From a virus, in IMG/VR virus record IMGVR_UViG_3300023178_000017, positions 41,280 to 105,279 of that record: a stretch of 64,000 nt of DNA; one strand, given 5' to 3'. The position numbers were made by a program, and so were the translations under genes. Of the stretch, positions 1-64,000 are shown in pieces. Numbering within the stretch: position 1 is the first letter of the stretch; every line of letters begins with the position of its first letter. The notes under the pieces were generated by a model. It ran no database searches, was not told where the DNA came from, and worked only from the letters and a program-made list of their open reading frames with translations.

Positions 1-762
1 ATATGTAGATGGTGATCTGTGTTGATATGTGCTAGGTACACGATATGATCTTGGGTCTTGATATGTAGACGGCGATCTATGTTGATATGTGCTAGGTACA
101 CGATATGATCTAGGATCACGGTATGTAAATGGCGATCTATGGTTATATGTAAACGGTGACCTATGTTGATACGTAAACGGTGATCTATGTTGATAAGTCG
201 AAGGTTGTCTAGCGCCTCTAATATTAGGTTCTTGTGCTGATACAGGGTGTCTGTAACCTGCTGGTTGTTGTGCTGATCTAATATTAGGTTCTTGTGCTGA
301 TACAGGGTGTCTATAACCTGCTGGTTGTCTAGCATTACCAATTACTGGTTGTTGTGCTGATACAGGTGCTCTATATGCTGCTGGTTGTCTAGCATTTCTA
401 ATATTAGGTTCTTGTGCTGATCTGATATTAGGTTCTTGACCGCTTCTAATATTAGGTTCTTGTGCTGATCTAATATTAGGTTGTTGACCATTCGCAATAT
501 AAGGCGACTGGAAAGTAAACGGTTGCCTTGCGTTATTAGGTTGTTGAGCATTTGCAATATAAGGCGACTGGAAAGTAAACGGTTGCCTTGCGTTATTAGG
601 TTGTCTAGCATTTGCAATATAAGGTGACTGATATGTAAATGGATTCTGGAATGTAAATGGATTCTGGAATGTAAATGGATTCTGGAAAGTAAAAGGTGTC
701 TGCACAGGAACAGAAGCCTGTGTAATACCTTGAGCATTTGCTGGATAAAAACCTGTTGCCAT
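1..762 (-). CDS. Repeat-rich virion/adhesin protein, 3' end off the left edge
   Basis: The frame is open from ATG at 762 through base 1 with no stop, so at least 254 residues are present and the C-terminus is missing. It starts MATGFYPANAQGITQ and then consists almost only of 6-8 residue units beginning x-P: NPFTFQ, SPYIANA, QPNNAR, EPNIRSA, SPSTYQHR. The same units build the proteins at 774-2549, 9660-10589 and 10591-12255. Gln, Asn, Arg, Tyr and Pro dominate; no signal peptide or membrane segment is seen. By its place at the end of the tail-fibre block it is probably a virion surface protein. The neighbouring upstream gene ends 11 bases before this start. The function is inference; the repeat is directly visible. 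Confidence 0.75.
   Translation of the reverse strand, partial: MATGFYPANAQGITQASVPVQTPFTFQNPFTFQNPFTFQNPFTYQSPYIANARQPNNARQPFTFQSPYIANAQQPNNARQPFTFQSPYIANGQQPNIRSAQEPNIRSGQEPNIRSAQEPNIRNARQPAAYRAPVSAQQPVIGNARQPAGYRHPVSAQEPNIRSAQQPAGYRHPVSAQEPNIRGARQPSTYQHRSPFTYQHRSPFTYNHRSPFTYRDPRSYRVPSTYQHRSPSTYQDPRSYRVPSTYQHRSPSTY
481..630. repeat. 60-bp tandem repeat inside the repeat protein gene
   Basis: Bases 481-540 and 541-600 are nearly identical 60-bp units (only two short differences near the start of each), and a third unit begins at 601 before diverging. They encode the N-A-R-Q-P / S-P-Y-I-A-N-A-Q unit. Such repeats are prone to copy-number change and assembly collapse. Confidence 0.85.
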
Positions 763-773
763 TTTACTTTAGA

Positions 774-2549
774 TTACTTAGGTGATGGTTTAAAGAAGAA
801 GAAGTTGTGAGCTAATACACCATTTGCAAAGAAATTGTGATTGTCGCCAACGTTCTTCAAGTTATACACCTGTTGTGAATCTTTCTCCTCTATTTTAATT
901 ATTTCTAGTCCTATTTCTGTACCTAGTACAGCATCTGTCATGGTCATCAAATGATCACCGACTGCGATTTCTGAATTTACAAATTCATCTCCACCTTCTT
1001 CTTTGTGGAATTCTTTAAATTTCTCTAAGTTGATAACACCCCATTCACCATTCATTGTTCTAAATGGATGTTCTGAAGTTGTTTCAAGTATTCTACCGTC
1101 TGATAAATGTATCTCATGTATTGATACTTCTCTTGGTTGCATCAACTCTTCGACTACACCGATCTCTAATTTATTTGTCTCTTCGTTCCAAGTCATTACG
1201 TCTTGACCAACTTCTACTGTTTCAATTGGTACATGACTGCCATCGCCCAACCATATCATTGTGCCGGCAACAAAACATCCTTTGCCACCTCCAGGAATGT
1301 TACCAGGTATTGGACCAAACGGTTGATAGAAGTACACTGCTGGGAAGATAAATGGATATCTTGCTGTTTGTTGTGTAGTACTTGGTTGCCTTGCGTTATT
1401 TGGTTGCCTTGCGTTGTTTGGTTGCCTTGCGTTATTAGGTTGTCTAGCAGCAACTGGTTGTCTTGCCTGATACGTAAACGGCGCACGGAATGTAAATGGA
1501 GTCCTTGCGTTATTAGGTTGTCTTGCCTGATACGTAAACGGCGCACGGAATGTAAATGGAGTCCTTGCGTTATTAGGTTGTCTTGCCTGATACGTAAACG
1601 GCGATCTATGGTTATACGTAAACGGTGATCTGTGGTTATATGTAAACGGTGATCTGTGGTTATACGTATACGGTGATCTATGTTGATACGTAAATGGCAC
1701 CCTATATGATCTTGGATCACGGTATGTAAATGGTGATCTGTACGCATACGTAAACGGTATCTGATATGATCTTGGATCACGGTATGTAAATGGTGATCTA
1801 TGTTGATACGTAAATGGCACCCTATATGATCTTGGGTCTCTATATGTAAATGGTGACCTATGTTGATACGTAAACGGTGTTTGTGCGTTTCTGATATTTG
1901 GTTCTTGTGCAGACCTAATATTTGGTTCTTGACCGCTTCTAATATTAGGCTCTTGAGCAGCAACTGGATGTTGATAAGATGCTGGTGTTTGTCTATTTCT
2001 TATAAACGGAGTCTGAGCACTTACAGGGTGATTATACCCAGCTGGTGTTTGTGCGTTTCTGATAAACGGATTCTGTGCATTAACAGGATGTTGATAAGAA
2101 GCAGGTTGTTGTGCGTTTCTGATAAACGGATTCTGTGCATTTACTGGATGTCTATAGAATGCTGGTGTTTGTCTATTTCTTATAAACGGATTCTGTGCAT
2201 TAACAGGATGTCTATATGATACAGAGTTTTGTGCATTCGCAATATAAGGCGATTGAGCATTCGCAATATAAGGATACGGCTGTTGTGCATCTCTTATAAA
2301 TGGATTCTGTCTATTAGCAATATAAGGATACGGCTGTTGTGCATCTCTTATAAATGGATTCTGTCTATTAGCAATATAAGGATATGGTTGTTGTGTAGGT
2401 TGTTGACCTGATGCGTTATTCCACCCACTAGGAGTTTTAATGTAAATTTGATCTACATCTTTCCAAGTGTTTGAAGCAGTTTTAACCCATGCACCTTGGG
2501 TTGAATTCCAACCTGAGGGGGTTTTTACTTTCTGTGAGCCTGTCGCCAT
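774..2549 (-). CDS. Repeat-rich virion protein with C-terminal Hint (hedgehog/intein) domain
   Basis: 591 aa. Residues 1-50 hold two copies of a K-T-P-S-G-W-N motif. Residues ~50-400 are short x-P units (NPFIRNAQ, SPFTYQHR, SPFTYRDP, QPNNAR, TPFTFR). Residues 425-582 form a Hint domain: first residue Cys425 in GCFVAGT (block A), TSEHPF (block B, His494), a late V-G-D-H block, and the C-terminal pattern NHNFFANGVLAHN ending in His581-Asn582, followed by only nine residues that begin with Phe. These are the residues that inteins and bacterial intein-like domains use for N-S acyl shift and Asn cyclisation. With Phe rather than Cys/Ser/Thr at +1, cleavage is more likely than splicing. A GATAAATA late box lies just upstream. 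The domain call is strong; the role (self-processing of a tail or head fibre) is inference. Confidence 0.85.
   Translation of the reverse strand: MATGSQKVKTPSGWNSTQGAWVKTASNTWKDVDQIYIKTPSGWNNASGQQPTQQPYPYIANRQNPFIRDAQQPYPYIANRQNPFIRDAQQPYPYIANAQSPYIANAQNSVSYRHPVNAQNPFIRNRQTPAFYRHPVNAQNPFIRNAQQPASYQHPVNAQNPFIRNAQTPAGYNHPVSAQTPFIRNRQTPASYQHPVAAQEPNIRSGQEPNIRSAQEPNIRNAQTPFTYQHRSPFTYRDPRSYRVPFTYQHRSPFTYRDPRSYQIPFTYAYRSPFTYRDPRSYRVPFTYQHRSPYTYNHRSPFTYNHRSPFTYNHRSPFTYQARQPNNARTPFTFRAPFTYQARQPNNARTPFTFRAPFTYQARQPVAARQPNNARQPNNARQPNNARQPSTTQQTARYPFIFPAVYFYQPFGPIPGNIPGGGKGCFVAGTMIWLGDGSHVPIETVEVGQDVMTWNEETNKLEIGVVEELMQPREVSIHEIHLSDGRILETTSEHPFRTMNGEWGVINLEKFKEFHKEEGGDEFVNSEIAVGDHLMTMTDAVLGTEIGLEIIKIEEKDSQQVYNLKNVGDNHNFFANGVLAHNFFFFKPSPK
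804..1277 (-). other. Hint (intein-like) domain coding segment
   Basis: This segment encodes residues 425-582 of the 591-aa repeat protein: Cys at position 1, TxxHPF in block B, and a terminal His-Asn. There is no homing-endonuclease insert, as expected for a mini-intein or bacterial intein-like domain of about 158 residues. Confidence 0.85.
1456..1603. repeat. Exact 60-bp tandem repeat, about 2.4 copies
   Basis: Bases 1461-1520 and 1521-1580 are identical and 1581-1603 begins a third copy. The unit encodes R-Q-P-N-N-A-R-T-P-F-T-F-R-A-P-F-T-Y-Q-A, so 60 bp equals a 20-residue protein repeat in frame. Confidence 0.9.
2264..2392. repeat. 54-bp tandem repeat near the N-terminus of the Hint repeat protein
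   Basis: The segment encoding Q-Q-P-Y-P-Y-I-A-N-R-Q-N-P-F-I-R-D-A is repeated with a 54-bp (18-codon) period, followed by a third diverging copy. It differs in period from the 60-bp array in the same gene, which suggests independent local expansions. Confidence 0.85.
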
Positions 2550-2572
2550 TTAATCCTTTCTCGCTTTTTATC

Positions 2573-2580
2573 TATTTATC
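2573..2580 (-). promoter_or_regulatory. T4-type late promoter box (GATAAATA)
   Basis: The minus strand reads GATAAATA, one base from the T4 late consensus TATAAATA, in the 33-bp gap upstream of the Hint-domain protein gene (start 2549). T4 late promoters need only this -10 box. Confidence 0.5.
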
Positions 2581-2582
2581 AA

Positions 2583-4880
2583 TTATGAATAAAGAATCCA
2601 TAGATCACCAACTGCTCCGTCACCTGAAGTAGGTGCAGAAGTTGATTGATATATGTTTCTCGCAACACCACCACTATTTGAAGCGTATGATGTTGAAATT
2701 TGTGATGCTCTAAAGTTTGCGTCTGTTAATGTTAACGAACCTGTAGAAGCACCAGTTGCAGTTGTTGTAGCAACTACAAACTCATCAGCACTTTCGTCCC
2801 AACCCATAAATGCGTTGTCGCCAGTTGAACCTCTTTCTAACACAAGACCAAGGTCATTTGAGTTAGCACCTGTGTTACCAGACCCTAATTCAATCAATGC
2901 ATCACTGATTGTTGTATTTGTAGAATCTACAGTTGATGTAGTACCATTAACTGTTAGGTTACCAGATAATGTTAAGTTACCAAATTGTACGTTACTTGTT
3001 GTAGCAACTGCCTGACCAATACTTATTTCACCTGAACTAATTGAGACACCAGTTCCTGCACTAATATGACTTCTAACTTCTGAAGCGCTTGGGCCAGTAT
3101 ATGTGATTACACCAGTAGATGAATTGTATGCTAAACTTCCATCACCACCTGAATCAGTAACAGAGATTGAACCTCTTGCATCTGAATCAGCATATTGTGT
3201 AATTGTTGTTGCAAGTGTTAAGGTACCATTTACATCATCGTATGTTGATGTGATGCCTGTACCTGCTGTTACTAAAGCATTTACTCTGTCATCAACTCTT
3301 TCGTCTGTGAAGTATAAGTTTGATGAACCTTCTGTTAACGAATCTGTATCTGGTAATAATGCATTAACTCTAGCATCTGCTCTAGCGTTTGTAAAGTAAA
3401 GGTTTGAACCTTCTGAAATATGAGCAGTTGTTGAAGGTATTGTAATAGCACCTGTACTTGAATCATATGCACCTGCACCAGAGTTTGTACTTAGAGATGC
3501 TCTTGCTCTAGCATCTGTATAGAATAAGTTTGTTGAACCTTCTGTAATGTCATCTGAATCACCACTTAGTTCACTTAATGCATCTGCTGTATCTACTTGT
3601 GCATCAACATAAGTTTTGACTGCTAACTGAGAAGGTACTAAAGTATCTGAAGCACTACCAAAATTAACATCTGTATCGATTGCATTTTGAACTCTAGCGT
3701 CTGCTCTTGCATTTGTAAAGTATAAGTTTGTAGAGCCTTCTGTTATTTCATCTGTATTGTCTTTACTTGCGACTTGTGAATCTACATATGCTTTAACTGA
3801 TTGTTGAGAAGGTATTCTTGTTTCACTATTAGACACCATATTATCTTCATCGATAAGAGCTGCTGTGATTCTAGCATCTGCTCTAGCGTCAGTGAAATAT
3901 AAGTTTGAACCTTCTGCTAAATCACCAGTGTCATGGTTAGCAATACTAGTAACTGTACCAGTTACGTTACCAGTTAAGTTTCCTTCGAATGTTCCTGCAA
4001 CAAAAGTTTCTGAACCGACTGTCCATTTATCGTTGGTCTCATCCCATAAGAATGTTTTTGCAGTTGAACTACCTCTAGTTACACTCAAACCAGCATCTTC
4101 TGTTGGTGAACCTGAAGTAAAGTTACTGTTTAATGCGATTGTGTTGTCTGCAAGGTTAATTGTCTCTGAGTTTACAGTTGTTGTTGTACCTGAAACTGTT
4201 AGTGAACCTGAGATTGTAACATCATCGTTAAGTGAAATAACACCATTTCCGTTACCACTCAATACTAAGTTAGTATCAGCTGATCTGGACACGATTTGAT
4301 CAACTGCAATATTGTTACTAAATGTGATGTTGTTTCCTGCACTGTTGGTAATATTGTTACCGTCTTCGATTTGAACTGGACCTTTAAGTGCAATAACACC
4401 TGATCCTGTTGCATCTAACTCTAAATCACCAGAACCACTTGTCTGTATAGACATGTTTTGGTTAGAGTCAGCACTAAAGACGATTGTACCTGAGTCATCT
4501 GAAATAACCTGTTGTCCGTTAACATATAAAGAACCAGGTCCAACGTATACGTCTTTCCATGTTCTACTTGATGAACCTAAGTCGTATGTGTTATCTGCGC
4601 TTGGTATGATGTTACCTGCAAATGTACCACCACCTAAGTATGATAATACATCTGAGTCGCCGTATTGGGCTGCACCTGCGATTGTTAGTGTGTTAGCAGA
4701 ATCATCGTATGTTAATGTGATGCCTGTACCTGCTGTTAAAAGTTGAGCGACTCTATCGTCTACTGACTCATCTAATGCTGATGCTGAAATTGAACCAACG
4801 TATGATCCAGAAGAGCTAATAACCTCTGTTCCACCGATTGACAGGCCGTTTTTAATATTAAAATTCTTTTCCCCTGCCAT
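2583..4880 (-). CDS. Tail-fibre-like structural protein with NLYFTxARAD repeats
   Basis: 765 aa, rich in Ser, Thr, Asp and Gly, with few Cys. The motif E-G-S-x-N-L-Y-F-T-x-A-R-A-D-A-R recurs at least six times, and two copies of a V-x-G-T-x-x-T-V-x-S block separate it. Both motifs are typical of long fibre proteins in T4-like marine phages. The N-terminus (FNIKNGLSIGGTEVI) resembles that of the next gene upstream (FVIEYGLNIGSTEVI), so the two are relatives. Its ATG shares one base with the upstream stop (TAATG), which couples translation. It is probably a distal tail or whisker fibre; the receptor is unknown. Confidence 0.75.
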   Translation of the reverse strand: MAGEKNFNIKNGLSIGGTEVISSSGSYVGSISASALDESVDDRVAQLLTAGTGITLTYDDSANTLTIAGAAQYGDSDVLSYLGGGTFAGNIIPSADNTYDLGSSSRTWKDVYVGPGSLYVNGQQVISDDSGTIVFSADSNQNMSIQTSGSGDLELDATGSGVIALKGPVQIEDGNNITNSAGNNITFSNNIAVDQIVSRSADTNLVLSGNGNGVISLNDDVTISGSLTVSGTTTTVNSETINLADNTIALNSNFTSGSPTEDAGLSVTRGSSTAKTFLWDETNDKWTVGSETFVAGTFEGNLTGNVTGTVTSIANHDTGDLAEGSNLYFTDARADARITAALIDEDNMVSNSETRIPSQQSVKAYVDSQVASKDNTDEITEGSTNLYFTNARADARVQNAIDTDVNFGSASDTLVPSQLAVKTYVDAQVDTADALSELSGDSDDITEGSTNLFYTDARARASLSTNSGAGAYDSSTGAITIPSTTAHISEGSNLYFTNARADARVNALLPDTDSLTEGSSNLYFTDERVDDRVNALVTAGTGITSTYDDVNGTLTLATTITQYADSDARGSISVTDSGGDGSLAYNSSTGVITYTGPSASEVRSHISAGTGVSISSGEISIGQAVATTSNVQFGNLTLSGNLTVNGTTSTVDSTNTTISDALIELGSGNTGANSNDLGLVLERGSTGDNAFMGWDESADEFVVATTTATGASTGSLTLTDANFRASQISTSYASNSGGVARNIYQSTSAPTSGDGAVGDLWILYS

Positions 4881-5140
4881 TAGATAGTACCTCCGTCAAC
4901 TTGCGGTAATGAAAACTCACCCGTTGATGAGTTATAAGATAAATTCGTTTCTCCAGATGCTAATGAAATAGCACCTCTTGCTTTTGCGTTAGTAAAATAT
5001 TGATTCGTTGCACCTTCTGTGATGTCATCTGAGTCTAGTGCGGATACTGATCCAGCGGTAATTTTACCAGCACTAGTTATGACCTCTGTAGAACCGATGT
5101 TTAATCCGTATTCTATAACAAAATTATTTTGTGTTGCCAT
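4880..5140 (-). CDS. Small fibre-family protein
   Basis: 86 aa. N-terminus FVIEYGLNIGSTEVITSAG; middle contains D-D-I-T-E-G-A-T-N-Q-Y-F-T, a single unit of the repeat that fills the downstream 765-aa protein; ends in VDGGTI. The x-D-G-G-T-[FI] terminus recurs in the 80-aa and 522-aa proteins nearby. It looks like a one-repeat version of the fibre proteins, perhaps a fibre base or joint. Stop and downstream start overlap by one base. Confidence 0.65.
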   Translation of the reverse strand: MATQNNFVIEYGLNIGSTEVITSAGKITAGSVSALDSDDITEGATNQYFTNAKARGAISLASGETNLSYNSSTGEFSLPQVDGGTI

Positions 5141-5204
5141 GGTTAGTGTGTCCTAATTGAGTGTATACAGTATTATTTAGTAGAGATTACTCTTCAAAAA
5201 GGTG

Positions 5205-5223
5205 GTTTAAACAAAATTTAAAC
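5205..5223 (-). terminator. AT-rich hairpin after the 246-aa structural gene
   Basis: A perfect 7-bp inverted repeat GTTTAAA/TTTAAAC with a 5-nt loop lies six bases past the stop of the 246-aa gene. On the minus strand it is followed by CACC and five T. The stem has only one G-C pair, so termination would be weak; it may instead be a processing site. Confidence 0.3.
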
Positions 5224-5228
5224 AAAAA

Positions 5229-5969
5229 TCATACTTTAATTAATTGACGTGACCATTTGAATACAGTCGAGTTTGCAGAAGCAGGTGTAATCTTTAAAAC
5301 TACATTACCACTTTCAACTGCAACTGATACTGAATACAACGAACTATTTGTAACTATCTCAGCGTATTGTGTAAAGTAAGCAGTTGAACCGTCATGAATT
5401 ACAACAACTTCAGATGTGTGATAGTTTGTACCCTCTGTTGCTTGTAAAATATACTTAGCACTTCGATAATTTGATAAAGAAAACGAATCTAAGTCTGTTT
5501 CCGATGTTGTAGTGGTTGTTGTACCTGTATTACTATCAACAACCAAACTATCGATTGTTAATGTGTCTGAAGCAGTGATAGTAGTGCATGTTAAATCACC
5601 AACTTCTAAAGCTGCTTTAGCGTAACCTGTGCCTGAAGTGTTAACTGTTGTAGTAGGTTCTACTTCTAAACCGTCAAATAATTTCCATGTAGAATCACTA
5701 GCATCTCTAAAAAGACCTGTGAACTCATTGCCGCTGTCTGATAAACCATCATCGTAGTTACCATATAACCCTATGTCAACTGTATCTGAACTCGTGTTTG
5801 AGTTCGCAAGTTCGATCATTGAGTCTATAACAGACGTGGTTGTACTGTTAACGGTAGTTTGTGTACCATTAACTGTTAAATTGCCTGTGATTGTCGCATC
5901 GCCATCGACCAACAGGTCTTGACCTGTTTCTAGTCCTATGTCTGCATAAAATTTTGATTTTGTTGCCAT
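5229..5969 (-). CDS. Structural protein with conserved C-terminal domain (copy 1)
   Basis: 246 aa. Residues ~25-60 contain the fibre block [10 protein letters not shown]-x-T-T-V-N-S. The last ~85 residues (YRSAKYILQATEG...HDGSTAYFTQYAEI...ITPASANSTVFKWSR) form a domain that recurs at the C-terminus of the 136-aa and 275-aa proteins downstream on the map. A CATAAATA late box lies 29 nt before the ATG. Probably a virion surface or fibre component. Confidence 0.65.
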   Translation of the reverse strand: MATKSKFYADIGLETGQDLLVDGDATITGNLTVNGTQTTVNSTTTSVIDSMIELANSNTSSDTVDIGLYGNYDDGLSDSGNEFTGLFRDASDSTWKLFDGLEVEPTTTVNTSGTGYAKAALEVGDLTCTTITASDTLTIDSLVVDSNTGTTTTTTSETDLDSFSLSNYRSAKYILQATEGTNYHTSEVVVIHDGSTAYFTQYAEIVTNSSLYSVSVAVESGNVVLKITPASANSTVFKWSRQLIKV

Positions 5970-5997
5970 AATAATCTCAAAAATATATTCTCAGTAC

Positions 5998-6005
5998 TAT
6001 TTATG
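5998..6005 (-). promoter_or_regulatory. T4-type late promoter box (CATAAATA)
   Basis: Minus-strand CATAAATA sits between the terminator at 6026-6045 and the 246-aa gene. By T4 geometry transcription would start near 5992, giving a short leader. Confidence 0.5.
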
Positions 6006-6018
6006 ACTTTTTGGAAGT

Positions 6019-6045
6019 AAAAGAAAGGGGATCATGTGATCCCCT
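6019..6045 (-). terminator. Rho-independent terminator
   Basis: A 9-bp perfect stem AGGGGATCA/TGATCCCCT at 6026-6045, followed on the minus strand by TTTCTTTTA, lies 20 bp after the stop of the 136-aa gene. It is GC-rich relative to its surroundings. It separates the 136-aa gene's transcript from the new late box at 5998. Confidence 0.75.
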
Positions 6046-6065
6046 CTCAAGAAAGTTGCTTAGTT

Positions 6066-6476
6066 CTAAGCGCCTACTAAAGTCCTGTGGAATTTAATAG
6101 TTGTACTGTTTGCTGAGGCAGGTGTAATTCTGAGTCTCAAGTCGGAACCATTAATGTCAGCATCGAATGATGCAACACTAGTGTTTTTCAATGTACCGTA
6201 TTGAGTCATGGTTACTGCGCTTCCGTCATGTACTAATACTATCTCAGTTGAATGATAGTTAGAACCTTCTGACATTGCAATAACATATCTAGCAGCTCTA
6301 AAGTCAGCATGGGCAAAAGTGTCCAAGTCGACTTGAGATGTAGATGTTGTTGTTAATGCTGTAGACGTTCTATGTTTAGTATCCAACTCTTTAGAAGTAG
6401 TGATGACATCATTAGATGAATCGTAAGACAATACTCTAATTAACTCAGCGACTTTAAATGCATTTGTTTTAGCCAT
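6066..6476 (-). CDS. Structural protein, stand-alone conserved domain (copy 2)
   Basis: 136 aa. After a ~45-residue lead (AKTNAFKVAELIRVL) nearly the whole protein is the domain shared with the 246-aa and 275-aa proteins: FRAARYVIAMSEGSNYHS, then VLVHDGS, then ITPASANSTTIKFHR. AAGGAG precedes the ATG with good spacing. It is followed directly by a strong terminator. Likely a small virion decoration or fibre-tip protein. Confidence 0.65.
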   Translation of the reverse strand: MAKTNAFKVAELIRVLSYDSSNDVITTSKELDTKHRTSTALTTTSTSQVDLDTFAHADFRAARYVIAMSEGSNYHSTEIVLVHDGSAVTMTQYGTLKNTSVASFDADINGSDLRLRITPASANSTTIKFHRTLVGA

Positions 6477-6486
6477 TGTCTACTCC

Positions 6487-7314
6487 TTATGATAACCTAA
6501 TTTGGAAGGTTTTGAATGTTGTATTAGTATTTGCAGGAGTCACAAGCAATCTCATGTTTCCTGAATTTACATCTGAACTTAACGTGAATAATGAAGACGC
6601 TGAATATACATCGCCATATTGAACGAAGTAAGAATTCGAGCCATCATTAATCAATAATACTTCTGCTGAATGTGTGCCAGCTGATGCATGTGATGCCATG
6701 ATCACATACTTAACTGCCTTGTTGGCAATTGCGTTTGCTGATAACACCTGATCTGCTGTAGTAGCAGTAGCTGATAATGTAGTGAAGTAACCTTGAACAA
6801 GGTTAGCTGCACTAGTAATAGCGACTACTTCAACAACATCACCATTTAAAGCATTTTCCGTTAATGTGATAGTTGATGAGCTGGTAGCAGTATAGTCTGC
6901 ACCACCACCTACTAACTTAACACCGTTAATGTACACTTGTTCATAACCTGAGGTATATGAAAGTGAATTACCATTATCATCGTTACCTGTAATTGAAGTA
7001 CCAGTTGATGATATAGTGTAAGTGAATGTTTGTACACCCGAAGATGGTTGGTCTGACCAACTCAAAGTTCCTGAACCATCAGTTTTTAAAATCTGATTTG
7101 AGGAACCATCACTTGTAGGAAAAGAGAAAGCATCATTAACAGTTAAAGAAGCTGGATTCGATCCAACTTCTACAACAGCAGCTGAGCCGTCATTCTTCTC
7201 GGTATAAAATCTACCATGATAAGTATTGACAGCTAATTCACCTAGTGATAGATCACCTATACCAGGCAAAGCGCTTTGTGTAGAACTCCTTTTAAATTGT
7301 ATTAATGTTGCCAT
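6487..7314 (-). CDS. Structural protein with fibre-type N-terminus and shared C-terminal domain (copy 3)
   Basis: 275 aa. N-terminus MATLIQFKRSSTQSALPG is the attachment-type N-terminus also seen in the 522-aa protein ([18 protein letters not shown]). The middle holds an insert with Y-T-S-G-Y-E-Q-V-Y-I-N-G-V-K-L, a pattern common in phage fibre domains. The C-terminal ~85 residues match the domain in the 136- and 246-aa proteins. AGGAG lies upstream of the ATG. Confidence 0.65.
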   Translation of the reverse strand: MATLIQFKRSSTQSALPGIGDLSLGELAVNTYHGRFYTEKNDGSAAVVEVGSNPASLTVNDAFSFPTSDGSSNQILKTDGSGTLSWSDQPSSGVQTFTYTISSTGTSITGNDDNGNSLSYTSGYEQVYINGVKLVGGGADYTATSSSTITLTENALNGDVVEVVAITSAANLVQGYFTTLSATATTADQVLSANAIANKAVKYVIMASHASAGTHSAEVLLINDGSNSYFVQYGDVYSASSLFTLSSDVNSGNMRLLVTPANTNTTFKTFQIRLS

Positions 7315-7342
7315 TGTTCTCTCCTATAGATTAGATGTTAAA

Positions 7343-8911
7343 TTAGAATGTACCACCGTCTATAGCAGTAACAGATACAGCACCTGAAGAGACTGTAAAG
7401 TTACTTGAGTCGAATGAAGCAATACCTTTAGCAGATGTTGTAGCATCATCGATTGCAACATCACCAGATGTTACAGTAAAGTATGAAGCTGAGAAAGATG
7501 CGATACCTTTATTAGCGTCTGTTGCATCTTCACCTGCTATTGTTATACTACCGTCAGCGTTTGTTACATCGATACCTTCGCCAGCTGAAAGAGCAGCAAG
7601 TTCCATATCTCCGTTAGAACCATTACCAATTAGTAATTGTCCTGCTGTAGGAGCTGCACCGTCTATAGAAGTAATTGAACCTGAAAGTGCAAGTCCTGAA
7701 ACTTCTAAGTTACCGAATACTGCGTTACCTACTGAACCAGAGAATACTGAAGATGTGTCTGTAGCGTCTTGGATAAATTTAAATTTACCGTCAGAATCAT
7801 CCATACCAAAGAAACCAATTTTAGCAGTAGAACCATTGTGCCACTTAAATTTGATACCTCTGTCTAGGTTGTCATCTGAAGCGTCATCACCGATTTCAAA
7901 CACTGGATCTGCAACTGAAGTAGTTGTAGAGTTTACAGTAGTTGTAGTACCGTTAACAGTCAAGTTACCTGAAACTGTTAAGTTACCTGAAGCGGCAATA
8001 TTTGTTGATGTAATGTCATCTGAAGTTAGTGTACCATCTACTTGTACGTTGTTAAACTGTACGTTTGATGATGTGCCAACATCCTGACCGATTGCTAATG
8101 TTACGCCGTTGCCTGAAGCAGTTGATGAAACACCAGTACCACCTAAAACAGAAAGTACTTCTGAGTCAAGGTCGATAGCAATAGATGTAGTACCATCTGA
8201 GATGTCTAAATCTTGTGCTGTTACTTGTGAATCAACATATGCTTTAACAGATTGCTGTGTAGGAACTTTAACGTCTGAATCAGAAGCCATGTTGTCTTCG
8301 TCAACTAAGAAGTCAATGTTTCCTACTTGAACTGCGTTAGCTTGAATTGCAGTAACACCTGAAGCGTTAACTGTTATGTCACCTGAAAGTGAAACGTTAT
8401 CAAATGAATCTGTACCATCATAGATCAAAATTTGACCTGATGAAGGAGCAGAAATATCTGAGTCTGATGCACCAGCAAGTGTTGAAGTTGTAGATACGAA
8501 AGAAAGGTTTCCTGAAGCATCTGTTGCAAGAACCTGGTTAGCAGAACCATCAGCTGATGGTAATGTAAAGGTTACTGAACTTGCAACTGAATCAGGAGCT
8601 TTCAGACCAACGAAGTTTGAACCGTTGTCTGAATCTTCTCTAAGTTGTAATGAAGCACCAGAAGTTGCACCGTTACCAACAATAAAGTTTGAAGGCGTTG
8701 GAGCATCACCGTCTACGATATCGGTATAATATTTACCGCCGATTTCGTGAATAACAGCTGATGAGCCTGAGTCTACTGACTCGATATACAATTTAGCAGA
8801 AGCACCGTCATTCGATCTATCCTGTACATACGCTAATTCGCCTTCGCTCAAGTCTGAGACTGTTGGCGCACTCGCTCCTGTACTTCTTTTAATTTGAATA
8901 ACTGTTGCCAT
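7343..8911 (-). CDS. Tail-fibre-like structural protein
   Basis: 522 aa. N-terminus [26 protein letters not shown] is the fibre-attachment type. Residues ~185-215 and ~285-330 hold [13 protein letters not shown] blocks, and the C-terminus is AIDGGTF. Low complexity, Ser/Asp/Gly rich. It has a long leader (8912-9058) with its own late promoter, so it is probably expressed at high level. Confidence 0.7.
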
Positions 8912-9058
8912 TTTTTTCTCCTAAAAAATGAATTGGGTTTAATATAAAATTTGCAAATTTCTAGTTCACATATCCCTAGAAGATCATTATCTATCTCGTC
9001 CTCTCACAATGAGGGTCGTGTCTCACTGAATGACACCTTGATTGTAATAGTATTTATA
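8912..9058 (-). promoter_or_regulatory. Leader of the 522-aa fibre gene with late promoter
   Basis: An exact TATAAATA lies at 9051-9058 on the minus strand, predicting a start near 9045 and a ~133-nt leader. The leader can form small hairpins: GTGTC/GACAC (9018-9022 with 9032-9036) and CCTC/GAGG (9000-9003 with 9011-9014). No ORF is seen in it. The promoter box is well supported; the hairpins are weak. Confidence 0.55.
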
Positions 9059-9061
9059 AGA

Positions 9062-9304
9062 CTAAAATGTTCCGCCGTCTATAACAGTGGTAGTAACCCA
9101 CTTATCAGACGATGCGTTATATGCCAATAGGCCGTTATCTGTTTCACTAGCATCTACATCTGATAGTTCTTGTATAGATTTAGCTGATAGATTGACATTA
9201 GTAGATGAGTTACCAATTGCAACTTGTTTTACTCTAAAGTTACCTTGACCTTGCACCTTTCCTGAGATGCCTGCTACTCTTCCTACTACACCTTTAATTG
9301 CCAT
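9062..9304 (-). CDS. Small structural protein ending in IDGGTF
   Basis: 80 aa. Starts MAIKGVVGRVAGISGKVQGQGNF and carries an I-Q-E-L-S-D-V-D motif seen in phage fibre proteins. It ends VIDGGTF, the same terminus as the 522-aa protein and close to that of the 86-aa protein. The upstream 111-aa gene ends two bases before this start. Probably a virion component; no enzymatic motif. Confidence 0.6.
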   Translation of the reverse strand: MAIKGVVGRVAGISGKVQGQGNFRVKQVAIGNSSTNVNLSAKSIQELSDVDASETDNGLLAYNASSDKWVTTTVIDGGTF

Positions 9305-9306
9305 AC

Positions 9307-9642
9307 TTAACTCCTAGTTACACCTGGCGTTATAATAGCTTGTCCTTCGACAACTCTACTAGTTTGACCACCAGAACTTGTTATGTTTAAGTCATACAGA
9401 TATCTGCCTGGATTTAGAGCAGTTGTTTGTGTATCTGTTAAAGACAAAGTGACCTGACCTGAAGCCTCTGAAATAGATGTAGAAAATGTTGCACTTACTG
9501 AAGAAGACGTATATGTTTTTCTCATTTGTGCAGCTGCTGAATAACCTGATAGGTCTAAAACTGAACCATCAGAGTTTGTTACATCTACTGTAATGCTGAA
9601 GTCTGAACCTTGATCTATGTAAAGATTTGCTATAATTGCCAT
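9307..9642 (-). CDS. Small beta-rich virion protein, predicted leaderless
   Basis: 111 aa. The pattern L-Y-I-D-Q-G-S-D-F-S-I-T-V-D-V, then D-L-S-G-Y-S-A-A-A-Q-M-R, then a basic C-terminus resembles beta-sandwich receptor-binding or Ig-like accessory proteins of phages. TATAAATA ends exactly 5 nt before the ATG and no Shine-Dalgarno is present, so the mRNA may start at the AUG. The family call is tentative; the ORF is convincing. Confidence 0.6.
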   Translation of the reverse strand: MAIIANLYIDQGSDFSITVDVTNSDGSVLDLSGYSAAAQMRKTYTSSSVSATFSTSISEASGQVTLSLTDTQTTALNPGRYLYDLNITSSGGQTSRVVEGQAIITPGVTRS

Positions 9643-9647
9643 ATTAC

Positions 9648-9655
9648 TATTTATA
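9648..9655 (-). promoter_or_regulatory. Late promoter giving a leaderless mRNA
   Basis: Exact T4 late box TATAAATA, followed by five bases and the ATG at 9642. In T4 the box spans about -13 to -6, so +1 would be the A of the start codon. Confidence 0.6.
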
Positions 9656-9659
9656 CGGA

Positions 9660-10589
9660 CTAATTATTTAATTGGGAATATGGGACTTTTGTATGTATTT
9701 TTTCTACTGTAGTTGGATCAGTTTTTACGTATGCTTCTTCTAATTGTTTTACAGTACCGTCTGCATCTTTAACATAAACTTGTTTAACTTCTGCTACAGG
9801 ACCTATAGGTCTTCTGCTAGAATATGTTATCTGATATGTAAATGGTGATCTATGTTGATATGTAGTTTGTACAACAATGTTACCACTTCTTGTATTCTGA
9901 GCATTTGCAATATATGGTGAAGGTTGAGAAGCAGAAACCCTATATGTATCTGGCGATCTATGTTGATACGTAAATGGTATTCTATGTTGATAGAACGATG
10001 GTGATCTATGTTGATACGTAAATGGTGTTCTACCTGTTGTAGGATATGTTATAGGTTGCCTATGTTGATATGTTGTTGGTGTTCGCCCTGTTGCCTGATA
10101 TGTTGAAGGCTGTCTTGCATCTCTAATAAATGGATTCTGTCTATCAACAGGATGTCTGTAAGTTGTAGGTGAAGGTTTATTTCTTATAAACGGATTCTGT
10201 TTATTTACAGGATGTCTGTAATTAGCTGATATACGATAGCTACCAATTATCGGATTCTGTCTGTTAACAGGATGTTGATAAGCTGCTGGTTGACGTTGAT
10301 TTGCAACATAAGGTGATGGTCTATTTCTAATAAACGGATTCTGTTGTTGTGCAATGTATGGTGATTGAAATGGACTTCTTGCGATAGCAGCTGTCTGTGC
10401 GTTTGCTATGTAAGGAATAGGCACTCTAGTATTAGCAACTGTCTGAGCGTTTGCTGATGCACGGGCATTAGCAATGTACGGCACAGGCGTAGTACCGTTA
10501 GTAGAATTTTGTCTATTAGCAATATAAGGATACGGCTGTTGTCCTGGCGTTGCGTTTGAATTGCTATATGTTACTTGTACGGTTGGCAT
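9660..10589 (-). CDS. Repeat-rich virion protein (PFTYQHR / NPFIRN units)
   Basis: 309 aa. Short N-terminus (MPTVQVTYSNSNATPG), ~220 residues of x-P units (SPFTYQHR, NPFIRNRP, VPYIANA), then a C-terminal ~50-residue non-repeat segment containing QVYVKDADGTVKQLEEAYVK. A similar V-Y-V-K / I-Y-I-K phrase occurs in the N-termini of the 591-aa and 554-aa proteins, so it may be a shared anchoring motif. It starts one base after the stop of the 554-aa gene. Same family as the left-edge proteins. Confidence 0.7.
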   Translation of the reverse strand: MPTVQVTYSNSNATPGQQPYPYIANRQNSTNGTTPVPYIANARASANAQTVANTRVPIPYIANAQTAAIARSPFQSPYIAQQQNPFIRNRPSPYVANQRQPAAYQHPVNRQNPIIGSYRISANYRHPVNKQNPFIRNKPSPTTYRHPVDRQNPFIRDARQPSTYQATGRTPTTYQHRQPITYPTTGRTPFTYQHRSPSFYQHRIPFTYQHRSPDTYRVSASQPSPYIANAQNTRSGNIVVQTTYQHRSPFTYQITYSSRRPIGPVAEVKQVYVKDADGTVKQLEEAYVKTDPTTVEKIHTKVPYSQLNN

Positions 10590-10590
10590 T

Positions 10591-12255
10591 TTATACTATT
10601 ATTGGCCCCCCACTACCTGCATTATATGCTGCTCTTAAACTTATGGGGCTTGATGACCAAGAACCGTTGAAGTATGAAGCTATATGAAAATATGTATAAT
10701 AAGTGTCTGTGCCTTTTGTTGCTTTTATTCCAAAATAAACATCATTTGATGTTAATTGTACTGGATTACCTGTGCTGTCGTATACACCCCACTTAAAAAA
10801 TCTAGCAGTGCGAGTACCATTAAATCCACCCCTTGAAGTTGAACCAGACCAGAAATTATAATATTGGCCTCTGGTTTTTCCACAAACATGTGGATAAAAT
10901 CCATAACTGTTTCCACCTCCTCCGTAACAATTTGTTTGAGCTTGAGTACCTGATACCGATTCACCACTTGCATAATATGCTACATCAAAATTCCAAGTAT
11001 CGTCAATTATACCATTAGCATTCAAATCGGTAATAGGCATATAAAATCTATAATAAAAACTCCAACCACTATTACTAAAAGAGTTATAATGACCATACGA
11101 TATTCTAAAAGCCCCTAAAGGATTTGTCTGAACAGTATTATTGTTAGCTGCAAAATCAAATTGCATATAACAACCACATTCGGTATGATTAAAACCAGGA
11201 TTACCAGTTGCTAATTGAAGAGTATTCCAACTTGGTACACTAAACATAGAAGCAGTTCCTGAAGGTGGGTCAGAATTTATATAATTCGTACTACCACCAA
11301 AAGGATATACATCCCAAACAGGATTACTTATACCTGAGCCCCAAGGTTGAGGGTTCGGTTGATTAGCTAAAGTTGCACTTGTTGCTGTTGAACTTCCAGA
11401 CAGTGCTGATTCGCCTACAATACCTTCATATGATGTTGGTACCTGAGCAGTCGATGGTGACTGATATATGTAAGGCGTTTGGCCTTGTGCTGAATAAGTC
11501 GAAGGCGATTGATAAATGTAAGGCGATGGTCTTTGCGCCTGATACGTAAACGGATTTTGATAAATCGATGGCACCCTATATGTTTGAGGACTTCTTTGTT
11601 GTGCTTGATAAGTTGAAGGCACTCTATAAGGTACAGGTTGTTGATTTGACTCCTGTGCGTTTATATTTGCTGGTGACTGGTGTTGATACGTAGTAGGTTG
11701 TTGTGCCTGATATGTTACAGGATTTCTGTAACTTCTTGGGTCACGATATGTACTAGGTGATCTATAAGCATAACTTACAGGATTTCTGTAACTTCTTGGG
11801 TCACGATATGTACTAGGTGATTGATGTTGATACGCAACTATAACCTGTGCATTTCTTGGGTCTCTATAAGTTGAAGGACTTTGATGTTGATACGTAAACG
11901 GTGTTTGTGCGTTTGCAGGATACGGATACGGATTCTGTCTATTAGCAATATAAGGTGATTGTGCATCGGCCTGATAAGTATACGTTTGTTGTGCGTTTCT
12001 TATAAAAGGATTTTGTCTCGATCTTATGTTAGGTTGCTGTGCGTTTCTTATAAAAGGATTTTGCCTATTAACAGGATTTCGATAAATTATTGGTTGTTGA
12101 TTCTGATAAGTCGAAGGAGACTGAAACGTATAAGGAACAATCGATGGTTGTTGTCTTATATTTGGTTCTTGAATGTTAGCAGGTTGCCTTGCTATGTAAG
12201 GTTGCTGAAAACTACCGCCATTTAAATTGTGTTTAATGTAAATTTTATCTGCCAT
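10591..12255 (-). CDS. Repeat-rich virion protein with aromatic C-terminal domain
   Basis: 554 aa. N-terminus ADKIYIKHNLNGG; residues ~15-275 are x-P repeat units (SPSTYRDP, QPTTYQHQ, SPYIYQ). Residues ~300-554 form a different, Trp/Tyr/Phe-rich globular region (SNPVWDVYPFGG, GHYNSFSNSGWSFYYRFYMP) with scattered Cys, resembling a lectin- or carbohydrate-binding-like beta domain, though I cannot name the family. This makes it a candidate receptor-binding protein. Three of the four repeat proteins differ in the non-repeat cap, suggesting a modular system. Confidence 0.7.
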   Translation of the reverse strand: MADKIYIKHNLNGGSFQQPYIARQPANIQEPNIRQQPSIVPYTFQSPSTYQNQQPIIYRNPVNRQNPFIRNAQQPNIRSRQNPFIRNAQQTYTYQADAQSPYIANRQNPYPYPANAQTPFTYQHQSPSTYRDPRNAQVIVAYQHQSPSTYRDPRSYRNPVSYAYRSPSTYRDPRSYRNPVTYQAQQPTTYQHQSPANINAQESNQQPVPYRVPSTYQAQQRSPQTYRVPSIYQNPFTYQAQRPSPYIYQSPSTYSAQGQTPYIYQSPSTAQVPTSYEGIVGESALSGSSTATSATLANQPNPQPWGSGISNPVWDVYPFGGSTNYINSDPPSGTASMFSVPSWNTLQLATGNPGFNHTECGCYMQFDFAANNNTVQTNPLGAFRISYGHYNSFSNSGWSFYYRFYMPITDLNANGIIDDTWNFDVAYYASGESVSGTQAQTNCYGGGGNSYGFYPHVCGKTRGQYYNFWSGSTSRGGFNGTRTARFFKWGVYDSTGNPVQLTSNDVYFGIKATKGTDTYYTYFHIASYFNGSWSSSPISLRAAYNAGSGGPIIV

Positions 12256-12256
12256 A

Positions 12257-14164
12257 TCATATCACAAACCATAAATGTCCAACTTCTTTACCTGTACCAC
12301 TTGGTGTACCAGATAGTGAAGAAGCACTAACAACTTCATAATCTAACTCAACATCATCGCCGTCTAATTTAACACCGTTTGATGTGTTCACTGATAAAGT
12401 AGCAACACCATCTAATGAATCACCTGAAGAACCTGCGTTATAAGATTTCGCAAGACCTGAACCAGCAGATATGACACTATTTACTCTATCATCTGTAAAG
12501 TATTTATTAGTTTGTTCTGATATAGAATCGGTACCTGTTGAGTTATCTGCAACTTGTAAATCACCATTAGAATCAAATACTAGTATTTGACCAGCAGATG
12601 CACTAGATGTACTACCTACATCTGTTAAATCAGATATAGCAGAGTTCATTGTTGTGTTTATTGATACATTGCCTTTAGCAGTCTGTGTGACTGAACCTGT
12701 AACTGCACCAGTCAATGAAAAGTCTGAATTATCTAAAACTAAATCTAAAGTATTATCTGAGTCATCATAGGTAACTGAAAGACCTGATTCAGTGTTTGAA
12801 CTAATCATTGTACCGACTGTGTCAGCAATTCTTTCTACAATGTCATCAACTACAAAACTAGAACCGTTGTACTTAAGAACACTATTAGTATTTGCGCCAC
12901 TTGTATTTACATCTGAAAGATCATCGATACTAGCAGCTGCGATTCTAGCGTCTGCTCTACCGTCTGTATAATAAAGATTAGAACTTCCTTCTGTTAAATC
13001 ATCAGTGTCATGGTTTGATAAACTTGAAACTGTACCTGTAAGATGTCCTGTTGATACATTTAAAACTGTTGTTGAACCGTCTGCTGTAATTGTAGATAAT
13101 CTTGCAGTAGCATCGGTACCATTTGTACCGTTATCGATGATTGTTTGACCACCACTTGATAGAACATCACCTTTTAGATTACCATTAAAAGTAGTTGCAG
13201 TCATGTCTGTTGCATGAATGTTCTGCCATTTTAGTATACTACTTCCAAGTTCGTGTGTGTTGTTAGCACTTGGTAAAACATCTGAGTCTATTGAACCTGT
13301 GAATGATATTGTATCACTAGATGCGTTACCTAAATCGATGTTACAATTCAGTGATGATAATCCATTAACTGTTAAAGCGCCAGTAGTTGTAACTGTTGAG
13401 GCATTTAAATCACCGCCTGTAAGTGTTGCAGTTCCATCACTCAATGTACCCACGTTGACTGTTGCGCTAAAGTTTGCATTTACACCACCAGTAATACTAC
13501 CTGAGTTGATACTCATGGTGCTATCAGTAATTGTAGGCGCAGTCATTACACCGCCTGTTGTGATTGTTATATCATCTTCTGCAAATGTTTTACCTGCAAG
13601 TTGAATGTTGAAACCAGTCTCTAATTCTGTTGTGTTATTTGTGTTTGAAGCATTAAGAATAACACCATTTGAGTTGTTGTTAAAGATTGAGTTTGTATCT
13701 GATAACTGCCAGTATGAAGCACCTGTACTTGCTAATGCAGTACCTAAGTATGAACCTGTGTAAGAATATAGAACGAATCTATCGCCATTTGATAAACCAG
13801 AACCGTATGTAGCACCTTGTAAGTTAATTCTTCCATAACTACCATCTGAATTTTGGCTAGTGATCTGATAGTCTATACCTTCTATTAAGTGAGAACCGTT
13901 GACAAAGACCTGAATTCGGTCTTGTACAAATTTCATCACATTGTTAAACTGATCAGCGCCTTCGAAATGCGTTTCACCACCAGTTGCAATATACACATAC
14001 TCTTGGAAGTAAAATGCTTTATCTTCTACACTATTAACAGCGTCAACTAAAGTTGCTTGAGCAGTAGTTCTAAGACCACTAATATCACCCACGTCATTAG
14101 CCAACACATTATATTGTTGTCTAAAATTTTCTATAGTACTGAAACTGTCTACTGTTTTAGCCAT
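12257..14164 (-). CDS. Tail-fibre-like structural protein
   Basis: 635 aa. N-terminus contains T-V-D-S-F-S-T-I-E-N-F-R-Q-Q-Y-N and a segment I-Q-V-F-V-N-G-S-H-L-I-E-G-I-D-Y common in T4-like marine fibre proteins. Later parts carry E-G-S-S-N-L-Y-Y-T-D-G-R-A-D repeats, and the C-terminus ends GKEVGHLWFVI, echoing GAVGDLWILYS of the 765-aa protein. Probably a long fibre. It overlaps the upstream coiled-coil gene by 8 bases. Confidence 0.75.
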   Translation of the reverse strand: MAKTVDSFSTIENFRQQYNVLANDVGDISGLRTTAQATLVDAVNSVEDKAFYFQEYVYIATGGETHFEGADQFNNVMKFVQDRIQVFVNGSHLIEGIDYQITSQNSDGSYGRINLQGATYGSGLSNGDRFVLYSYTGSYLGTALASTGASYWQLSDTNSIFNNNSNGVILNASNTNNTTELETGFNIQLAGKTFAEDDITITTGGVMTAPTITDSTMSINSGSITGGVNANFSATVNVGTLSDGTATLTGGDLNASTVTTTGALTVNGLSSLNCNIDLGNASSDTISFTGSIDSDVLPSANNTHELGSSILKWQNIHATDMTATTFNGNLKGDVLSSGGQTIIDNGTNGTDATARLSTITADGSTTVLNVSTGHLTGTVSSLSNHDTDDLTEGSSNLYYTDGRADARIAAASIDDLSDVNTSGANTNSVLKYNGSSFVVDDIVERIADTVGTMISSNTESGLSVTYDDSDNTLDLVLDNSDFSLTGAVTGSVTQTAKGNVSINTTMNSAISDLTDVGSTSSASAGQILVFDSNGDLQVADNSTGTDSISEQTNKYFTDDRVNSVISAGSGLAKSYNAGSSGDSLDGVATLSVNTSNGVKLDGDDVELDYEVVSASSLSGTPSGTGKEVGHLWFVI

Positions 14165-14375
14165 TTATTTTCTCTTCTATCTTTCTAAGAAGTTCCTTAA
14201 CTTCGGTTACTTCTTGTCTTAAACTATTTATTTCCTTTTTCTGAGAAGCAATGATTTGTCTTCTTCTCATTACCAATTTAAACTGTTCAACATCTGTATT
14301 GATAATTGCTTGTGAACTTTCTTCTCTAATTAGATTTGAATGTCCTTCAACCTTTATCATGCTAATGCTATACAT
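14157..14375 (-). CDS. Small coiled-coil protein
   Basis: 72 aa. Residues ~30-70 have a strong heptad pattern ([20 protein letters not shown], then [13 protein letters not shown]). It overlaps the 2255-aa gene by 19 bases and the 635-aa gene by 8, so it is translationally coupled between two large virion genes. Possibly a fibre trimerisation or joining protein; that role is inference. Similar-size coiled-coil genes occur beside fibre genes in related phages. Confidence 0.6.
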
Positions 14376-17300
14376 CTAAGACCAGAAATTATTGGTACTT
14401 GAGATGTGTTTGTAGCCTGTCCTACAATCTTAATTATAAAACCTGTAAATTCAGGTAAGTTGTCTGCTGTGTATTCGTATTCTTTAAAGTTTCTAGCGTC
14501 TTGATCAATAGCTGTGTCAGGACCACCAGTTGAGTTAAAGAATTCAAATCCTAAATCATCTACTGGTGTATCTTCATCGTTTTTGATGAGTTTGTATAAA
14601 ACTTTAATGTCTGAGTTAGGTGGTCTAAAGTTATCTGATAAAACTTTCAATGATGTAGCAGGATTCTTTAAACTTACCAATCTTGTTGTGTATACCATTG
14701 CGTTGTTATCGCCATCTGGTTCTGTTGATGGTACGTAAACTTCACCATCTGATAGATCGGCAGCAGAATCAATATCATTAATTCTGTTCATAATACCTAG
14801 ACAACCAATTGTACCTGTATCAATGTAAGGTGATACGTTTGGATTTGATGATCTCATTTGTAGTAATAATCTAAATGATCTCTGGTTACCCATTCTCTCT
14901 AATTCGTTGAGGGGTGATGCAACAACACTTGGTCTACTGAAGTAAACGTTATCGTTTAATTTAATAAAGTCATTTGCAGTTCTTCTTACATATTCAGTAT
15001 CTAAGTTTGAATCTTCTGGTGAACCCATACCTGTTCTATTAATACTTGAGAATATTTGAGTATTATTAAATGTTATAGAAGGTATCATTGTATGAATTGC
15101 ATCATAATAGATGTTTCTTGTACTTCTAACTTGACTACCACCGCCATCTACACTTTGAGTTGCAACAAAACTTGTGCCGCCTTCTAAGTCATAAGATGAC
15201 ATTACAGATGTTCTAGGTAGAACATTAAATGAGTCTATACTATAATCTTGTAGACTCTCGTGTGTACCGTTAATAGCTGCAACTGGAATACCACCCAATG
15301 TGTTTTCAACATTGGTGACACTTACTGTAAATGTTTGACTGTCGATTGTGACTGTAATAGTGTCGTTCACTGCGTAGTCACTACCTGGATCAGTAATCTT
15401 AATTGAGTTTACTGCATCTAAATCTCCAGCGTCTACAACTACTTTGACTTTAAGACCTGTACCTGTACCACCTGTTACAACAGCATCATTACTTCCACCA
15501 GTCTCGTATGTCTGTGCTGTTACGGCAGCACTAATAGCACTTGGTGTGCCAATCTCTACTACGCCATCTTCTTTATCGCCTTTCACGCCTGCTATTGTTA
15601 CGTGTGAAGTTGTTTCGTACATACCGTGTGAGTAGTTTAATATCTTAACATAACTTTGACCAGCAAATGTTTGAACTGGATTCTCTTGTAGTTTTACATC
15701 TCCGATAAAATCGTTTTCAAACACAACTTCTGCAACTTTTGAGGTATCGAATTGTGCAATCTTAAGATTGAACTTGAGATCGTCTGTTTGTTCTGCTGTC
15801 CATGTTGATGCGTTTTGTGATAAGAACAATGAACCAGCATATGGTTGTCCTGAAATTGTTTCACCAGTAATTAAATCGTTTTCGCCCATTCTGGATATGA
15901 AACATTCGTATTCGTTTGAGTTTGATAAAACTACGAAACAGTATTCTTTACCTTTCTCTAGGTATACAGGCGAATCAAATGTAAATGTTGTAGCACTTGA
16001 ACCGTCTTCTGAAATATTAACTTCGTTTGGATTCTTAGATACTGTTGAGAATGGTAATACTAACTGACCTGGATAACCATTCACCATGTTTCTAACTTGT
16101 ACTGACACTGGTAGTGCATCGTCTTTAGTTCTAAAGAATAGATCAACTGAAGACAACATCATGCCACCATCCATATCTACTAAGAATGATTCTGCTAATG
16201 GATCGACCCACTCTGTCTCACGCAATTCTCTCTCATCGAATATTCTAGGAATTCTAGGATCAACGTCCCAAAAATCTCTAGGGTCATCAATAGGCGGTGG
16301 TGACGGTATCGGCGTACTTGTTGGTGTCGGCGTTGGTGTCGGTGTCGGTGTAGGCGACGGTGTAGGCGCAGGAGTTGTTGTCGGCGCTGGCGTCGGCGTA
16401 GGTGTCGGTGTAGGACTTGGTGTAGGCTCTGGAGTCGGTGTTGGACTCGGTATAGGTGCCTCAGTAGGTTCTGGTGTAGGTGTAGGTGCTGGAGTTGCAG
16501 GTGGTTCTGGACTTGGCTCAGGTGGTGTACCTGTACCAGGTGTTACGTTTAATAACTCACCTCTTCTTACTATTTGTCTCTCAGCAGATAGCCTTTCAAT
16601 AACTACTCTACCATTCCTTGTTGATACAATTTCAGTTTGTGAAGCTTGTAATAAACCTTGTGCTTGATAGATTGCATTACCTCGTGATGCTGGGTTAGAA
16701 AGGTTATTTGAACTTGATGTAATAACCATTTCTCTAGCACCAGTTGGGAATCTCTGGAATCTATCGTTAGGTAAACTGAATGTTGCTCTTAATCTACCGT
16801 TACCATCTGTTTTTACTATTTGATCGTATGATGTACCACCATCTTTACTGTACAGTGTACTGAATGGTTTTACATATGAGTTTACATCGATACCATCAAA
16901 GAATACGTAATGGTTTGTGTTTGGTTTTAAGTTAACTGCATCTATTTCAATGTCTCTTGGTCTACAGAATGGTACAATTGTGACACTAACAATTCTATCG
17001 TTACGTGTTTCAACTAACTCTTCTACAACCGATGTTCTAACACCTGTTCTGATCTGAGACTCAGGTGTTTCTGTTACATTTCTTGTAACAGTAGTATTAG
17101 GTGTATATTCACCACCTTGTGAAGGATCACCGTTCCAAGCTGCTGGAACACTTGATAATGTCTCTGTCTCTACAACTGTAGGTTCACCTACCCATGTAGT
17201 CTGCCATGCGTTCCAAACAGTGCCTAATGCGTTTTCGTTCTCTGCTAATATTGCATCGAAGTTGCCTTCTCTGTTAACTCTTACTTCTGGTAATTGTTCT

Positions 17301-20300
17301 GTGTCTTGCCAGATGTCTGTCTCTGGACTTAGTTTAACGTGACCAATAAATGCAAACACAGCGTATGGGTTAACATTTAATGACCTAGATGCCTTATTTT
17401 GATTAACAAATGATCTTTCTGTATATGGTAATGTGATAATATCACCAGACTTCTTATAGTTACGTGACAATGCTGAGTTAGCAATGATATCAAAGAACTG
17501 AGTATGGTGTTTAGGTCTTAATTGACCTAGTTTTGTATCGATAGCACATTCATAGTCTGGATGTGAAACATCACCAATCTTATGACCTCTAAAGTTATCT
17601 ACTAAGAAGCCTGATTTATATCTGTCAAATCCGTCTGCATCTAAAATTTGTTTTGATTGTGTATCTTTTTCTAATAAAGATAGTGCTGTAATTCTTTCAA
17701 TGTTTGTAAGTCTTTGGTTTATTCTACCAATATCTTTCATCGTATATCTACGATGATCAAATTGTTTTAAATTGATTTCTTTTAAGTTTGATGTGTAAGC
17801 AGGTATGAACAATTCGAACATTTCAATTGCATCATCTAACTGATTTGGTTTTTGAGGACTAATATCAGGATAACCAATAGAAACTTCAAACTTACCATTT
17901 CTAGTTAAGAATACTTTATCAATTCTAGGTACATAGAAATCTATATCTGCTGTCACTGAAGATGTAGGCATTGGACATGAAATTGTTCCATTGTCGACAT
18001 CGTTAAACACCCTTGATGTGTATACAAATGGTGCAGCTGTTACTTTTGTATTATCTGATAAGTTTAATGGATCGTTCTGATCATAAGCATTTGTATCATC
18101 ATCTTGGAAATTAGTGCCAGGTAAAAAGTCTGTTGATGGTCTAAAGTCTACTGCATCTGATAATTCGAACTTACCGTCTGGTTCAAAACCACCTAAGTCT
18201 ACTTTATTTGGTGAGTAATTTGGTATATCTTTGTACTCAACATCAGCACTGTTATAAGAATTTACTGAGTAGTAATCTCCTGTACCACCTCTACTAAACA
18301 TGTCAAAGATAACAGTCACAGGATTGTTAGGTGCTGATCTACCTTGTTTTAAAACTAGTTTTGAGAAGTCATAATAACCATCTCTTTGGCCATTGTCTAA
18401 GAAATAGTTGTTCTTAATGTTTGGTGAACCTGCACTTAAGTTTGATAGTACAGCGATACCTGAACTTGTTTGGCCAACAATTGTCTCACCGTCAATGAAA
18501 GGTATATCATTTAAGTATACAAAGTATGATGTGTTTGTATCACCACCCCAATTGATCAATAATGCTCTTGCTGTTGATGATTGACCTACAATCTCTTCTT
18601 TTAATGCAAAAGAACCTGAACTTATTGTTACAGTTGCGTTTGGTGGTGTTGCCTGACTATTTGAACCTGAAGTTGTGCCTGGAACTGCCTCTAAAACTGC
18701 ATGTATTTTATAGACATCTGGTACACATAGATTCAATTCTTTGTGATCGTATGCAAGACCATAGAAAGGTTTATCACTATTAGATGATCTAAATGAAACT
18801 GATCTGAATTTTTCTAAAGCTTTTGACTTTACAGCAGGTGCTGTTCTCTTAACAGTATAAGTTGCTAATATTTGAGCACCTGATCCTGAATCACTGAATG
18901 TAACATCTAATGAAGTACCTGGTGTACCAAAAGTTACATCGTCTGCGACTAACACGTCACCTAATGCTACGACATCACCAGTTCCGTTTAGTGATAATTT
19001 AGTAAATTGATATTTGTCATCACCAAAGTCTGAGAATGTTTCGTCTGACTCTTTTGTCAAAGTGATTGTACCATTTGACATTGAGAACAGTCCTTGTTTT
19101 CTGACTTCTACTGTTCCTGTTGGTGTTACATCTGAAACGTAATCTCTAGGCCATGCAAATATATTTGATGTCTGATCTTGGTCTGCAAGTTTTGCTCTTT
19201 TTCTGATAACTGCTACTTGTGTTGCCGCTGAAGGTGTCACTGCACCACCAGCTGTTGTAACTACATTTAACGATGTATCGTTAGTAACAACTGAAACTCT
19301 ATGTTCTGTACCATTAACAACGATATGATCACCAACTTTTACTTCTTTAGTAAACTGTGAACCAACACCTTGTAATTCATTTGTTGAGCCATTAAATGTA
19401 CCTAAACCAGATATTACTGATATATCATCTAATACTACATCGGCACTAAAGTCTAGTCCTACGCTAGCAGGTGAAACTTGACCGACTGAGTGAGATTGAC
19501 TTACATTAAAGACCTGAACACTAGTTGATGCTACTGCTGATGCAGTTCCCTTACCTCTAACTGATACATTATTACCTGATACAAATTGTCCTACTACATC
19601 ATGTAGATAAATGTTATTACTATCGACATATGCAACAATACCTGTTGCGCCTGTAATATCGTCTGTTAGTTTATCACCGTTAGCATATAATGTTGAGGTT
19701 GCTGTTGTAACTCCAACTTTAGTAAACATTTTAATATCAAATAGATATAATTGATATTCATCTGTAGCTGACTCATCAAAATGTCTAACTCTTGCAAAAC
19801 CAATATTCTCTGCACTACCACTTAATGCTGATGCAGAAGATTTAGGTAGACTGTAAAGTTTGATTGGTTCGAAAGCATTTGTTGAAGCTGAATCACCAAT
19901 TTCTGGCATTCCATAAATGTTGTTGATTTTTAATTTATTACCTATTCTAACTGGTGTTGATGCGTTAGATAGTTCTGCTGTTGTTCTTGCTTTATTAATT
20001 GTTAGGTTTGATGTACCTGCTTTTTCAATTTCGTATCCTCTAACATAAGCTTTACCAGCAGATATCTGCATGATAAACTTCTCTTCTTGTCCGCCTTCTG
20101 CTATTGGATAAAACCCTTTGTTATCTGAAGTTTTTAAATGTTCTCTGAAATTACTAGTAAATGGTCTTACAACAAAATCGCCATTGGCATCAAAGGTTCT
20201 TCGTGCCATAGTATTTTCTATTTCAGAATAGATTGGTCTATTGATTGATAGTTCAATGATACCATTGTTAACTCTTGCTAATTCAATGAAGTTAACACTT

Positions 20301-21124
20301 GTAGTATCTGTTAGTGCTACTTTAGATAATGTAAGATCAAATTTTAATCTATCGGCACCAGGCGCATTATCGTTTGATGAGCCTTGTGCATTGTCTAAGA
20401 GACTATTATCTTCTGTTGATGATATGATAGTTTCATTGATAGAAAGACCAACTCTATATGAAGGATTACCTGCATATTTTTCTAATACGATAAGTTGTTT
20501 GTCTACCTTTACAAAGAAACCTCTTGTAAAAACTACACCTTCTGAAATTTCTGCAATTGAAGCACGACCAGTTGGTGTTGATGATTGTGATAATGTTTTA
20601 AAGTAGTTGTTGTTTGTTGCTACAGCAGAAGTTGATCCAAAACCGTCAGCTGAGAATTCTACTTCTCTTATTTCTTCTGAACCTTTGAATATAAAAGAAC
20701 CATCGCTGTCTGTACCTTGTGATAATGCTTTTACAAATAGTGTTATAGAATCATCTTCAGTTTCAGCAGTTGATGAAATAACTTTTGCTACTACACCTGT
20801 TGTTAAACCTTGAATGAGTTTGCCGTGAAAACTAGTTCTATAAGATTCTACGTTTAGATCGCCGTTTGCATTTGGATTTGAATTTTGTACTTTGACAAAA
20901 TAGATGTCCATGTCAATGTTTGACTGAGCACCTGAAACAATAGAACCTTCTTTAAAGAAATGATCACCAAATTTCTCTACCTGATCTTGTAGAATAGATT
21001 GAGTTTGAGTTAACTCTCTCGCTTGAATTGGTCGACCAGCACGATACAGAACTTTATGAAATTTCTTGTCTGCATCGTAATCATCGTAATATGGTGTAAT
21101 ATTTAGATCCGTTTTCTCTGACAT
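14357..21124 (-). CDS. Very large DUF4815-type baseplate/fibre protein (gp10 position)
   Basis: 2255 aa. The N-terminus ([20 protein letters not shown], then [20 protein letters not shown]) is the DUF4815 signature of large virion proteins in T4-like marine phages. Repeated G-x-x-S-x-x-A-x-A-x-V segments fill the middle. Residues ~1535-1610 are an almost pure Pro-Thr linker encoded by a GGTGTC-type microsatellite (~16285-16520). The C-terminal ~640 residues are globular again ([20 protein letters not shown]). It follows gp8 directly, the place of gp9-gp11 in T4, so it likely links baseplate and fibres. Confidence 0.8.
16285..16520. repeat. Pro-Thr linker microsatellite
   Basis: Degenerate 6- and 12-bp repeats of GGTGTC/GGTGTA (plus-strand view) encode about 75 residues of P-T-P-T and P-x-P units inside the DUF4815 protein. 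The plus strand also shows an artefactual Gly-Val ORF here. Such linkers act as extended stiff spacers. Confidence 0.85.
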
Positions 21125-21162
21125 AGTTTTAAATTTTATTTAATGTTGTTTAAAACAACTAA

Positions 21163-22686
21163 TTACATTTCAATGATCAGTTTGATATCTTCAATCTGAT
21201 CGGCTGCCCTTGACACAGGACCTCTATTCTCAACATAGAGAATATCACCAGTAAATCTTCTCATCTCTGGATGATCTGCATCTACACCAGCGGCATTCAC
21301 TGAAGTTACAATTGAACCAGAAGCATTGATGTAAATATCATCATTGTTTTGGAACAATATAAACTCACCACCGCCATTTGCTATCGGTTGATAACTTATA
21401 ATATTACCTGACTTAGATACAACTCTACCAACTGCTGTTGATGCGTTGTTTGTTGTACTATCTGTTATAATATCATCTACTGATATACCTGAAGCACTAC
21501 CAACTGTAATTCTATTTGTTACAGTCATTGTTGATAGTGTTGAAATAGCACCGTCTGAGTCTTGTAAAGGATTTTTAATTAGACCAATTTGTCTAAAATC
21601 GTTGTCTGTTGGGAAATCACCTGAGCCTTCGCCAAACTCTAATCTTGAGTTTACTACTACGAAGTTACCGCCTAGTTCGTCAACTGGATTTGCACCATGA
21701 CCACCAATTGGTGACATTACAACGTGAACTTCTGCACCTGAACCTGATGCTATAGGTGTAGCAGCTGAGTCATCTACGATGTTTGCATCGATAGTATCTA
21801 ATGATGCACGTCTGTAACCTGAACCGTATGATGATGAATCTTTAAAATATGCATCTACTAATTCACCTGAGTCAAATGATAATGTTACAACAGCACCTGA
21901 ACCGTCACCTTGGACTGGAATGTCACATGTGAATGTACTTGAACCTCCACTTGTCGCAGTATAACCTGAACCAGCAGATTTAACAATATATCTAAACACT
22001 GCACCGTCAACCGCATCGTTTTCTACATCCCATTGAGCAGAACCGTCATCGGTTGCTGATGAACCGAATCCACCGTTTGTACCGATACCAGCAATTCCTG
22101 ATTTAGCACCGAGAGTCTTTACAGGAATAAAATCGTTAGTTACAAATTTAATAACATCTGAGGCAGTAATTTGATACATAAATTTCCACATATATCCGTC
22201 TGAGGTAGTTTCAGGATCAGTGGTACTAACTGAAGTTGGTTGGTCTGTTGAATTAACAGGATTTACACCGCTATAAGGTGTTTTTAAACACTTATAGACT
22301 TTATATTCGTCTGTAATTATATAACCCTTACCATCAAACCAGTTCACTATTGAACCGTCTGAACTTGAAGGTACTGCTGTACCTACACCGTAATCGTCTC
22401 TATACTCGTCATATACTGTACCTGATGTCCAGTCATATCTTACAAGTCCGTGTGATACATCACCTGAAGAAACTTGTTTAAGAGCAATCATATTTGATTG
22501 TGCTCCTAATATTTCCTCTACTGAATTGTTTGGACTTGGTGGGTTATTATCGTCAATTGATGAATCATCAGCATCTACCCATGCGTGTGATCTACCAATG
22601 AATATGTAATTTTTAGAATCGCTGAAATCTGCAACAAATTCTTTTGCATTGTGCGTTCTAAAATTCTCTAAAATTATTGCTGCCAT
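21163..22686 (-). CDS. 8: Baseplate wedge protein gp8-like
   Basis: 507 aa. The N-terminus (ENFRTHNAKEFVADFSDSKN, then YIFIGRSHAW) and the segment GYIITDEYKVYKCLKTPYSG followed by S-D-G-Y-M-W-K-F-M-Y are the hallmarks of gp8 wedge proteins in T4-like marine phages; T4 gp8 (334 aa) is shorter. It sits after gp6 and the gp7-position gene, the T4 order 6-7-8. Two tandem TATAAATA boxes and a GAGG ribosome site lie upstream. It acts in the baseplate wedge. Confidence 0.8.
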   Translation of the reverse strand: MAAIILENFRTHNAKEFVADFSDSKNYIFIGRSHAWVDADDSSIDDNNPPSPNNSVEEILGAQSNMIALKQVSSGDVSHGLVRYDWTSGTVYDEYRDDYGVGTAVPSSSDGSIVNWFDGKGYIITDEYKVYKCLKTPYSGVNPVNSTDQPTSVSTTDPETTSDGYMWKFMYQITASDVIKFVTNDFIPVKTLGAKSGIAGIGTNGGFGSSATDDGSAQWDVENDAVDGAVFRYIVKSAGSGYTATSGGSSTFTCDIPVQGDGSGAVVTLSFDSGELVDAYFKDSSSYGSGYRRASLDTIDANIVDDSAATPIASGSGAEVHVVMSPIGGHGANPVDELGGNFVVVNSRLEFGEGSGDFPTDNDFRQIGLIKNPLQDSDGAISTLSTMTVTNRITVGSASGISVDDIITDSTTNNASTAVGRVVSKSGNIISYQPIANGGGEFILFQNNDDIYINASGSIVTSVNAAGVDADHPEMRRFTGDILYVENRGPVSRAADQIEDIKLIIEM

Positions 22687-22705
22687 TTTTTTGTAACTCC
22701 TCGGT

Positions 22706-22724
22706 TATTTATAAACTATTTATA
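22706..22724 (-). promoter_or_regulatory. Tandem late promoters for gp8
   Basis: Two exact TATAAATA boxes on the minus strand at 22706-22713 and 22717-22724, the second covering the stop codon of the upstream gene. Both would give leaders that retain the GAGGAG ribosome site. This is the only doubled late box in the window. Confidence 0.65.
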
Positions 22725-25700
22725 ATGCTGCTAGGGTTGAATTGGTAACTTTTGATGAAGAAACATAGGTAGAATGAGCTATATTAGTTCGTCTGTTCGC
22801 ATATAGAGGTAATTCTGCTATATACATTAACCCTAATAGGTTATCTAACTGACTAATTCTTAGTCCTTCACTCTCGCTAGTTTCATCCAACATGAAACCT
22901 CCGCCACTTTCTAAAAGTATTCTATCACCAAAGTCTGGTTCTGTATTGATATTGTTTACAATATTTGATGCGTTGCCAGATTCTTGGTGGATATGATATG
23001 CTATCTTATAAGTTTGTTGATACGCAATCTTATTTAGTGATCTAAATGTAGACCCTATAGGAGCAAAACTATGTAAGTTACTACCTGAACCTAATCTTTC
23101 GTCTGTTATTGGATTGCCATCTTCAAAAATCATTCTATCACCATTTTCCATATAGAAGTATGGTTCGTACATTTCTGCCGATCTTTCAGTTACGAAATAC
23201 TCTGGCATTTCTGGTACAGTTTCATCTTCTAATTCAACTACTAAACCACTTATGTCTTCATAACCACTTGTTGCTGGGTTGTATGAATCAGGATCATTAG
23301 GGTCACTTAATTCGTAAATCTTTGCATGATCTTCAAATACGATTCTTGGACCAACCTCATCTCTGTTTTGTGGTTCATGGTTTAGATAGTTTCTTGGTTC
23401 TTCACTTCTAAAGAGATTGCCGTCTTCTAATGCTATTCTTTCATCTAAGAACTCTGCAAATTGGAACACTGTACCTTGATCTGAAGGTCTAGCACCAATT
23501 GGTGACACCGCATCTTCTTTAGTCATAATCAGATAGTCTCTATCAGTGTTGTATAAGTTCAATACTGATACTACGCCATCTAATCTTGGTGATCTTTGAT
23601 TTGATATTGTTATTTCTTCTGCAACTGGATCATGTGATATATTTTGATATTGTTTCTGTGATACAGGATCAATTGCTGAAATACCACTGTACCTCGATCT
23701 AAGTTTAGACTTAAGTACAGCACTAATTAATGTTCTTACTGAGTTTATATTTAAATGTCTGTTTCTATGTGACGAATCTCCATACTCAGTTAATGGTTCT
23801 GTGATTGCGCCGTCTGTTCTTGGGTCTGTACCTGTTGTAGGTATGCCCGCTTCATCTAAGTTGATTTGCATTGCTAAATCTTCTAACTCAGATGCTGTAG
23901 TATGGAATAATACTAATGTTTCTTTCTTAGTAGATGCTTTAGCCTCGAATGCCTGTTCATTTTCAATATAGTAACCATCTTCTGTTAATATTTTGAACTT
24001 TCTTTGTTTTACATTGATAAGATTAGGGTCTTGACCTGTATCTAAGTAACCTAGTGTTGCATCATCTGGATCTGCATCTTCTAATAATAAATGTTCTGAA
24101 GCATAAGTTGTAAGTAGTATAGTTGGTACGAATGTTGTATTCTGAATACCAAGTGTGTTTTTAGGATCGACTGTAAATCTTCCGTCTCTATCGTCTTGTA
24201 CGATGTATCTATCAAGTGCAACTTCACCAAAGAAAATGTGACCAGATGGATGGACTAAATCTTTAACTGCCGATCTATACGCATTGATTGATTCACCAAC
24301 TTTAATCACATATGAATGTGATTGATAGAATAGACCATCGTGTATGTTAGTTGTATCGCTAGATACATAACCTTTATTGCCGAAGAAGTTATCGTTTATT
24401 ACACCTTCACCAGCATATTCACCTCTTGCTTCGTATGGGTCATATCTCAATACTTCAAAGTATTGTCCGTTTGCATAATCAATAAATTCGTTTTCAGCAA
24501 ATGTACCACTTACATTTGTAAACTTAAGTAAATTTCTTTGTTCATCAAATGATATTACCTCACCTGTTGCACCAGATTTTCTGCCAGTAAACGTTACACC
24601 TTTTGTTAAATCAGCTACAGCAGTTGGATTACCAATCAACATATTGTAATATGAATCACCGCCTAAAACTGCATGTTCATCAAAGTTATAACCTTGTGAT
24701 GTGATTCTGATCTTGCCAACACCACCGACCTTAGATGACCAAGCAAATAGACTTGCACCTTCACCTGCTGTGACTGTTGATTGTTTAATTGTGCCTTCTG
24801 TACCAGAAGAAGAACCTGTTATGATATCTGAAGTTACAAAGTGACCTATATTAGATTCAGTCTTTTTAATTACAAGTCTTTTGTTCTTTGAATCAATACG
24901 TGATATAACACCGTTTGCAGTAGCAGCCTGATTGGTTACAGTTTCACCAACTGTAAAACTATCGTAGTTATCTACATAAATGTAACCACCTGGAAATACT
25001 CTAGGTAGTGTTTGATATCCTGTACCACCTGAAGTAATTGCTATTCTTCTAATTCTCTGATCATTATCTGGATTATTACCATCTTCGATCATGACAACTG
25101 AACCATTGACGCCAGTTGTTGTTTGTTCTAAAGTAACTCTAGTAAACTCTGATATTAATTCAACTCTTTCACCACCAGCAGGTGTTGGTGATGTGTCAAA
25201 TACCACTCTATCTAAAAAAATTGTATAGTTTTGTCTGCTCTGTTCTATACCATCTACAAACACTTTAACTTGTAGACCATTCAGTGCGATAGGTTTATTA
25301 TTTAAATCTCTTGCACCTAAACCACCAAATGTAGTTTGACCAGCAGTTGCAGTAAATTCGTACTGATCAAATGCTGTAGCGTTTTCTAAAATAAGTTCGT
25401 CACCAGTAGCAGCTATTATCGCTTCTGCACCAGCACCCTCTGTACCTGCTTCTTCAAATACAATAATATCGTTTGCTGAATAACCTGTACCTGCATTTTC
25501 AATGTATATGTGTTCTATTGGACCTCTAGTCAATTCTGATACAGTTGCTACTGCATCTATTTCACTAGCATCTACTTTTGAACCTGTGAATCTAATTTGA
25601 TCGTTTAGATCATACATTGATCCAACTCTTGCACGTTCAAATAATAACCCACCGCCCATCTCTGATTCGGTATTTGGGTTACTTTCTGTATAACCAGAAG

Positions 25701-26805
25701 AGGCATTTCCTGATTCGTATCTTAAACTACCTGAATTGTCTTCTAATTGAAAATAAGTGCCTGAGTCATCTTTTTTGACTTGAGATATGATACCTGTTAA
25801 AGTACCTGTATAAATTGTGACACCATCTCTATCTACAAGTTTAACTTGTTTGTTTGGTTGAAATGTGCCTCTGTGTGTTCTGGAAATTGTAAGTTGATAC
25901 TGTCTGTCTATTTCAGATATAATACCAACCTTTTCAACGATTGCTTCAGCAACTACTAAAGTTGCATCATCATCGCTGTATTGTAATATTTTGTCAGTCT
26001 CTTTTGGCACTTGGCCAACTGACATGATGACATTACATTGTCTTTCTTCTTCGTACTCTGACTCTGAAGCAAAGAATGTTTCTTCTATAGGATATCTAAC
26101 AGAAGAAGATTCACCATATAGAATTCTCATTAAGAATTGTATGGACTTTTCAGTACCTTTCTCTTTGTATAAAGTACCTATGTTCTTTAATGTAAGTCTA
26201 GGATTTTGTGTGTCTCTCAGATTAAGAGACGGTATAAAATCTTTTTGAAAGTATTTTAAAAATGTTTCTAATGTTCTATCAATATCAGAATAGTCTAGTA
26301 ATCTATTTGATGCGACAATACTATTTTCTTTGTATGTTTTAACAACACCTGTTTGATTGCCTGATCTACCAACAATAGTTTCACCTACTGTGAAACCATT
26401 TCCTGATATTGTATCAACTAAAAATGTTTTATCATTTATAACTCTAATCTTAGCGATTGAACCACTAGATTGACCATAAATGTATTCATCTTTAGTAAAA
26501 GGGTCTGATTGAATATCAGACAATGATGAGGCGTTGAGAAGTATCTTTGATGAGTCTGCTTCTGGATTGCCTGCAAAAGTATTCTTTTCAAAAAGGATGG
26601 CACCCCTTTCTTTCTGAGTGCCGTCCTCTAATCGAATGCCGTCTAGTGCTTGAATACTATCAAGCACTAGAATTTCGGACTCTAAGTACTCAAAATACGC
26701 CTCTAAAAAACTTTCAAATACAGGTGCATCTTCTCTTAAATGATCTGGTAAGAGAGATGGTAACCTCGTTGATAGTCTGTCATAGACGTGATTTTGATGA
26801 GACAT
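22720..26805 (-). CDS. Large baseplate wedge protein in gp7 position
   Basis: 1361 aa. N-terminus YDRLSTRLPSLLPDHLREDA, then FESFLEAYFEYLES, is found in large wedge or structural proteins encoded between gp6 and gp8 in marine T4-like phages. The rest is a series of G-x-x-V-x-x-S-x-x-G-x-x-G-E-V beta-rich units with some acidic linkers. Its size and place match T4 gp7 (1032 aa), although I assign it by synteny rather than by residues. It ends inside the tandem gp8 promoters. Confidence 0.6.
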   Translation of the reverse strand: MSHQNHVYDRLSTRLPSLLPDHLREDAPVFESFLEAYFEYLESEILVLDSIQALDGIRLEDGTQKERGAILFEKNTFAGNPEADSSKILLNASSLSDIQSDPFTKDEYIYGQSSGSIAKIRVINDKTFLVDTISGNGFTVGETIVGRSGNQTGVVKTYKENSIVASNRLLDYSDIDRTLETFLKYFQKDFIPSLNLRDTQNPRLTLKNIGTLYKEKGTEKSIQFLMRILYGESSSVRYPIEETFFASESEYEEERQCNVIMSVGQVPKETDKILQYSDDDATLVVAEAIVEKVGIISEIDRQYQLTISRTHRGTFQPNKQVKLVDRDGVTIYTGTLTGIISQVKKDDSGTYFQLEDNSGSLRYESGNASSGYTESNPNTESEMGGGLLFERARVGSMYDLNDQIRFTGSKVDASEIDAVATVSELTRGPIEHIYIENAGTGYSANDIIVFEEAGTEGAGAEAIIAATGDELILENATAFDQYEFTATAGQTTFGGLGARDLNNKPIALNGLQVKVFVDGIEQSRQNYTIFLDRVVFDTSPTPAGGERVELISEFTRVTLEQTTTGVNGSVVMIEDGNNPDNDQRIRRIAITSGGTGYQTLPRVFPGGYIYVDNYDSFTVGETVTNQAATANGVISRIDSKNKRLVIKKTESNIGHFVTSDIITGSSSGTEGTIKQSTVTAGEGASLFAWSSKVGGVGKIRITSQGYNFDEHAVLGGDSYYNMLIGNPTAVADLTKGVTFTGRKSGATGEVISFDEQRNLLKFTNVSGTFAENEFIDYANGQYFEVLRYDPYEARGEYAGEGVINDNFFGNKGYVSSDTTNIHDGLFYQSHSYVIKVGESINAYRSAVKDLVHPSGHIFFGEVALDRYIVQDDRDGRFTVDPKNTLGIQNTTFVPTILLTTYASEHLLLEDADPDDATLGYLDTGQDPNLINVKQRKFKILTEDGYYIENEQAFEAKASTKKETLVLFHTTASELEDLAMQINLDEAGIPTTGTDPRTDGAITEPLTEYGDSSHRNRHLNINSVRTLISAVLKSKLRSRYSGISAIDPVSQKQYQNISHDPVAEEITISNQRSPRLDGVVSVLNLYNTDRDYLIMTKEDAVSPIGARPSDQGTVFQFAEFLDERIALEDGNLFRSEEPRNYLNHEPQNRDEVGPRIVFEDHAKIYELSDPNDPDSYNPATSGYEDISGLVVELEDETVPEMPEYFVTERSAEMYEPYFYMENGDRMIFEDGNPITDERLGSGSNLHSFAPIGSTFRSLNKIAYQQTYKIAYHIHQESGNASNIVNNINTEPDFGDRILLESGGGFMLDETSESEGLRISQLDNLLGLMYIAELPLYANRRTNIAHSTYVSSSKVTNSTLAAL

Positions 26806-26807
26806 AA

Positions 26808-27290
26808 TTAGCTAACTGTTACTGTGCCTCTACCGCCAGATGCTAGATGGTACCATAACGAACCAATACCAATTAAAACAACTGAAGTATCAGATTCTAA
26901 TGAAACTGAATCAGTAGTTGTACCAGTATTCCAACCTGTTGCGTTAACGTTTAAGTCTTGAGCAACGTTGTCATCTTTTCTGACAATAATTTTAAGTTGA
27001 CCTTCATGTGAAGGAGCATCTAAAGTCATAGAAACTGCTGTACCACCACCGTAACCAGTGAAGTCAACAATTGATACTGCTTCTGATGCTTCAATCTCTG
27101 TTGAAGATTCATCCAATGTTTCAACATCGTTAAATGCTAAAAATGATGGAACATTATTGAATAACCTTTTTAAGGTCATGTTCTTGTTTATAGGTGTTCC
27201 TGAAGGATCGTCAACGATGTGAAGTAAATCACCTTCGTTAATTTGTGCTTCACCTATTAAACTAAGCGCTGTTATTTTTTTATCTGCCAT
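26808..27290 (-). CDS. Small virion structural protein
   Basis: 160 aa. N-terminus DKKITALSLIGEAQINEGDL, then LHIVDDPSGTP, is a recurrent start of small fibre or baseplate accessory proteins in marine myophages. The C-terminal half is beta-rich (MTLDAPSHEGQLKIIVRKDD). AGGAGG precedes the ATG. It sits between gp6 and the gp7-position gene; its exact role is unknown. Confidence 0.6.
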   Translation of the reverse strand: MADKKITALSLIGEAQINEGDLLHIVDDPSGTPINKNMTLKRLFNNVPSFLAFNDVETLDESSTEIEASEAVSIVDFTGYGGGTAVSMTLDAPSHEGQLKIIVRKDDNVAQDLNVNATGWNTGTTTDSVSLESDTSVVLIGIGSLWYHLASGGRGTVTVS

Positions 27291-27329
27291 TCTCTTTTCC
27301 TCCTATAATCCAATTGAATGGGAAACTAC

Positions 27330-27347
27330 TCACGGTAAATTCCGTGA
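27330..27347 (-). terminator. Hairpin between gp6 and the 160-aa gene
   Basis: A perfect 6-bp stem TCACGG/CCGTGA with a 6-nt AT loop lies 14 bp after the gp6 stop and 40 bp before the next start. No T-run follows on the minus strand, so it may be an RNA-processing or stability element rather than an intrinsic terminator. Confidence 0.4.
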
Positions 27348-27361
27348 CCACTTTATGCATA

Positions 27362-29233
27362 TTAATAATTTGTGTTGGATGTAGAAGTGTATCCTACACC
27401 AGCACTACTCTCACCACTTGCGATGGTGTCTACTTCGCCGTCTACGTTTATATCATCGACACTGATATCAATTAGAGAACCTCTAACTGCAACAACATCG
27501 TTGCTAGAAGGTAGAACTGTGAAGTCGATTGAGGTATCACTATTGGTTGTACCAGTGATAGTGATGGCATCAATCGTAATCTTTCCTGTACCATAATCTA
27601 TGGTACCTGCCTCGTAATCTTTTATAGTTCTAACACCAGAAGCTAAAACATATCTTCTGATCTTACCTGATCCGTCATCATCAAAGAAATGATCGTTGAC
27701 TGAATCGCCTTGTACTTTGAAACCAGATGATACTAAAATACCACCACCTGCTTTATTGTGTCCGTCATGAGGATGGTAGAAACCATTTCCAAATTTAATT
27801 TCTAATCCTTTTTGTTTGTTTAATTCTACCTTTTGAGATTTTCTCAATCTAATGTTTGTTGAGTTAGATAGAATCGATCCCTCTGATTCATCAATTGCTT
27901 TGACTAATTTTGAATGTCTAAAGATTGAATCAAAGTTACTTAAATTTGTATTGTCGAAATTTACGATAGCAGCTCTAACTACTGATTTCATTTCTCCAAT
28001 TGAGAGTTGAGTAGCACGTGAATCGTATTTAAATACAGTTGTTACCAGAATCTTAACAATGTCTGCATCAACAATTACTGGTTTAACTGTAACCATGTTT
28101 AATGCATTTAGTTTTTTGATAACATCTGCTTTTTCAAACTCAGACAAATAATCTGAGTTTTGTGGTTTAAGTGACAAGAAGACTTTACCATAATCAGGTG
28201 GATCGTTATCTTCACCACCCCAAACTGCAACTGCATCGGCGTTTGGATAGTATTCACTTACTTTTGCTTTATAGTCGTTCAATGTGACCAATCTGTTTTG
28301 TGATGTGTAGAATTTTGTTGCTTTAAATTTAATAGAATCTATTGATTCTTTTTCAGCACCACCTGTTGCTTCAGTTACAGTTGTAACAGTAGCACTTATA
28401 AAACCATTGATTGGTTGTGTAAGTGTAAATCTTTTGGCACCCTCAGCATGTTCTAAATCAACTACTACATAAACTGCATTGATGATATCACCATCTAATA
28501 GTTGATTACCAAGAACACCATCACCAAAATAAAACTCTACAAATCCTTCTTCGTTTTCTTGTGTATAAAAAACTTTAGATGATGAAGATATCGTAGAAAT
28601 ACTTTTAGCATCTACATACGTTTCTTCAACACCGTTTGAAATAACAGTGACTACTAATTTACTTTTATCAACTCTTTCATTTGATAAAACAAACTTTGAG
28701 TTTTTAATTTGTGAATCAAAAACAAATTGATCTGTTACGTATTGACCTTGAACAAGTTCTATATTATTCCAATTGAAACTTTTATTTGATCTTGTAGGAG
28801 TGATTGATGATGTGCAAACAAAATTGTATGCTACATTGTCATAGATAGTTGTGAATTGTTGACCTCTTGATAATGTCATATCGCTTGGTGTAGGGATTGT
28901 ACCATCTGCGTTAACAACATTATCCATTTGCATATTGACATAAGCAGCTGATGCCTTCTCAGATGCAGGTACAAAACCTAAATCTTTAGCACGTGATACA
29001 ACGTTCTTTCTCAGTTGTGCTGAATCTAAGAACATTTCTGAAGCTGCTATGTTTGTATTGATTGCACCGATGTGAGATGCATATGCTAACATGTCAATAA
29101 GAACTGACATGGTCGAACCTTCGAAGTTATAGTCTTTGAATAACTCTTGTCCTTTTAAATATGATTTAATATTACTTACGATATCATCAAAATCTTGATC
29201 TGTTGTATTAATTTGTGAACTCTTTACTGCCAT
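27362..29233 (-). CDS. 6: Baseplate wedge protein gp6 (baseplate J-like)
   Basis: 623 aa, close to T4 gp6 (660). The N-terminus has the gp6/baseplate-J features: KDYNFEGSTMSVLIDMLAYA, then NIAASEMFLDSAQLRKNV and RAKDLGFVP. A central V-T-L-N-D-Y-K-A-K-V-S-E-Y segment and the Y-F-G-D-G-V-L-G-N-Q-L motif are also typical. It forms the wedge backbone that encircles the hub and triggers sheath contraction. Start and gp25 stop overlap by one base. Confidence 0.9.
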   Translation of the reverse strand: MAVKSSQINTTDQDFDDIVSNIKSYLKGQELFKDYNFEGSTMSVLIDMLAYASHIGAINTNIAASEMFLDSAQLRKNVVSRAKDLGFVPASEKASAAYVNMQMDNVVNADGTIPTPSDMTLSRGQQFTTIYDNVAYNFVCTSSITPTRSNKSFNWNNIELVQGQYVTDQFVFDSQIKNSKFVLSNERVDKSKLVVTVISNGVEETYVDAKSISTISSSSKVFYTQENEEGFVEFYFGDGVLGNQLLDGDIINAVYVVVDLEHAEGAKRFTLTQPINGFISATVTTVTEATGGAEKESIDSIKFKATKFYTSQNRLVTLNDYKAKVSEYYPNADAVAVWGGEDNDPPDYGKVFLSLKPQNSDYLSEFEKADVIKKLNALNMVTVKPVIVDADIVKILVTTVFKYDSRATQLSIGEMKSVVRAAIVNFDNTNLSNFDSIFRHSKLVKAIDESEGSILSNSTNIRLRKSQKVELNKQKGLEIKFGNGFYHPHDGHNKAGGGILVSSGFKVQGDSVNDHFFDDDGSGKIRRYVLASGVRTIKDYEAGTIDYGTGKITIDAITITGTTNSDTSIDFTVLPSSNDVVAVRGSLIDISVDDINVDGEVDTIASGESSAGVGYTSTSNTNY

Positions 29234-29652
29234 TACCTTACCCTACTTACGGTTAATTCTATGTTTTGTGCTCTTGATGCATTTCTGATTGTATAAAAAA
29301 TTCTAACATTCATCTCATTAGTATCTTCATCATTCAATCCAATTTTAACGTTGTAGACTCTTGGTTCGTACAACTCAATCATTTCTGCTAATCTTTTAGC
29401 AAATTTTTCTTTTGATCTCTCAGTACGCAACTCAAATAGTTGATCTCTAAGAGAGGCACCAAAGTTTGGTTTAAAAGGTCTTTCAAATTTATTTGTTAAG
29501 ACTATGTTACGGACCGATCTTTTAATTGCATCTGTATCTTTTTTAGTCATTATATCACCAGTAATTGGGTGAGCAACAAAAAGAGCATCAAGATCAGAAT
29601 ATGATTCTTTTACTGCATTAACTTTGGCATTTGGTTTTAGATACTCGGTCAT
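29233..29652 (-). CDS. 25: Baseplate wedge protein gp25 (GPW/gp25 family)
   Basis: 139 aa, near T4 gp25 (132). It carries the GPW/gp25 core: AIKRSVRNIVLTNKFERPF, then P-N-F-G-A-S-L-R-D-Q-L-F-E, and a final Y-E-P-R-V-Y-N-V. This family is the lysozyme-like wedge component that nucleates the sheath. TATAAATA ends 5 nt before the ATG and there is no Shine-Dalgarno close by, so it is predicted leaderless. Confidence 0.92.
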   Translation of the reverse strand: MTEYLKPNAKVNAVKESYSDLDALFVAHPITGDIMTKKDTDAIKRSVRNIVLTNKFERPFKPNFGASLRDQLFELRTERSKEKFAKRLAEMIELYEPRVYNVKIGLNDEDTNEMNVRIFYTIRNASRAQNIELTVSRVR

Positions 29653-29657
29653 CTAAC

Positions 29658-29665
29658 TATTTATA
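29658..29665 (-). promoter_or_regulatory. Late promoter giving a leaderless gp25 mRNA
   Basis: Exact TATAAATA, then five bases (GTTAG) and the gp25 ATG at 29652. T4 late geometry places +1 on the A of the start codon. Confidence 0.6.
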
Positions 29666-29680
29666 CATTTCCTTTAGTGA

Positions 29681-31243
29681 TTATGTTGATACGATTGAAA
29701 TTAATCCTCTATTTGGTGCTGTGTCGAAAATCACCAGTCTCAAAAGTGCATTTATTGAGTAATCTTCTGGTTCAACTATCTTGCCACTCACATATACTGA
29801 GAGATCGTTTACACTTACATCACTAGGTATACTAAATTCTGTTTGTCCTGAAGATGCAAATTCCTTATTAGTTGCTACTGCGTATACAGTCTTGCCTTCT
29901 CCAGCAGGACTATCAAGTGTGATAGATCCATCTTCATTTTCAGTAAAGTTTGATGTTCTCTGACCATCAACTAAAACGTATTTGTTTCCACCTGTGCCTT
30001 CTGGTGTAAACGTAGTCTGCGACCCATTTGATTTTAACAATCCACCAGTCAATGCTAAAAGACTAGCATCTTTGATTGTTTCTGGATGAATAGGTTTTGG
30101 TAAAGTCGCATTACTTATGTTGATTGCAAAAGGGAATCCTATTAGATTGAGTAAATCACAAAATGTAAATGTTAAGAATTCAAAGATTTTTCCTAGACCG
30201 ATTGCATCAAAGAACTTCTTCACAATCTTTACCCATTCCATTAATAACTTCTTCTGCCAATTTTGTTTGAAGTCTTCTAATGCTAGTTTGAACTCCATAA
30301 TTTTCTCTTCTAAAGATGCAACATTCTCATCAATAAACCCACCAATAATACTTCTAACATTAAAACCGAAAAGACTAATATCTTCGATAGCACTTAATAT
30401 GTCTGCATTAATTCTTGCTAACTCTTCTTCGAGTTTTTCTCTTGCTTCGCCTACTGCATTTTGGACTTTCTCTACTAACTTGTCTCTTTTTTCTCTTAGT
30501 TTTGCAATTGCTTTTTCAATCTCAGCACCCACATCTAAAGTAAACAATGCAATTAGATTAGGCAGTCCAAGTAAATCCCATATTTCATCGAACATGTCAA
30601 TCAACTTACCAAAGATACTATGTAAACCGTTTGTTAGTAGTTCTTGTATTTTAGTTTTGATATACTGCCATGTCATCTTTGCTTTCCACTCATTACATAA
30701 CACACCAAAGTCTGCTTTGAATCCTTGAAACTCTTCGGCAACCTGTGCAAAAAACTTATCAACATCTTCTGCAATTTGAGTCTTGATTCTGAGTTGTTCT
30801 TCTTTAGTAAATATCTTTAGAAGATTGATTTCGATGCCAAGAACAGTTATATTAAAATCAAAAGGAATAAGTTTTGAGATAATTTCCATTATCTTCGTTG
30901 GAACATAGAGATGTAATTCCTGTAAGAGTTCAGTGATGGCATCTTTTGCTTCTTTTTGCCAATTACGAATAGTGCCTTTTTGCCAATACGGAGATAGTAT
31001 GTCTGCTATCTTTTCCATGAACTCAGAGATTTCATCTGATATTTTTTGTAATTCTTTTGCTACGTCTTCTGTTATCTCATCTTTCTTTTCCACTAAAAAA
31101 GATTTAATTTCACTTGGTATTTGTGCAATCTTATTGATTGCATTGAGTAACTCTTCTTTTGTAGGAAGATTAAAGATATCACCTGGTGGGCATGGAAATG
31201 CCGAGGGGATTTGTGGTACATCATATGTTGGTGCTGTAGTCAT
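29681..31243 (-). CDS. Coiled-coil virion structural protein
   Basis: 520 aa. Residues ~25-330 are strongly helical with long charged heptads (LREKRDKLVEKVQNAVGEAR, then EKLEEELARINADI). The C-terminal ~110 residues are beta-rich (FTENEDGSITLDSPAGEGKT) and could be a fibre or attachment domain. It lies between gp5 and gp25 and shares one base with the gp5 stop. No family name can be given; context says baseplate or hub accessory. Confidence 0.6.
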   Translation of the reverse strand: MTTAPTYDVPQIPSAFPCPPGDIFNLPTKEELLNAINKIAQIPSEIKSFLVEKKDEITEDVAKELQKISDEISEFMEKIADILSPYWQKGTIRNWQKEAKDAITELLQELHLYVPTKIMEIISKLIPFDFNITVLGIEINLLKIFTKEEQLRIKTQIAEDVDKFFAQVAEEFQGFKADFGVLCNEWKAKMTWQYIKTKIQELLTNGLHSIFGKLIDMFDEIWDLLGLPNLIALFTLDVGAEIEKAIAKLREKRDKLVEKVQNAVGEAREKLEEELARINADILSAIEDISLFGFNVRSIIGGFIDENVASLEEKIMEFKLALEDFKQNWQKKLLMEWVKIVKKFFDAIGLGKIFEFLTFTFCDLLNLIGFPFAINISNATLPKPIHPETIKDASLLALTGGLLKSNGSQTTFTPEGTGGNKYVLVDGQRTSNFTENEDGSITLDSPAGEGKTVYAVATNKEFASSGQTEFSIPSDVSVNDLSVYVSGKIVEPEDYSINALLRLVIFDTAPNRGLISIVST

Positions 31244-32289
31244 TATGAATTAAGTTTAACAGTCTTACCATTTATGTCAACGAGAGGTGCGGTGATAGTC
31301 GTTGATATACTTGATGAGATTTTCATTGCTTTATCTGAATGTATGTCTGCTTTTCCATCAATATCAATTTTAGCATCACCACCGATATCGATGGTAGCAT
31401 CTCCTAAAATTTTAACATTACATTTACCGCCAATGTATACATTATCGTCTTTACATATGACCGTATAATTATCGTTGACAACTCTATGTACTTCTGTTCC
31501 GTCTTTGTGTATCTCGTAGAAAGTACCTGATCTATGTGAGACTGCTAATCTCTCACCACCCACTGAGTCATCCATTTCTATCATGTGACCTGATTCTGTG
31601 TGATGAACTTTATTAAAAGGATACAATGTCTTTGAACGATCTGGTTTAAAATCACCTAAATTTGGTAGATCATCAAATTGAGTATAGATTGCACCGCCCT
31701 TAGCAAATCTGTTAAGATCGGATTCATTTTCATAATCTTTGAGAGGATAATATGGTCTTGTACCATCAAACAATTCGCTATCAGATGATTCTTCTATTTT
31801 ACTTCCTTTACCTTTGTAATCTATCTCTAATGCTTTTGGTAATCTTGGAGAATGTTCGATCTTTAATGTTAGTTCGTTGCCTCTTGACGGCAATTCTGGT
31901 GGGTTTAGACCGTCTAATGTACCAGAGTAATCTGTTCTTCTAGGATCATTGAAGCCTTTGTCGACTGATCTATCTAACAATTCACCTGTGATAGTTTCTT
32001 TATAACCAGTCTGGTTAATACCCATGTTAACACCCATGACTACGAAGTCTTGCATGTCATCATCTCTAAACATACCAAACACGGTAGAACCTTCGACTAA
32101 TGAATGACCGTGACCAAAACCTGAAAATCCTATAGCAGTCGTTGGTAGAATAACTGTAGACCAAGGCAGATCGGCAGAAGCTAATTGAGTTTTGTTATCC
32201 GTATGTACACTATGTACACGAACTCTAACACGACCTATCTGTAATGGGTCGTTTCTATCTTCAACTATGCCGTAAAAAAATCTAATCAT
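31243..32289 (-). CDS. 5: Baseplate hub gp5-like protein without lysozyme domain
   Basis: 348 aa against 575 in T4. Residues ~1-120 are the gp5 OB-fold (FFYGIVEDRNDPLQIGRVRV, later DLPWSTVILPTTAIGFSGFG and S-T-V-F-G-M-F-R-D-D-D-M-Q). Residues ~120-260 are a non-lysozyme linker; I see none of the T4 lysozyme catalytic pattern. The end is a V/I-D-I-x-G repeat (ATIDIGGDAKIDIDGKADIH), the triple beta-helix needle. It overlaps the hub gene upstream by 8 bases. Confidence 0.85.
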   Translation of the reverse strand: MIRFFYGIVEDRNDPLQIGRVRVRVHSVHTDNKTQLASADLPWSTVILPTTAIGFSGFGHGHSLVEGSTVFGMFRDDDMQDFVVMGVNMGINQTGYKETITGELLDRSVDKGFNDPRRTDYSGTLDGLNPPELPSRGNELTLKIEHSPRLPKALEIDYKGKGSKIEESSDSELFDGTRPYYPLKDYENESDLNRFAKGGAIYTQFDDLPNLGDFKPDRSKTLYPFNKVHHTESGHMIEMDDSVGGERLAVSHRSGTFYEIHKDGTEVHRVVNDNYTVICKDDNVYIGGKCNVKILGDATIDIGGDAKIDIDGKADIHSDKAMKISSSISTTITAPLVDINGKTVKLNS

Positions 32290-33766
32290 CGTTTATTGGT
32301 CCTTCATAGTTATCAAGTGCTTGGATATCTTCTATTTTGTTTTTGTAACTTTCAGGAACTACCATTAGATTCATCATACCTCTATGTTGAGATGGTGTTA
32401 CATTATGTACTATTTTAGTAATTAGATATCTGTTGTCATTTAAAATATTCTTATCGCCAGACACTTTATGTTTAGGTAGAATTAGTGTTACAATCTGTCC
32501 TGCCATTATATCAGTTCTCATAGGTATAGTTACTGAAATGGCAAATTGAGATAAAAGATTCAACATAGCATTTCTTTCTAAAATTGCATTGTCTCTGAAT
32601 TCATTTCCAACTGGTTGTGTCTTTGCTGAATTTGTAGTATCGTCAATTAACTTAGCCTCGTCTGAGTATGCATTTGTAGGATTTACTCTATACTCGATGT
32701 GACCACCTGACAAATATGTTTGATGTAATGGATAGTCAACAAAGATTTCTTGCGCTTCAGCTGTATCACGTGAAACATCTGTACCTTCATGTGTTACTTC
32801 AAAATCGCCTGTACGTATCATTGCAAATCCTGAAAGATGAGAGTCTTTGTTTTTTTCAAAATTTTCTTTTAGATCAAAATAGTATTCAGCATCAAGTTTT
32901 CTGACAGGATCGTATGTTATTAATTTTGAAGAATATGCGCCGTCCTCTAAACCTCGAAATGTATTTCCGCTCTCTTGTGTATAAAAACTTAATATCTGAG
33001 TCGATAATCCTTCTGGACTTTCTGGTGCGTATTTTTCTTGGTCTATATCTGCGTTTCTAGGATAAAAAGTAAATGGTATCTCTTGTTCAAACTGACCATT
33101 TAACATCGAACCTAATGACATGAATTTAAAACCGCCATTTAGAGAACTGTATAAGAAACAACTATTTTTGTAAGGTCCTTTTATTTCAGGATCGGCATTG
33201 TCTACACAATAATTTATTGTTTTCATAATAGACCAATTTGTTGGAACTATTTGTTGTACACCTTTTGTTTTTTCCCACCATTCTATTTGATATTGTCTTG
33301 GTAGTTTTTCAAATTGAGCATCTTTGTTTAAAACCTTCAAAAGTATTTCAGACATTGAACCCCTCAACACTCTATTGATTCTAACTTTTCTACACGTAAA
33401 TAATTTTGGATCGACAAAATTTAATACATAAGTTTTAAGTTTTAAATCTACATCGTCTACATCTGATACGCTGAAAACTCTAAAAGTTCTGTAGATAGAG
33501 TTCTCTTCTGTTGTGAATCCATCATCTGATACAACCGTTTTAACACGGTATTTGATAGTTAAACTTTCTTGACCTGTAATTTTATAATCTTCTAAAATTC
33601 CTAAACCATCTGCAACTGAAACACGACCAGAGAGAAAAGGACTATCGATAGATTCAAAGATGGTAATATCAGTAACTAAATTTCTGATATCTACTGATTC
33701 TTGTTCTTGGTTGGTTAACATGACCATTTCGACAGTTAACTCACCTGGTAGGAAGTTTTGGCTCAT
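32282..33766 (-). CDS. Baseplate hub protein, gp27-like
   Basis: 494 aa. The N-terminal part (VTDITIFESIDSPFLSGRVS, then V-A-D-G-L-G-I-L-E-D-Y) resembles the tube-like beta barrels of gp27-type hubs, and a L-R-G-S-M-S-E-I-L-L-K-V-L helix plus an aromatic W-W-E-K-T-K segment follow. It overlaps gp5, its presumed partner, by 8 bases and gp53 by 4. T4 gp27 lies elsewhere in that genome, so the assignment rests on pattern plus gp5 coupling. Confidence 0.6.
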   Translation of the reverse strand: MSQNFLPGELTVEMVMLTNQEQESVDIRNLVTDITIFESIDSPFLSGRVSVADGLGILEDYKITGQESLTIKYRVKTVVSDDGFTTEENSIYRTFRVFSVSDVDDVDLKLKTYVLNFVDPKLFTCRKVRINRVLRGSMSEILLKVLNKDAQFEKLPRQYQIEWWEKTKGVQQIVPTNWSIMKTINYCVDNADPEIKGPYKNSCFLYSSLNGGFKFMSLGSMLNGQFEQEIPFTFYPRNADIDQEKYAPESPEGLSTQILSFYTQESGNTFRGLEDGAYSSKLITYDPVRKLDAEYYFDLKENFEKNKDSHLSGFAMIRTGDFEVTHEGTDVSRDTAEAQEIFVDYPLHQTYLSGGHIEYRVNPTNAYSDEAKLIDDTTNSAKTQPVGNEFRDNAILERNAMLNLLSQFAISVTIPMRTDIMAGQIVTLILPKHKVSGDKNILNDNRYLITKIVHNVTPSQHRGMMNLMVVPESYKNKIEDIQALDNYEGPINDD

Positions 33767-34491
33767 GATGACATTACTTGTTCAAATTTTTTGACTATTC
33801 CATTTATTAAACTTGGTTTTATAATTTTAATTGTTCTTTTTTCTTCGTTATGCTCATACTCGTGATCATAGTTACTTACAGCAACGTAATCAGTTGTTGG
33901 TACATTTGTTCTTGTACCATCAGCTTTTTTATAATAGCTTGGAGCATCTCTATGATCAATTACACTCTTTGGTGTAAAACTAGCACCAGATATTTTACCT
34001 GTTAGCGTTTCAGTTGTAGTGAATCCTTTTCCATCCACTACGATTTGTTTTTTCTCAGGCATTAAATGTATAATATTGCCTTTACCAGAAATACTGGTGA
34101 CATCTTCACCTAGTAAAAACTTGGTGACTGCGCCAGTAGCTGCATTACGTGATACTATATCTGTAGAACTATTGGCTGTTATAACTAGACCATTGTATTT
34201 TGTGTTTATATACTTTTCAAAAGTGGCGTTGTCTTTATGCCAGTCGTAATAGTTCTCAAAGTCATTGACCAAGAAAAATGTCCAATGCAAGTCGCCACTG
34301 CCATACAGTTTAGTAGCTAAAATATCTGGTCTCTCACCATCAACTATTTCATATTTTGTATATTCAACAATTGCGTTGACTGCTTCTTGTTCTATTTTAC
34401 TTTTTCTAAAAAAGTCTTTTATACGAACAACCTTACCTGAGTCTAAGGTTACTTTGATTTCGGGAAAATTTTTAAAGAATTGTTTTGCCAT
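33763..34491 (-). CDS. 53: Baseplate wedge protein gp53
   Basis: 242 aa (T4 gp53 is 196). The N-terminus carries gp53 features: RPDILATKLYGSGDLHWTFF, then L-V-N-D-F-E-N-Y-Y-D-W and the K-Y-I-N-T-K-Y segment; a LysM-like stretch with I-I-K-P-S-L follows near the C-terminus. It is part of the wedge and stabilises its contact with the hub. It starts just after the gp48 stop. Confidence 0.85.
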   Translation of the reverse strand: MAKQFFKNFPEIKVTLDSGKVVRIKDFFRKSKIEQEAVNAIVEYTKYEIVDGERPDILATKLYGSGDLHWTFFLVNDFENYYDWHKDNATFEKYINTKYNGLVITANSSTDIVSRNAATGAVTKFLLGEDVTSISGKGNIIHLMPEKKQIVVDGKGFTTTETLTGKISGASFTPKSVIDHRDAPSYYKKADGTRTNVPTTDYVAVSNYDHEYEHNEEKRTIKIIKPSLINGIVKKFEQVMSS

Positions 34492-34496
34492 AATTA

Positions 34497-35621
34497 TTAT
34501 CCGTTAGGGTCTGGTGCAAGGTCTGTCTCTGTATCTCTTATAGAATCTTTTAGTAGTCGGCCGCCACCGCCTGCTCTAACTACATTGTAATTCTGTTGAT
34601 GTAAAATTCTAATTTCTTGAAACTGAAGTGTTAAAGTGGTTTTGATTGGCATACCGTCTTCATATGCAGAAAACTTTTGACCGCCAGTATGATCTACCTG
34701 TGCGTTTGTACAAACTGATGGTAAAAATCCGTCAATTTGATCGCCAAGAGGACCACTAAAACTTATATCAAACACATTAGGATAATTAAAGAAATTTCCT
34801 TCTTCATCAACATTTAGACCTGCTTTTTTTGCATCTTCCTGTTCTTTATCACCAGCAAAGAGTTTTCCTGTTGTTACAGCTGGTAACATTGCATATCTAA
34901 ACGTTGTAATAATTTCTTTTACTTGACTTGCTTCTTCTTCTGATCTTGGTAAGAAGTCAAATGTAAAATCCCATGTTCTAAAACCTAGACCTTGTAGTAA
35001 CAATTCTTTTTGAGGATTTGATGCTCGACCTTGTTTTAAATTTGTAAGTCCACCTGACAACTCATTCAACATATTGATGGCAAACTCTTTACCTACTTTC
35101 ATACCTTGATCTTTCATAGTACCTAAAAGGTCGCCTGAACCAAAGGCGTCTGCTATTTTAGAAATTGCTCTTTGAAATGTTCCTATGCCTTCTTCTGAGT
35201 ACTGTACAGCTGCTTGTGAAATTAAAGTATCTGGTATATACAAAGCAATTTCATCTGGCATTGTAAACTTAGTTTCTTCATCACCAATATTAACTCTTGT
35301 ATCGGCACCATCTTGTCTTGGTCTAATATCAAAGACTAAGTAGTTAGCTAACTCATCATGATAAGGATAGACCAAACCTTTCTCCGCCATTTTAGGTGCT
35401 TGTTTAGCGTCTGTATTGGCTAATGCAACTCCAGACAAAGATTTTTCAAGACTTGTTCTTCTTTTATTGATTCTGTTTTCTGCTTCTTCAACTTGATCTG
35501 CTAATTGATCAATAGCAGTGTTATAGTTGATAGCTTGTATTTTAGCTGCTACCCCTTTTAAAGAGTTTATTGAACCTTGAATCTTATTGAATTTTTTGAT
35601 GAGTTTATCGATATATGCCAT
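34497..35621 (-). CDS. 48: Tail tube cap / baseplate protein gp48
   Basis: 374 aa, close to T4 gp48 (364). N-terminal coiled coil (KLIKKFNKIQGSINSLKGVA), a LPRSEEEASQVKEIITTFRY segment typical of gp48 and a F-D-I-S-F-S-G-P-L block. gp48 caps the hub and starts the tail tube together with gp54; the gp54/gp19-type gene here is at 39687. This is the first gene of the left-going late operon, 35 bp from gp4 on the other strand. Confidence 0.85.
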   Translation of the reverse strand: MAYIDKLIKKFNKIQGSINSLKGVAAKIQAINYNTAIDQLADQVEEAENRINKRRTSLEKSLSGVALANTDAKQAPKMAEKGLVYPYHDELANYLVFDIRPRQDGADTRVNIGDEETKFTMPDEIALYIPDTLISQAAVQYSEEGIGTFQRAISKIADAFGSGDLLGTMKDQGMKVGKEFAINMLNELSGGLTNLKQGRASNPQKELLLQGLGFRTWDFTFDFLPRSEEEASQVKEIITTFRYAMLPAVTTGKLFAGDKEQEDAKKAGLNVDEEGNFFNYPNVFDISFSGPLGDQIDGFLPSVCTNAQVDHTGGQKFSAYEDGMPIKTTLTLQFQEIRILHQQNYNVVRAGGGGRLLKDSIRDTETDLAPDPNG

Positions 35622-35625
35622 GTGT

Positions 35626-35633
35626 TATAAATA
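35626..35633 (+). promoter_or_regulatory. Late promoter for the gp4 operon
   Basis: Plus-strand TATAAATA in the 35-bp gp48-gp4 gap. Transcription would begin near 35639, 18 nt before the gp4 ATG. It faces outward and overlaps the leader of gp48. Confidence 0.6.
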
Positions 35634-35651
35634 CCTTGAAAGTCTTTTAGT

Positions 35652-35659
35652 TATTTATG
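35652..35659 (-). promoter_or_regulatory. Late promoter for the gp48 operon
   Basis: Minus-strand CATAAATA that overlaps the gp4 start codon (35657-35659). Predicted start near 35646, leaving a ~25-nt leader with AAGG before the gp48 ATG. Confidence 0.5.
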
Positions 35660-36109
35660 TCAAAAAAACCATATAGTGGAAGGTTTAAACCCAAGAACTA
35701 TAAAAAATATAAGGGTGATCCAACAAGGATATTTTATCGATCTCTATTAGAGAGACGATTCATGGTCTATTGTGATAACAATGAAAGTATCATTGAATGG
35801 GGTAGTGAAGAACTTATCATACCTTATAGATCACCTTTAGACAAAAGAGTACATAGATATTTTCCAGACTTTTATATTAAGTATGTGAATAAACATGGTC
35901 AAGTGATAAGAGAAATCATAGAAGTTAAACCGCACAAACAATTGTTTCCACCAAAAGAACCTACTAGACGTACTAAACGATATTTAACAGAAGTAAACAC
36001 ATACATAATAAATCAGGCGAAATTTAAAGCAGCTCAAGAATACTGCGATGACAGAAAGTTGAATTTCAGAATACTAACAGAAAGGGAGATTTTACCTAAA
36101 AACAAATGA
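35657..36109 (+). CDS. 4: Head completion protein gp4
   Basis: 150 aa, the same size as T4 gp4. The sequence GRFKPKNYKKYKGDPTRIFY followed by R-S-L-L-E-R-R-F-M, the Y-R-S-P-L-D-K-R-V-H-R-Y-F-P-D-F pattern and E-V-K-P are diagnostic and resemble a TnsA/PD-(D/E)XK-type nuclease core (D-x-n-E-V-K). It closes the filled head before tail joining. The 3' end overlaps the HAD gene by 4 bases (ATGA). Confidence 0.9.
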   Translation: MSKKPYSGRFKPKNYKKYKGDPTRIFYRSLLERRFMVYCDNNESIIEWGSEELIIPYRSPLDKRVHRYFPDFYIKYVNKHGQVIREIIEVKPHKQLFPPKEPTRRTKRYLTEVNTYIINQAKFKAAQEYCDDRKLNFRILTEREILPKNK

Positions 36110-36708
36110 AGAAGCTTTACGTTTTTGATTTAGACGGCGTCTTAATCGATTCTCTACCAAATATGAAACTATCGTGGGGTATTGTACAATTAAACCACAG
36201 AATAGAAATTCAATTCGAAGAATATGCCAAACATATTGGTAAACCATTTAATGATATACTAGAAGAAATTGGTATACACCATGATCACGTTAGTATTAAA
36301 AAGACTTACGATGAAATGTCTAACACTATGTTAGATAAAATAGAAATATATCCAAAAACATTCGAAGTATTAGAAGAACTAAAAAACAGAGGTTGTAAGA
36401 TTGCAATCTGCACATCTAAAGATGGCGTTAGAGCAAAAACAGTATTAGAGTCATTAGGATTTCCTGAGTTTGACTTTATCTGTTCACCTAAAAAAGGCCT
36501 CAGAGGAAAACCTTCTCCTGATCAACTACTAAATACTATTGCATTTTGTAATATCGATCCCAAAGATACAGTTTACATCGGCGATATGCAAAGTGATTGC
36601 GAATGTGCTCAGAGAGCAGGCGTAGATTTTATACATGCAAATTATGGATATGGACAAGTGAAATGCGAAGTCTCAGTGAACCAAATAGAACAACTCCTCT
36701 CACTGTAG
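36106..36708 (+). CDS. HAD-family phosphatase
   Basis: 200 aa. Motif I FDLDGVLIDS (Asp8, Asp10), motif II ICTSKDG, motif III KGLRGKPSP and motif IV YIGDMQSDC show a class-I HAD hydrolase with a small helical cap (residues ~20-75), as in phosphoglycolate-phosphatase-like enzymes. The cap makes it different from the capless KdsC. It overlaps gp4 upstream and the KdsB gene downstream, suggesting that it supplies or edits a sugar phosphate for the same pathway; the substrate is unknown. Confidence 0.8.
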   Translation: MKKLYVFDLDGVLIDSLPNMKLSWGIVQLNHRIEIQFEEYAKHIGKPFNDILEEIGIHHDHVSIKKTYDEMSNTMLDKIEIYPKTFEVLEELKNRGCKIAICTSKDGVRAKTVLESLGFPEFDFICSPKKGLRGKPSPDQLLNTIAFCNIDPKDTVYIGDMQSDCECAQRAGVDFIHANYGYGQVKCEVSVNQIEQLLSL

Positions 36709-37415
36709 GGTTTATACCTGCAAGGTGGCACTCGACTCGTTTTGAGGGTAAACCTCTAGCACTCATCAATGGCGTACCAATGATTCAAAGAGTCTTTGAT
36801 CGGGCTTGCATGTCAAAAAGACTTGACACTATTGTTGTACTAACAGACGATGAACGTATTAGTCAATACTGTTCAATCAAAGGTATTCGTTGTATCGTTG
36901 TTAATGAAGAATGCAAGACTGGTACAGACAGGTGTTCAAAAGTCTTAGAGTTAGTAGACGGTACACATTTTGTAAATATACAAGGTGATGAACCTTTGAT
37001 CAATCCAGATGCGATTGATAAATTAATAGACTCACACGATGACAATATTGGAGTAACAAATGCTTATGTCGAAGTTAAAGATGATTACAAACTTCACGAT
37101 AGAAACGTTGTTAAGACTGTTCTTGGTCTTAATGATACTGCCATTTATTACTCTCGCTATGGTATACCGTTTACTCAAAAAGTAGAAGTGCCATTCAATC
37201 AACAACTAGGACTGTATATGTTCAGTAGAGAAAAATTGGAAATGTTTCCAAAATTGAAAGTTGGTCCATTAGAAAGTGCTGAATCTGTAGAGATGTTAAG
37301 ATTCTTAGAAAATGGTTATGATGTAAAAATGGTCAAAGTCGATGATGAGGGTTTATCAGTAGACACACCAGAAGATTTAACAAGAGTGGAGAAATTTATA
37401 AATGCGTTTAATTGA
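36663..37415 (+). CDS. kdsB: CMP-Kdo synthetase (KdsB), 3-deoxy-manno-octulosonate cytidylyltransferase
   Basis: 250 aa from ATG 36663, matching the usual ~248. Motifs in order: G-F-I-P-A-R-W-H-S-T-R-F-E-G-K-P-L (nucleotide binding), VVLTDDERI, V-N-I-Q-G-D-E-P-L-I, YYSRYGIPF, and G-L-S-V-D-T-P-E-D-L near the end. A longer frame reaches back to 36597, but this start gives normal length and places I-P-A-R close to the N-terminus. It would activate Kdo or a related keto sugar as CMP-sugar. It overlaps the HAD gene by 46 bases and the next gene by 14. Confidence 0.85.
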   Translation: MRSLSEPNRTTPLTVGFIPARWHSTRFEGKPLALINGVPMIQRVFDRACMSKRLDTIVVLTDDERISQYCSIKGIRCIVVNEECKTGTDRCSKVLELVDGTHFVNIQGDEPLINPDAIDKLIDSHDDNIGVTNAYVEVKDDYKLHDRNVVKTVLGLNDTAIYYSRYGIPFTQKVEVPFNQQLGLYMFSREKLEMFPKLKVGPLESAESVEMLRFLENGYDVKMVKVDDEGLSVDTPEDLTRVEKFINAFN

Positions 37416-38271
37416 TGATGTAGTAGAAACAGGTATTAGCAAACACGAGAAGTTTAAACACTTCTTTTTAGCTAACGATGATCAACAAGGAACTATTCTT
37501 AATGAAATGAAAGAATGTTTCGAATGGATTTGTGAAAACAGACGTAAACCATATCTAACAACTTATGGTGAACTTAAAGATAAACATCTGGTTGGTGCAG
37601 GTAATTATAACTACAGTCATTTAGTAGACTACGCTACTTATCTAATTAAGGGTATCGTATCAGACGTACCTAATTTAACAAAAGAAAACGGTCACTTGTT
37701 AGAAGGAGAATTCTACAATCACTTCTATCATGCTTGTAAGATATCTTGGTTGATCAGCCAAGAACGAACAGTAGGTCTTTACTCAACATTACAAAGTAAA
37801 ATGACAAAAGAAAACCAAATCTTTTTCCATCCAGGTATGTCACGTGTTCATGCTTATTTACAAATGGAAGCATTAGACAAAAAGGTCATCGTTTGGGACA
37901 ATTACAACAAATTTGATACTGAACCTTTATCATTCGATCAATGGATGGATGTGTTCTCTAATACGCAACGTGATAAGTTTGGTGCAAATGTTGATGGTGA
38001 AATTTTAGAAATGCATGTAGGCGAAGAAAGAAGCGATCTTATCGCAACGATGTCATCGATGAGAGATATGTACAAAAGAGAGTTGCCTGTTTTGAAAGGC
38101 AAGTGTGATGATGAAATAACAGAATACTTTAGAACAGAAGGAGAAGGCGTAACCGTAGAAACGAAGAACGATTACGTATTTCAGAAGCAAGATTTGAGAT
38201 ACTTCTTAGAGTTATTTCCAGCAACACAACATATCGTAGAACATGAGTCGTTTACCATCAGAAGAGATTAG
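37402..38271 (+). CDS. Unknown protein, tandem paralogue A
   Basis: 289 aa, unrecognised. It shares with the next protein, in the same order: F-F-H-P-G-M-S-R-V-H-A (here ~residues 138-148), K-V-I-V-W-D-N, a phrase E-M-H-V-G-E-E, D-M-Y-K-R-E-L-P-V-L-K-G, and the C-terminal QKQDLRYFLELFPATQHIVE. The H-P-G-x-x-R-x-x-A motif faintly recalls ParB-like cores, but I do not assign that. It overlaps kdsB by 14 bases and paralogue B by 29, so it belongs to the same operon; a role in sugar transfer or surface modification is possible but unproven. Confidence 0.7.
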   Translation: MRLIDDVVETGISKHEKFKHFFLANDDQQGTILNEMKECFEWICENRRKPYLTTYGELKDKHLVGAGNYNYSHLVDYATYLIKGIVSDVPNLTKENGHLLEGEFYNHFYHACKISWLISQERTVGLYSTLQSKMTKENQIFFHPGMSRVHAYLQMEALDKKVIVWDNYNKFDTEPLSFDQWMDVFSNTQRDKFGANVDGEILEMHVGEERSDLIATMSSMRDMYKRELPVLKGKCDDEITEYFRTEGEGVTVETKNDYVFQKQDLRYFLELFPATQHIVEHESFTIRRD

Positions 38272-39085
38272 AACTGACTATCATATTCATGATGTCGACC
38301 TAGAAGAAGCATTTTACAATTGTATCAGTGTACCAAGACTCTGTACTTATAGAGATTTAAGTGATTGGGGATTTGGTATAAGAGATTACACTGATCATAA
38401 TCTATGTTTATTTGTCGAAGCACTTCTACGAGACATAGAAAACGAATGGGAACCTGGCGATCTCATATCCGCAAAACAAAATCAGACCAAAGCATTTCAC
38501 GCACTTAAGATCGGTTATCTAATTAACGAAATAAAGACAACTGGACTCTATTCGCCTATTCAAGGGTTGTACAAACGGCCTTTTACGCACTTCAAAGCAC
38601 CTAAGTTGCCATCAACACAAGGAATTTACATACATCCAGGAACTGCTCGAGTATATGCAATCCGGCAGACACGTAAGTTTGACGAACCTGTGATCATTTG
38701 GGATAATACAGGTGAATTTTCACGTTTTAAAGAGTTAAATTTCAATGAATGGTTGAGTATGTTTAAAACGGAAAGTCTAGCAAGAAATATTTCTAATATT
38801 ATCATCGAAATGCACGCTGATGAGTCAATTAGGGGTATTTTAGACACTTCCAAAGAAATTCGAGACTCCTATTTGCGTTCCAAGCCGATCCTTAGGGGTG
38901 ACGTGAGATATAACATTCGTGAATTATTCGACCTCTCAGGCGAGACAGGAGGCGTTGTAGTCGAAACAAAGGGTACATACGTCTTTAGTTTTGAAGATTT
39001 ACGTTACTTTTTAGAATTACACCCCCAAAACAATAGAATAATAGACACGGAAAATTTTACGATCAGCATAAATAATAGCAAATGA
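38243..39085 (+). CDS. Unknown protein, tandem paralogue B
   Basis: 280 aa, homologous along its length to the preceding protein: I-H-P-G-T-A-R-V-Y-A, P-V-I-I-W-D-N, I-E-M-H-A-D-E, D-S-Y-L-R-S-K-P-I-L-R-G, F-E-D-L-R-Y-F-L-E-L-H-P. N-terminal ~90 residues are diverged, the rest conserved. The two together look like an old tandem duplication, perhaps making a heterodimer. No signal peptide, no membrane segment. It overlaps the next gene by 4 bases. Confidence 0.7.
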   Translation: MSRLPSEEIRTDYHIHDVDLEEAFYNCISVPRLCTYRDLSDWGFGIRDYTDHNLCLFVEALLRDIENEWEPGDLISAKQNQTKAFHALKIGYLINEIKTTGLYSPIQGLYKRPFTHFKAPKLPSTQGIYIHPGTARVYAIRQTRKFDEPVIIWDNTGEFSRFKELNFNEWLSMFKTESLARNISNIIIEMHADESIRGILDTSKEIRDSYLRSKPILRGDVRYNIRELFDLSGETGGVVVETKGTYVFSFEDLRYFLELHPQNNRIIDTENFTISINNSK

Positions 39086-39678
39086 GTCTATTAAAGAGAT
39101 TAGCTGAAGAAACACCTAGCGGATTGCGAAGACGATCAGCTGATGCCATGAAATGGCTGACGAAACGAATTCGAAGACTAAAAATATCCTCAGATAGATT
39201 CTATACGAACACACGTCAAGGGACACAAAAAACTGCTAGACTTCTTGACGGTAGAATGTACTGTTTCTTTTACATAGCAAAGTATGAAGAAGTATTGCCT
39301 TACTATGATACTTTTCCATGCGTATTGATGATAGAGATGAACTATGCAAATAAGACTTTTCTAGGTTTAAACTTGCATTACATACCACCTCGTTATCGTG
39401 CTAGATTGTTAGATGAATTATTCAAGTATACTAACAATCAAAACTACGATGAAACAACTCGTATACGTATGACTTATAAAATATTAAGTAGCGTCACACG
39501 TATGAAATATTTCAAACCTTGTTTAAAGAAATATAGGATGGACCATATTCAAGGCACAGCAATGGAAATTCTGCCTGAATATTGGGACATAGTTGCAATG
39601 TTACCACTTGCACAATTCGAAAAAGATACAGTCACAAAAGTTTATGCAGACAGTTTAAAGGTATTAACATCATCATAG
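39082..39678 (+). CDS. Conserved T4-like protein, possibly gp2-like DNA end protector
   Basis: 198 aa. The core RMYCFFYIAKYEEVLPYYDT, then F-L-G-L-N-L-H-Y-I-P-P-R-Y-R-A-R-L-L-D and F-K-P-C-L-K-K-Y, is a conserved pattern in marine T4-like phages. I believe it is sometimes annotated as the DNA end protector gp2, which in T4 lies next to gp4, but I could not confirm this from residues. Basic N-terminus (GLRRRSADAMKWLTKRIRRL) would suit DNA binding. ATGA overlap with paralogue B. Confidence 0.55.
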   Translation: MSLLKRLAEETPSGLRRRSADAMKWLTKRIRRLKISSDRFYTNTRQGTQKTARLLDGRMYCFFYIAKYEEVLPYYDTFPCVLMIEMNYANKTFLGLNLHYIPPRYRARLLDELFKYTNNQNYDETTRIRMTYKILSSVTRMKYFKPCLKKYRMDHIQGTAMEILPEYWDIVAMLPLAQFEKDTVTKVYADSLKVLTSS

Positions 39679-39686
39679 GATAAAAA

Positions 39687-40433
39687 ATGGCAGAAGATTA
39701 CAATGTAGACAAATACGGAGAAACCGTAACTACAGCTAAGAAACGAAGAAAACAAAGAGAAGAATTAAACATAGATCGTCTTAGATTTAATTTTGATCAA
39801 GGTGCTAGATCAAATAGATTTCTTGTAAATCTATTTTTACCTGAAAAATTATCAGGTTTTAAGTTCGAAGGTATTAGATGTATCAGCGCCACATTGCCTG
39901 GTAGAACATTAGAAACAACAGAGTTTTCAGAATATGGCGCAACAAGAAAGATGCCATTTCAAACACAACATGACGAAGCTACATTTACATTTTTATGTGA
40001 CTCAACGTTTGCAGATAGATTTATAATAGATGCTTGGCAATCCATAGTCTACACAGGTTCAGAAAGTACAGGCAATTCTGCAATGCCTATTTTCTCTTAC
40101 TATAATGATTATGTTGGCCAAGTAGAAATTACACAATTAACAAGAAAAGGAGATAGTGCTTTAAAATATACATTGTACGAAGCATATCCCGTAGCATTTG
40201 CAGCTCAAGAATTATCTTGGGAATCTACAGATGAAATTATGAAATTTGAATGCACTATTGCTTACAGAACGTTTGATGTTTCATATGAAAAACCGTCAAA
40301 CGTTAGCGGTCTAAATAGAGGAATAAGAGGCATTAGTGCTTTAAGAGATTTACTCGGAGTTTTTGGTAATAAGAGTAAGACTTTAAATAGATTTGAAAAT
40401 AGACTGAGAGACTTAAGTGGTCTCTTTGGTTAA
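39687..40433 (+). CDS. Tail tube / baseplate tube initiator, gp54/gp19 family
   Basis: 248 aa. The tube-fold signature is visible: R-S-N-R-F-L-V-N-L-F, then F-E-G-I-R-C-I-S-A-T-L-P-G-R-T-L-E-T, and R-F-I-I-D-A-W-Q-S-I-V-Y. It is longer than T4 gp19 (163 aa) and shorter than gp54 (320). The extra C-terminal ~45 basic residues and the neighbouring gp26-type gene favour the gp54 initiator, partner of gp48. The ordinary gp19 tube gene would then be outside the window. Confidence 0.65.
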   Translation: MAEDYNVDKYGETVTTAKKRRKQREELNIDRLRFNFDQGARSNRFLVNLFLPEKLSGFKFEGIRCISATLPGRTLETTEFSEYGATRKMPFQTQHDEATFTFLCDSTFADRFIIDAWQSIVYTGSESTGNSAMPIFSYYNDYVGQVEITQLTRKGDSALKYTLYEAYPVAFAAQELSWESTDEIMKFECTIAYRTFDVSYEKPSNVSGLNRGIRGISALRDLLGVFGNKSKTLNRFENRLRDLSGLFG

Positions 40434-40447
40434 TTAGGAGATAAATT

Positions 40448-41155
40448 ATGGAATTACCAATACAGGCGGCGCCTAAGTTTACGACTACACTGCCTATTAG
40501 TCAACAAGAAGTGACTTACAGACCATTTCTTGTTAAAGAACAAAGAAATTTGTTATTGGCAAAAGAAAGTGATAGTCAAAAAGAAATATTTAAGGCGCTA
40601 GAAGGAATAGTTACATCTGTTTCAGACGGTTCTGTTGATGTCAAAGAGTTAACAACAACAGATATAGAATATTTGTTTTTACAAATAAGAACAAAGTCTA
40701 TCGGTGAAACGGCTAGTGTAACATTCAATTGTGTAGAAGATGAATGCGATGGCGAGATACCATCAAAGTTAAATCTTTTAGACGTAGAAGTTGTAGGCAA
40801 CTACAAGGCAGAAGATAGAGTTCAACTCACAGAAGAATTGTTTGTTGATTTAAAATATCCATCTGCCCAGCAGTTAATCGACATCACTGATACAAAAGAT
40901 GAAGAACTGCAAAACAAAAAAATGATGAGGATGTCCATGAGACGAATTATCGACAGCGAGAATGTTTATGAATTAGATGAATATCCTGATTCAGAAATAG
41001 ACAAGTTTGTAGATAGTTTAACTGTAGACCAATTTAGTAAAATTACTAAATTCTATGAAGACATTCCAACATTGTCGCTTACAACAAAAACTGTCTGCCC
41101 TAAATGTAAGGATGAAAGAGTTAGACAGATTAAAGGCTTACAGAATTTTTTTTAG
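40448..41155 (+). CDS. 26: gp26/gp51-type baseplate hub assembly protein
   Basis: 235 aa. Belongs to the T4 baseplate-protein family: LPISQQEVTYRPFLVKEQRN, then a Zn-type site with V-E-D-E-C-D-G-E-I-P and a terminal CPKCKDERVRQ. Expected to act in baseplate hub assembly. TTAGGAG precedes the ATG. The last sense codons are AAT TTT TTT, then TAG, inside a run of eight T (41146-41153). The -1 frame stays open for 66 more codons with a coherent protein sequence, so a fusion product of ~300 residues is likely (see the extension entry). Confidence 0.8.
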   Translation: MELPIQAAPKFTTTLPISQQEVTYRPFLVKEQRNLLLAKESDSQKEIFKALEGIVTSVSDGSVDVKELTTTDIEYLFLQIRTKSIGETASVTFNCVEDECDGEIPSKLNLLDVEVVGNYKAEDRVQLTEELFVDLKYPSAQQLIDITDTKDEELQNKKMMRMSMRRIIDSENVYELDEYPDSEIDKFVDSLTVDQFSKITKFYEDIPTLSLTTKTVCPKCKDERVRQIKGLQNFF

Positions 41156-41190
41156 TAGCCCTTTCACATGATAACTTTATAAGTTATTAT
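41146..41190 (+). promoter_or_regulatory. Candidate -1 ribosomal frameshift signal
   Basis: T_TTT_TTT heptamer at 41146-41152 in the zero frame, immediately followed by the TAG stop. A 10-bp stem (41168-41177 with 41181-41190, one G-U pair, 3-nt loop) starts 15 nt downstream. This arrangement matches a canonical X_XXY_YYZ slip site with a stimulatory hairpin. The spacer is longer than the usual 5-9 nt. Confidence 0.6.
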
Positions 41191-41352
41191 AAAACAAACT
41201 TTACTTTGATGCAGTATCATAAGTACAGTTTAACAGAACTTGAGAATATGATTCCATGGGAAAGGGAAATTTACCTAAATCTTCTGAAAGAACACATTGA
41301 AAAAGAAAACGAGAGAATGAGACAGGCGAATAGTAAACGTAAAAGGAATTAA
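41152..41352 (+). CDS. -1 frame extension of the gp26-type protein
   Basis: 66 codons open from the slip site to TAA at 41350-41352, reading LVALSHDNFISYYKTNFTLM, then Y-S-L-T-E-L-E-N-M-I-P-W-E-R-E-I-Y-L-N-L-L-K and a basic end. It has no good start of its own (first ATG at 41209, no clear ribosome site) and fills the whole gap up to the next gene, one base away. The amphipathic helical character resembles C-terminal halves of tail assembly chaperones made by frameshifting. A homopolymer sequencing error in a single long gene is the alternative. Confidence 0.7.
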   Translation, partial: LVALSHDNFISYYKTNFTLMQYHKYSLTELENMIPWEREIYLNLLKEHIEKENERMRQANSKRKRN

Positions 41353-41353
41353 A

Positions 41354-41737
41354 ATGAGCGAAGTAGACAACAGAAACGAAGTCAACATTGATCTCGAAAA
41401 GTATACTGATCTAATGTTAAAGTTAGATGATGCTAACGACAAGATCAAAGAAATGGAAGAGATAACCAAAGACCTCAAAAAGGCAGCTATCGAAGCAAAG
41501 CCTAAAGAGAAGTTTTCACTTGGTGCTCTTTTCATGGATGACAATGCAATTAACGAAAAATCAATTATAGGTTTCATATCATTTGCAATGATGGTTGCTT
41601 TTGGTATTGTTGACCTAATCACAGGTCTTAATGGCGTAGACTTAGTAATATCAGACACAATCTACACATCATTTGTTGTGGTAACATTAGGGTCATTTGG
41701 TATTGCAGAAGCTGGTAAAGCATTCGGGAAGCAATAA
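41354..41737 (+). CDS. Two-helix membrane protein, holin candidate
   Basis: 127 aa. Residues ~15-50 form a charged coiled coil (LDDANDKIKEMEEITKDLKK). Residues ~74-92 (IIGFISFAMMVAFGIVDLIT) and ~103-120 (TIYTSFVVVTLGSFGIAEAG) are two membrane helices. Such size and topology fit class II holins. It follows gp26 and precedes the tape-measure candidate, not the endolysin, so a tail-injection membrane role is equally possible. Confidence 0.6.
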   Translation: MSEVDNRNEVNIDLEKYTDLMLKLDDANDKIKEMEEITKDLKKAAIEAKPKEKFSLGALFMDDNAINEKSIIGFISFAMMVAFGIVDLITGLNGVDLVISDTIYTSFVVVTLGSFGIAEAGKAFGKQ

Positions 41738-41740
41738 TAA

Positions 41741-43822
41741 ATGGCGACATTAGCATTACCAAATCCAAATCCTGGTGGCGGAAAAACATCTAAAGCATTA
41801 CCTGTTACAATCATAGATGCTGAATTCACAGTAGTCAATGAAAAAAATGGTAAAAATGGTAAGAAAACAGATGATACCAACACCGTAAAAAATCAGAAAG
41901 AATTCTTTAAGAACTTCCAAGAAACTATGAAGAAGGCGTTTGAGCCTTTTAAAGAAGGTACTGATCAAATTAAGGGTGGTGTTAATGAATTGTTTGGCGG
42001 AGGCGGTGCTATGTTTACACCTCTGAAAATGTTGTTCGATAAACTCAAAGCAGTCTTTGATATTATAATGGGTCTTGGCAAGATTCTTGCAGTTCCTTTA
42101 AAAGCTATCTTTAAAAAGAAAGACAAAGATGATGATAAGAAACGTAAGAAAGAAAAGAAAAAAGACATAAAGGATAAAGACAAAAAAGACGCTAAAGCAA
42201 GAGGCGGATTATTAGGTGGTATTGGTCGTTTACTATTGCCAATTCTAGGTTGGGGTCTGTTACTTGGTGCTTTAGTTCTTGGAATCATGGCGTTGTGGAA
42301 CTATTTTAAGAAAGGTGAGTTTGTCACTGGTCTTAGAAACATGGGTTACAATATTTCTATTGGTATAGCTAAAGTTTTTGGTAAAGACGAGCTCGTTGAA
42401 CAACTTCAACAAGAACAGATAGCAATGAATTTATCGTCTAACAAGTACATGGATGATGTTGGTGAATATCTAAAAACAACAGCGAAAACCAATCTCGAAA
42501 CAATGAAACGAACAGGAGCATCCGAAGAAGAAATTAAGGCTGCAGAAGAAAGACTTCGTAAAGGTGAGTATACAGATGAAGAAATGTTATTTGGTTTAAA
42601 AGAAGCTTTTGATAAATTGGCAAGAGATGGTATTATAGGTCCTGAAGAACTTGAAAAGTATAGAAAGAATATGTTCGCAGACGAAAGAACAGGAGTCATT
42701 GGCGATGTCATCACAAGAGAATATGATCCAGAAGGACAAGTTTTAAGAGCAACAGAAGAGGTAGTCGATAGAATTAATGAACAACAATTAGACTCTAGTA
42801 CCGAGATTGGCAAACAAAATGTTGAAAATATCAGTAAAGTTATAGAAGAATCTAAGATAGATAATGTAGATGTTGAGGCCAGAAATATTGATGACAATTT
42901 AATTATGCCTGATACTTTTGATGGTTATTTAACTCTATCAAATCCAGATGGTTCACCAGTAACAGAAGACCAGTTCTTAAACGATGCATCTTTCGACAAA
43001 TATCAAGCTCTTAGATATAGCACTGGTTATCAAGTTGGAGCAGATGGCAATGTAATGATTCCAATACACGATCAAACTTTCTCAGTGGCAGCAAATGACA
43101 ACAATCTTGGAATGTTCACAGGCGCAGGTGATCTTAGTTCACCATTTGAAAAAGTAGAAGGTGGTGGATTTAGAATTAAAACTGTTGAAGAATTGGCGGA
43201 AAACCTTGGTACTCAAAATATGAATCTGTCACTTATGTCCGCAAATAGTTCACCATATGGTGGTTTTGGTATGAGTAGTTTAGATGATGAATCTGACGAA
43301 TCGAAACTAAGGAGAGCACAACAAATTATTGACAGGGCTGAAGCACAAATAGACAAACAAATAATGGATAGCGTTAATCTCCAATCATATGAAGGTGCTG
43401 TTGAACTTACACCTGATCCAGATACGACATATGGTGAAGGTGTATTTGCAGCATGGCAAGAAGAGGCAGATGCTTTGGGTCCTCAATTCTTAACTATGTT
43501 GAAAGATATGCAAAACTTTAATGATTGGTATGCAAAAAATGGTGATGCATGGGATTGGACAACCTCAACAGACGAACAAGGAGAATTTGATAGTTTTAAA
43601 GATTCTCAAAGAGAAATTAATGACACTATAGAATCAATTGCAGCTAATACAGGCATAACCATAGAGGAATTATATGAAGCTCTAGGAAATTACGCTTCTG
43701 CTAATGATATTAATGCTACTAGCGTTATTCAAACTAATAATACCAATTACTCTCAAGGTGAATACGGCAATAGAGTTTCACACTTGAATTCTGCCTTATT
43801 TCCCAAAACAGCTAGTGATTAA
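41741..43822 (+). CDS. Probable tail tape measure / hub protein (gp29 position)
   Basis: 693 aa. Residues ~85-130 are amphipathic, residues ~130-155 a Lys/Asp-rich stretch (KKKDKDDDKKRKKEKKKDIK), and ~165-190 a membrane-type helix (LLPILGWGLLLGALVLGIMA). The remainder is helical and acidic (KLRRAQQIIDRAEAQIDKQI). A hydrophobic helix inside a long helical protein is typical of tape measures. It follows the frameshifted gp26 gene, the place where tape measures usually follow the chaperone. T4 gp29 is 590 aa. Its stop overlaps the stop of the minus-strand gene at TTAA, leaving no room for a terminator. Confidence 0.5.
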   Translation: MATLALPNPNPGGGKTSKALPVTIIDAEFTVVNEKNGKNGKKTDDTNTVKNQKEFFKNFQETMKKAFEPFKEGTDQIKGGVNELFGGGGAMFTPLKMLFDKLKAVFDIIMGLGKILAVPLKAIFKKKDKDDDKKRKKEKKKDIKDKDKKDAKARGGLLGGIGRLLLPILGWGLLLGALVLGIMALWNYFKKGEFVTGLRNMGYNISIGIAKVFGKDELVEQLQQEQIAMNLSSNKYMDDVGEYLKTTAKTNLETMKRTGASEEEIKAAEERLRKGEYTDEEMLFGLKEAFDKLARDGIIGPEELEKYRKNMFADERTGVIGDVITREYDPEGQVLRATEEVVDRINEQQLDSSTEIGKQNVENISKVIEESKIDNVDVEARNIDDNLIMPDTFDGYLTLSNPDGSPVTEDQFLNDASFDKYQALRYSTGYQVGADGNVMIPIHDQTFSVAANDNNLGMFTGAGDLSSPFEKVEGGGFRIKTVEELAENLGTQNMNLSLMSANSSPYGGFGMSSLDDESDESKLRRAQQIIDRAEAQIDKQIMDSVNLQSYEGAVELTPDPDTTYGEGVFAAWQEEADALGPQFLTMLKDMQNFNDWYAKNGDAWDWTTSTDEQGEFDSFKDSQREINDTIESIAANTGITIEELYEALGNYASANDINATSVIQTNNTNYSQGEYGNRVSHLNSALFPKTASD

Positions 43823-43986
43823 TCTTTATATTTCTGTTTTCTAGGAATTACCTTAGTCTTATCTTTATGAACTTGGGTCTTGCCATGATCTGGCGTTACC
43901 TTACGAGTGAAGATATTATCCCACGCCTGAGCAAACTGATCGTTTGAAATGACCTGTGGTCTTCTTTTACTACCTTTTCCCGACAT
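43819..43986 (-). CDS. Small conserved marine-phage protein (MSGKGSKRRP)
   Basis: 55 aa from ATG 43986; an in-frame ATG five codons earlier is less likely because the family starts MSGKGSKRRP. It contains I-S-N-D-Q-F-A-Q-A-W-D-N-I-F and a Lys-rich tail. Short proteins with this start are common in T4-like cyanophages and pelagiphages; function unknown. Highly basic, so nucleic-acid binding is possible. It overlaps the GAPDH gene by 17 bases. Confidence 0.75.
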   Translation of the reverse strand: MSGKGSKRRPQVISNDQFAQAWDNIFTRKVTPDHGKTQVHKDKTKVIPRKQKYKD

Positions 43987-44980
43987 GTCGCACCAAATCA
44001 ATTAAACGATTGGCAAATGCCCACTCGTTATCGTACCATGCAACAAGTCTAAAGGTTCTTGAATCTAAGAACTGAGTTTGATTCCAATCAACGATACATG
44101 ATCTCGTATCATGGTTGTAGTCTGAACTAACTAGTGGTTCTTCTGATAATCCAAAGAACTCAGGACATTGCACTTCTCTTAATCTGAGATTATCTCTAAT
44201 CTCTGCCTTTGTTGTAGGTCGTTCTGTTCTAAATGTAAAGTCTAACATAGAAACGTTCTGTACAGGTACACGTGTTGCAAATCCTGTAAGTTTGCCTTCT
44301 AAATGTGGTAGTATCTTAGCAACTGTTTCAGCTGCACCTGTTTTTGTAGGTATGATATTGTTTGCACCTGATCTTGCTCGATACTTATCTTTATGGTGAG
44401 AGTCTACTATAACTTGGTCGTTGGTGTATGCATGAACTGTATTCATAAAACCATGTTCAAGTCCAAATGTCTCATCAATGATATCTGCTAACCATGATAT
44501 ACAGTTTGTAGTACATGATGCATTAGAGAAGACTCTATCGGTGTCTTCGATTGTTTTGTGATTGATACCATAGACAATGGTCTTGTCTACGTTAGAAGCA
44601 GGTTGTGCTATGATTGTTTGCCATGGCATATTTCGAAACCGATCTCCGTCTGTAAATGCACCTGTACATTCTATAAGTACATCACAATTCCATGGTACAA
44701 GACTAGGGTTTCTTTTAGAGTGATACTCAATGTTTAAATGATTTGAATTAGCAACAGGATAATTCTTATCTTGTATTCTAAAACCACCTTCAGGCAATGC
44801 AAAGACATCTTTGTTAAATCTACCGTGTGTAGAATCGTACTTAAGTAAATGTATATTGGAATGTATATCACCTAAATCATTTACTTGACAAACTTCTACG
44901 TCATAATCATTTCTCTCGTAGATCGCCCTTAGGACGTTTCTACCTATTCGACCGAATCCATTTATACCTACTCTAATCAT
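43970..44980 (-). CDS. gap: Glyceraldehyde-3-phosphate dehydrogenase (GAPDH-family)
   Basis: 336 aa, full length. NAD-binding G-I-N-G-F-G-R-I-G-R (residues 6-15), Asp35 of V-N-D-L favouring NAD, catalytic Cys156 in SNASCTTNC, His183 in T-V-H-A-Y-T-N-D-Q, IIPTKTGAAETV, R-V-P-V-Q-N-V-S, and W-Y-D-N-E-W. Every key residue of active GAPDH is present. Erythrose-4-phosphate dehydrogenase (Epd) is a close alternative that I cannot exclude. As a phage enzyme it would shift host glycolysis/gluconeogenesis or feed cofactor synthesis. Start ATG forms ATGA with the stop of the 28-aa ORF upstream. Confidence 0.92.
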   Translation of the reverse strand: MIRVGINGFGRIGRNVLRAIYERNDYDVEVCQVNDLGDIHSNIHLLKYDSTHGRFNKDVFALPEGGFRIQDKNYPVANSNHLNIEYHSKRNPSLVPWNCDVLIECTGAFTDGDRFRNMPWQTIIAQPASNVDKTIVYGINHKTIEDTDRVFSNASCTTNCISWLADIIDETFGLEHGFMNTVHAYTNDQVIVDSHHKDKYRARSGANNIIPTKTGAAETVAKILPHLEGKLTGFATRVPVQNVSMLDFTFRTERPTTKAEIRDNLRLREVQCPEFFGLSEEPLVSSDYNHDTRSCIVDWNQTQFLDSRTFRLVAWYDNEWAFANRLIDLVRHVGKR

Positions 44981-45063
44981 AATCTATTTGTCCAAATCAA
45001 CCACCAACGAAAGTATTTTCTTCCCTCACCATATGCAGCTGATTTAAGTTTATTGTAGATCAC
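44977..45063 (-). CDS. 28-residue micro-ORF between bS21 and GAPDH
   Basis: Starts with GTG that overlaps the bS21 stop (TAGTG) and stops with TGA that overlaps the gapA start (ATGA), so it fills the gap exactly. Product [20 protein letters not shown], then WLIWTNRL: basic and aromatic, amphipathic. GAGGGAAG near its end could serve as the gapA ribosome site. The fit at both ends is unlikely by chance. Function unknown. Confidence 0.6.
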   Translation of the reverse strand: MIYNKLKSAAYGEGRKYFRWWLIWTNRL

Positions 45064-45296
45064 TATCTACGTCTATAACCCTTTTGTTGAGACCTCTTAG
45101 CCTCTAACTTACGCTTTCTTTTGATAGCTTGATTCTTCTCGTTTCTCTTCACTGAAGGTTTGACATAATGTTCTCTGTCTCTCACTTCTTTGACGATGCC
45201 TTTCTTGTCACATAGTTTTTTAAATCTACGTAACATACGATCAAAAGGTTCAACGTTCCTAGTCTTAGGGTGTTGCCTTGGTTTTACACTTGTCAT
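45063..45296 (-). CDS. rpsU: Ribosomal protein bS21
   Basis: 77 aa. The bS21 core is clear: [29 protein letters not shown], then a Lys/Arg tail [10 protein letters not shown]. bS21 binds the 30S platform near the anti-Shine-Dalgarno and helps initiation; phage copies, known from HTVC008M, may bias host ribosomes. Preceded by an AT-rich stretch (ATATAATATAACT) rather than a clear ribosome site. Alone after a structured gap, so expressed separately or by processing. Confidence 0.92.
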
Positions 45297-45513
45297 AGTT
45301 ATATTATATTAAAAATTGTTAGTTACTGTCTAGTGACTTTTTAAAAAAAGGTGTAGTCGCCCCAAACTGTTACAGCAGCCCGCTCTACACGAGATATCCC
45401 GCTTTTTCACGATATCCTTACCCATACTGAGTTCCCCCATTTCCACGGTCTCAGTCAAGTAGTCGCTTTCATAGGACACATAATAAAAAACGACTACTCC
45501 CTATTCCAAGAAA
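45297..45513 (-). ncRNA. Structured 217-bp gap between gp32 and bS21, candidate RNA element
   Basis: No ORF is seen. Four inverted repeats follow one another: GTGTAG/CTACAC (45351-45356 with 45385-45390), GATATC/GATATC (45393-45398 with 45411-45416), ACTGAG/CTCAGT (45426-45431 with 45450-45455) and an 8-bp AGTAGTCG/CGACTACT (45458-45465 with 45491-45498). GTAGTCGC also occurs at 45353-45360, so the last arm has two possible partners. It is locally richer in C than its surroundings. It could be a small RNA, a bS21 leader switch, or a gp32 3' end; orientation by gene direction is minus. Confidence 0.45.
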
Positions 45514-46413
45514 TTAGCTATCAGCTAACTTCTTAAAGTAATCCATCGCATCATCATCTGAACTTTCTCCGACAGATGCTTCTGCTGATGAGATTACAGG
45601 CTCATTTGCAACCGCTTCAGTGTTGACATTAGACCAAGGCACTTCTTCTAGGTCTTCTGCAACTGATTCAGCAGTTGATGTTGAGACGTTACCTGAGAGA
45701 CCTAGAACTCTGTCTAGTTTCTCTTTCAATTCATCATAGGATTTGAATTGATCAGGTGATATAATCTCGTTCAAAGAATTCAGTGAAGAATATATAGTAT
45801 TCAACTGAGCTTCATCGTCAAACAGTGGCATTTGAGTATCGAACTCTGACTTGTCATAGTTCCAATAACCATCAACCTTTCTGATTTTGATTTTGAAGTT
45901 CGCACCTTCTTCTCTGAGATCAAAGGGGTTAATAGCACTCTCATCTTCAAAAGCAGGTGAGATTGCTTCTTTCAACATTTCGAAAATCTTCTTACCATAT
46001 CTGTATAAGAAAACTTTACCCTCGTTGTGAGGATTCTTAGGGTCTGAAACAACATAGATGTTAGACACATAATGAAGTCTACGCTTCTGTTTACGTGCAA
46101 TCTCTTTGTTGGCTTCGATGCCTGTATTCCACAACTGACTGTTGTAGTCTGACACAGGGTCTTTTTTACCTAGAGTTGTCAAAGACTTCTCTATGTACCA
46201 CCCACCAGGTCCTTGGAACCCATGGTCGAAGTAAGATGCCCATGGCATTTCTTCTCCTTCAGGTGTTGGTAGGAATCTGATGATTGCATATCCGTTACCA
46301 GATTTATCTAATTCTGGTTTCCAGTACTTATCATCATCGTAGGATTTTGTTTCACCTTGAGTTGGTGAGGCAGTTTCCATTGCTGCCCTTAGTTTATCTA
46401 ATGATGTCGACAT
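45514..46413 (-). CDS. 32: Single-stranded DNA-binding protein gp32
   Basis: 299 aa (T4 gp32 301). Contains the gp32 basic LAST-type N-terminus (TSLDKLRAAM), core G-N-G-Y-A-I-I-R-F-L-P-T-P, S-D-Y-N-S-Q-L-W-N-T-G, R-K-Q-K-R-R-L-H-Y-V-S-N-I-Y-V, and an acidic C-terminal tail (SSDDDAMDYFKKLADS) that would contact gp59 and other replication proteins. There is no Cys anywhere, so the T4 zinc site is absent. Upstream lie two 16-bp direct repeats. It coats ssDNA during replication, recombination and repair. Confidence 0.93.
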   Translation of the reverse strand: MSTSLDKLRAAMETASPTQGETKSYDDDKYWKPELDKSGNGYAIIRFLPTPEGEEMPWASYFDHGFQGPGGWYIEKSLTTLGKKDPVSDYNSQLWNTGIEANKEIARKQKRRLHYVSNIYVVSDPKNPHNEGKVFLYRYGKKIFEMLKEAISPAFEDESAINPFDLREEGANFKIKIRKVDGYWNYDKSEFDTQMPLFDDEAQLNTIYSSLNSLNEIISPDQFKSYDELKEKLDRVLGLSGNVSTSTAESVAEDLEEVPWSNVNTEAVANEPVISSAEASVGESSDDDAMDYFKKLADS

Positions 46414-46427
46414 TGTATTCTCCTATA

Positions 46428-46464
46428 GTATCGCATTGTATTAGCATTGTATCGCATTGTATTA
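46428..46464 (-). promoter_or_regulatory. Direct repeats upstream of gp32, candidate autoregulatory operator
   Basis: The plus strand has GTATCGCATTGTATTA at 46428-46443 and again at 46449-46464 (21-bp spacing), with a further GCATTGTA between them. They sit just 5' of the TAGGAG ribosome site. T4 gp32 represses its own mRNA through a pseudoknot plus unstructured repeats, so this could be the equivalent; no pseudoknot is obvious here. Confidence 0.5.
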
Positions 46465-47220
46465 ATCTAAAGATTCTTCGTCTGGTATTTCGAGTTCGAG
46501 TTCAATGAAGTCATTTTCGAAGCCGTGACCAAGAATCCACCTATCACTACTTTCATAGTAATCAAGTTTATTATACTCTATTTTTTCGTTTTCATCTAGT
46601 GAGTTTTTCCAATAAAAATCAATATCTGGAAACTTCTTTAATAAAGCAATAAACTGAGAACGTTGTGCTGTGTACACACGTTCCTCTTTGGTATATTTAG
46701 GTAAATAATTGTATCTACCTTCATAAACATTACCTGGATTATCATATTGTAAAGCATCAAATCCAAGTAAGCATACCTCTTTATGACCTTGTGTTATAGC
46801 ATGACCTACAGCACATAAACCTGTAAACATGTTCTTGAGCAGCGGAATATTATACATAACTATGTTGTTTCCGTGAGAGCTGGATATACCCACGAAGTCA
46901 ACATACGAATCATTACCTTGTATTATAAATCTATCGTGTTTCTCTAAGTCAACATCTACACGGATATCATTGTGCGAATATTCAAATCCTGTTCGCATCA
47001 ATTCAAGCATTTCAATGCCATGTATCTCCCATGAACCCACTGCTATCTTATGATCATGGTAATAATTATTTAACAACACCTCTCTTTGAGGTGCTAAGTC
47101 ACTCACAAACAGTAAATCAGGAATGCAATCTTGGTAAATAGCATTACAACCCCACCAGTGATCTAACTCATTAAGATCATAGTTGAGTCTACTAGGTCCG
47201 TTACCTACTATTGTGAGCAT
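46462..47220 (-). CDS. GNGPS-motif protein, DUF115/MptE-like fold candidate
   Basis: 252 aa. N-terminus MLTIVGNGPSRLNYDLNELD, then W-W-G-C-N-A-I-Y and D-L-L-F-V-S-D, resembles DUF115-type proteins that bind nucleotide-sugars or pterin phosphates; a second conserved phrase is F-T-G-L-C-A-V-G-H-A-I-T-Q-G followed by V-C-L-L-G-F-D. It is inserted between gp59 and gp32, which are neighbours in T4, so it is a later addition to the replication cluster. The exact substrate is unknown. Overlaps gp59 by 13 bases. Confidence 0.6.
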   Translation of the reverse strand: MLTIVGNGPSRLNYDLNELDHWWGCNAIYQDCIPDLLFVSDLAPQREVLLNNYYHDHKIAVGSWEIHGIEMLELMRTGFEYSHNDIRVDVDLEKHDRFIIQGNDSYVDFVGISSSHGNNIVMYNIPLLKNMFTGLCAVGHAITQGHKEVCLLGFDALQYDNPGNVYEGRYNYLPKYTKEERVYTAQRSQFIALLKKFPDIDFYWKNSLDENEKIEYNKLDYYESSDRWILGHGFENDFIELELEIPDEESLD

Positions 47221-47801
47221 AATTTAATTAATAGTTTTTTAAACTTATCGTAATCGTATGATAAGAATACTTTGTATTTGTCTATCTTGTTCTGTATATC
47301 AGGATAGATTATAGTTTCTGATATAAGTTTTCTCCAGTCTGTACTATAGTTTGTTATTGAATCTAGTATAGACATTGTTTCAATTGATATGTTATTTGCT
47401 AAGTATTGTTTCAGAAGCCACGGATGACTTCCATTTTCTACCTTCAAAACCTCTTGTATTTTCTTCTTTTCCAGGATCTTTCCTACCTCTGTTTCGAACA
47501 TATACTTTAGCTTTTGATTACGTTTCTTCCATTCAGTGTAACGTTTGTGTGCATCTGGTTCTAATAGATCACCAACCCAATAGTCTTTGAATGAAAGATT
47601 CGCAATATAGAAATCTTGTAAGTCTCTATTATACTTACGTGCTAGTTTACCAAATTGAAACCTATCGTTACGTTTAAGAAATGATTTGAGATCAGCTTTG
47701 ACTTTACCATTGTACTGAATGAAGTTATAACTGTCGGTATAAAAGTGTAACTTTATACCAAGATACAACTGATAAGCATCAAAACTATCTCTACTATTCA
47801 C
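47208..47801 (-). CDS. 59: gp59-like helicase loader
   Basis: 197 aa (T4 gp59 217). Aligns by eye along its length with T4 gp59: Y-Q-L-Y-L-G-I-K-L-H-F, F-Q-F-G-K-L-A-R-K-Y, the I-A-N-L-S phrase and W-V-G-D-L-L-E-P-D-A, and S-I-E-T-M-S-I-L-D-S. All-helical and basic. It loads the gp41 helicase on gp32-coated DNA. One-base overlap with the upstream 97-aa gene. The order 32-59-33 is the T4 order with two insertions. Confidence 0.88.
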   Translation of the reverse strand: MNSRDSFDAYQLYLGIKLHFYTDSYNFIQYNGKVKADLKSFLKRNDRFQFGKLARKYNRDLQDFYIANLSFKDYWVGDLLEPDAHKRYTEWKKRNQKLKYMFETEVGKILEKKKIQEVLKVENGSHPWLLKQYLANNISIETMSILDSITNYSTDWRKLISETIIYPDIQNKIDKYKVFLSYDYDKFKKLLIKLCSQ

Positions 47802-48094
47802 TACTTAACGATCTTACTATCTGGTGTTACAATTGAACCTGTAGCAAGTTGGTGTGCTTCAGTAACCTTATCGTTTGATTTACATACGAAGACAACTGTA
47901 CTGAAAGTTGCTTCGGTTGGATTCTCTTCACCTGTAACTGCAATCCCTTTAGCAAATCCCATTTGACCTGTTTCAGGATTAGATAAAATCATACGAGGGT
48001 CATCGATCACTAGACCTTTGTCTGACCATTCTCTCATTTTACCAACGTATTCACCGCTAACGGTTACAACTGATACTACATCACCTTTTTTCAT
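47801..48094 (-). CDS. Small beta-rich conserved protein
   Basis: 97 aa. Starts KKGDVVSVVTVSGEYVGKMR and continues D-D-P-R-M-I-L-S-N-P-E-T-G. The pattern resembles a small barrel (Sm-like), and similar proteins occur in T4-like marine phages. RNA binding is possible but unproven. It sits between gp33 and gp59, so it is expressed with replication and late-transcription proteins. GGAG ribosome site upstream. Confidence 0.6.
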   Translation of the reverse strand: MKKGDVVSVVTVSGEYVGKMREWSDKGLVIDDPRMILSNPETGQMGFAKGIAVTGEENPTEATFSTVVFVCKSNDKVTEAHQLATGSIVTPDSKIVK

Positions 48095-48103
48095 AATATA
48101 CTC

Positions 48104-48337
48104 CTAGTTAAAAAAAGAAGAAAGAGACGCTCTCGTTGTTTTGCCTCTCTCTATTAGTTTAAGACCTTTTGCCTCTGCCTCTAGTTTCTCTTTAAGAGGA
48201 GTTGAAAGAAGTCTTTTTGCACCTTCTGGTTCTATGTTATTTGTTTCACATACTTTAAGTATGGCACTCATAACATCTGCCTTGTTTCCTATTAGTAGAC
48301 GTTCTACTTGTTCTGTAAATTCTTTTTTGCCTATCAC
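48104..48337 (-). CDS. 33: Late transcription coactivator gp33-like
   Basis: 77 aa (T4 gp33 112). Pattern M-S-A-I-L-K-V-C-E-T-N-N-I-E-P-E, then P-L-K-E-K-L-E-A-E-A-K-G-L resembles gp33 of marine T4-like phages. It ends SLSSFFN, a good match to a sliding-clamp-binding tail. Position next to gp59 and gp32 as in T4 supports it. gp33 connects RNA polymerase at TATAAATA promoters with the clamp, which fits the many late boxes seen here. Overlaps the upstream 113-aa gene by 4 bases. Confidence 0.65.
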   Translation of the reverse strand: MIGKKEFTEQVERLLIGNKADVMSAILKVCETNNIEPEGAKRLLSTPLKEKLEAEAKGLKLIERGKTTRASLSSFFN

Positions 48338-48675
48338 GATAATGGTGCTCCTTGAACTTCATCGTAATCAAAGTTCTCAATCCAATCCATCATGACTCTA
48401 TAGTATGCATAGTATGTTGGACTATGACCATTCATATCCATACCTTGTCCATCTTCTGAATAAGGAGTTTCTAAGTAATCAATAAGTGCTTGACATTCGT
48501 CTAAGTGAACTTCGGTAAGTTCGTCTTCACTTCCTATTTCAAGATACTCTAACATACTGTCATATGCATTATCGTATGCTTGTTGATGAATCCAATCATC
48601 TGCTTTATGAAATATCTTACCCCAATTCCAATCTTGTTTTAGAGTAAACTTCTCTTCGTTATAAAAATCTGCCAT
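48334..48675 (-). CDS. Hypothetical acidic protein
   Basis: 113 aa. Aromatic and acidic (WNWGKIFHKADDWIHQQAYD, later T-Y-Y-A-Y-Y-R-V-M-M-D-W). No recognised domain. One-base overlap with the 152-aa gene and 4-base overlap with gp33, so it is translated with them. Helical content appears high. Confidence 0.55.
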   Translation of the reverse strand: MADFYNEEKFTLKQDWNWGKIFHKADDWIHQQAYDNAYDSMLEYLEIGSEDELTEVHLDECQALIDYLETPYSEDGQGMDMNGHSPTYYAYYRVMMDWIENFDYDEVQGAPLS

Positions 48676-49133
48676 TAGAATATCTCCTTATCTGTTTCTT
48701 CTACTACAATTGGACCATAGAATAGATATTCACAATCATAGGTATCCCAATCATTGTCCATGAACCAACCAGTTCCTTCGTCTTCAATATTTTCAATTAA
48801 TGTTGATCTTTCATCATCATCGCCATCAAACTCTAGTATTTCAACATCGAATGAACAACCATCCCAACATTCTAAGAACTCATTTTCTTCAAATACTTGT
48901 GGTTCAAACCAATCAGAATCTCCTTGAGTCATTGCATCTGTTAGCATTTCGACTTCATCTTCATTCGTTGGTGTGATTAACCACTCACCGTTTCGCCACA
49001 TGGTTTCTGTTTTGATACGCTTTTTGGCATCTTCACCATAGGCATCTGCCCAATACTCTAACTCATATACACTCTTTTTGTTTGCACATGAGATTTCATA
49101 AGTCTTACCGACTTCAATTTTCACTTCACTCAT
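48675..49133 (-). CDS. Hypothetical acidic protein
   Basis: 152 aa. Strongly acidic, with many Trp and paired Asp/Glu runs (EFDGDDDERSTLIENIEDEG). An opening K-V-G-K-T-Y-E-I-S-C and repeated W-D-G-C, D-W-D-T-Y-D phrases suggest a beta-rich fold. DNA-mimic behaviour is conceivable from the charge, but that is speculation. Similar acidic proteins are common in marine T4-like phages. Confidence 0.55.
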   Translation of the reverse strand: MSEVKIEVGKTYEISCANKKSVYELEYWADAYGEDAKKRIKTETMWRNGEWLITPTNEDEVEMLTDAMTQGDSDWFEPQVFEENEFLECWDGCSFDVEILEFDGDDDERSTLIENIEDEGTGWFMDNDWDTYDCEYLFYGPIVVEETDKEIF

Positions 49134-49141
49134 AATTACTC

Positions 49142-49735
49142 CTACGTAAATTTACTTTCTCTGAACCAGAGATTCATAGCATACTTCTCACCATACGTAA
49201 CTGGTAAACCAGCGTGTTGAGAGATTTCTGCCCTTTTATTAGTTCGTGGTTCACAATTGAACCACACTATCATTCGACCTTTTTTAGGTTGAACGTTAAT
49301 ACCAAACTGATTAAATCCTGTTTCACCACCTTTGTAGCCATCGTTTAGATAACACAATGCAGTTAACATTCTTTGACCACCTCTGTCCCAATGTTTTGTT
49401 TTTTCTTCTTCTGTAAATGCATTATAATCGAATGCATCGTAGTGATAATGATATTGTTCGCCTTCATCATAATATACAACTTGAAAACTCTCAGCGTTTT
49501 CTAATGGCATCTTTACTGTTTGTGCTATACGATCTCCAACTCTTTGTGTAATCTCACTATGATCATGTTTTAACCATGCATATGAATTAGTTCTTGCATG
49601 ATGCATACCTGCAATAGTAGATGCCTTTTTCATTTGACTTACAGATTGTGTAATGAAATGAGCACATTCTTCTTCTGTCAAAAAATTATCTACGATTGAA
49701 ATCCATGGTTGATCATACTTTGCTATATTAATCAT
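49142..49735 (-). CDS. 2OG-Fe(II) oxygenase (prolyl-4-hydroxylase type)
   Basis: 197 aa. Iron ligands His98 and Asp100 in Y-H-Y-H-Y-D, distal His174 in S-Q-H-A-G-L-P-V, and Lys184 in Y-G-E-K-Y for 2-oxoglutarate. The central GGQRMLTALCYLNDGYKGGE is the P4H signature. Such enzymes hydroxylate proteins or nucleotides; they are frequent in T4-like marine phages and their substrate is unknown. Overlaps the RecB-like gene by 4 bases. Confidence 0.9.
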   Translation of the reverse strand: MINIAKYDQPWISIVDNFLTEEECAHFITQSVSQMKKASTIAGMHHARTNSYAWLKHDHSEITQRVGDRIAQTVKMPLENAESFQVVYYDEGEQYHYHYDAFDYNAFTEEEKTKHWDRGGQRMLTALCYLNDGYKGGETGFNQFGINVQPKKGRMIVWFNCEPRTNKRAEISQHAGLPVTYGEKYAMNLWFRESKFT

Positions 49736-50412
49736 ACGCCGTATAAATTCTCATATCTCTTTCTGAGATCCCATAATTGTTCTACGTAATTTTGTGGGTC
49801 ACCAGAAAACAACTGAAATCCTGCTTGACCTTCAACAGCAACGAGAGCATTAACTTCTGGAACTTCTATGCCTGTTAACTCTTCTACCATGATAGCGTAT
49901 GCTGTCATTTGAATCATCCAAGGTGTAACTTGATCATCTGTCTTCATCTTAGATGATGTTTTGAAATCGATAATAGATAACACGTCTTCAAATAAACCAA
50001 CACAATCAACTCGACCTGCCATTTTAAGATTGACAGAATATAATGGTGCTTCAAGTGCTAGAGGTACAATACTATCTAATACAGGTCGAATACCTTTAAA
50101 CATACCTTCTTGGATAATATCATCAAACTCTATGAACTCTTTTTCTCTTCGAAGATAGTCTTCCACTAATTGGTGAAATGCCGTACCTCGTCTAGCAGCT
50201 CTATTAGATATAGCATCTGCTTTATCTTCACCAATTCTCTTACGCCACAATTGAATGTGTTCTCTTGTAAGTAAACTTGTAACTGTTGTGACACTTGGAT
50301 ATTTTTGACCTTGACCATCTACATAGAATCTTTTACCGTCTTCTTGTATTGTGTCTAAGCTGATACGCTCTAGATCATCAAACTCCAGTAATCTGGTCTT
50401 AATTTTAGTCAT
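49732..50412 (-). CDS. PD-(D/E)XK exonuclease, RecB-like
   Basis: 226 aa. Motif R-R-G-T-A-F-H-Q-L-V-E-D-Y (residues ~75-86), Glu121, Asp136 in A-G-R-V-D-C-V-G, Asp149-x-Lys151 in S-I-I-D-F-K-T-S-S, and Q-M-T-A-Y-A-I-M match RecB/Cas4-type nucleases. It probably degrades or processes DNA ends in recombination or host DNA breakdown. It lacks the Cys cluster of Cas4. ATGA overlap with the 2OG oxygenase. Confidence 0.88.
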   Translation of the reverse strand: MTKIKTRLLEFDDLERISLDTIQEDGKRFYVDGQGQKYPSVTTVTSLLTREHIQLWRKRIGEDKADAISNRAARRGTAFHQLVEDYLRREKEFIEFDDIIQEGMFKGIRPVLDSIVPLALEAPLYSVNLKMAGRVDCVGLFEDVLSIIDFKTSSKMKTDDQVTPWMIQMTAYAIMVEELTGIEVPEVNALVAVEGQAGFQLFSGDPQNYVEQLWDLRKRYENLYGV

Positions 50413-50423
50413 ACTCTATCCTA

Positions 50424-50723
50424 TTATGATTTGTTCTGTTTGTCGATATGCTTTCTGACAATCTGTTCACTTTTTCTTCTCTTAAGTGACTTGTTGCCGT
50501 GACTATCACCTAGTGGTGAGGCTGGGTGTGCTTCACCGATTTTAGATAAGACTTCACCAAAACCACCAACATTATGTTTAGTCACACCACCAATAATACT
50601 TGGTGCTGATATCAATTGTTTGATGTTGGGGTTGTTTTCGAAAAACTCTTCTCGTTCAGCCAACTTAAGAAACACATCATATGTTTCTCCAGTATCGTAA
50701 TTATGTACTGTATACATTGGCAT
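50424..50723 (-). CDS. Conserved marine-phage protein (MPxYT...HPxSPLxD)
   Basis: 99 aa. Starts PMYTVHNYDTGETYDVFLKL and contains R-E-E-F-F-E-N-N-P-N-I-K-Q and A-H-P-A-S-P-L-G-D. Similar proteins in cyanophages resemble FmdB-type zinc ribbons, but this one has no Cys, so the metal site is lost or was never present. Basic C-terminal 25 residues. One-base overlap with the 70-aa gene. Confidence 0.65.
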   Translation of the reverse strand: MPMYTVHNYDTGETYDVFLKLAEREEFFENNPNIKQLISAPSIIGGVTKHNVGGFGEVLSKIGEAHPASPLGDSHGNKSLKRRKSEQIVRKHIDKQNKS

Positions 50724-50935
50724 TATAATTGTCCTGCAAAATGAAGAGTTTTCTCTACCTCTTCTATTACGTCTTTTTCTTTATACCAAAGACCACTATA
50801 CATTTGTGTAGAGTCGTAGTCTGGTTGAATGTCTGATCTCCATTCTACAACATAACGTTTATAACCGAACGGTCTCTCTGAAAAAATACGAACACTACCT
50901 TCGCCTGTACTATAGTTTCGAACTAGAACTCTCAT
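50723..50935 (-). CDS. Hypothetical small protein
   Basis: 70 aa. RVLVRNYSTGEGSVRIFSER, then Y-K-R-Y-V-V-E-W-R-S-D-I: beta-rich and basic at the N-terminus. No family recognised. It overlaps the neighbours by 4 and 1 bases, so it belongs to one tightly packed set. Confidence 0.5.
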   Translation of the reverse strand: MRVLVRNYSTGEGSVRIFSERPFGYKRYVVEWRSDIQPDYDSTQMYSGLWYKEKDVIEEVEKTLHFAGQL

Positions 50936-51471
50936 GCTGTCATAAACCTTGGGACTGGTCTGTTAGTCCACTTTGCAAAATCTTTTTTGTATTTATTGTA
51001 GTAATTTTGATACGCTAGAATGACGTTTGCATTTTTGACATCATCTGGCATTGCAGGTGGTGGTGCTGTAAAACGTCCATCAGGAAGATTATCTGGTGTA
51101 TCAACTAGAATGTCTCTAAGCAATTCGTCTGTCTTATGAACTTTACCATATCGATGTGTGTACTCATCACACAAAGCACAAAAGAGTCTGTACAAGTATT
51201 CATAATTGCCTTTTGATTTACGAGTCCAGACAGCAGTAGGGTGATTGATATGTGAAGCTTTGTAAATCATTGCTTCTTTATAAGCACCATTTAATCGCCA
51301 TCTACGAATGTTTCTACCATTCTTAGTTTTATCCATATACTCAACACCATCTAACATACGATGAGCAGTTGACATAAGTTGAGCATATTCTATGATCATT
51401 TTGACCACGTGTTTGTCGCAGTGCAGTTTAGCACATGTAGTAGGTTTAGTGTCTAAGTAAAATAAATTCAT
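50932..51471 (-). CDS. Conserved phage protein (LDxxPxxCAxxHxDKHVVKM)
   Basis: 179 aa. Opening M-N-L-F-Y-L-D-T-K-P-T-T-C-A-K-L-H-C-D, then D-K-H-V-V-K-M-I-I-E-Y-A-Q-L, central I-N-H-P-T-A-V-W, and a closing W-T-N-R-P-V-P mark a family widespread in phages. The His/Asp/Lys-rich start suggests an enzyme, though its reaction is not known to me. All conserved positions appear intact. Confidence 0.75.
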   Translation of the reverse strand: MNLFYLDTKPTTCAKLHCDKHVVKMIIEYAQLMSTAHRMLDGVEYMDKTKNGRNIRRWRLNGAYKEAMIYKASHINHPTAVWTRKSKGNYEYLYRLFCALCDEYTHRYGKVHKTDELLRDILVDTPDNLPDGRFTAPPPAMPDDVKNANVILAYQNYYNKYKKDFAKWTNRPVPRFMTA

Positions 51472-51480
51472 TCTTCCATC

Positions 51481-52047
51481 CTATCTGTAAAACAAGTGGT
51501 TGTCAATAGTGGTTGTCCTATTTAAACTATCTGCCCAATAAGGATAAACAAAATCTGCATGATAATGAGTAGCGCCTTCTGTTATATCTGTCCATTCACC
51601 ATCATAGACTCGCCTTGCAAGTAGCAAAGATTCAATCCATGTTTTACTATCTTCAGGATAATCCGATTTACCATCGCAGAACCAACTGAACTGACATTGA
51701 TTAAGAACTGGCACCATATTGCCTTTCCAGTTTTCACGCCATTTCGCTTGATACACCACATCACATATTGTATCAGGATATAATGTACTCTCTACACGAT
51801 TCAATACTACGTGTGATACTGCAATCTTACCTACCATAGATTGATTGCCTGATTCAAAGTAAATGTTTTGTGCTAGACAATACACTTCATTGTTCTGATC
51901 AGATGCATGGACTTTCATAGATGCAAACATTATGAAAAGGCCCATTATAAAACCAACTGTTACTGAACTTAAACCAATGAGAAGCCGAATGATCAACTCC
52001 CGTTCTGCTTGTTGTCCGTGGACTCCATACCTATGTCTGTTATTCAT
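51481..52047 (-). CDS. Membrane-anchored cell-wall hydrolase (SleB/Hydrolase_2), endolysin
   Basis: 188 aa. I choose ATG 52047: it makes ATGA with the upstream stop and has AGAAGGAG 8 nt before it. Residues ~24-48 (LIGLSSVTVGFIMGLFIMFA) form a signal-anchor helix, then the SleB domain: L-A-Q-N-I-Y-F-E-S-G-N-Q-S (catalytic Glu region), V-G-K-I-A-V-S-H-V-V-L-N-R-V, C-Q-F-S-W-F-C-D-G, G-A-T-H-Y-H-A. It cleaves peptidoglycan. The SAR-like anchor suggests Sec export and release by depolarisation. Confidence 0.85.
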   Translation of the reverse strand: MNNRHRYGVHGQQAERELIIRLLIGLSSVTVGFIMGLFIMFASMKVHASDQNNEVYCLAQNIYFESGNQSMVGKIAVSHVVLNRVESTLYPDTICDVVYQAKWRENWKGNMVPVLNQCQFSWFCDGKSDYPEDSKTWIESLLLARRVYDGEWTDITEGATHYHADFVYPYWADSLNRTTTIDNHLFYR

Positions 52048-52175
52048 TTCCAAAACTCCTTCTCCCATATGAGAGGTATATTTTTCTTAGTTCGTTTCTC
52101 CTCACTTACCACACAACCGACATACGTGAATAGTCCCATGATTGTGAGAAAGATTATACCAATGAAAATATCCAT
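52044..52175 (-). CDS. 43-residue membrane protein before the endolysin, spanin/holin candidate
   Basis: ATG 52175 to TGA 52044. Residues ~3-22 (IFIGIIFLTIMGLFTYVGCV) form one membrane helix, followed by a charged soluble tail (SEEKRTKKNIPLIWEKEFWK). Coupled to the endolysin by ATGA. A single N-in helix with a short tail matches pinholin-like proteins, but this is inference. Confidence 0.6.
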   Translation of the reverse strand: MDIFIGIIFLTIMGLFTYVGCVVSEEKRTKKNIPLIWEKEFWK

Positions 52176-52176
52176 T

Positions 52177-52350
52177 TTAGAATCCGCTAGTCCAGTGAGC
52201 GTACTCCTCTGAACAGTTTACCTCACCACAAACACATGTGCCTTCAGGCAACGTATCTTCAGGTGACGGTGCAAAATCGTTAATATGGTGTTCTACACCA
52301 TGATCATCCACAAATGTGGTGATAATTTCTTTATTATTAGTTATACTCAT
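52177..52350 (-). CDS. 57-residue acidic protein with Cys pair
   Basis: ATG 52350 to TAA 52177, one base before the next start. MSITNNKEIITTFVDDHGVE, then acidic; ends with C-V-C-G-E-V-N-C-S, which could bind metal. It has GGAGG upstream (GTGGAGGATACAA). Function unknown; placed inside the lysis-like cluster. Confidence 0.5.
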   Translation of the reverse strand: MSITNNKEIITTFVDDHGVEHHINDFAPSPEDTLPEGTCVCGEVNCSEEYAHWTSGF

Positions 52351-52501
52351 TTGTATCCTCCACGTCTTTAATAAACCATAACATTAGTAGGAATCCTACC
52401 ATTATAACACTTAAACTATCTAATGGTAAGAGGGTTTCGTGATTGTTCTCGATACCCCCAGCACCACCTAAAACTAAAATTAAACCTAGTATCAATCTCA
52501 T
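52337..52501 (-). CDS. 54-residue two-helix membrane protein, holin candidate
   Basis: ATG 52501 to TAA 52337. Two hydrophobic helices, LILGLILVLGGAGG (residues ~3-16) and S-V-I-M-V-G-F-L-L-M-L-W-F-I (~31-44), joined by a polar loop, with an acidic end. Small proteins of this type occur in marine T4-like phages. Overlaps the next ORF by 14 bases. With the endolysin three genes on, it is the best holin candidate. Confidence 0.6.
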   Translation of the reverse strand: MRLILGLILVLGGAGGIENNHETLLPLDSLSVIMVGFLLMLWFIKDVEDTNEYN

Positions 52502-52504
52502 AAC

Positions 52505-52837
52505 TTACCTCAAATAATCAGGACCATATTTTCTCATACCAAACACATCGTAGCCATCGAATAGATTACCACGTGGTGCATTCAGAGCAGGTTTTGCCCA
52601 CCCAGCAGATTTAAGAACATCACCAACTTTGAAAGACACGCCTTTCTTGGTTGTGAACTCAGTCAGGTTAATGAAACCCCAAACACATCTTTGGTATTCA
52701 TTGTTTTGGATTATCTTAAGATACTTACGACCTATCTCATAATTCCAGTGATAGTCTGTAAGGGTAGGGAATTGATTAAGGTGTTCTGATTTAAGATCAT
52801 CACACAATTTATCGCATAGATAGATTAAGTCTTTCAT
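52505..52837 (-). CDS. Conserved hypothetical phage protein
   Basis: 110 aa from ATG 52837, preceded by AAAGGAG at good spacing; an in-frame ATG eight codons earlier lacks a site. KDLIYLCDKLCDDLKSEHLN is helical; the C-terminal half contains S-A-G-W-A-K-P-A-L-N-A-P-R-G-N-L-F and looks like a small conserved domain. Function unknown. Confidence 0.6.
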   Translation of the reverse strand: MKDLIYLCDKLCDDLKSEHLNQFPTLTDYHWNYEIGRKYLKIIQNNEYQRCVWGFINLTEFTTKKGVSFKVGDVLKSAGWAKPALNAPRGNLFDGYDVFGMRKYGPDYLR

Positions 52838-52891
52838 ATTGTCTCCTTTTTTAATCATCATGGTTATCCTTACATTTTTTGGGGGTCATTG

Positions 52892-53140
52892 TCAACCCTT
52901 AACGTCAAGATAATGTCTCAAGGCAATACGTTCATTCTCAGTCAAATCAGTGACGGATTTGATACGAGACCATGGTGTTCCTATTGTAGTTAACTTATTG
53001 CCACATACAACGGCTGCATTCCACATCAAATCGTCTTTGGGATATAGTTTGTTTTCTTCACATAATGTAATCATGTGACGACCATACGCTACGAGTTGTT
53101 TGACAGCTTTACTGTCTTCGTAACACGAATAGTTAGACAT
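52892..53140 (-). CDS. Hypothetical protein
   Basis: 82 aa from ATG 53140 with AGGAG 7 nt upstream; the in-frame ATG at 53170 would lie upstream of the predicted transcription start, so I reject it. MSNYSCYEDSKAVKQLVAYG, later V-T-D-L-T-E-N-E-R-I-A-L-R-H-Y-L, gives a helical small protein. Downstream of a good housekeeping-type promoter, so an early gene. Confidence 0.6.
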   Translation of the reverse strand: MSNYSCYEDSKAVKQLVAYGRHMITLCEENKLYPKDDLMWNAAVVCGNKLTTIGTPWSRIKSVTDLTENERIALRHYLDVKG

Positions 53141-53168
53141 AGTAATTCTCCTATTTAATATAAGAGAC

Positions 53169-53198
53169 ATAATACTAAAAAATGGAGGTTATTGTCAA
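53169..53198 (-). promoter_or_regulatory. Housekeeping-type promoter TTGACA-18-TATTAT
   Basis: On the minus strand, consensus -35 TTGACA (53193-53198) and -10 TATTAT (53169-53174) with 18-bp spacing, leading into the 82-aa gene at 53140. Expected start near 53162. It lies in a gap between the stop of the second 82-aa gene and this one. Confidence 0.7.
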
Positions 53199-53443
53199 AT
53201 ACCTTTTTGGATATCGTTAAGTATTTGTATTTGTTTTTGGATCATTTCTGAACGATTAGGCCAATAGATATAATCCTTGTCACTATCTTTCATTAAATTT
53301 TCCAATAGAGGTCTGATAAAGTTATCCATCTTATCAATAACTTCATTTGCTGTTGTTGTTTTTTCTACGATCTTAGTATCTACAGAAGCAAGTTCTTCTG
53401 CATCCATAGCTGTAAAACCGAAATCGTTATATTCTATACTCAT
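53195..53443 (-). CDS. Conserved small marine-phage protein, predicted leaderless
   Basis: 82 aa. Contains F-G-F-T-A-M-D-A-E-E-L near the N-terminus and K-D-S-D-K-D-Y-I-Y-W-P-N-R later, a pattern common to T4-like marine phages. TATAAATA ends 5 nt before the ATG; no ribosome site. It overlaps its own -35 region with the next gene's promoter. Function unknown. Confidence 0.65.
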   Translation of the reverse strand: MSIEYNDFGFTAMDAEELASVDTKIVEKTTTANEVIDKMDNFIRPLLENLMKDSDKDYIYWPNRSEMIQKQIQILNDIQKGI

Positions 53444-53448
53444 ATGGG

Positions 53449-53456
53449 TATTTATA
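53449..53456 (-). promoter_or_regulatory. Late promoter giving a leaderless mRNA
   Basis: Exact TATAAATA, five bases (CCCAT), then the ATG at 53443. It overlaps the stop of the DUF2061 gene. Confidence 0.6.
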
Positions 53457-53640
53457 TCTTATTCCACACTCTTTCGTGGACAAAGTATATGATCATCTTG
53501 GCAAAGAACTCAACACCACCGATACTCAATGCGATTGATATATCACCAATAAAGATGTATGCGATGAGTATCGTTGTTATGGTGGCGGTTATTCTCCAAC
53601 TAAATGTTTTAGCTAGAGACTTCTTTATTGAGTCTGGCAT
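53452..53640 (-). CDS. DUF2061 small membrane protein
   Basis: 62 aa. K-K-S-L-A-K-T-F-S-W-R-I-T-A-T-I-T-T, then F-I-G-D-I-S-I-A-L-S-I-G-G-V-E-F-F-A-K and Y-F-V-H-E-R-V-W-N-K-I is the DUF2061 consensus over its whole length. Two membrane helices. Found in bacteria and marine phages; role unknown. Overlaps the nucleotidyltransferase gene by 32 bases. Confidence 0.85.
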   Translation of the reverse strand: MPDSIKKSLAKTFSWRITATITTILIAYIFIGDISIALSIGGVEFFAKMIIYFVHERVWNKI

Positions 53641-53980
53641 TTCTTATTTTAGTGGCACTGATACTTTCTATTTCAGCACCTAGTGTTTCTTGTTCTATCT
53701 TGTAACCAACATCACGACCATATGTTATGTGTGTAATGTTAGGAACTCTTAAAATTGTAAAATCATCTAGTACACTAAAACCCTCTTTTGCTAATGCAAC
53801 AACGATTTCATTTTCTCGTTCTTCAAAATCAAAAGGGTTACTATCTGTACCGTCTTGTTCTCTAAGTAAGATAACTACTTGACCAGTTTTGGCAATTGCT
53901 CTTTTAAATAACTCTGTATGCCCTTGGTGCCACGGTTGAAATCTTCCAAGGAGTTGTGTAGTTGGTTTAGTCCAATCCAT
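53609..53980 (-). CDS. Cytidylyltransferase-fold nucleotidyltransferase
   Basis: 123 aa. HxGH motif in G-R-F-Q-P-W-H-Q-G-H (residues ~12-21) and I-S-A-T-K-I-R near the C-terminus are the two active-site motifs of the family (NMN/glycerol-phosphate-type transferases). Short but complete for the fold. AAGGA upstream. It shares 106 bases in another frame with the kinase gene, so both motifs and the kinase C-terminus use the same DNA. Substrate unknown; NAD or CDP-linked metabolism is likely. Confidence 0.8.
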   Translation of the reverse strand: MDWTKPTTQLLGRFQPWHQGHTELFKRAIAKTGQVVILLREQDGTDSNPFDFEERENEIVVALAKEGFSVLDDFTILRVPNITHITYGRDVGYKIEQETLGAEIESISATKIRNARLNKEVSS

Positions 53981-54312
53981 TTTGTAATCCTTAAATCATA
54001 TTTATCTGGTTCTTGAAAAACTTTGTTGGTGTCTTCAAATCTACTTTCTTCGATTGTGTCCATCCATATGGTGAAATCAGCGTCTATCACGTCTCTCATC
54101 TTTGGTAGTGGACAAACAAAATCAAATATACCGAAGTCATAGAAAGACATGCGATATGCCTGTCTAAGTCTTCCTTCATCCGAGAAATCCCAATCGTCTG
54201 CTTTTTCTCTTAACGTATCAGCATTAAAATGCGGAATTAAAAAGTGATAGGAAAGTTCTCTAGCTAGAGTTGTCTTTCCCGATCCTGGTAACCCCATGAT
54301 CAATATTTTCAT
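53875..54312 (-). CDS. P-loop kinase, adenylylsulfate-kinase-like
   Basis: 145 aa. P-loop G-L-P-G-S-G-K-T-T (residues 7-15), then F-N-A-D-T-L-R, D-W-D-F-S-D-E-G-R and D-A-D-F-T-I-W-M-D-T as in CysC-like kinases common in cyanophages. The C-terminal ~35 residues lie in the overlap with the nucleotidyltransferase gene. It might make PAPS or phosphorylate another small molecule. Overlaps the 155-aa gene by 53 bases. Confidence 0.75.
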   Translation of the reverse strand: MKILIMGLPGSGKTTLARELSYHFLIPHFNADTLREKADDWDFSDEGRLRQAYRMSFYDFGIFDFVCPLPKMRDVIDADFTIWMDTIEESRFEDTNKVFQEPDKYDLRITKWIGLNQLHNSLEDFNRGTKGIQSYLKEQLPKLVK

Positions 54313-54727
54313 ATATTACAATGTGACGTTCCTTATCGTCTGTTTGTTCGATCATCTTCAAAGTTATACCGTTACCTACGGTAAACTTGCTATTATATAG
54401 TACGATGAATTGTGAATCTTCATCTGGATTAATGTCTGTATATTTTGGGTTTCTTCTTGGATTAAACCAATACAATTTGCTCTTTTGTTGAGTATCAGAT
54501 ATTTTTAATACAGATAGTTCTAGTCTATCTTCTAGTTCATCTACCCATACATCATTGCATTCGTATCTACATCCAAGATAAGATGAAAAGAGAGGAGGTA
54601 AGTCCAAACGAACAGCACCCTCGATGTTCGAAAGTTCTGATTCGTAGTTTGGACTTATTTGTTCTGGTAATATATTTCTAACTATCGACCTAGAAATATC
54701 CACCGTCCCTGTGATCATCGGAATCAT
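54260..54727 (-). CDS. Hypothetical protein
   Basis: 155 aa. C-R-Y-E-C-N-D-V-W-V-D-E-L in the middle and a W-F-N-P-R-R-N-P-K-Y-T segment are the only notable features. The start is uncertain: ATG 54727 and 54718, or GTG 11 codons later, are all possible. It overlaps the 418-aa gene by 38 bases and the kinase gene by 53. Confidence 0.5.
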   Translation of the reverse strand: MIPMITGTVDISRSIVRNILPEQISPNYESELSNIEGAVRLDLPPLFSSYLGCRYECNDVWVDELEDRLELSVLKISDTQQKSKLYWFNPRRNPKYTDINPDEDSQFIVLYNSKFTVGNGITLKMIEQTDDKERHIVIYENIDHGVTRIGKDNSS

Positions 54728-55946
54728 CTGAACCGTCCTTTACATCTGTTTCACTAGCGGCAATAAATTCGCCTGCATCTTGTAAAGACTGAATGTAATC
54801 TTGTGTTGCTAGAACGAATTTAGAAATCATTTCTTCTTTAGTTAATGATGTAACGATGCCCTCAAAGTTTAGAGCATCAGCGGTTTCAGCGATGGTTTTT
54901 TTAGTCATTGATTTTAACTCTGACTCAGAAGGTATTACGATTTCTTCGAATTCTTCTTCTGCTTCATCTAACTCTTCGTCTAAGGACTTTTGTCTGAGTT
55001 CGTTTTTTTCATCAACAGCGGCCTGCAAATCTTCTAACGAGTCATATGACTTGATTGGTTTATCTAGTCTTGCTTCGATTGTTTTACCTTCTTCTATTTG
55101 GACTTTAAGATTAGGTGCATTGCCACCTGTAATCGTTGGTCCTGAGAATGTAGGTTTTGTTTCTTCGTCTTCTTCTGCGACTTTAAGTGTAGGTAAGTCT
55201 TCACCTAAGTCTGTAATTTCCTCATCAATCAGATCATGAGCGGCTGCCATGTCTTCATCTTTAACAGTAGGTTTAACTTCTGCTTCTGATTGAACTGACT
55301 CTACTTCTTTTAGGAACTCTTCTGTACCTTTTGCATCTTCTGGTACATCTAATGTAAACTCTTCTGGTTCAAATAATTTTGCTTCAGGTTCTTCTTCTTT
55401 TTGAGCTCGACCAGCTCGAATCATTTCCCATGCTTTTGATTTTGGTTTAGGTTCTGGTGCAGGCGTAGGCGCTGGTGCTAATGCAGGCGGTTCTACGTCC
55501 ATAGAAGTGACATTGCTTTGTACACCTTGTAGTGCTTCTAGTTTTGCTAAAGCAATCTTTAATTCTTGTTCAGCAGTTTTTCTTGCAACTCTCTCATTGA
55601 CTATCTCTTGTTCTTTTTCTGCTTCACGTTTTGCAAGTTCTTCTTGTTTAGCAGCCAGTTCTGTTTCTGCTAATTCTTGTAAACGTCTTTGTGCTCTTTC
55701 GAGTTCTGTATTGTAGTCAATTGATGCTTTGTTAAATTCGTCTCTAACAACAATAAGTGCCTCTAGTTCATTAGATTTAACTAGACCTGCCTTAAGTTGT
55801 GATTCTAATAATGCTGGAACAACTGATAGAATCTTTGGGTCTATCTGTGCTTTGTAGTTTTGAATACGCTCACGAATTCGTTCTGACTCAGATTTCTCTG
55901 CGACTTGTTCTTGAGCGAATGCTGATTTCACTTCATTTTCTGCCAT
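54690..55946 (-). CDS. Long coiled-coil acidic protein
   Basis: 418 aa. Residues ~80-145 are a continuous coiled coil (ELERAQRRLQELAETELAAK, then Q-E-E-L-A-K-R-E-A-E). A Pro/Ala-rich hinge (P-A-L-A-P-A-P-T-P-A-P-E) follows, then a very acidic region and a short helical end containing S-L-T-K-E-E-M-I-S-K-F. No enzyme motif. It has a 120-nt leader with a late box. A structural scaffold or virion role is plausible. Confidence 0.6.
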   Translation of the reverse strand: MAENEVKSAFAQEQVAEKSESERIRERIQNYKAQIDPKILSVVPALLESQLKAGLVKSNELEALIVVRDEFNKASIDYNTELERAQRRLQELAETELAAKQEELAKREAEKEQEIVNERVARKTAEQELKIALAKLEALQGVQSNVTSMDVEPPALAPAPTPAPEPKPKSKAWEMIRAGRAQKEEEPEAKLFEPEEFTLDVPEDAKGTEEFLKEVESVQSEAEVKPTVKDEDMAAAHDLIDEEITDLGEDLPTLKVAEEDEETKPTFSGPTITGGNAPNLKVQIEEGKTIEARLDKPIKSYDSLEDLQAAVDEKNELRQKSLDEELDEAEEEFEEIVIPSESELKSMTKKTIAETADALNFEGIVTSLTKEEMISKFVLATQDYIQSLQDAGEFIAASETDVKDGSDDSDDHRDGGYF

Positions 55947-56067
55947 AATTTTTTTATCCTCAAAATATCCATGGAGTCGGACTCGACCAGAAAGTTTACA
56001 TATCGGAAAGTATTATAAACTCTCCCTTTAATTCTATGTATAGTCCCTGCCGACTAATATATTTATT
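55947..56067 (-). promoter_or_regulatory. Leader of the 418-aa gene with AATAAATA box
   Basis: Minus-strand AATAAATA at 56060-56067 overlaps the stop of the upstream gene. The 120-nt leader contains GGTCGAGTCCGACTCC, a tight palindrome, and no ORF. The gene starts after a weak GAGG site and an A-run. The box is a one-base variant, so moderate confidence. Confidence 0.4.
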
Positions 56068-56585
56068 TAAAATTGAACTGTAGGAAAAGCTTTCTGAGCA
56101 AGTTCCTTAGTGATATTTTTAAAGGGGTTAACCTTATCTTTCACTAGTTCCATCATTTCTGCCTCTTTAGCAGGAATGCTTTCAAGTAGTTCTATCCACA
56201 TTGTTTCACGTCTAAGTTGTGGTACTTGTTCTGTAGTAAAGTATTTGAACTTTCTAGTTTCAAACTTTAACTGTGACTCTGATAGATCAGGACCTGGTGC
56301 ATCGTTAGGTTTGTAAGGTGTTTTACCTTCAGGTAGTGTTGACTTGATGTTGTCGCTGAACAACCATTGTAACACATATCTTACAGCACCGTTTCTGTCC
56401 TGAAATGCTCTCAATCCATTAACTGCATTATCTTCGTTATCTTCTGCCACTAAATTAGCTTGGCATAGAATCTCAAAGCAGTCTGCATTTTTTGTAAGGT
56501 TAATCCTCTCAGTCACCAACTCCATTTTAGGTTTGTTTGGTGCACCTTTTGGTCGACCTCTTCCTCGTTTTTTCTCTGTACTCAT
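56067..56585 (-). CDS. AT-hook protein, DUF6433-like
   Basis: 172 aa. N-terminal KKRGRGRPKGAPNKPK is a perfect AT-hook (R-G-R-P-K), so it should bind minor grooves of AT-rich DNA. The rest includes R-Y-V-L-Q-W-L-F-S-D-N-I-K-S-T-L-P-E-G-K-T-P-Y, matching a family of marine T4-like phages. 4-base overlap with RNase H. Possible role in replication or condensation of the AT-rich genome. Confidence 0.75.
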   Translation of the reverse strand: MSTEKKRGRGRPKGAPNKPKMELVTERINLTKNADCFEILCQANLVAEDNEDNAVNGLRAFQDRNGAVRYVLQWLFSDNIKSTLPEGKTPYKPNDAPGPDLSESQLKFETRKFKYFTTEQVPQLRRETMWIELLESIPAKEAEMMELVKDKVNPFKNITKELAQKAFPTVQF

Positions 56586-57418
56586 AATATTGCAAAATCT
56601 CCTGCATGATCTAGTAGTTGATTGAGTCTATGTTTCTGCAAGTATGGTAAAACATTACCAATAACAATTGCAGTTTGTTTATACTCATCTAATATAGATT
56701 GTTCTATATCATCTGGTATAAAACTCAAATCAATCAACGTTTGATTTCTTAAATAGTTACGATAGTATTTATCATCGGATTCAATACTAATCCTAAGATA
56801 TTTTTCTAACATATTTTTTCTTAATGGTGTCTGTCTGATACCTTGATCTAAACAATCATCGTTAGATAGAATGTTTGGTATGCCATCTGACTTATCACCT
56901 TTAAGAATGTGTTCTTGTAGAAACAGACTAGGGTCTTCACACTGTACAAACTTGTTTAAGTTTGGAGACCACTGAGTTACGTTCTGATCATGTAACTGTT
57001 GAAAGTCTTTATCACCTGACACAATCAGTACAGGTTCAGTGGCGTGTTTGACTAGTACAGCAATGATATCATCTGCCTCACATCTTTCAACGTACATGTA
57101 TCTGTAAGGAAAGTTATCACGTATTTCCTCTTTAACTTTCTGTAACGTATCAAAGATTAAAGTCCAATCTCTATCGTCTGCTTCACGTGACTTCTTACGA
57201 TTTGCTTTATACAAAGGGAAGAAATCTCTACGCCATGGATTACCTGCATCTGTACAAAGAACTATTTCTCCATACTCGTCAGCATATCTTTTCTGGTAAT
57301 TTCTAAGAGAATTAAGAATCATATGACGTAGCATATTCTCATTAATCTCGTCATTGTTACTCTTTAGTTGTGCCATCAACCCAGCAATGATGGTCTGAGT
57401 AAAGTCTATTAATATCAT
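56582..57418 (-). CDS. rnh: RNase H / 5'-3' flap exonuclease (T4 rnh type)
   Basis: 278 aa (T4 305). Metal-binding acids: Asp5 in I-L-I-D-F-T-Q, D-A-G-N-P-W-R-R-D-F-F-P-L-Y-K-A-N-R-K, E-R-C-E-A-D-D-I-I-A-V-L, V-S-G-D-K-D-F-Q-Q-L, K-G-D-K-S-D-G-I-P. This removes RNA primers from lagging strands. A -10-like TACCAT with -35 TTGACG sits just upstream, with the start codon again close to +1. Confidence 0.92.
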   Translation of the reverse strand: MILIDFTQTIIAGLMAQLKSNNDEINENMLRHMILNSLRNYQKRYADEYGEIVLCTDAGNPWRRDFFPLYKANRKKSREADDRDWTLIFDTLQKVKEEIRDNFPYRYMYVERCEADDIIAVLVKHATEPVLIVSGDKDFQQLHDQNVTQWSPNLNKFVQCEDPSLFLQEHILKGDKSDGIPNILSNDDCLDQGIRQTPLRKNMLEKYLRISIESDDKYYRNYLRNQTLIDLSFIPDDIEQSILDEYKQTAIVIGNVLPYLQKHRLNQLLDHAGDFAIL

Positions 57419-57425
57419 GTTATAA

Positions 57426-57455
57426 ATGGTACATTATAATGTGTGTTACCGTCAA
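57426..57455 (-). promoter_or_regulatory. Possible housekeeping-type promoter for rnh
   Basis: TTGACG (57450-57455) and TACCAT (57426-57431) on the minus strand, 18-bp spacing as in the 53169-53198 promoter. The -10 has two mismatches. It fills the 44-bp gap between the 143-aa gene and rnh. Confidence 0.35.
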
Positions 57456-57462
57456 TAGGGTT

Positions 57463-57894
57463 TTACTGTCTAAACTTTCTACCCTTGTTCGCTTCTATAT
57501 CTGCTAGTCTTTCTTGGTGTTTTTTCTTTGCTTTGTTTCTTATTCGTTTGAGTTGTGTTTCTGACTTCCATTTGGACTCGTTGAGTGCTATGTACTTATC
57601 ACACCCCTCCTGCATCTGTAGAAGAAACTGGATGAATCTTTTCTTTTGGGGCTTAGTCATGAATGAGTATCCTTCAATCAATTGTTCCTCGTCACTCTGG
57701 AGTTCTTCCAGCTGGGGGTTGAATTCCTCTCTAATCATTAAGACTAATCTCTTTTTGAAACCTAGTTGTTTTAGATACTTGTCCATTTTGAAATTGGACT
57801 TGTAATTATTATCCATGAAGCAATCGATTTGGTACTCCACCTCACCCATGGCGTTGGCGACCTTTCGTTTCATTGCTTCTTGTATTTTGTTCAT
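57463..57894 (-). CDS. Conserved hypothetical basic protein
   Basis: 143 aa. Helical, charged: NKIQEAMKRKVANAMGEVEY, central Y-S-F-M-T-K-P-Q-K-K-R-F-I-Q-F-L, basic end (RNKAKKKHQERLADIEANKG). Pattern present in T4-like marine phages but unnamed. One-base overlap with the next gene. Possibly nucleic-acid binding. Confidence 0.6.
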   Translation of the reverse strand: MNKIQEAMKRKVANAMGEVEYQIDCFMDNNYKSNFKMDKYLKQLGFKKRLVLMIREEFNPQLEELQSDEEQLIEGYSFMTKPQKKRFIQFLLQMQEGCDKYIALNESKWKSETQLKRIRNKAKKKHQERLADIEANKGRKFRQ

Positions 57895-58529
57895 TACTTA
57901 AAATTAATATTACCTGCTACGCTTACTCGTACAGCATCTTCTTGGTAGAATGCAAACACCGTATGTTTTAACCATGACGGAAACATTAAGATATCGCCAG
58001 GTTCAGGAAAGAAATTGTATTCTGTCCAGTTAAGAAAGTTATTTTCTCCATAGAGTAGATCAATACTTCCACCTAACTTTCTCTGGCCTTCTTCTATCTG
58101 TGCCCTATCATCATACTCATTTTGTTGTACAGTGCTGTAGTCAATGGTATTTTTGGTATATAGAACAAATGAGAATGCACCATTGTGCATGTGTGGTGGA
58201 TTATACTCTCTTGCCCTTTGGAAGTTGACCCATAATCCGTCTAATGCGAAGTGATCTTTTGTCCATGTAGCGTCTTGTTCTTTGAATACGCCATTGTAAT
58301 ACATGGCTGCTACACCTAATATCTCATCGATAGCGGCTTGCGACATATCTTCTTGTATGACCATTTGTTTTTTGACACGACCAGCTAAACGACCTGAAGC
58401 ATCTTTTTCTTCAGGAACATCCTGATTCTCATACTTATCTAAACGTGATTGAAACTCACTTAATATACTATCATCAATTTGTCCCACAAAGATTGGTGGT
58501 CCAAATGGAAAAAAAGTTTGACCTTTCAT
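57894..58529 (-). CDS. 2OG-Fe(II) oxygenase family protein
   Basis: 211 aa. The iron-binding phrase Y-N-P-P-H-M-H-N-G-A-F-S-F-V, then P-E-P-G-D-I-L-M-F-P-S-W-L-K-H-T-V and R-V-S-V-A-G-N is the family pattern of the putative 2OG oxygenases common in T4-like marine phages. Distinct from the P4H-type enzyme at 49142. Overlaps the methyltransferase gene by 4 bases. Substrate unknown. Confidence 0.85.
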   Translation of the reverse strand: MKGQTFFPFGPPIFVGQIDDSILSEFQSRLDKYENQDVPEEKDASGRLAGRVKKQMVIQEDMSQAAIDEILGVAAMYYNGVFKEQDATWTKDHFALDGLWVNFQRAREYNPPHMHNGAFSFVLYTKNTIDYSTVQQNEYDDRAQIEEGQRKLGGSIDLLYGENNFLNWTEYNFFPEPGDILMFPSWLKHTVFAFYQEDAVRVSVAGNINFK

Positions 58530-59071
58530 AATCCTTCTCCCTCATACATTGTTTCTACATGTATGTTATTTTTATTTGCAATTGCAATCTGTTCATCCCA
58601 CCATGTTGATGGTTTAACAGTACAGTGAGCATTTTCTCCTGTTTTCAATGTAGCGAAAGCTGGGCGACAACTAATGTTGAAGTAAACACACTTCGTTGCT
58701 CGTGCAAATATTTTTTCTAGTTCTTCTTGTATGTGATTCTCAGGTATATGTTCCATGACATCTGTACAGATGACAGCATCGAATGGTCCATCTGGTAACT
58801 CTTGCCACATTTCTACTCCTGGATCATAACACTCAGGAATAAAACCCCATACTTTTTCTGGATGAATAAACACTTTTGGATCGGCAAATGGATTGTAATA
58901 GTATTGATAACCTTTACCACAACCAAAGTCTAATGCATTCTTAACATCATGTGTTTCGAACATTAACTTAATAAGTGGTGCATGTTTACTTAATGACCAA
59001 CCTGCCCATTGTTCTTCACTGTCTTCATGACCTGATCTGTATAAATCGATTAGCCTTTCTCGTTCATTCAT
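58526..59071 (-). CDS. SAM-dependent methyltransferase
   Basis: 181 aa from ATG 59071, which overlaps the upstream stop by 8 bases; an ATG nine codons earlier is possible. Motif I A-L-D-F-G-C-G-K-G-Y, then D-A-V-I-C-T-D-V-M-E-H-I-P and a short C-terminal half. Rossmann-fold class I methyltransferase; substrate unknown. Lies between two small-molecule or DNA enzymes. Confidence 0.8.
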   Translation of the reverse strand: MNERERLIDLYRSGHEDSEEQWAGWSLSKHAPLIKLMFETHDVKNALDFGCGKGYQYYYNPFADPKVFIHPEKVWGFIPECYDPGVEMWQELPDGPFDAVICTDVMEHIPENHIQEELEKIFARATKCVYFNISCRPAFATLKTGENAHCTVKPSTWWDEQIAIANKNNIHVETMYEGEGL

Positions 59072-59396
59072 TGTGTAGTTTGATGAATGCTTCTGCATCT
59101 ATAACAATTAGAGGTTTGTGATGATTACGTTTTATAACCACAACTGGTTCGTAACCTTTACAGTTTGCCTCTGCCTGTTTGTATGCTTCCCATACATTCA
59201 CCTTCTCCTGATTCTTACATTCTATACTATAGGAAAATTTTTGTCTAGTCTGTTTTCCCATAATCACATCTTCACCACTAGAACCCATTGGTCTAGATTC
59301 GATATCTTCGGGATCGGCTTTAAGGTGTTCGACTAGTTTTTCTACAACCCACTTTTGTAGGTTTCTACCTTTTGCTTTTGCTGACGCTGTTTTCAT
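59064..59396 (-). CDS. PD-(D/E)XK endonuclease, Holliday-resolvase-like
   Basis: 110 aa. N-A-K-A-K-G-R-N-L-Q-K-W-type start (ASAKAKGRNLQKWVVEKLVE), S-S-G-E-D-V-I-M as the first acidic motif and Y-S-I-E-C-K-N-Q-E as E-x-K, followed by V-N-V-W-E-A-Y-K-Q-A. Short Hjc/PDDEXK fold of ~110 residues. Likely acts on branched DNA in recombination or packaging. Confidence 0.8.
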   Translation of the reverse strand: MKTASAKAKGRNLQKWVVEKLVEHLKADPEDIESRPMGSSGEDVIMGKQTRQKFSYSIECKNQEKVNVWEAYKQAEANCKGYEPVVVIKRNHHKPLIVIDAEAFIKLHNE

Positions 59397-59535
59397 AATC
59401 TAATATTTCTTGGCTCACTTTAGTTTCCCATACCCATGGTATAAGACCATGTACGATGAGAATACCTGCCATTCTCCATGCATGTAGAAGATGTTGAAAA
59501 TAATTCATGTGTGTGCTTCGTAAATGGCTAAACAT
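59365..59535 (-). CDS. Small membrane protein, DUF6356-like
   Basis: 56 aa from ATG 59535; an ATG at 59583 would overlap the Fe-S gene by 35 bases. MFSHLRSTHMNYFQHLLHAW, then R-M-A-G-I-L-I-V-H-G-L-I-P-W-V-W-E-T: a single amphipathic or membrane helix with H-L-x-S-x-x-M-x-Y pattern, as in DUF6356. Role unknown. Confidence 0.6.
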   Translation of the reverse strand: MFSHLRSTHMNYFQHLLHAWRMAGILIVHGLIPWVWETKVSQEILDYENSVSKSKR

Positions 59536-59548
59536 GGTTGCTCTAAGA

Positions 59549-59935
59549 TTAGCCAACATTAATTGCAAAGATTTTCTTTTCATCTTGTTCTACTTTATTT
59601 AAGTCAAAGTTAATAGAGACACCACAACCACATGAAGCCTCTTCTTTAGGATTTATAAATTTAAATACTTCATTGAGACCTTCTTTGCGAAAGTCGAGTG
59701 TCATTCCTAGTAAATAGGGTAATGAGAGTTTGTCTATAACGAACTGCAATTCGCCGTAATCTACTACAACGTCTCCGTCAGCATCAGGTCTATCGCTAGT
59801 AGAATCAAAAATATACTCAAAGCCAGCGCAACCTCCGCCTGTAATCCCAAGCCGTATATAACTAAATCGTTCTTTTTCTTTTTTCGAAAGAAGTTTTTGA
59901 ATAGCTTCATCTGTTACCTCTATGATAGTTTCCAT
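59549..59935 (-). CDS. A-type Fe-S cluster carrier (IscA/ErpA/HesB)
   Basis: 128 aa. Cys36 in G-G-G-C-A-G-F, Cys102 and Cys104 in S-C-G-C-G, the three cluster ligands. The protein is full length with a ~20-residue extra tail. It transfers Fe-S clusters to enzymes; frequent in cyano- and pelagiphages. AATAAATA stands exactly 5 nt before the ATG. Gene order places it after the carbamoyltransferase pair. Confidence 0.92.
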   Translation of the reverse strand: METIIEVTDEAIQKLLSKKEKERFSYIRLGITGGGCAGFEYIFDSTSDRPDADGDVVVDYGELQFVIDKLSLPYLLGMTLDFRKEGLNEVFKFINPKEEASCGCGVSINFDLNKVEQDEKKIFAINVG

Positions 59936-59940
59936 GTAGG

Positions 59941-59948
59941 TATTTATT
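59941..59948 (-). promoter_or_regulatory. Variant late promoter (AATAAATA) 5 nt before the Fe-S carrier ATG
   Basis: AATAAATA, five bases (CCTAC), ATG at 59935. Same spacing as the three exact boxes at 9648, 29658 and 53449, so the transcript would be leaderless. It overlaps the end of the carbamoyltransferase C-terminal gene. Confidence 0.5.
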
Positions 59949-60609
59949 CATCAAAGCGTTTGTCTTCTTTCATTTCCTCGACATGAAGGTCTTCTTCATC
60001 GGCAGTTAGGTCTACACGTAGATGAGATTTATCTCTAATACATTCGTAAGGAATGTAGAAGTCTTGGTCTTCAGGAATGTAGAGGTGATTGATCATTGAT
60101 CTGTTACATGTATCGATTGCATCGTACACGTTCTCAACGATTGCTTCACCACCAAGATTGAATGATGTATTGAATATAATTGGTACACCAGTTCTCTCGT
60201 AGAAACCTTTGATAAGGTTGTAGTAATTTGGATTTTGTTCTTCTGTAACAGTCTGCATTCTGCATGTGTTGTCAGCATGAACTAAAGTTGGAATATCTTC
60301 TAGTGCTTTCTCTTTACACTGAATAGCAAAGGACATCCAAGGTGACTCAGGTAGTTGTAACATTTCAAAGTAATCATTTGCATGTTCAGCCATAACTGTA
60401 CAAGCAAAAGGTCTGTAATGTTCTCTCTTCTTAATTGTGTTAACAATGTTCTTAGCATTTGGATGTCTAGGGTCAAATAGAATAGATCGGTTACCTAATG
60501 CTCGAGGTCCCCATTCTGAATGATTCTGAAAGATTGCAACGATTTGCTCGTTGTCAATGAGTTGGTCTAAAACTGGTTCGAGTGTTCTATGAATCTGAGT
60601 ATTAAGCAT
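59944..60609 (-). CDS. Carbamoyltransferase, C-terminal part
   Basis: 221 aa. Carbam_trans_C features: E-W-G-P-R-A-L-G-N-R-S-I-L, I-V-N-T-I-K-K-R-E-H-Y-R-P-F-A, P-I-I-F-N-T-S-F-N-L. It starts on ATGCTTAA that overlaps the N-terminal gene's stop. The two parts together (597 aa) have the normal length of one NodU/CmcH-type enzyme, so this is a split gene; the C-terminal part adds a small acidic tail. Substrate unknown. Confidence 0.88.
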   Translation of the reverse strand: MLNTQIHRTLEPVLDQLIDNEQIVAIFQNHSEWGPRALGNRSILFDPRHPNAKNIVNTIKKREHYRPFACTVMAEHANDYFEMLQLPESPWMSFAIQCKEKALEDIPTLVHADNTCRMQTVTEEQNPNYYNLIKGFYERTGVPIIFNTSFNLGGEAIVENVYDAIDTCNRSMINHLYIPEDQDFYIPYECIRDKSHLRVDLTADEEDLHVEEMKEDKRFDE

Positions 60610-61732
60610 TGAGTGTTCTCCATAAATCTAAGGCAACACCAACTGCTGTACCACCATCATGTGGGATTGGATCAACAAAGAATTGATGATCAGGAAATGC
60701 CTGTAGATATTTGTAGTTGTTTGTACAATTCAATGAATACCCACCAGAAAGAACAATGTTCTTTACATCTGGTTTCATATCGATTGCTCTTTGAATTACA
60801 GTCTTAGCATGTTCTAATGAATCGTGTTCGAGTCTTTGTGCTGATGTATGTTTTGTATGAACGTTAGGTAACATCTTACTGTACGATGCCATACCCATAA
60901 CTTTACCAGCTGCACGACCTAGTTTATCGCAACCTAAAGCATACGACATATTAGAGAAGTTCATACCCATAGAAGGCATGGCTGTAAAAACACAAGGGAC
61001 ACCGTCTATTTCGACTTCCTCGTCTTGTAAACATTTAAGACAGTCTTCATCCCATCCAGAAAAATAAGTGCCTTGGAGTTCATCCAACGTTCTGTGGTTA
61101 GATAAACGTTTCCATAAAGGAGTGATCTTATCGCCTTGATGATGCCAAATACATTCGATCTCTTGGTAACCTGGCCATTCTTCATTGTAGGTGTTTGCAC
61201 CACCACCGTCCCAAGTGATCACTAAACTTTCTTCGTAAGGTGATAGATGAGAACCACAAACGGCATGATAGTAATGATGTTGTGTTATATCCATGTGGAT
61301 GTTTTCTTTAGGTGTCTCTAACTGATTAGAGATAGCGTTTTTGATTTCTTCGTCATTGCCTACGTTCTCAACAATCGTAGGAAATACTTCACTGCCAAAT
61401 TCTTCTTGTATTTCATCCCACCTTTTGTTTGACATCTGTTGTGCCGTGATTTTTTGTATCACATCTTTTTGTAACAGACGATCCTCTGCAAAGAAGTCAC
61501 TGAATTGTGGATCAAAGGTACGTCTATCAAACGTAGCAAAAGCGGCATGATCACAATCATATAACCCTTTGTGTTCGATTGCCTGTAGATTTAATTCAGA
61601 TAAAGGAAGTTTTTGCGGATCCCAATACTTTGATCTGCGAACTCTATCTTCTTCGTGGACTTGTGTGACTTCGCCGTCTTCAACGACTGCGACTGACGTG
61701 TCATGGGAAATATTAATACCAAGAATTTTCAT
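60602..61732 (-). CDS. Carbamoyltransferase, N-terminal (Carbam_trans_N) part
   Basis: 376 aa. G-I-N-I-S-H-D-T-S-V-A-V (ATP-binding-like start), HHYYHAVCGSHLSPYEESLV, T-W-D-G-G-G-A-N and V-L-S-G-G-Y-S-L-N-C-T-N-N are the ASKHA-fold carbamoyl-AMP motifs. It ends exactly where the C-terminal domain begins, in a different frame with 8-base overlap. In phages such enzymes may carbamoylate hydroxymethyl bases or surface sugars; which one applies here is not known. Confidence 0.88.
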   Translation of the reverse strand: MKILGINISHDTSVAVVEDGEVTQVHEEDRVRRSKYWDPQKLPLSELNLQAIEHKGLYDCDHAAFATFDRRTFDPQFSDFFAEDRLLQKDVIQKITAQQMSNKRWDEIQEEFGSEVFPTIVENVGNDEEIKNAISNQLETPKENIHMDITQHHYYHAVCGSHLSPYEESLVITWDGGGANTYNEEWPGYQEIECIWHHQGDKITPLWKRLSNHRTLDELQGTYFSGWDEDCLKCLQDEEVEIDGVPCVFTAMPSMGMNFSNMSYALGCDKLGRAAGKVMGMASYSKMLPNVHTKHTSAQRLEHDSLEHAKTVIQRAIDMKPDVKNIVLSGGYSLNCTNNYKYLQAFPDHQFFVDPIPHDGGTAVGVALDLWRTLNA

Positions 61733-61747
61733 AATAAATTTTTTACC

Positions 61748-61924
61748 TTAAGGATGTATATCGTATTCTTTCTGGAGTTTATCGACTGTTAAGAGTCTAC
61801 GATCTAAAAGATCACCCACCATTTCAGAGCGTCCTTCTTTTTTGCCTTGCTCGTGTGCATACCAATATAGTCCTGCAATGAAAGCTATGTGAAAGACGAG
61901 GAGTGAAAAGGTGTTCATATCCAT
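61748..61924 (-). CDS. 58-residue single-helix membrane protein
   Basis: ATG 61924 to TAA 61748, with AGGAG 6 nt before the start. MDMNTFSLLVFHIAFIAGLY is an N-terminal membrane helix, followed by a charged tail R-S-E-M-V-G-D-L-L-D-R-R-L-L-T-V-D-K. One base lies between it and the upstream 64-aa membrane gene. Function unknown. Confidence 0.6.
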   Translation of the reverse strand: MDMNTFSLLVFHIAFIAGLYWYAHEQGKKEGRSEMVGDLLDRRLLTVDKLQKEYDIHP

Positions 61925-61925
61925 A

Positions 61926-62120
61926 TTATACTCCTATATAGTCATCCTCATCGTCTTTACTTTTCTTTTTGGTAAATTTATTTTTAAGTTTGCTTACATA
62001 TCCTTCTTCGTATAACCAACTGACTGAGAATCCAACCACACCTATGATAAGACCCCAAAAGAGTATGGCGATCATCAAATGAAAAAGAAATGTGGGAACT
62101 GTCCATAAAAATTCTAACAT
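61926..62120 (-). CDS. 64-residue membrane protein
   Basis: Residues ~3-35 (FLWTVPTFLFHLMIAILFWG, then LIIGVVGFSVSWLY) make one or two membrane helices; the tail is Lys/Asp rich (KNKFTKKKSKDDEDDY). AAAGGA precedes the ATG. Paired with the 58-aa membrane protein, so both may act in the host envelope. Confidence 0.6.
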   Translation of the reverse strand: MLEFLWTVPTFLFHLMIAILFWGLIIGVVGFSVSWLYEEGYVSKLKNKFTKKKSKDDEDDYIGV

Positions 62121-62245
62121 AATTAATTTCCTTTAAAAAGAAGGTGGGGTTGTGTCGCACACATCAATCGTGTAATACTTGTGGATTTTGTGATACTTGA
62201 CACTCACCCTCACCCGAGCTTTCGCCCTATTCTTACCAGTATAAC
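62121..62245. other. 125-bp gap with no gene
   Basis: The gap between the HNH gene stop and the 64-aa gene has no ORF above 13 codons. It contains GGTGAGGGTGAG on the minus strand and an imperfect TGTGTGCGACACA. No terminator with a T-run and no convincing promoter is visible. Confidence 0.5.
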
Positions 62246-63646
62246 CTACTTGTTGAGATTCTTCAAGTAGGTTTCTTTATAATCTTCAAGGTTCATACTA
62301 CCCATGGCTCTGTTGTGTTCTGTTCGACACATCACAAAGTTATCGTAAGTAGTATAACCACCGTCTGAGTGTGAAACAATGTGGGCTGCTTCACAATCAT
62401 CCATTGTGACTTTGTCACCAGTGATGGCACAAATGAAGTTTTGGTCTAAGAGTTTTCTCACTTTCTCTTCGTAAGTATAAGTTCTCTTCTTATCCTTCGC
62501 AACGATGTATTGTGTCGGTGTAAACTCTAAGAGTAACCAATGCACGACTTGTTCGATCTTTCTCTTGTGATGCGGTGCACCAAGATAACCTTTAAACGAT
62601 TCTGAAATGAAACGTGGTTTCTGATCAATGTCGGTAGGATTCATCATCTTACCGTATTTGCCTGCATGGTTGGTTAATGTCGCAAAGGCCTTCTTGTAAT
62701 CGACCAAATAACTTTTAGGGTCATCAATCGAAAAAGTTCCTACTTCGTCTAGTAACCAGTAGAACAAAAAGGTCAACAATTTAAAGTCTTGTTGTGACAG
62801 TCCTTTGCCGAACTGTTGCTTGTGTATGACTGCCATGATTCTTAGGTAGTCTAACACTTTGTAGAGTTCGATCTTCAGTGACTCAATATCACCGTCAAAC
62901 TCTTCGTACATTTTTCGAACTTGGGCATCCGAAGATTCACCAAGTTTTGTTTTCTGTGTCAAACGAAACATAATTCGTGCCACTAACTCATCGGTCTTCA
63001 ATCTCAAATTGTTGAACTCTAAGAGTTTGAAGTGACCTGATGCTGTTCTTTCGAACAACTCGTGTGTGGTATTCCAAATACCATCGACAACACGAACGGC
63101 TTCACGTATGACATTAGCGACATCAATGTCACCAAATGAGTTACACATTTCTTGGTGATTGACATCGGTTGCAATGTTAAGAGTTCTGAATATGTAACCC
63201 TTAACAAAGGTGTCTAATATAGGATAGATCACCACTGTGACTTTCTTGTCAAGCATGGCGTCTTGTTCTTCCTGTGGAAGTTCTCTGAATTTCAACCCTC
63301 GCACTGTAAAGGCCTTCTGACCTCTACCTGTGATGTAGTTGATGATTGCTCTTTTTCTATGACCGCCGTCAATAGACTCGTAAGCATAACCTTCAGGATT
63401 ATCAGGCGAAGCACAAACAGTAATCTCACCGATATTAATATTATCGATGATGCTTGTGATAATGCCTTCTGATTTCTCGGTGTCTGTGGTTACTTCTAAC
63501 CTCTGACCTACTGGTTGAGTGTCAACCATACCGATAACGAATGAAGAACCATCGTCTAACGTATAACCGTCAAACAACAACTCTCGTAGTGTAAGAACAA
63601 TTTTTTCTGGTGGTAGTTCTAACTTCACCTCTTTTGGGTACAACAT
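62246..63646 (-). CDS. DUF262/HNH-type nuclease
   Basis: 466 aa. Residues ~55-115 contain S-I-D-G-G-H-R-K-R-A-I, a DUF262 (ParB/Srx-like) core phrase, and the C-terminal ~60 residues an HNH motif: C-A-I-T-G, E-A-A-H-I-V-S-H-S-D-G-G, D-N-F-V-M-C-R-T-E-H-N-R-A-M-G-S. This architecture recalls GmrSD-like restriction enzymes that cut modified DNA, and could be used against competing phages or the host. AAGGAG and a good housekeeping promoter precede it. Confidence 0.85.
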   Translation of the reverse strand: MLYPKEVKLELPPEKIVLTLRELLFDGYTLDDGSSFVIGMVDTQPVGQRLEVTTDTEKSEGIITSIIDNINIGEITVCASPDNPEGYAYESIDGGHRKRAIINYITGRGQKAFTVRGLKFRELPQEEQDAMLDKKVTVVIYPILDTFVKGYIFRTLNIATDVNHQEMCNSFGDIDVANVIREAVRVVDGIWNTTHELFERTASGHFKLLEFNNLRLKTDELVARIMFRLTQKTKLGESSDAQVRKMYEEFDGDIESLKIELYKVLDYLRIMAVIHKQQFGKGLSQQDFKLLTFLFYWLLDEVGTFSIDDPKSYLVDYKKAFATLTNHAGKYGKMMNPTDIDQKPRFISESFKGYLGAPHHKRKIEQVVHWLLLEFTPTQYIVAKDKKRTYTYEEKVRKLLDQNFICAITGDKVTMDDCEAAHIVSHSDGGYTTYDNFVMCRTEHNRAMGSMNLEDYKETYLKNLNK

Positions 63647-63711
63647 AATTTTTCTCCTTAATTGACGTATATTGTCATGATGTTGTGTATTGGCGTAATT
63701 GCCATGATTCC

Positions 63712-63739
63712 ATTATACTCAGTTTTACTCCGAGTGCAA
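63712..63739 (-). promoter_or_regulatory. Housekeeping-type promoter TTGCAC-16-TATAAT
   Basis: Minus-strand -35 TTGCAC (63734-63739) and perfect -10 TATAAT (63712-63717) with 16-bp spacing, inside the stop region of the partial oxygenase gene, reading into the DUF262/HNH gene at 63646 with a ~60-nt leader. Suggests early expression of the nuclease. Confidence 0.65.
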
Positions 63740-64000
63740 GGGGGTTTTTGCTCGTATTTCTAAATTTAATGATAATCTTTTTTGATGGGATGAAGGATGA
63801 GCCTTGTGTTGCACGTGAGACTCAAAGATATACATATCGCCTACCTTCGGTTCGTAATAAATCTCATCGTGTCCAAACACAAACGAGATTCCGCATCCCT
63901 GTACCGTAGAAACATAGAGAGCCGCATTATACGTTGCTGTCGAGACATGATCGTGGTAGTGACCACCTCCATGAAACTTGTTATCTGTTAAAAAGGCATG
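63725..64000 (-). CDS. 2OG-Fe(II) oxygenase-like protein, 5' end off the right edge
   Basis: Open from base 64000 down to TAA at 63725, 91 residues visible, no start. G-G-G-H-Y-H-D-H (iron His/Asp), then Y-E-P-K-V-G-D-M-Y-I-F-E-S-H-V-Q-H-K-A-H-P and R-L-S-L-N-L-E-I give the C-terminal half of a jelly-roll oxygenase. It would be the third such enzyme in the window. The missing N-terminus limits the call. Confidence 0.75.
   Translation of the reverse strand, partial: HAFLTDNKFHGGGHYHDHVSTATYNAALYVSTVQGCGISFVFGHDEIYYEPKVGDMYIFESHVQHKAHPSSHQKRLSLNLEIRAKTPLHSE

Follow-up and report, generated by a model that had tools for sequence, protein, structure and literature searches.

The question that this locus raises is whether a single gp26-like gene of a marine T4-like phage, lying in the window (by which the whole 64,000-nucleotide stretch of DNA that was analysed is meant, positions 41,280 to 105,279 of the IMG/VR record IMGVR_UViG_3300023178_000017), gives rise to one protein or to two. 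The gene ends in ATT AAA GGC TTA CAG AAT TTT TTT TAG, and an earlier sequence-only reading had noted a zero frame closing on T_TTT_TTT and then TAG, a -1 frame staying open for a further 66 codons and, as the explanation, a programmed -1 frameshift producing a pair of proteins like G and G-T of phage lambda. The first two are there as described, with eight T's at 41146-41153, the stop codon at 41153-41155 and the -1 frame open from the TTA at 41152 to the TAA at 41350-41352, whereas the third, being an interpretation, is strongly supported by comparative evidence: one gp26 gene very probably encodes both a short and a long tail assembly chaperone by way of -1 ribosomal frameshifting. The features on which the argument draws are the following.

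39687-40433, plus strand: tail-tube-fold protein of the gp19 type (tube or tube-initiator), directly 5' of gp26 (PF06841, E 1.7e-6; phrog_45, E 2.5e-34).
40448-41155, plus strand: gp26-like short form (putative "G-like" tail assembly chaperone), 235 aa, TAG at 41153-41155 (PF12322, E 5.3e-54 in a Pfam scan; phrog_150, E 3.7e-55 in a PHROG search; AlphaFold2 model).
41132-41137, plus strand: Shine-Dalgarno-like AAAGGC, ending 8 nt 5' of the heptamer (position conserved in 98 loci).
41146-41152, plus strand: slippery heptamer T_TTT_TTT in the zero-frame register (T_TTT_TTN in 98 of 98 main-set loci).
41152-41352, plus strand: -1 frame extension, 66 codons and a TAA, the counterpart of both cyanophage "gp51" and the T4 gp51 C-terminus (phrog_634; tblastn; -1 frame in 82 of 82 relatives).
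41168-41190, plus strand: 10-bp AU-rich hairpin, 15 nt 3' of the heptamer (fold prediction; possible accessory element only).
41741-43822, plus strand: long ORF of 693 aa in the tape-measure position (position and hydropathy only).

The gene order is thus tube-fold gene, chaperone, 127-aa ORF and 693-aa ORF, the tape-measure identity of the last resting on its position and on the hydrophobic segments that hydropathy places near residues 102-125 and 157-190; no homologue of this ORF was found in named phages. A small correction concerns the location "upstream of the tape measure" given by the sequence-only reading: the gene that comes next (41354-41737, 127 aa) is not the tape measure, the ORF in that position beginning at 41741. 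This 127-aa ORF, which adjoins the -1 extension, has hydrophobic stretches and no convincing family match, and both the window and seven close relatives (L025, L026, L028, L029, L037, L044 and L046) have an ORF of 126-130 aa in this place. Further out, the translation of 43970-44980 (minus strand) resembles a phage-encoded glyceraldehyde-3-phosphate dehydrogenase (MIRVGINGFGRIGRNVLRAIYE...), the ORF at 36597-37415 looks by eye like a 3-deoxy-manno-octulosonate cytidylyltransferase (sugar nucleotide synthesis), and the adjacent, overlapping genes at 37402-38271 and 38243-39085 encode products that look paralogous (sharing an HPG..RV...VIWDN motif) and for which neither Pfam nor PHROG gave a notable match.

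The -1 frame beyond the slip site is both coding and conserved. Its 66-aa translation (LVALSHDNF...KRKRN) hits phrog_634 (gp51, "baseplate hub assembly catalyst") with an E value of 3.6e-27, and also the C-terminal end of phrog_150, while a Pfam scan of the extension gave matches at chance level only. Searching with the extension by tblastn retrieved 634 phage records, mostly from cyanophages, in which the matches adjoin or overlap gp26, and in many records the extension is either annotated as a separate "gp51" gene or carries no annotation whatsoever (the deposited genomes L010, L011, L021, L022 and L107, for instance, leave it unannotated, with a gap of ~170-180 bases after gp26). Codon positions 1/2/3 of the -1 frame carry 4869/2573/9777 substitutions, which is the pattern of a translated gene, and the mean column identity of the extension is 57%. 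The predicted long form, read across the junction (...NFFLVALSHDNF...), would be 301 aa long.

Relatives of the locus were gathered by an N-terminal protein motif, that is, blind to the slip site (L004 and L005 came from a separate search), and the extension profile was scored in all three frames at each locus. At 82 of 82 IMG/VR loci it is the -1 frame that holds the extension, with an in-register T_TTT_TT(T/C/A) 0-8 codons ahead of the gp26 stop, and the window shows the same frame relation and slip-site pattern, as do 15 named phages, among them members of Kyanoviridae, Otagovirus, Chrysonvirus, Schizotequatrovirus, Menderavirus and Pootjesviridae, as well as Pelagibacter phage Mosig and Xanthomonas X1. 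Aeromonas P19 and Vibrio 6E35.1a share it too, so that 17 of the 18 named one-gene phages checked keep the pattern. The exception, Vibrio phage D504 (L023, 4540-4795), has a single gp26 copy lacking the canonical heptamer (TCA CTT TTC AAG TAATG) and a -1 ORF that scores insignificantly against the extension profile, though it looks related by eye; this phage may use reinitiation or have lost the long form. The heptamer of the window is of the X_XXY_YYZ type, sits in the zero-frame register inside the overlap of both frames and belongs to the sole run of exactly eight T's within the window. NNT TTT TTN occurs in 98/98 loci, as against 138 of the 795 FF dipeptides of those loci having a TTT preceded by T, and these 98 loci are related by descent, their counts not being independent events. 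The arrangement that the sequence-only reading named as speaking against a frameshift, homologues with both parts in one frame and no slip site, is found only in T4-type phages, which encode the long form in a second gene, gp51.

As to what might stimulate the shift, a purine run resembling a Shine-Dalgarno sequence occupies positions -14 to -9 relative to the heptamer across the 98 loci, and its predicted pairing with the anti-Shine-Dalgarno sequence reaches -4 kcal/mol or lower in up to about 85% of the loci, compared with 5% of background positions (the window's own element, AAAGG, is weak, at -3.2 kcal/mol). The GG of the run is fixed by an invariant glycine, yet synonymous codon choices lean towards a Shine-Dalgarno-like sequence: the codon before the glycine (E/Q/K) ends in G in 50 of 83 cases (23 expected), and the glycine codon is GGA or GGG at 61 of 98 loci (38 expected). 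The 10-bp hairpin that had been noticed 15 nt downstream does exist, but it is not conserved and is probably not an important stimulator. In the window it is no more than mildly better than shuffles (z -1.8 for the 70 nt as a whole); no common downstream structure was found by RNAalifold in sets of 93, 69 and 24 loci (0 kcal/mol each), and in eight close relatives it gave only -0.7 kcal/mol, results that speak against the hairpin as a conserved stimulator. Compared with a control region, downstream regions as a whole are somewhat more prone to fold (mean z -1.4 vs -0.4). The candidate for a conserved stimulator is probably the upstream Shine-Dalgarno-like element rather than the downstream hairpin.

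Both T4 gp26 and T4 gp51 belong to PF12322 (8.8e-64 and 3.9e-52, respectively), phrog_150 aligns to T4 gp26 up to residue 235 and to T4 gp51 up to residue 280 of 282, in T4, RB49, AS-gz and IT22 it is the C-terminus of gp51, and not gp26, that the extension profile matches, and the fused window protein aligns with T4-type gp51 as a single, co-linear tblastn piece (query 24-282) that spans the junction. T4 gp26 thus corresponds to the short form, and T4 gp51 to the frameshifted long form. PF12322 is present in two copies in T4 and RB49, and in a single copy in the record of the window and in 15 others (Vibrio D504 included), and the end of T4 gp26, G-L-K-E-F-F, is coded GAG TTC TTT GAG over its last residues, with the FF retained and the slip site lost. 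Cyanophage gp51 has been described as ~20% of the length of the others and as lacking the first ~200 aa (Sullivan et al. 2010, PMC3037559), a "missing" portion that is explained if this gp51 is the tail of a frameshifted gp26. A T4 review counts gp26 and gp51 among the hub assembly chaperones, and also mentions some evidence that gp26 is present in the hub (PMC3004832).

AlphaFold2 modelled gp26 with confidence (pLDDT 91.5) and the extension as helical (pLDDT 82.7); Foldseek of the gp26 model against the PDB gave nothing at E <= 0.001, no solved tail assembly chaperone being matched, a PDB sequence search for the known chaperone fold found no match, and against BFVD it matched nothing but models of T4-type gp26/gp51 and of other phage proteins. 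With no fold match in the PDB, the protein is to be regarded as a member of the T4-like family, short of a demonstrated homology to lambda G; what assigns its function is T4 genetics, the order of the genes and the architecture of two forms, and not the fold.

The sequence of events would then be as follows: most ribosomes would terminate at the TAG at 41153-41155, giving the 235-aa short form, whereas a minority would slip back by one base at U_UUU_UUU (41146-41152), both tRNA-Phe re-pairing, and read on through 41352, giving the 301-aa long form, whose C-terminal domain is all-helical. If lambda G and G-T are a guide, coating of the tape measure protein would fall to the short form and recruitment of tube subunits to the tail of the long form, and neither form would stay in the virion. 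The sequences themselves show the slip site, the homology of the -1 frame with its conservation and coding selection, and that the long form is equivalent to T4 gp51; the frameshifting itself, its efficiency, the binding partners and the chaperone function are what we infer.

Both products could also come from slippage of the transcribing polymerase at the T run, which would yield a mixture of mRNAs. RNA polymerase slippage begins near runs of about eight T's, and the eight of the window are near that length; 60 of the 98 loci, however, have only six T's followed by C, and as most homologues share so short a run, this explanation is very unlikely. The fixed codon register, besides, fits tandem tRNA-Phe slippage, and a Shine-Dalgarno-like element acts on ribosomes, not on polymerase. 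A slimmer chance still is to be given to gp51 being a small gene of its own, translated by termination-reinitiation or from its own start, even though several cyanophage records annotate it in that manner and an ATG overlaps the gp26 stop in some lineages (e.g., TGATG/TAATG in L015-L017, L019 and L023): at 51 of 98 loci the -1 frame offers no ATG, GTG or TTG as far as codon 6 past the slip site, the first such codon of the window being the TTG at 41206, inside the conserved domain, and the protein conservation starts 5' of such start codons. A separate gp51 would likewise leave unexplained both the invariant NNT TTT TTN and the gp26-like domain fused ahead in T4 gp51, and for most lineages an independent or reinitiated gp51 is rejected. 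An error in the T run (a true seven or nine, which would make gp26 and gp51 one continuous gene) is rejected as vanishingly improbable, prone to error though homopolymers are, since three IMG/VR contigs from other metagenomes (L001-L003) carry the identical eight T's, which disfavours a random sequencing error, the frame relation holds in all 82 divergent relatives and in 17 named phages although their run lengths differ, and many relatives have an extra zero-frame sense codon ahead of the stop.

With ribosomal frameshifting as the preferred reading, the tiny "gp51" of cyanophages and marine T4-like phages is very probably the tail of a frameshifted gp26 and not a gene of its own, and several hundred genomes call for re-annotation. 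The "hub assembly catalyst" gp51 of T4 acquires a concrete reading, that of a long chaperone form, and the two separate genes of T4 make the short-to-long ratio in tail assembly testable. A broader picture, to which we would give even chances, is that the T4-like shift is driven mainly by the conserved Shine-Dalgarno-like element some 10 nt ahead of a U_UUU_UUN site (a dnaX-like cassette) and not by a downstream hairpin, and that the one-gene state is ancestral, the T4-type lineages having duplicated gp26 into gp26 and gp51 and lost the slip site.

The earlier statement that no such case had been described for T4-like gp26 is out of date, as Vladimirov, Gautam and Davidson are said to have identified the T4-like tail assembly chaperone genes in 2022 (Virology, 566:9-15). 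In lambda, where the G and G-T pair was reportedly worked out by Xu, Hendrix and Duda in 2004, there is likewise a short form and a -1 frameshifted long form encoded ahead of the tape measure gene; the heptamer of lambda is G_GGA_AAG, as opposed to the poly-T heptamer and upstream Shine-Dalgarno-like element of the window. In E. coli dnaX, an internal Shine-Dalgarno-like element ~10 nt upstream stimulates a -1 shift at A_AAA_AAG, together with a strong downstream stem; the window and its relatives have such an element at a similar spacing, and differ in lacking a conserved downstream stem. The element may be a new detail for the T4-like phages, and an earlier report of it is possible. The core of the finding is already published, going by the passages in which two later papers credit Vladimirov et al. 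2022 with polyT slip sites in the TAC-N genes of T4-like phages (PMC12846349, the Adele paper) and with T4-like phages that have one short and one fused long gene (PMC10885494, PRFect). The TAC locus of phage Adele (Vandenendeviridae / Andersonviridae) resembles that of the window in its conserved -1 shift at a T-rich motif and in the misannotation of the downstream ORF as a separate gene, and differs in its slip motif, GTTTTT, and in belonging to other phage families (PMC12846349). The T4-like chaperones themselves are also close in kind: T4, RB49, AS-gz and IT22 have two divergently oriented genes where the window has one gene and a slip site; the proteins are of the same family (PF12322 / phrog_150), and the short and long forms correspond to T4 gp26 and gp51.
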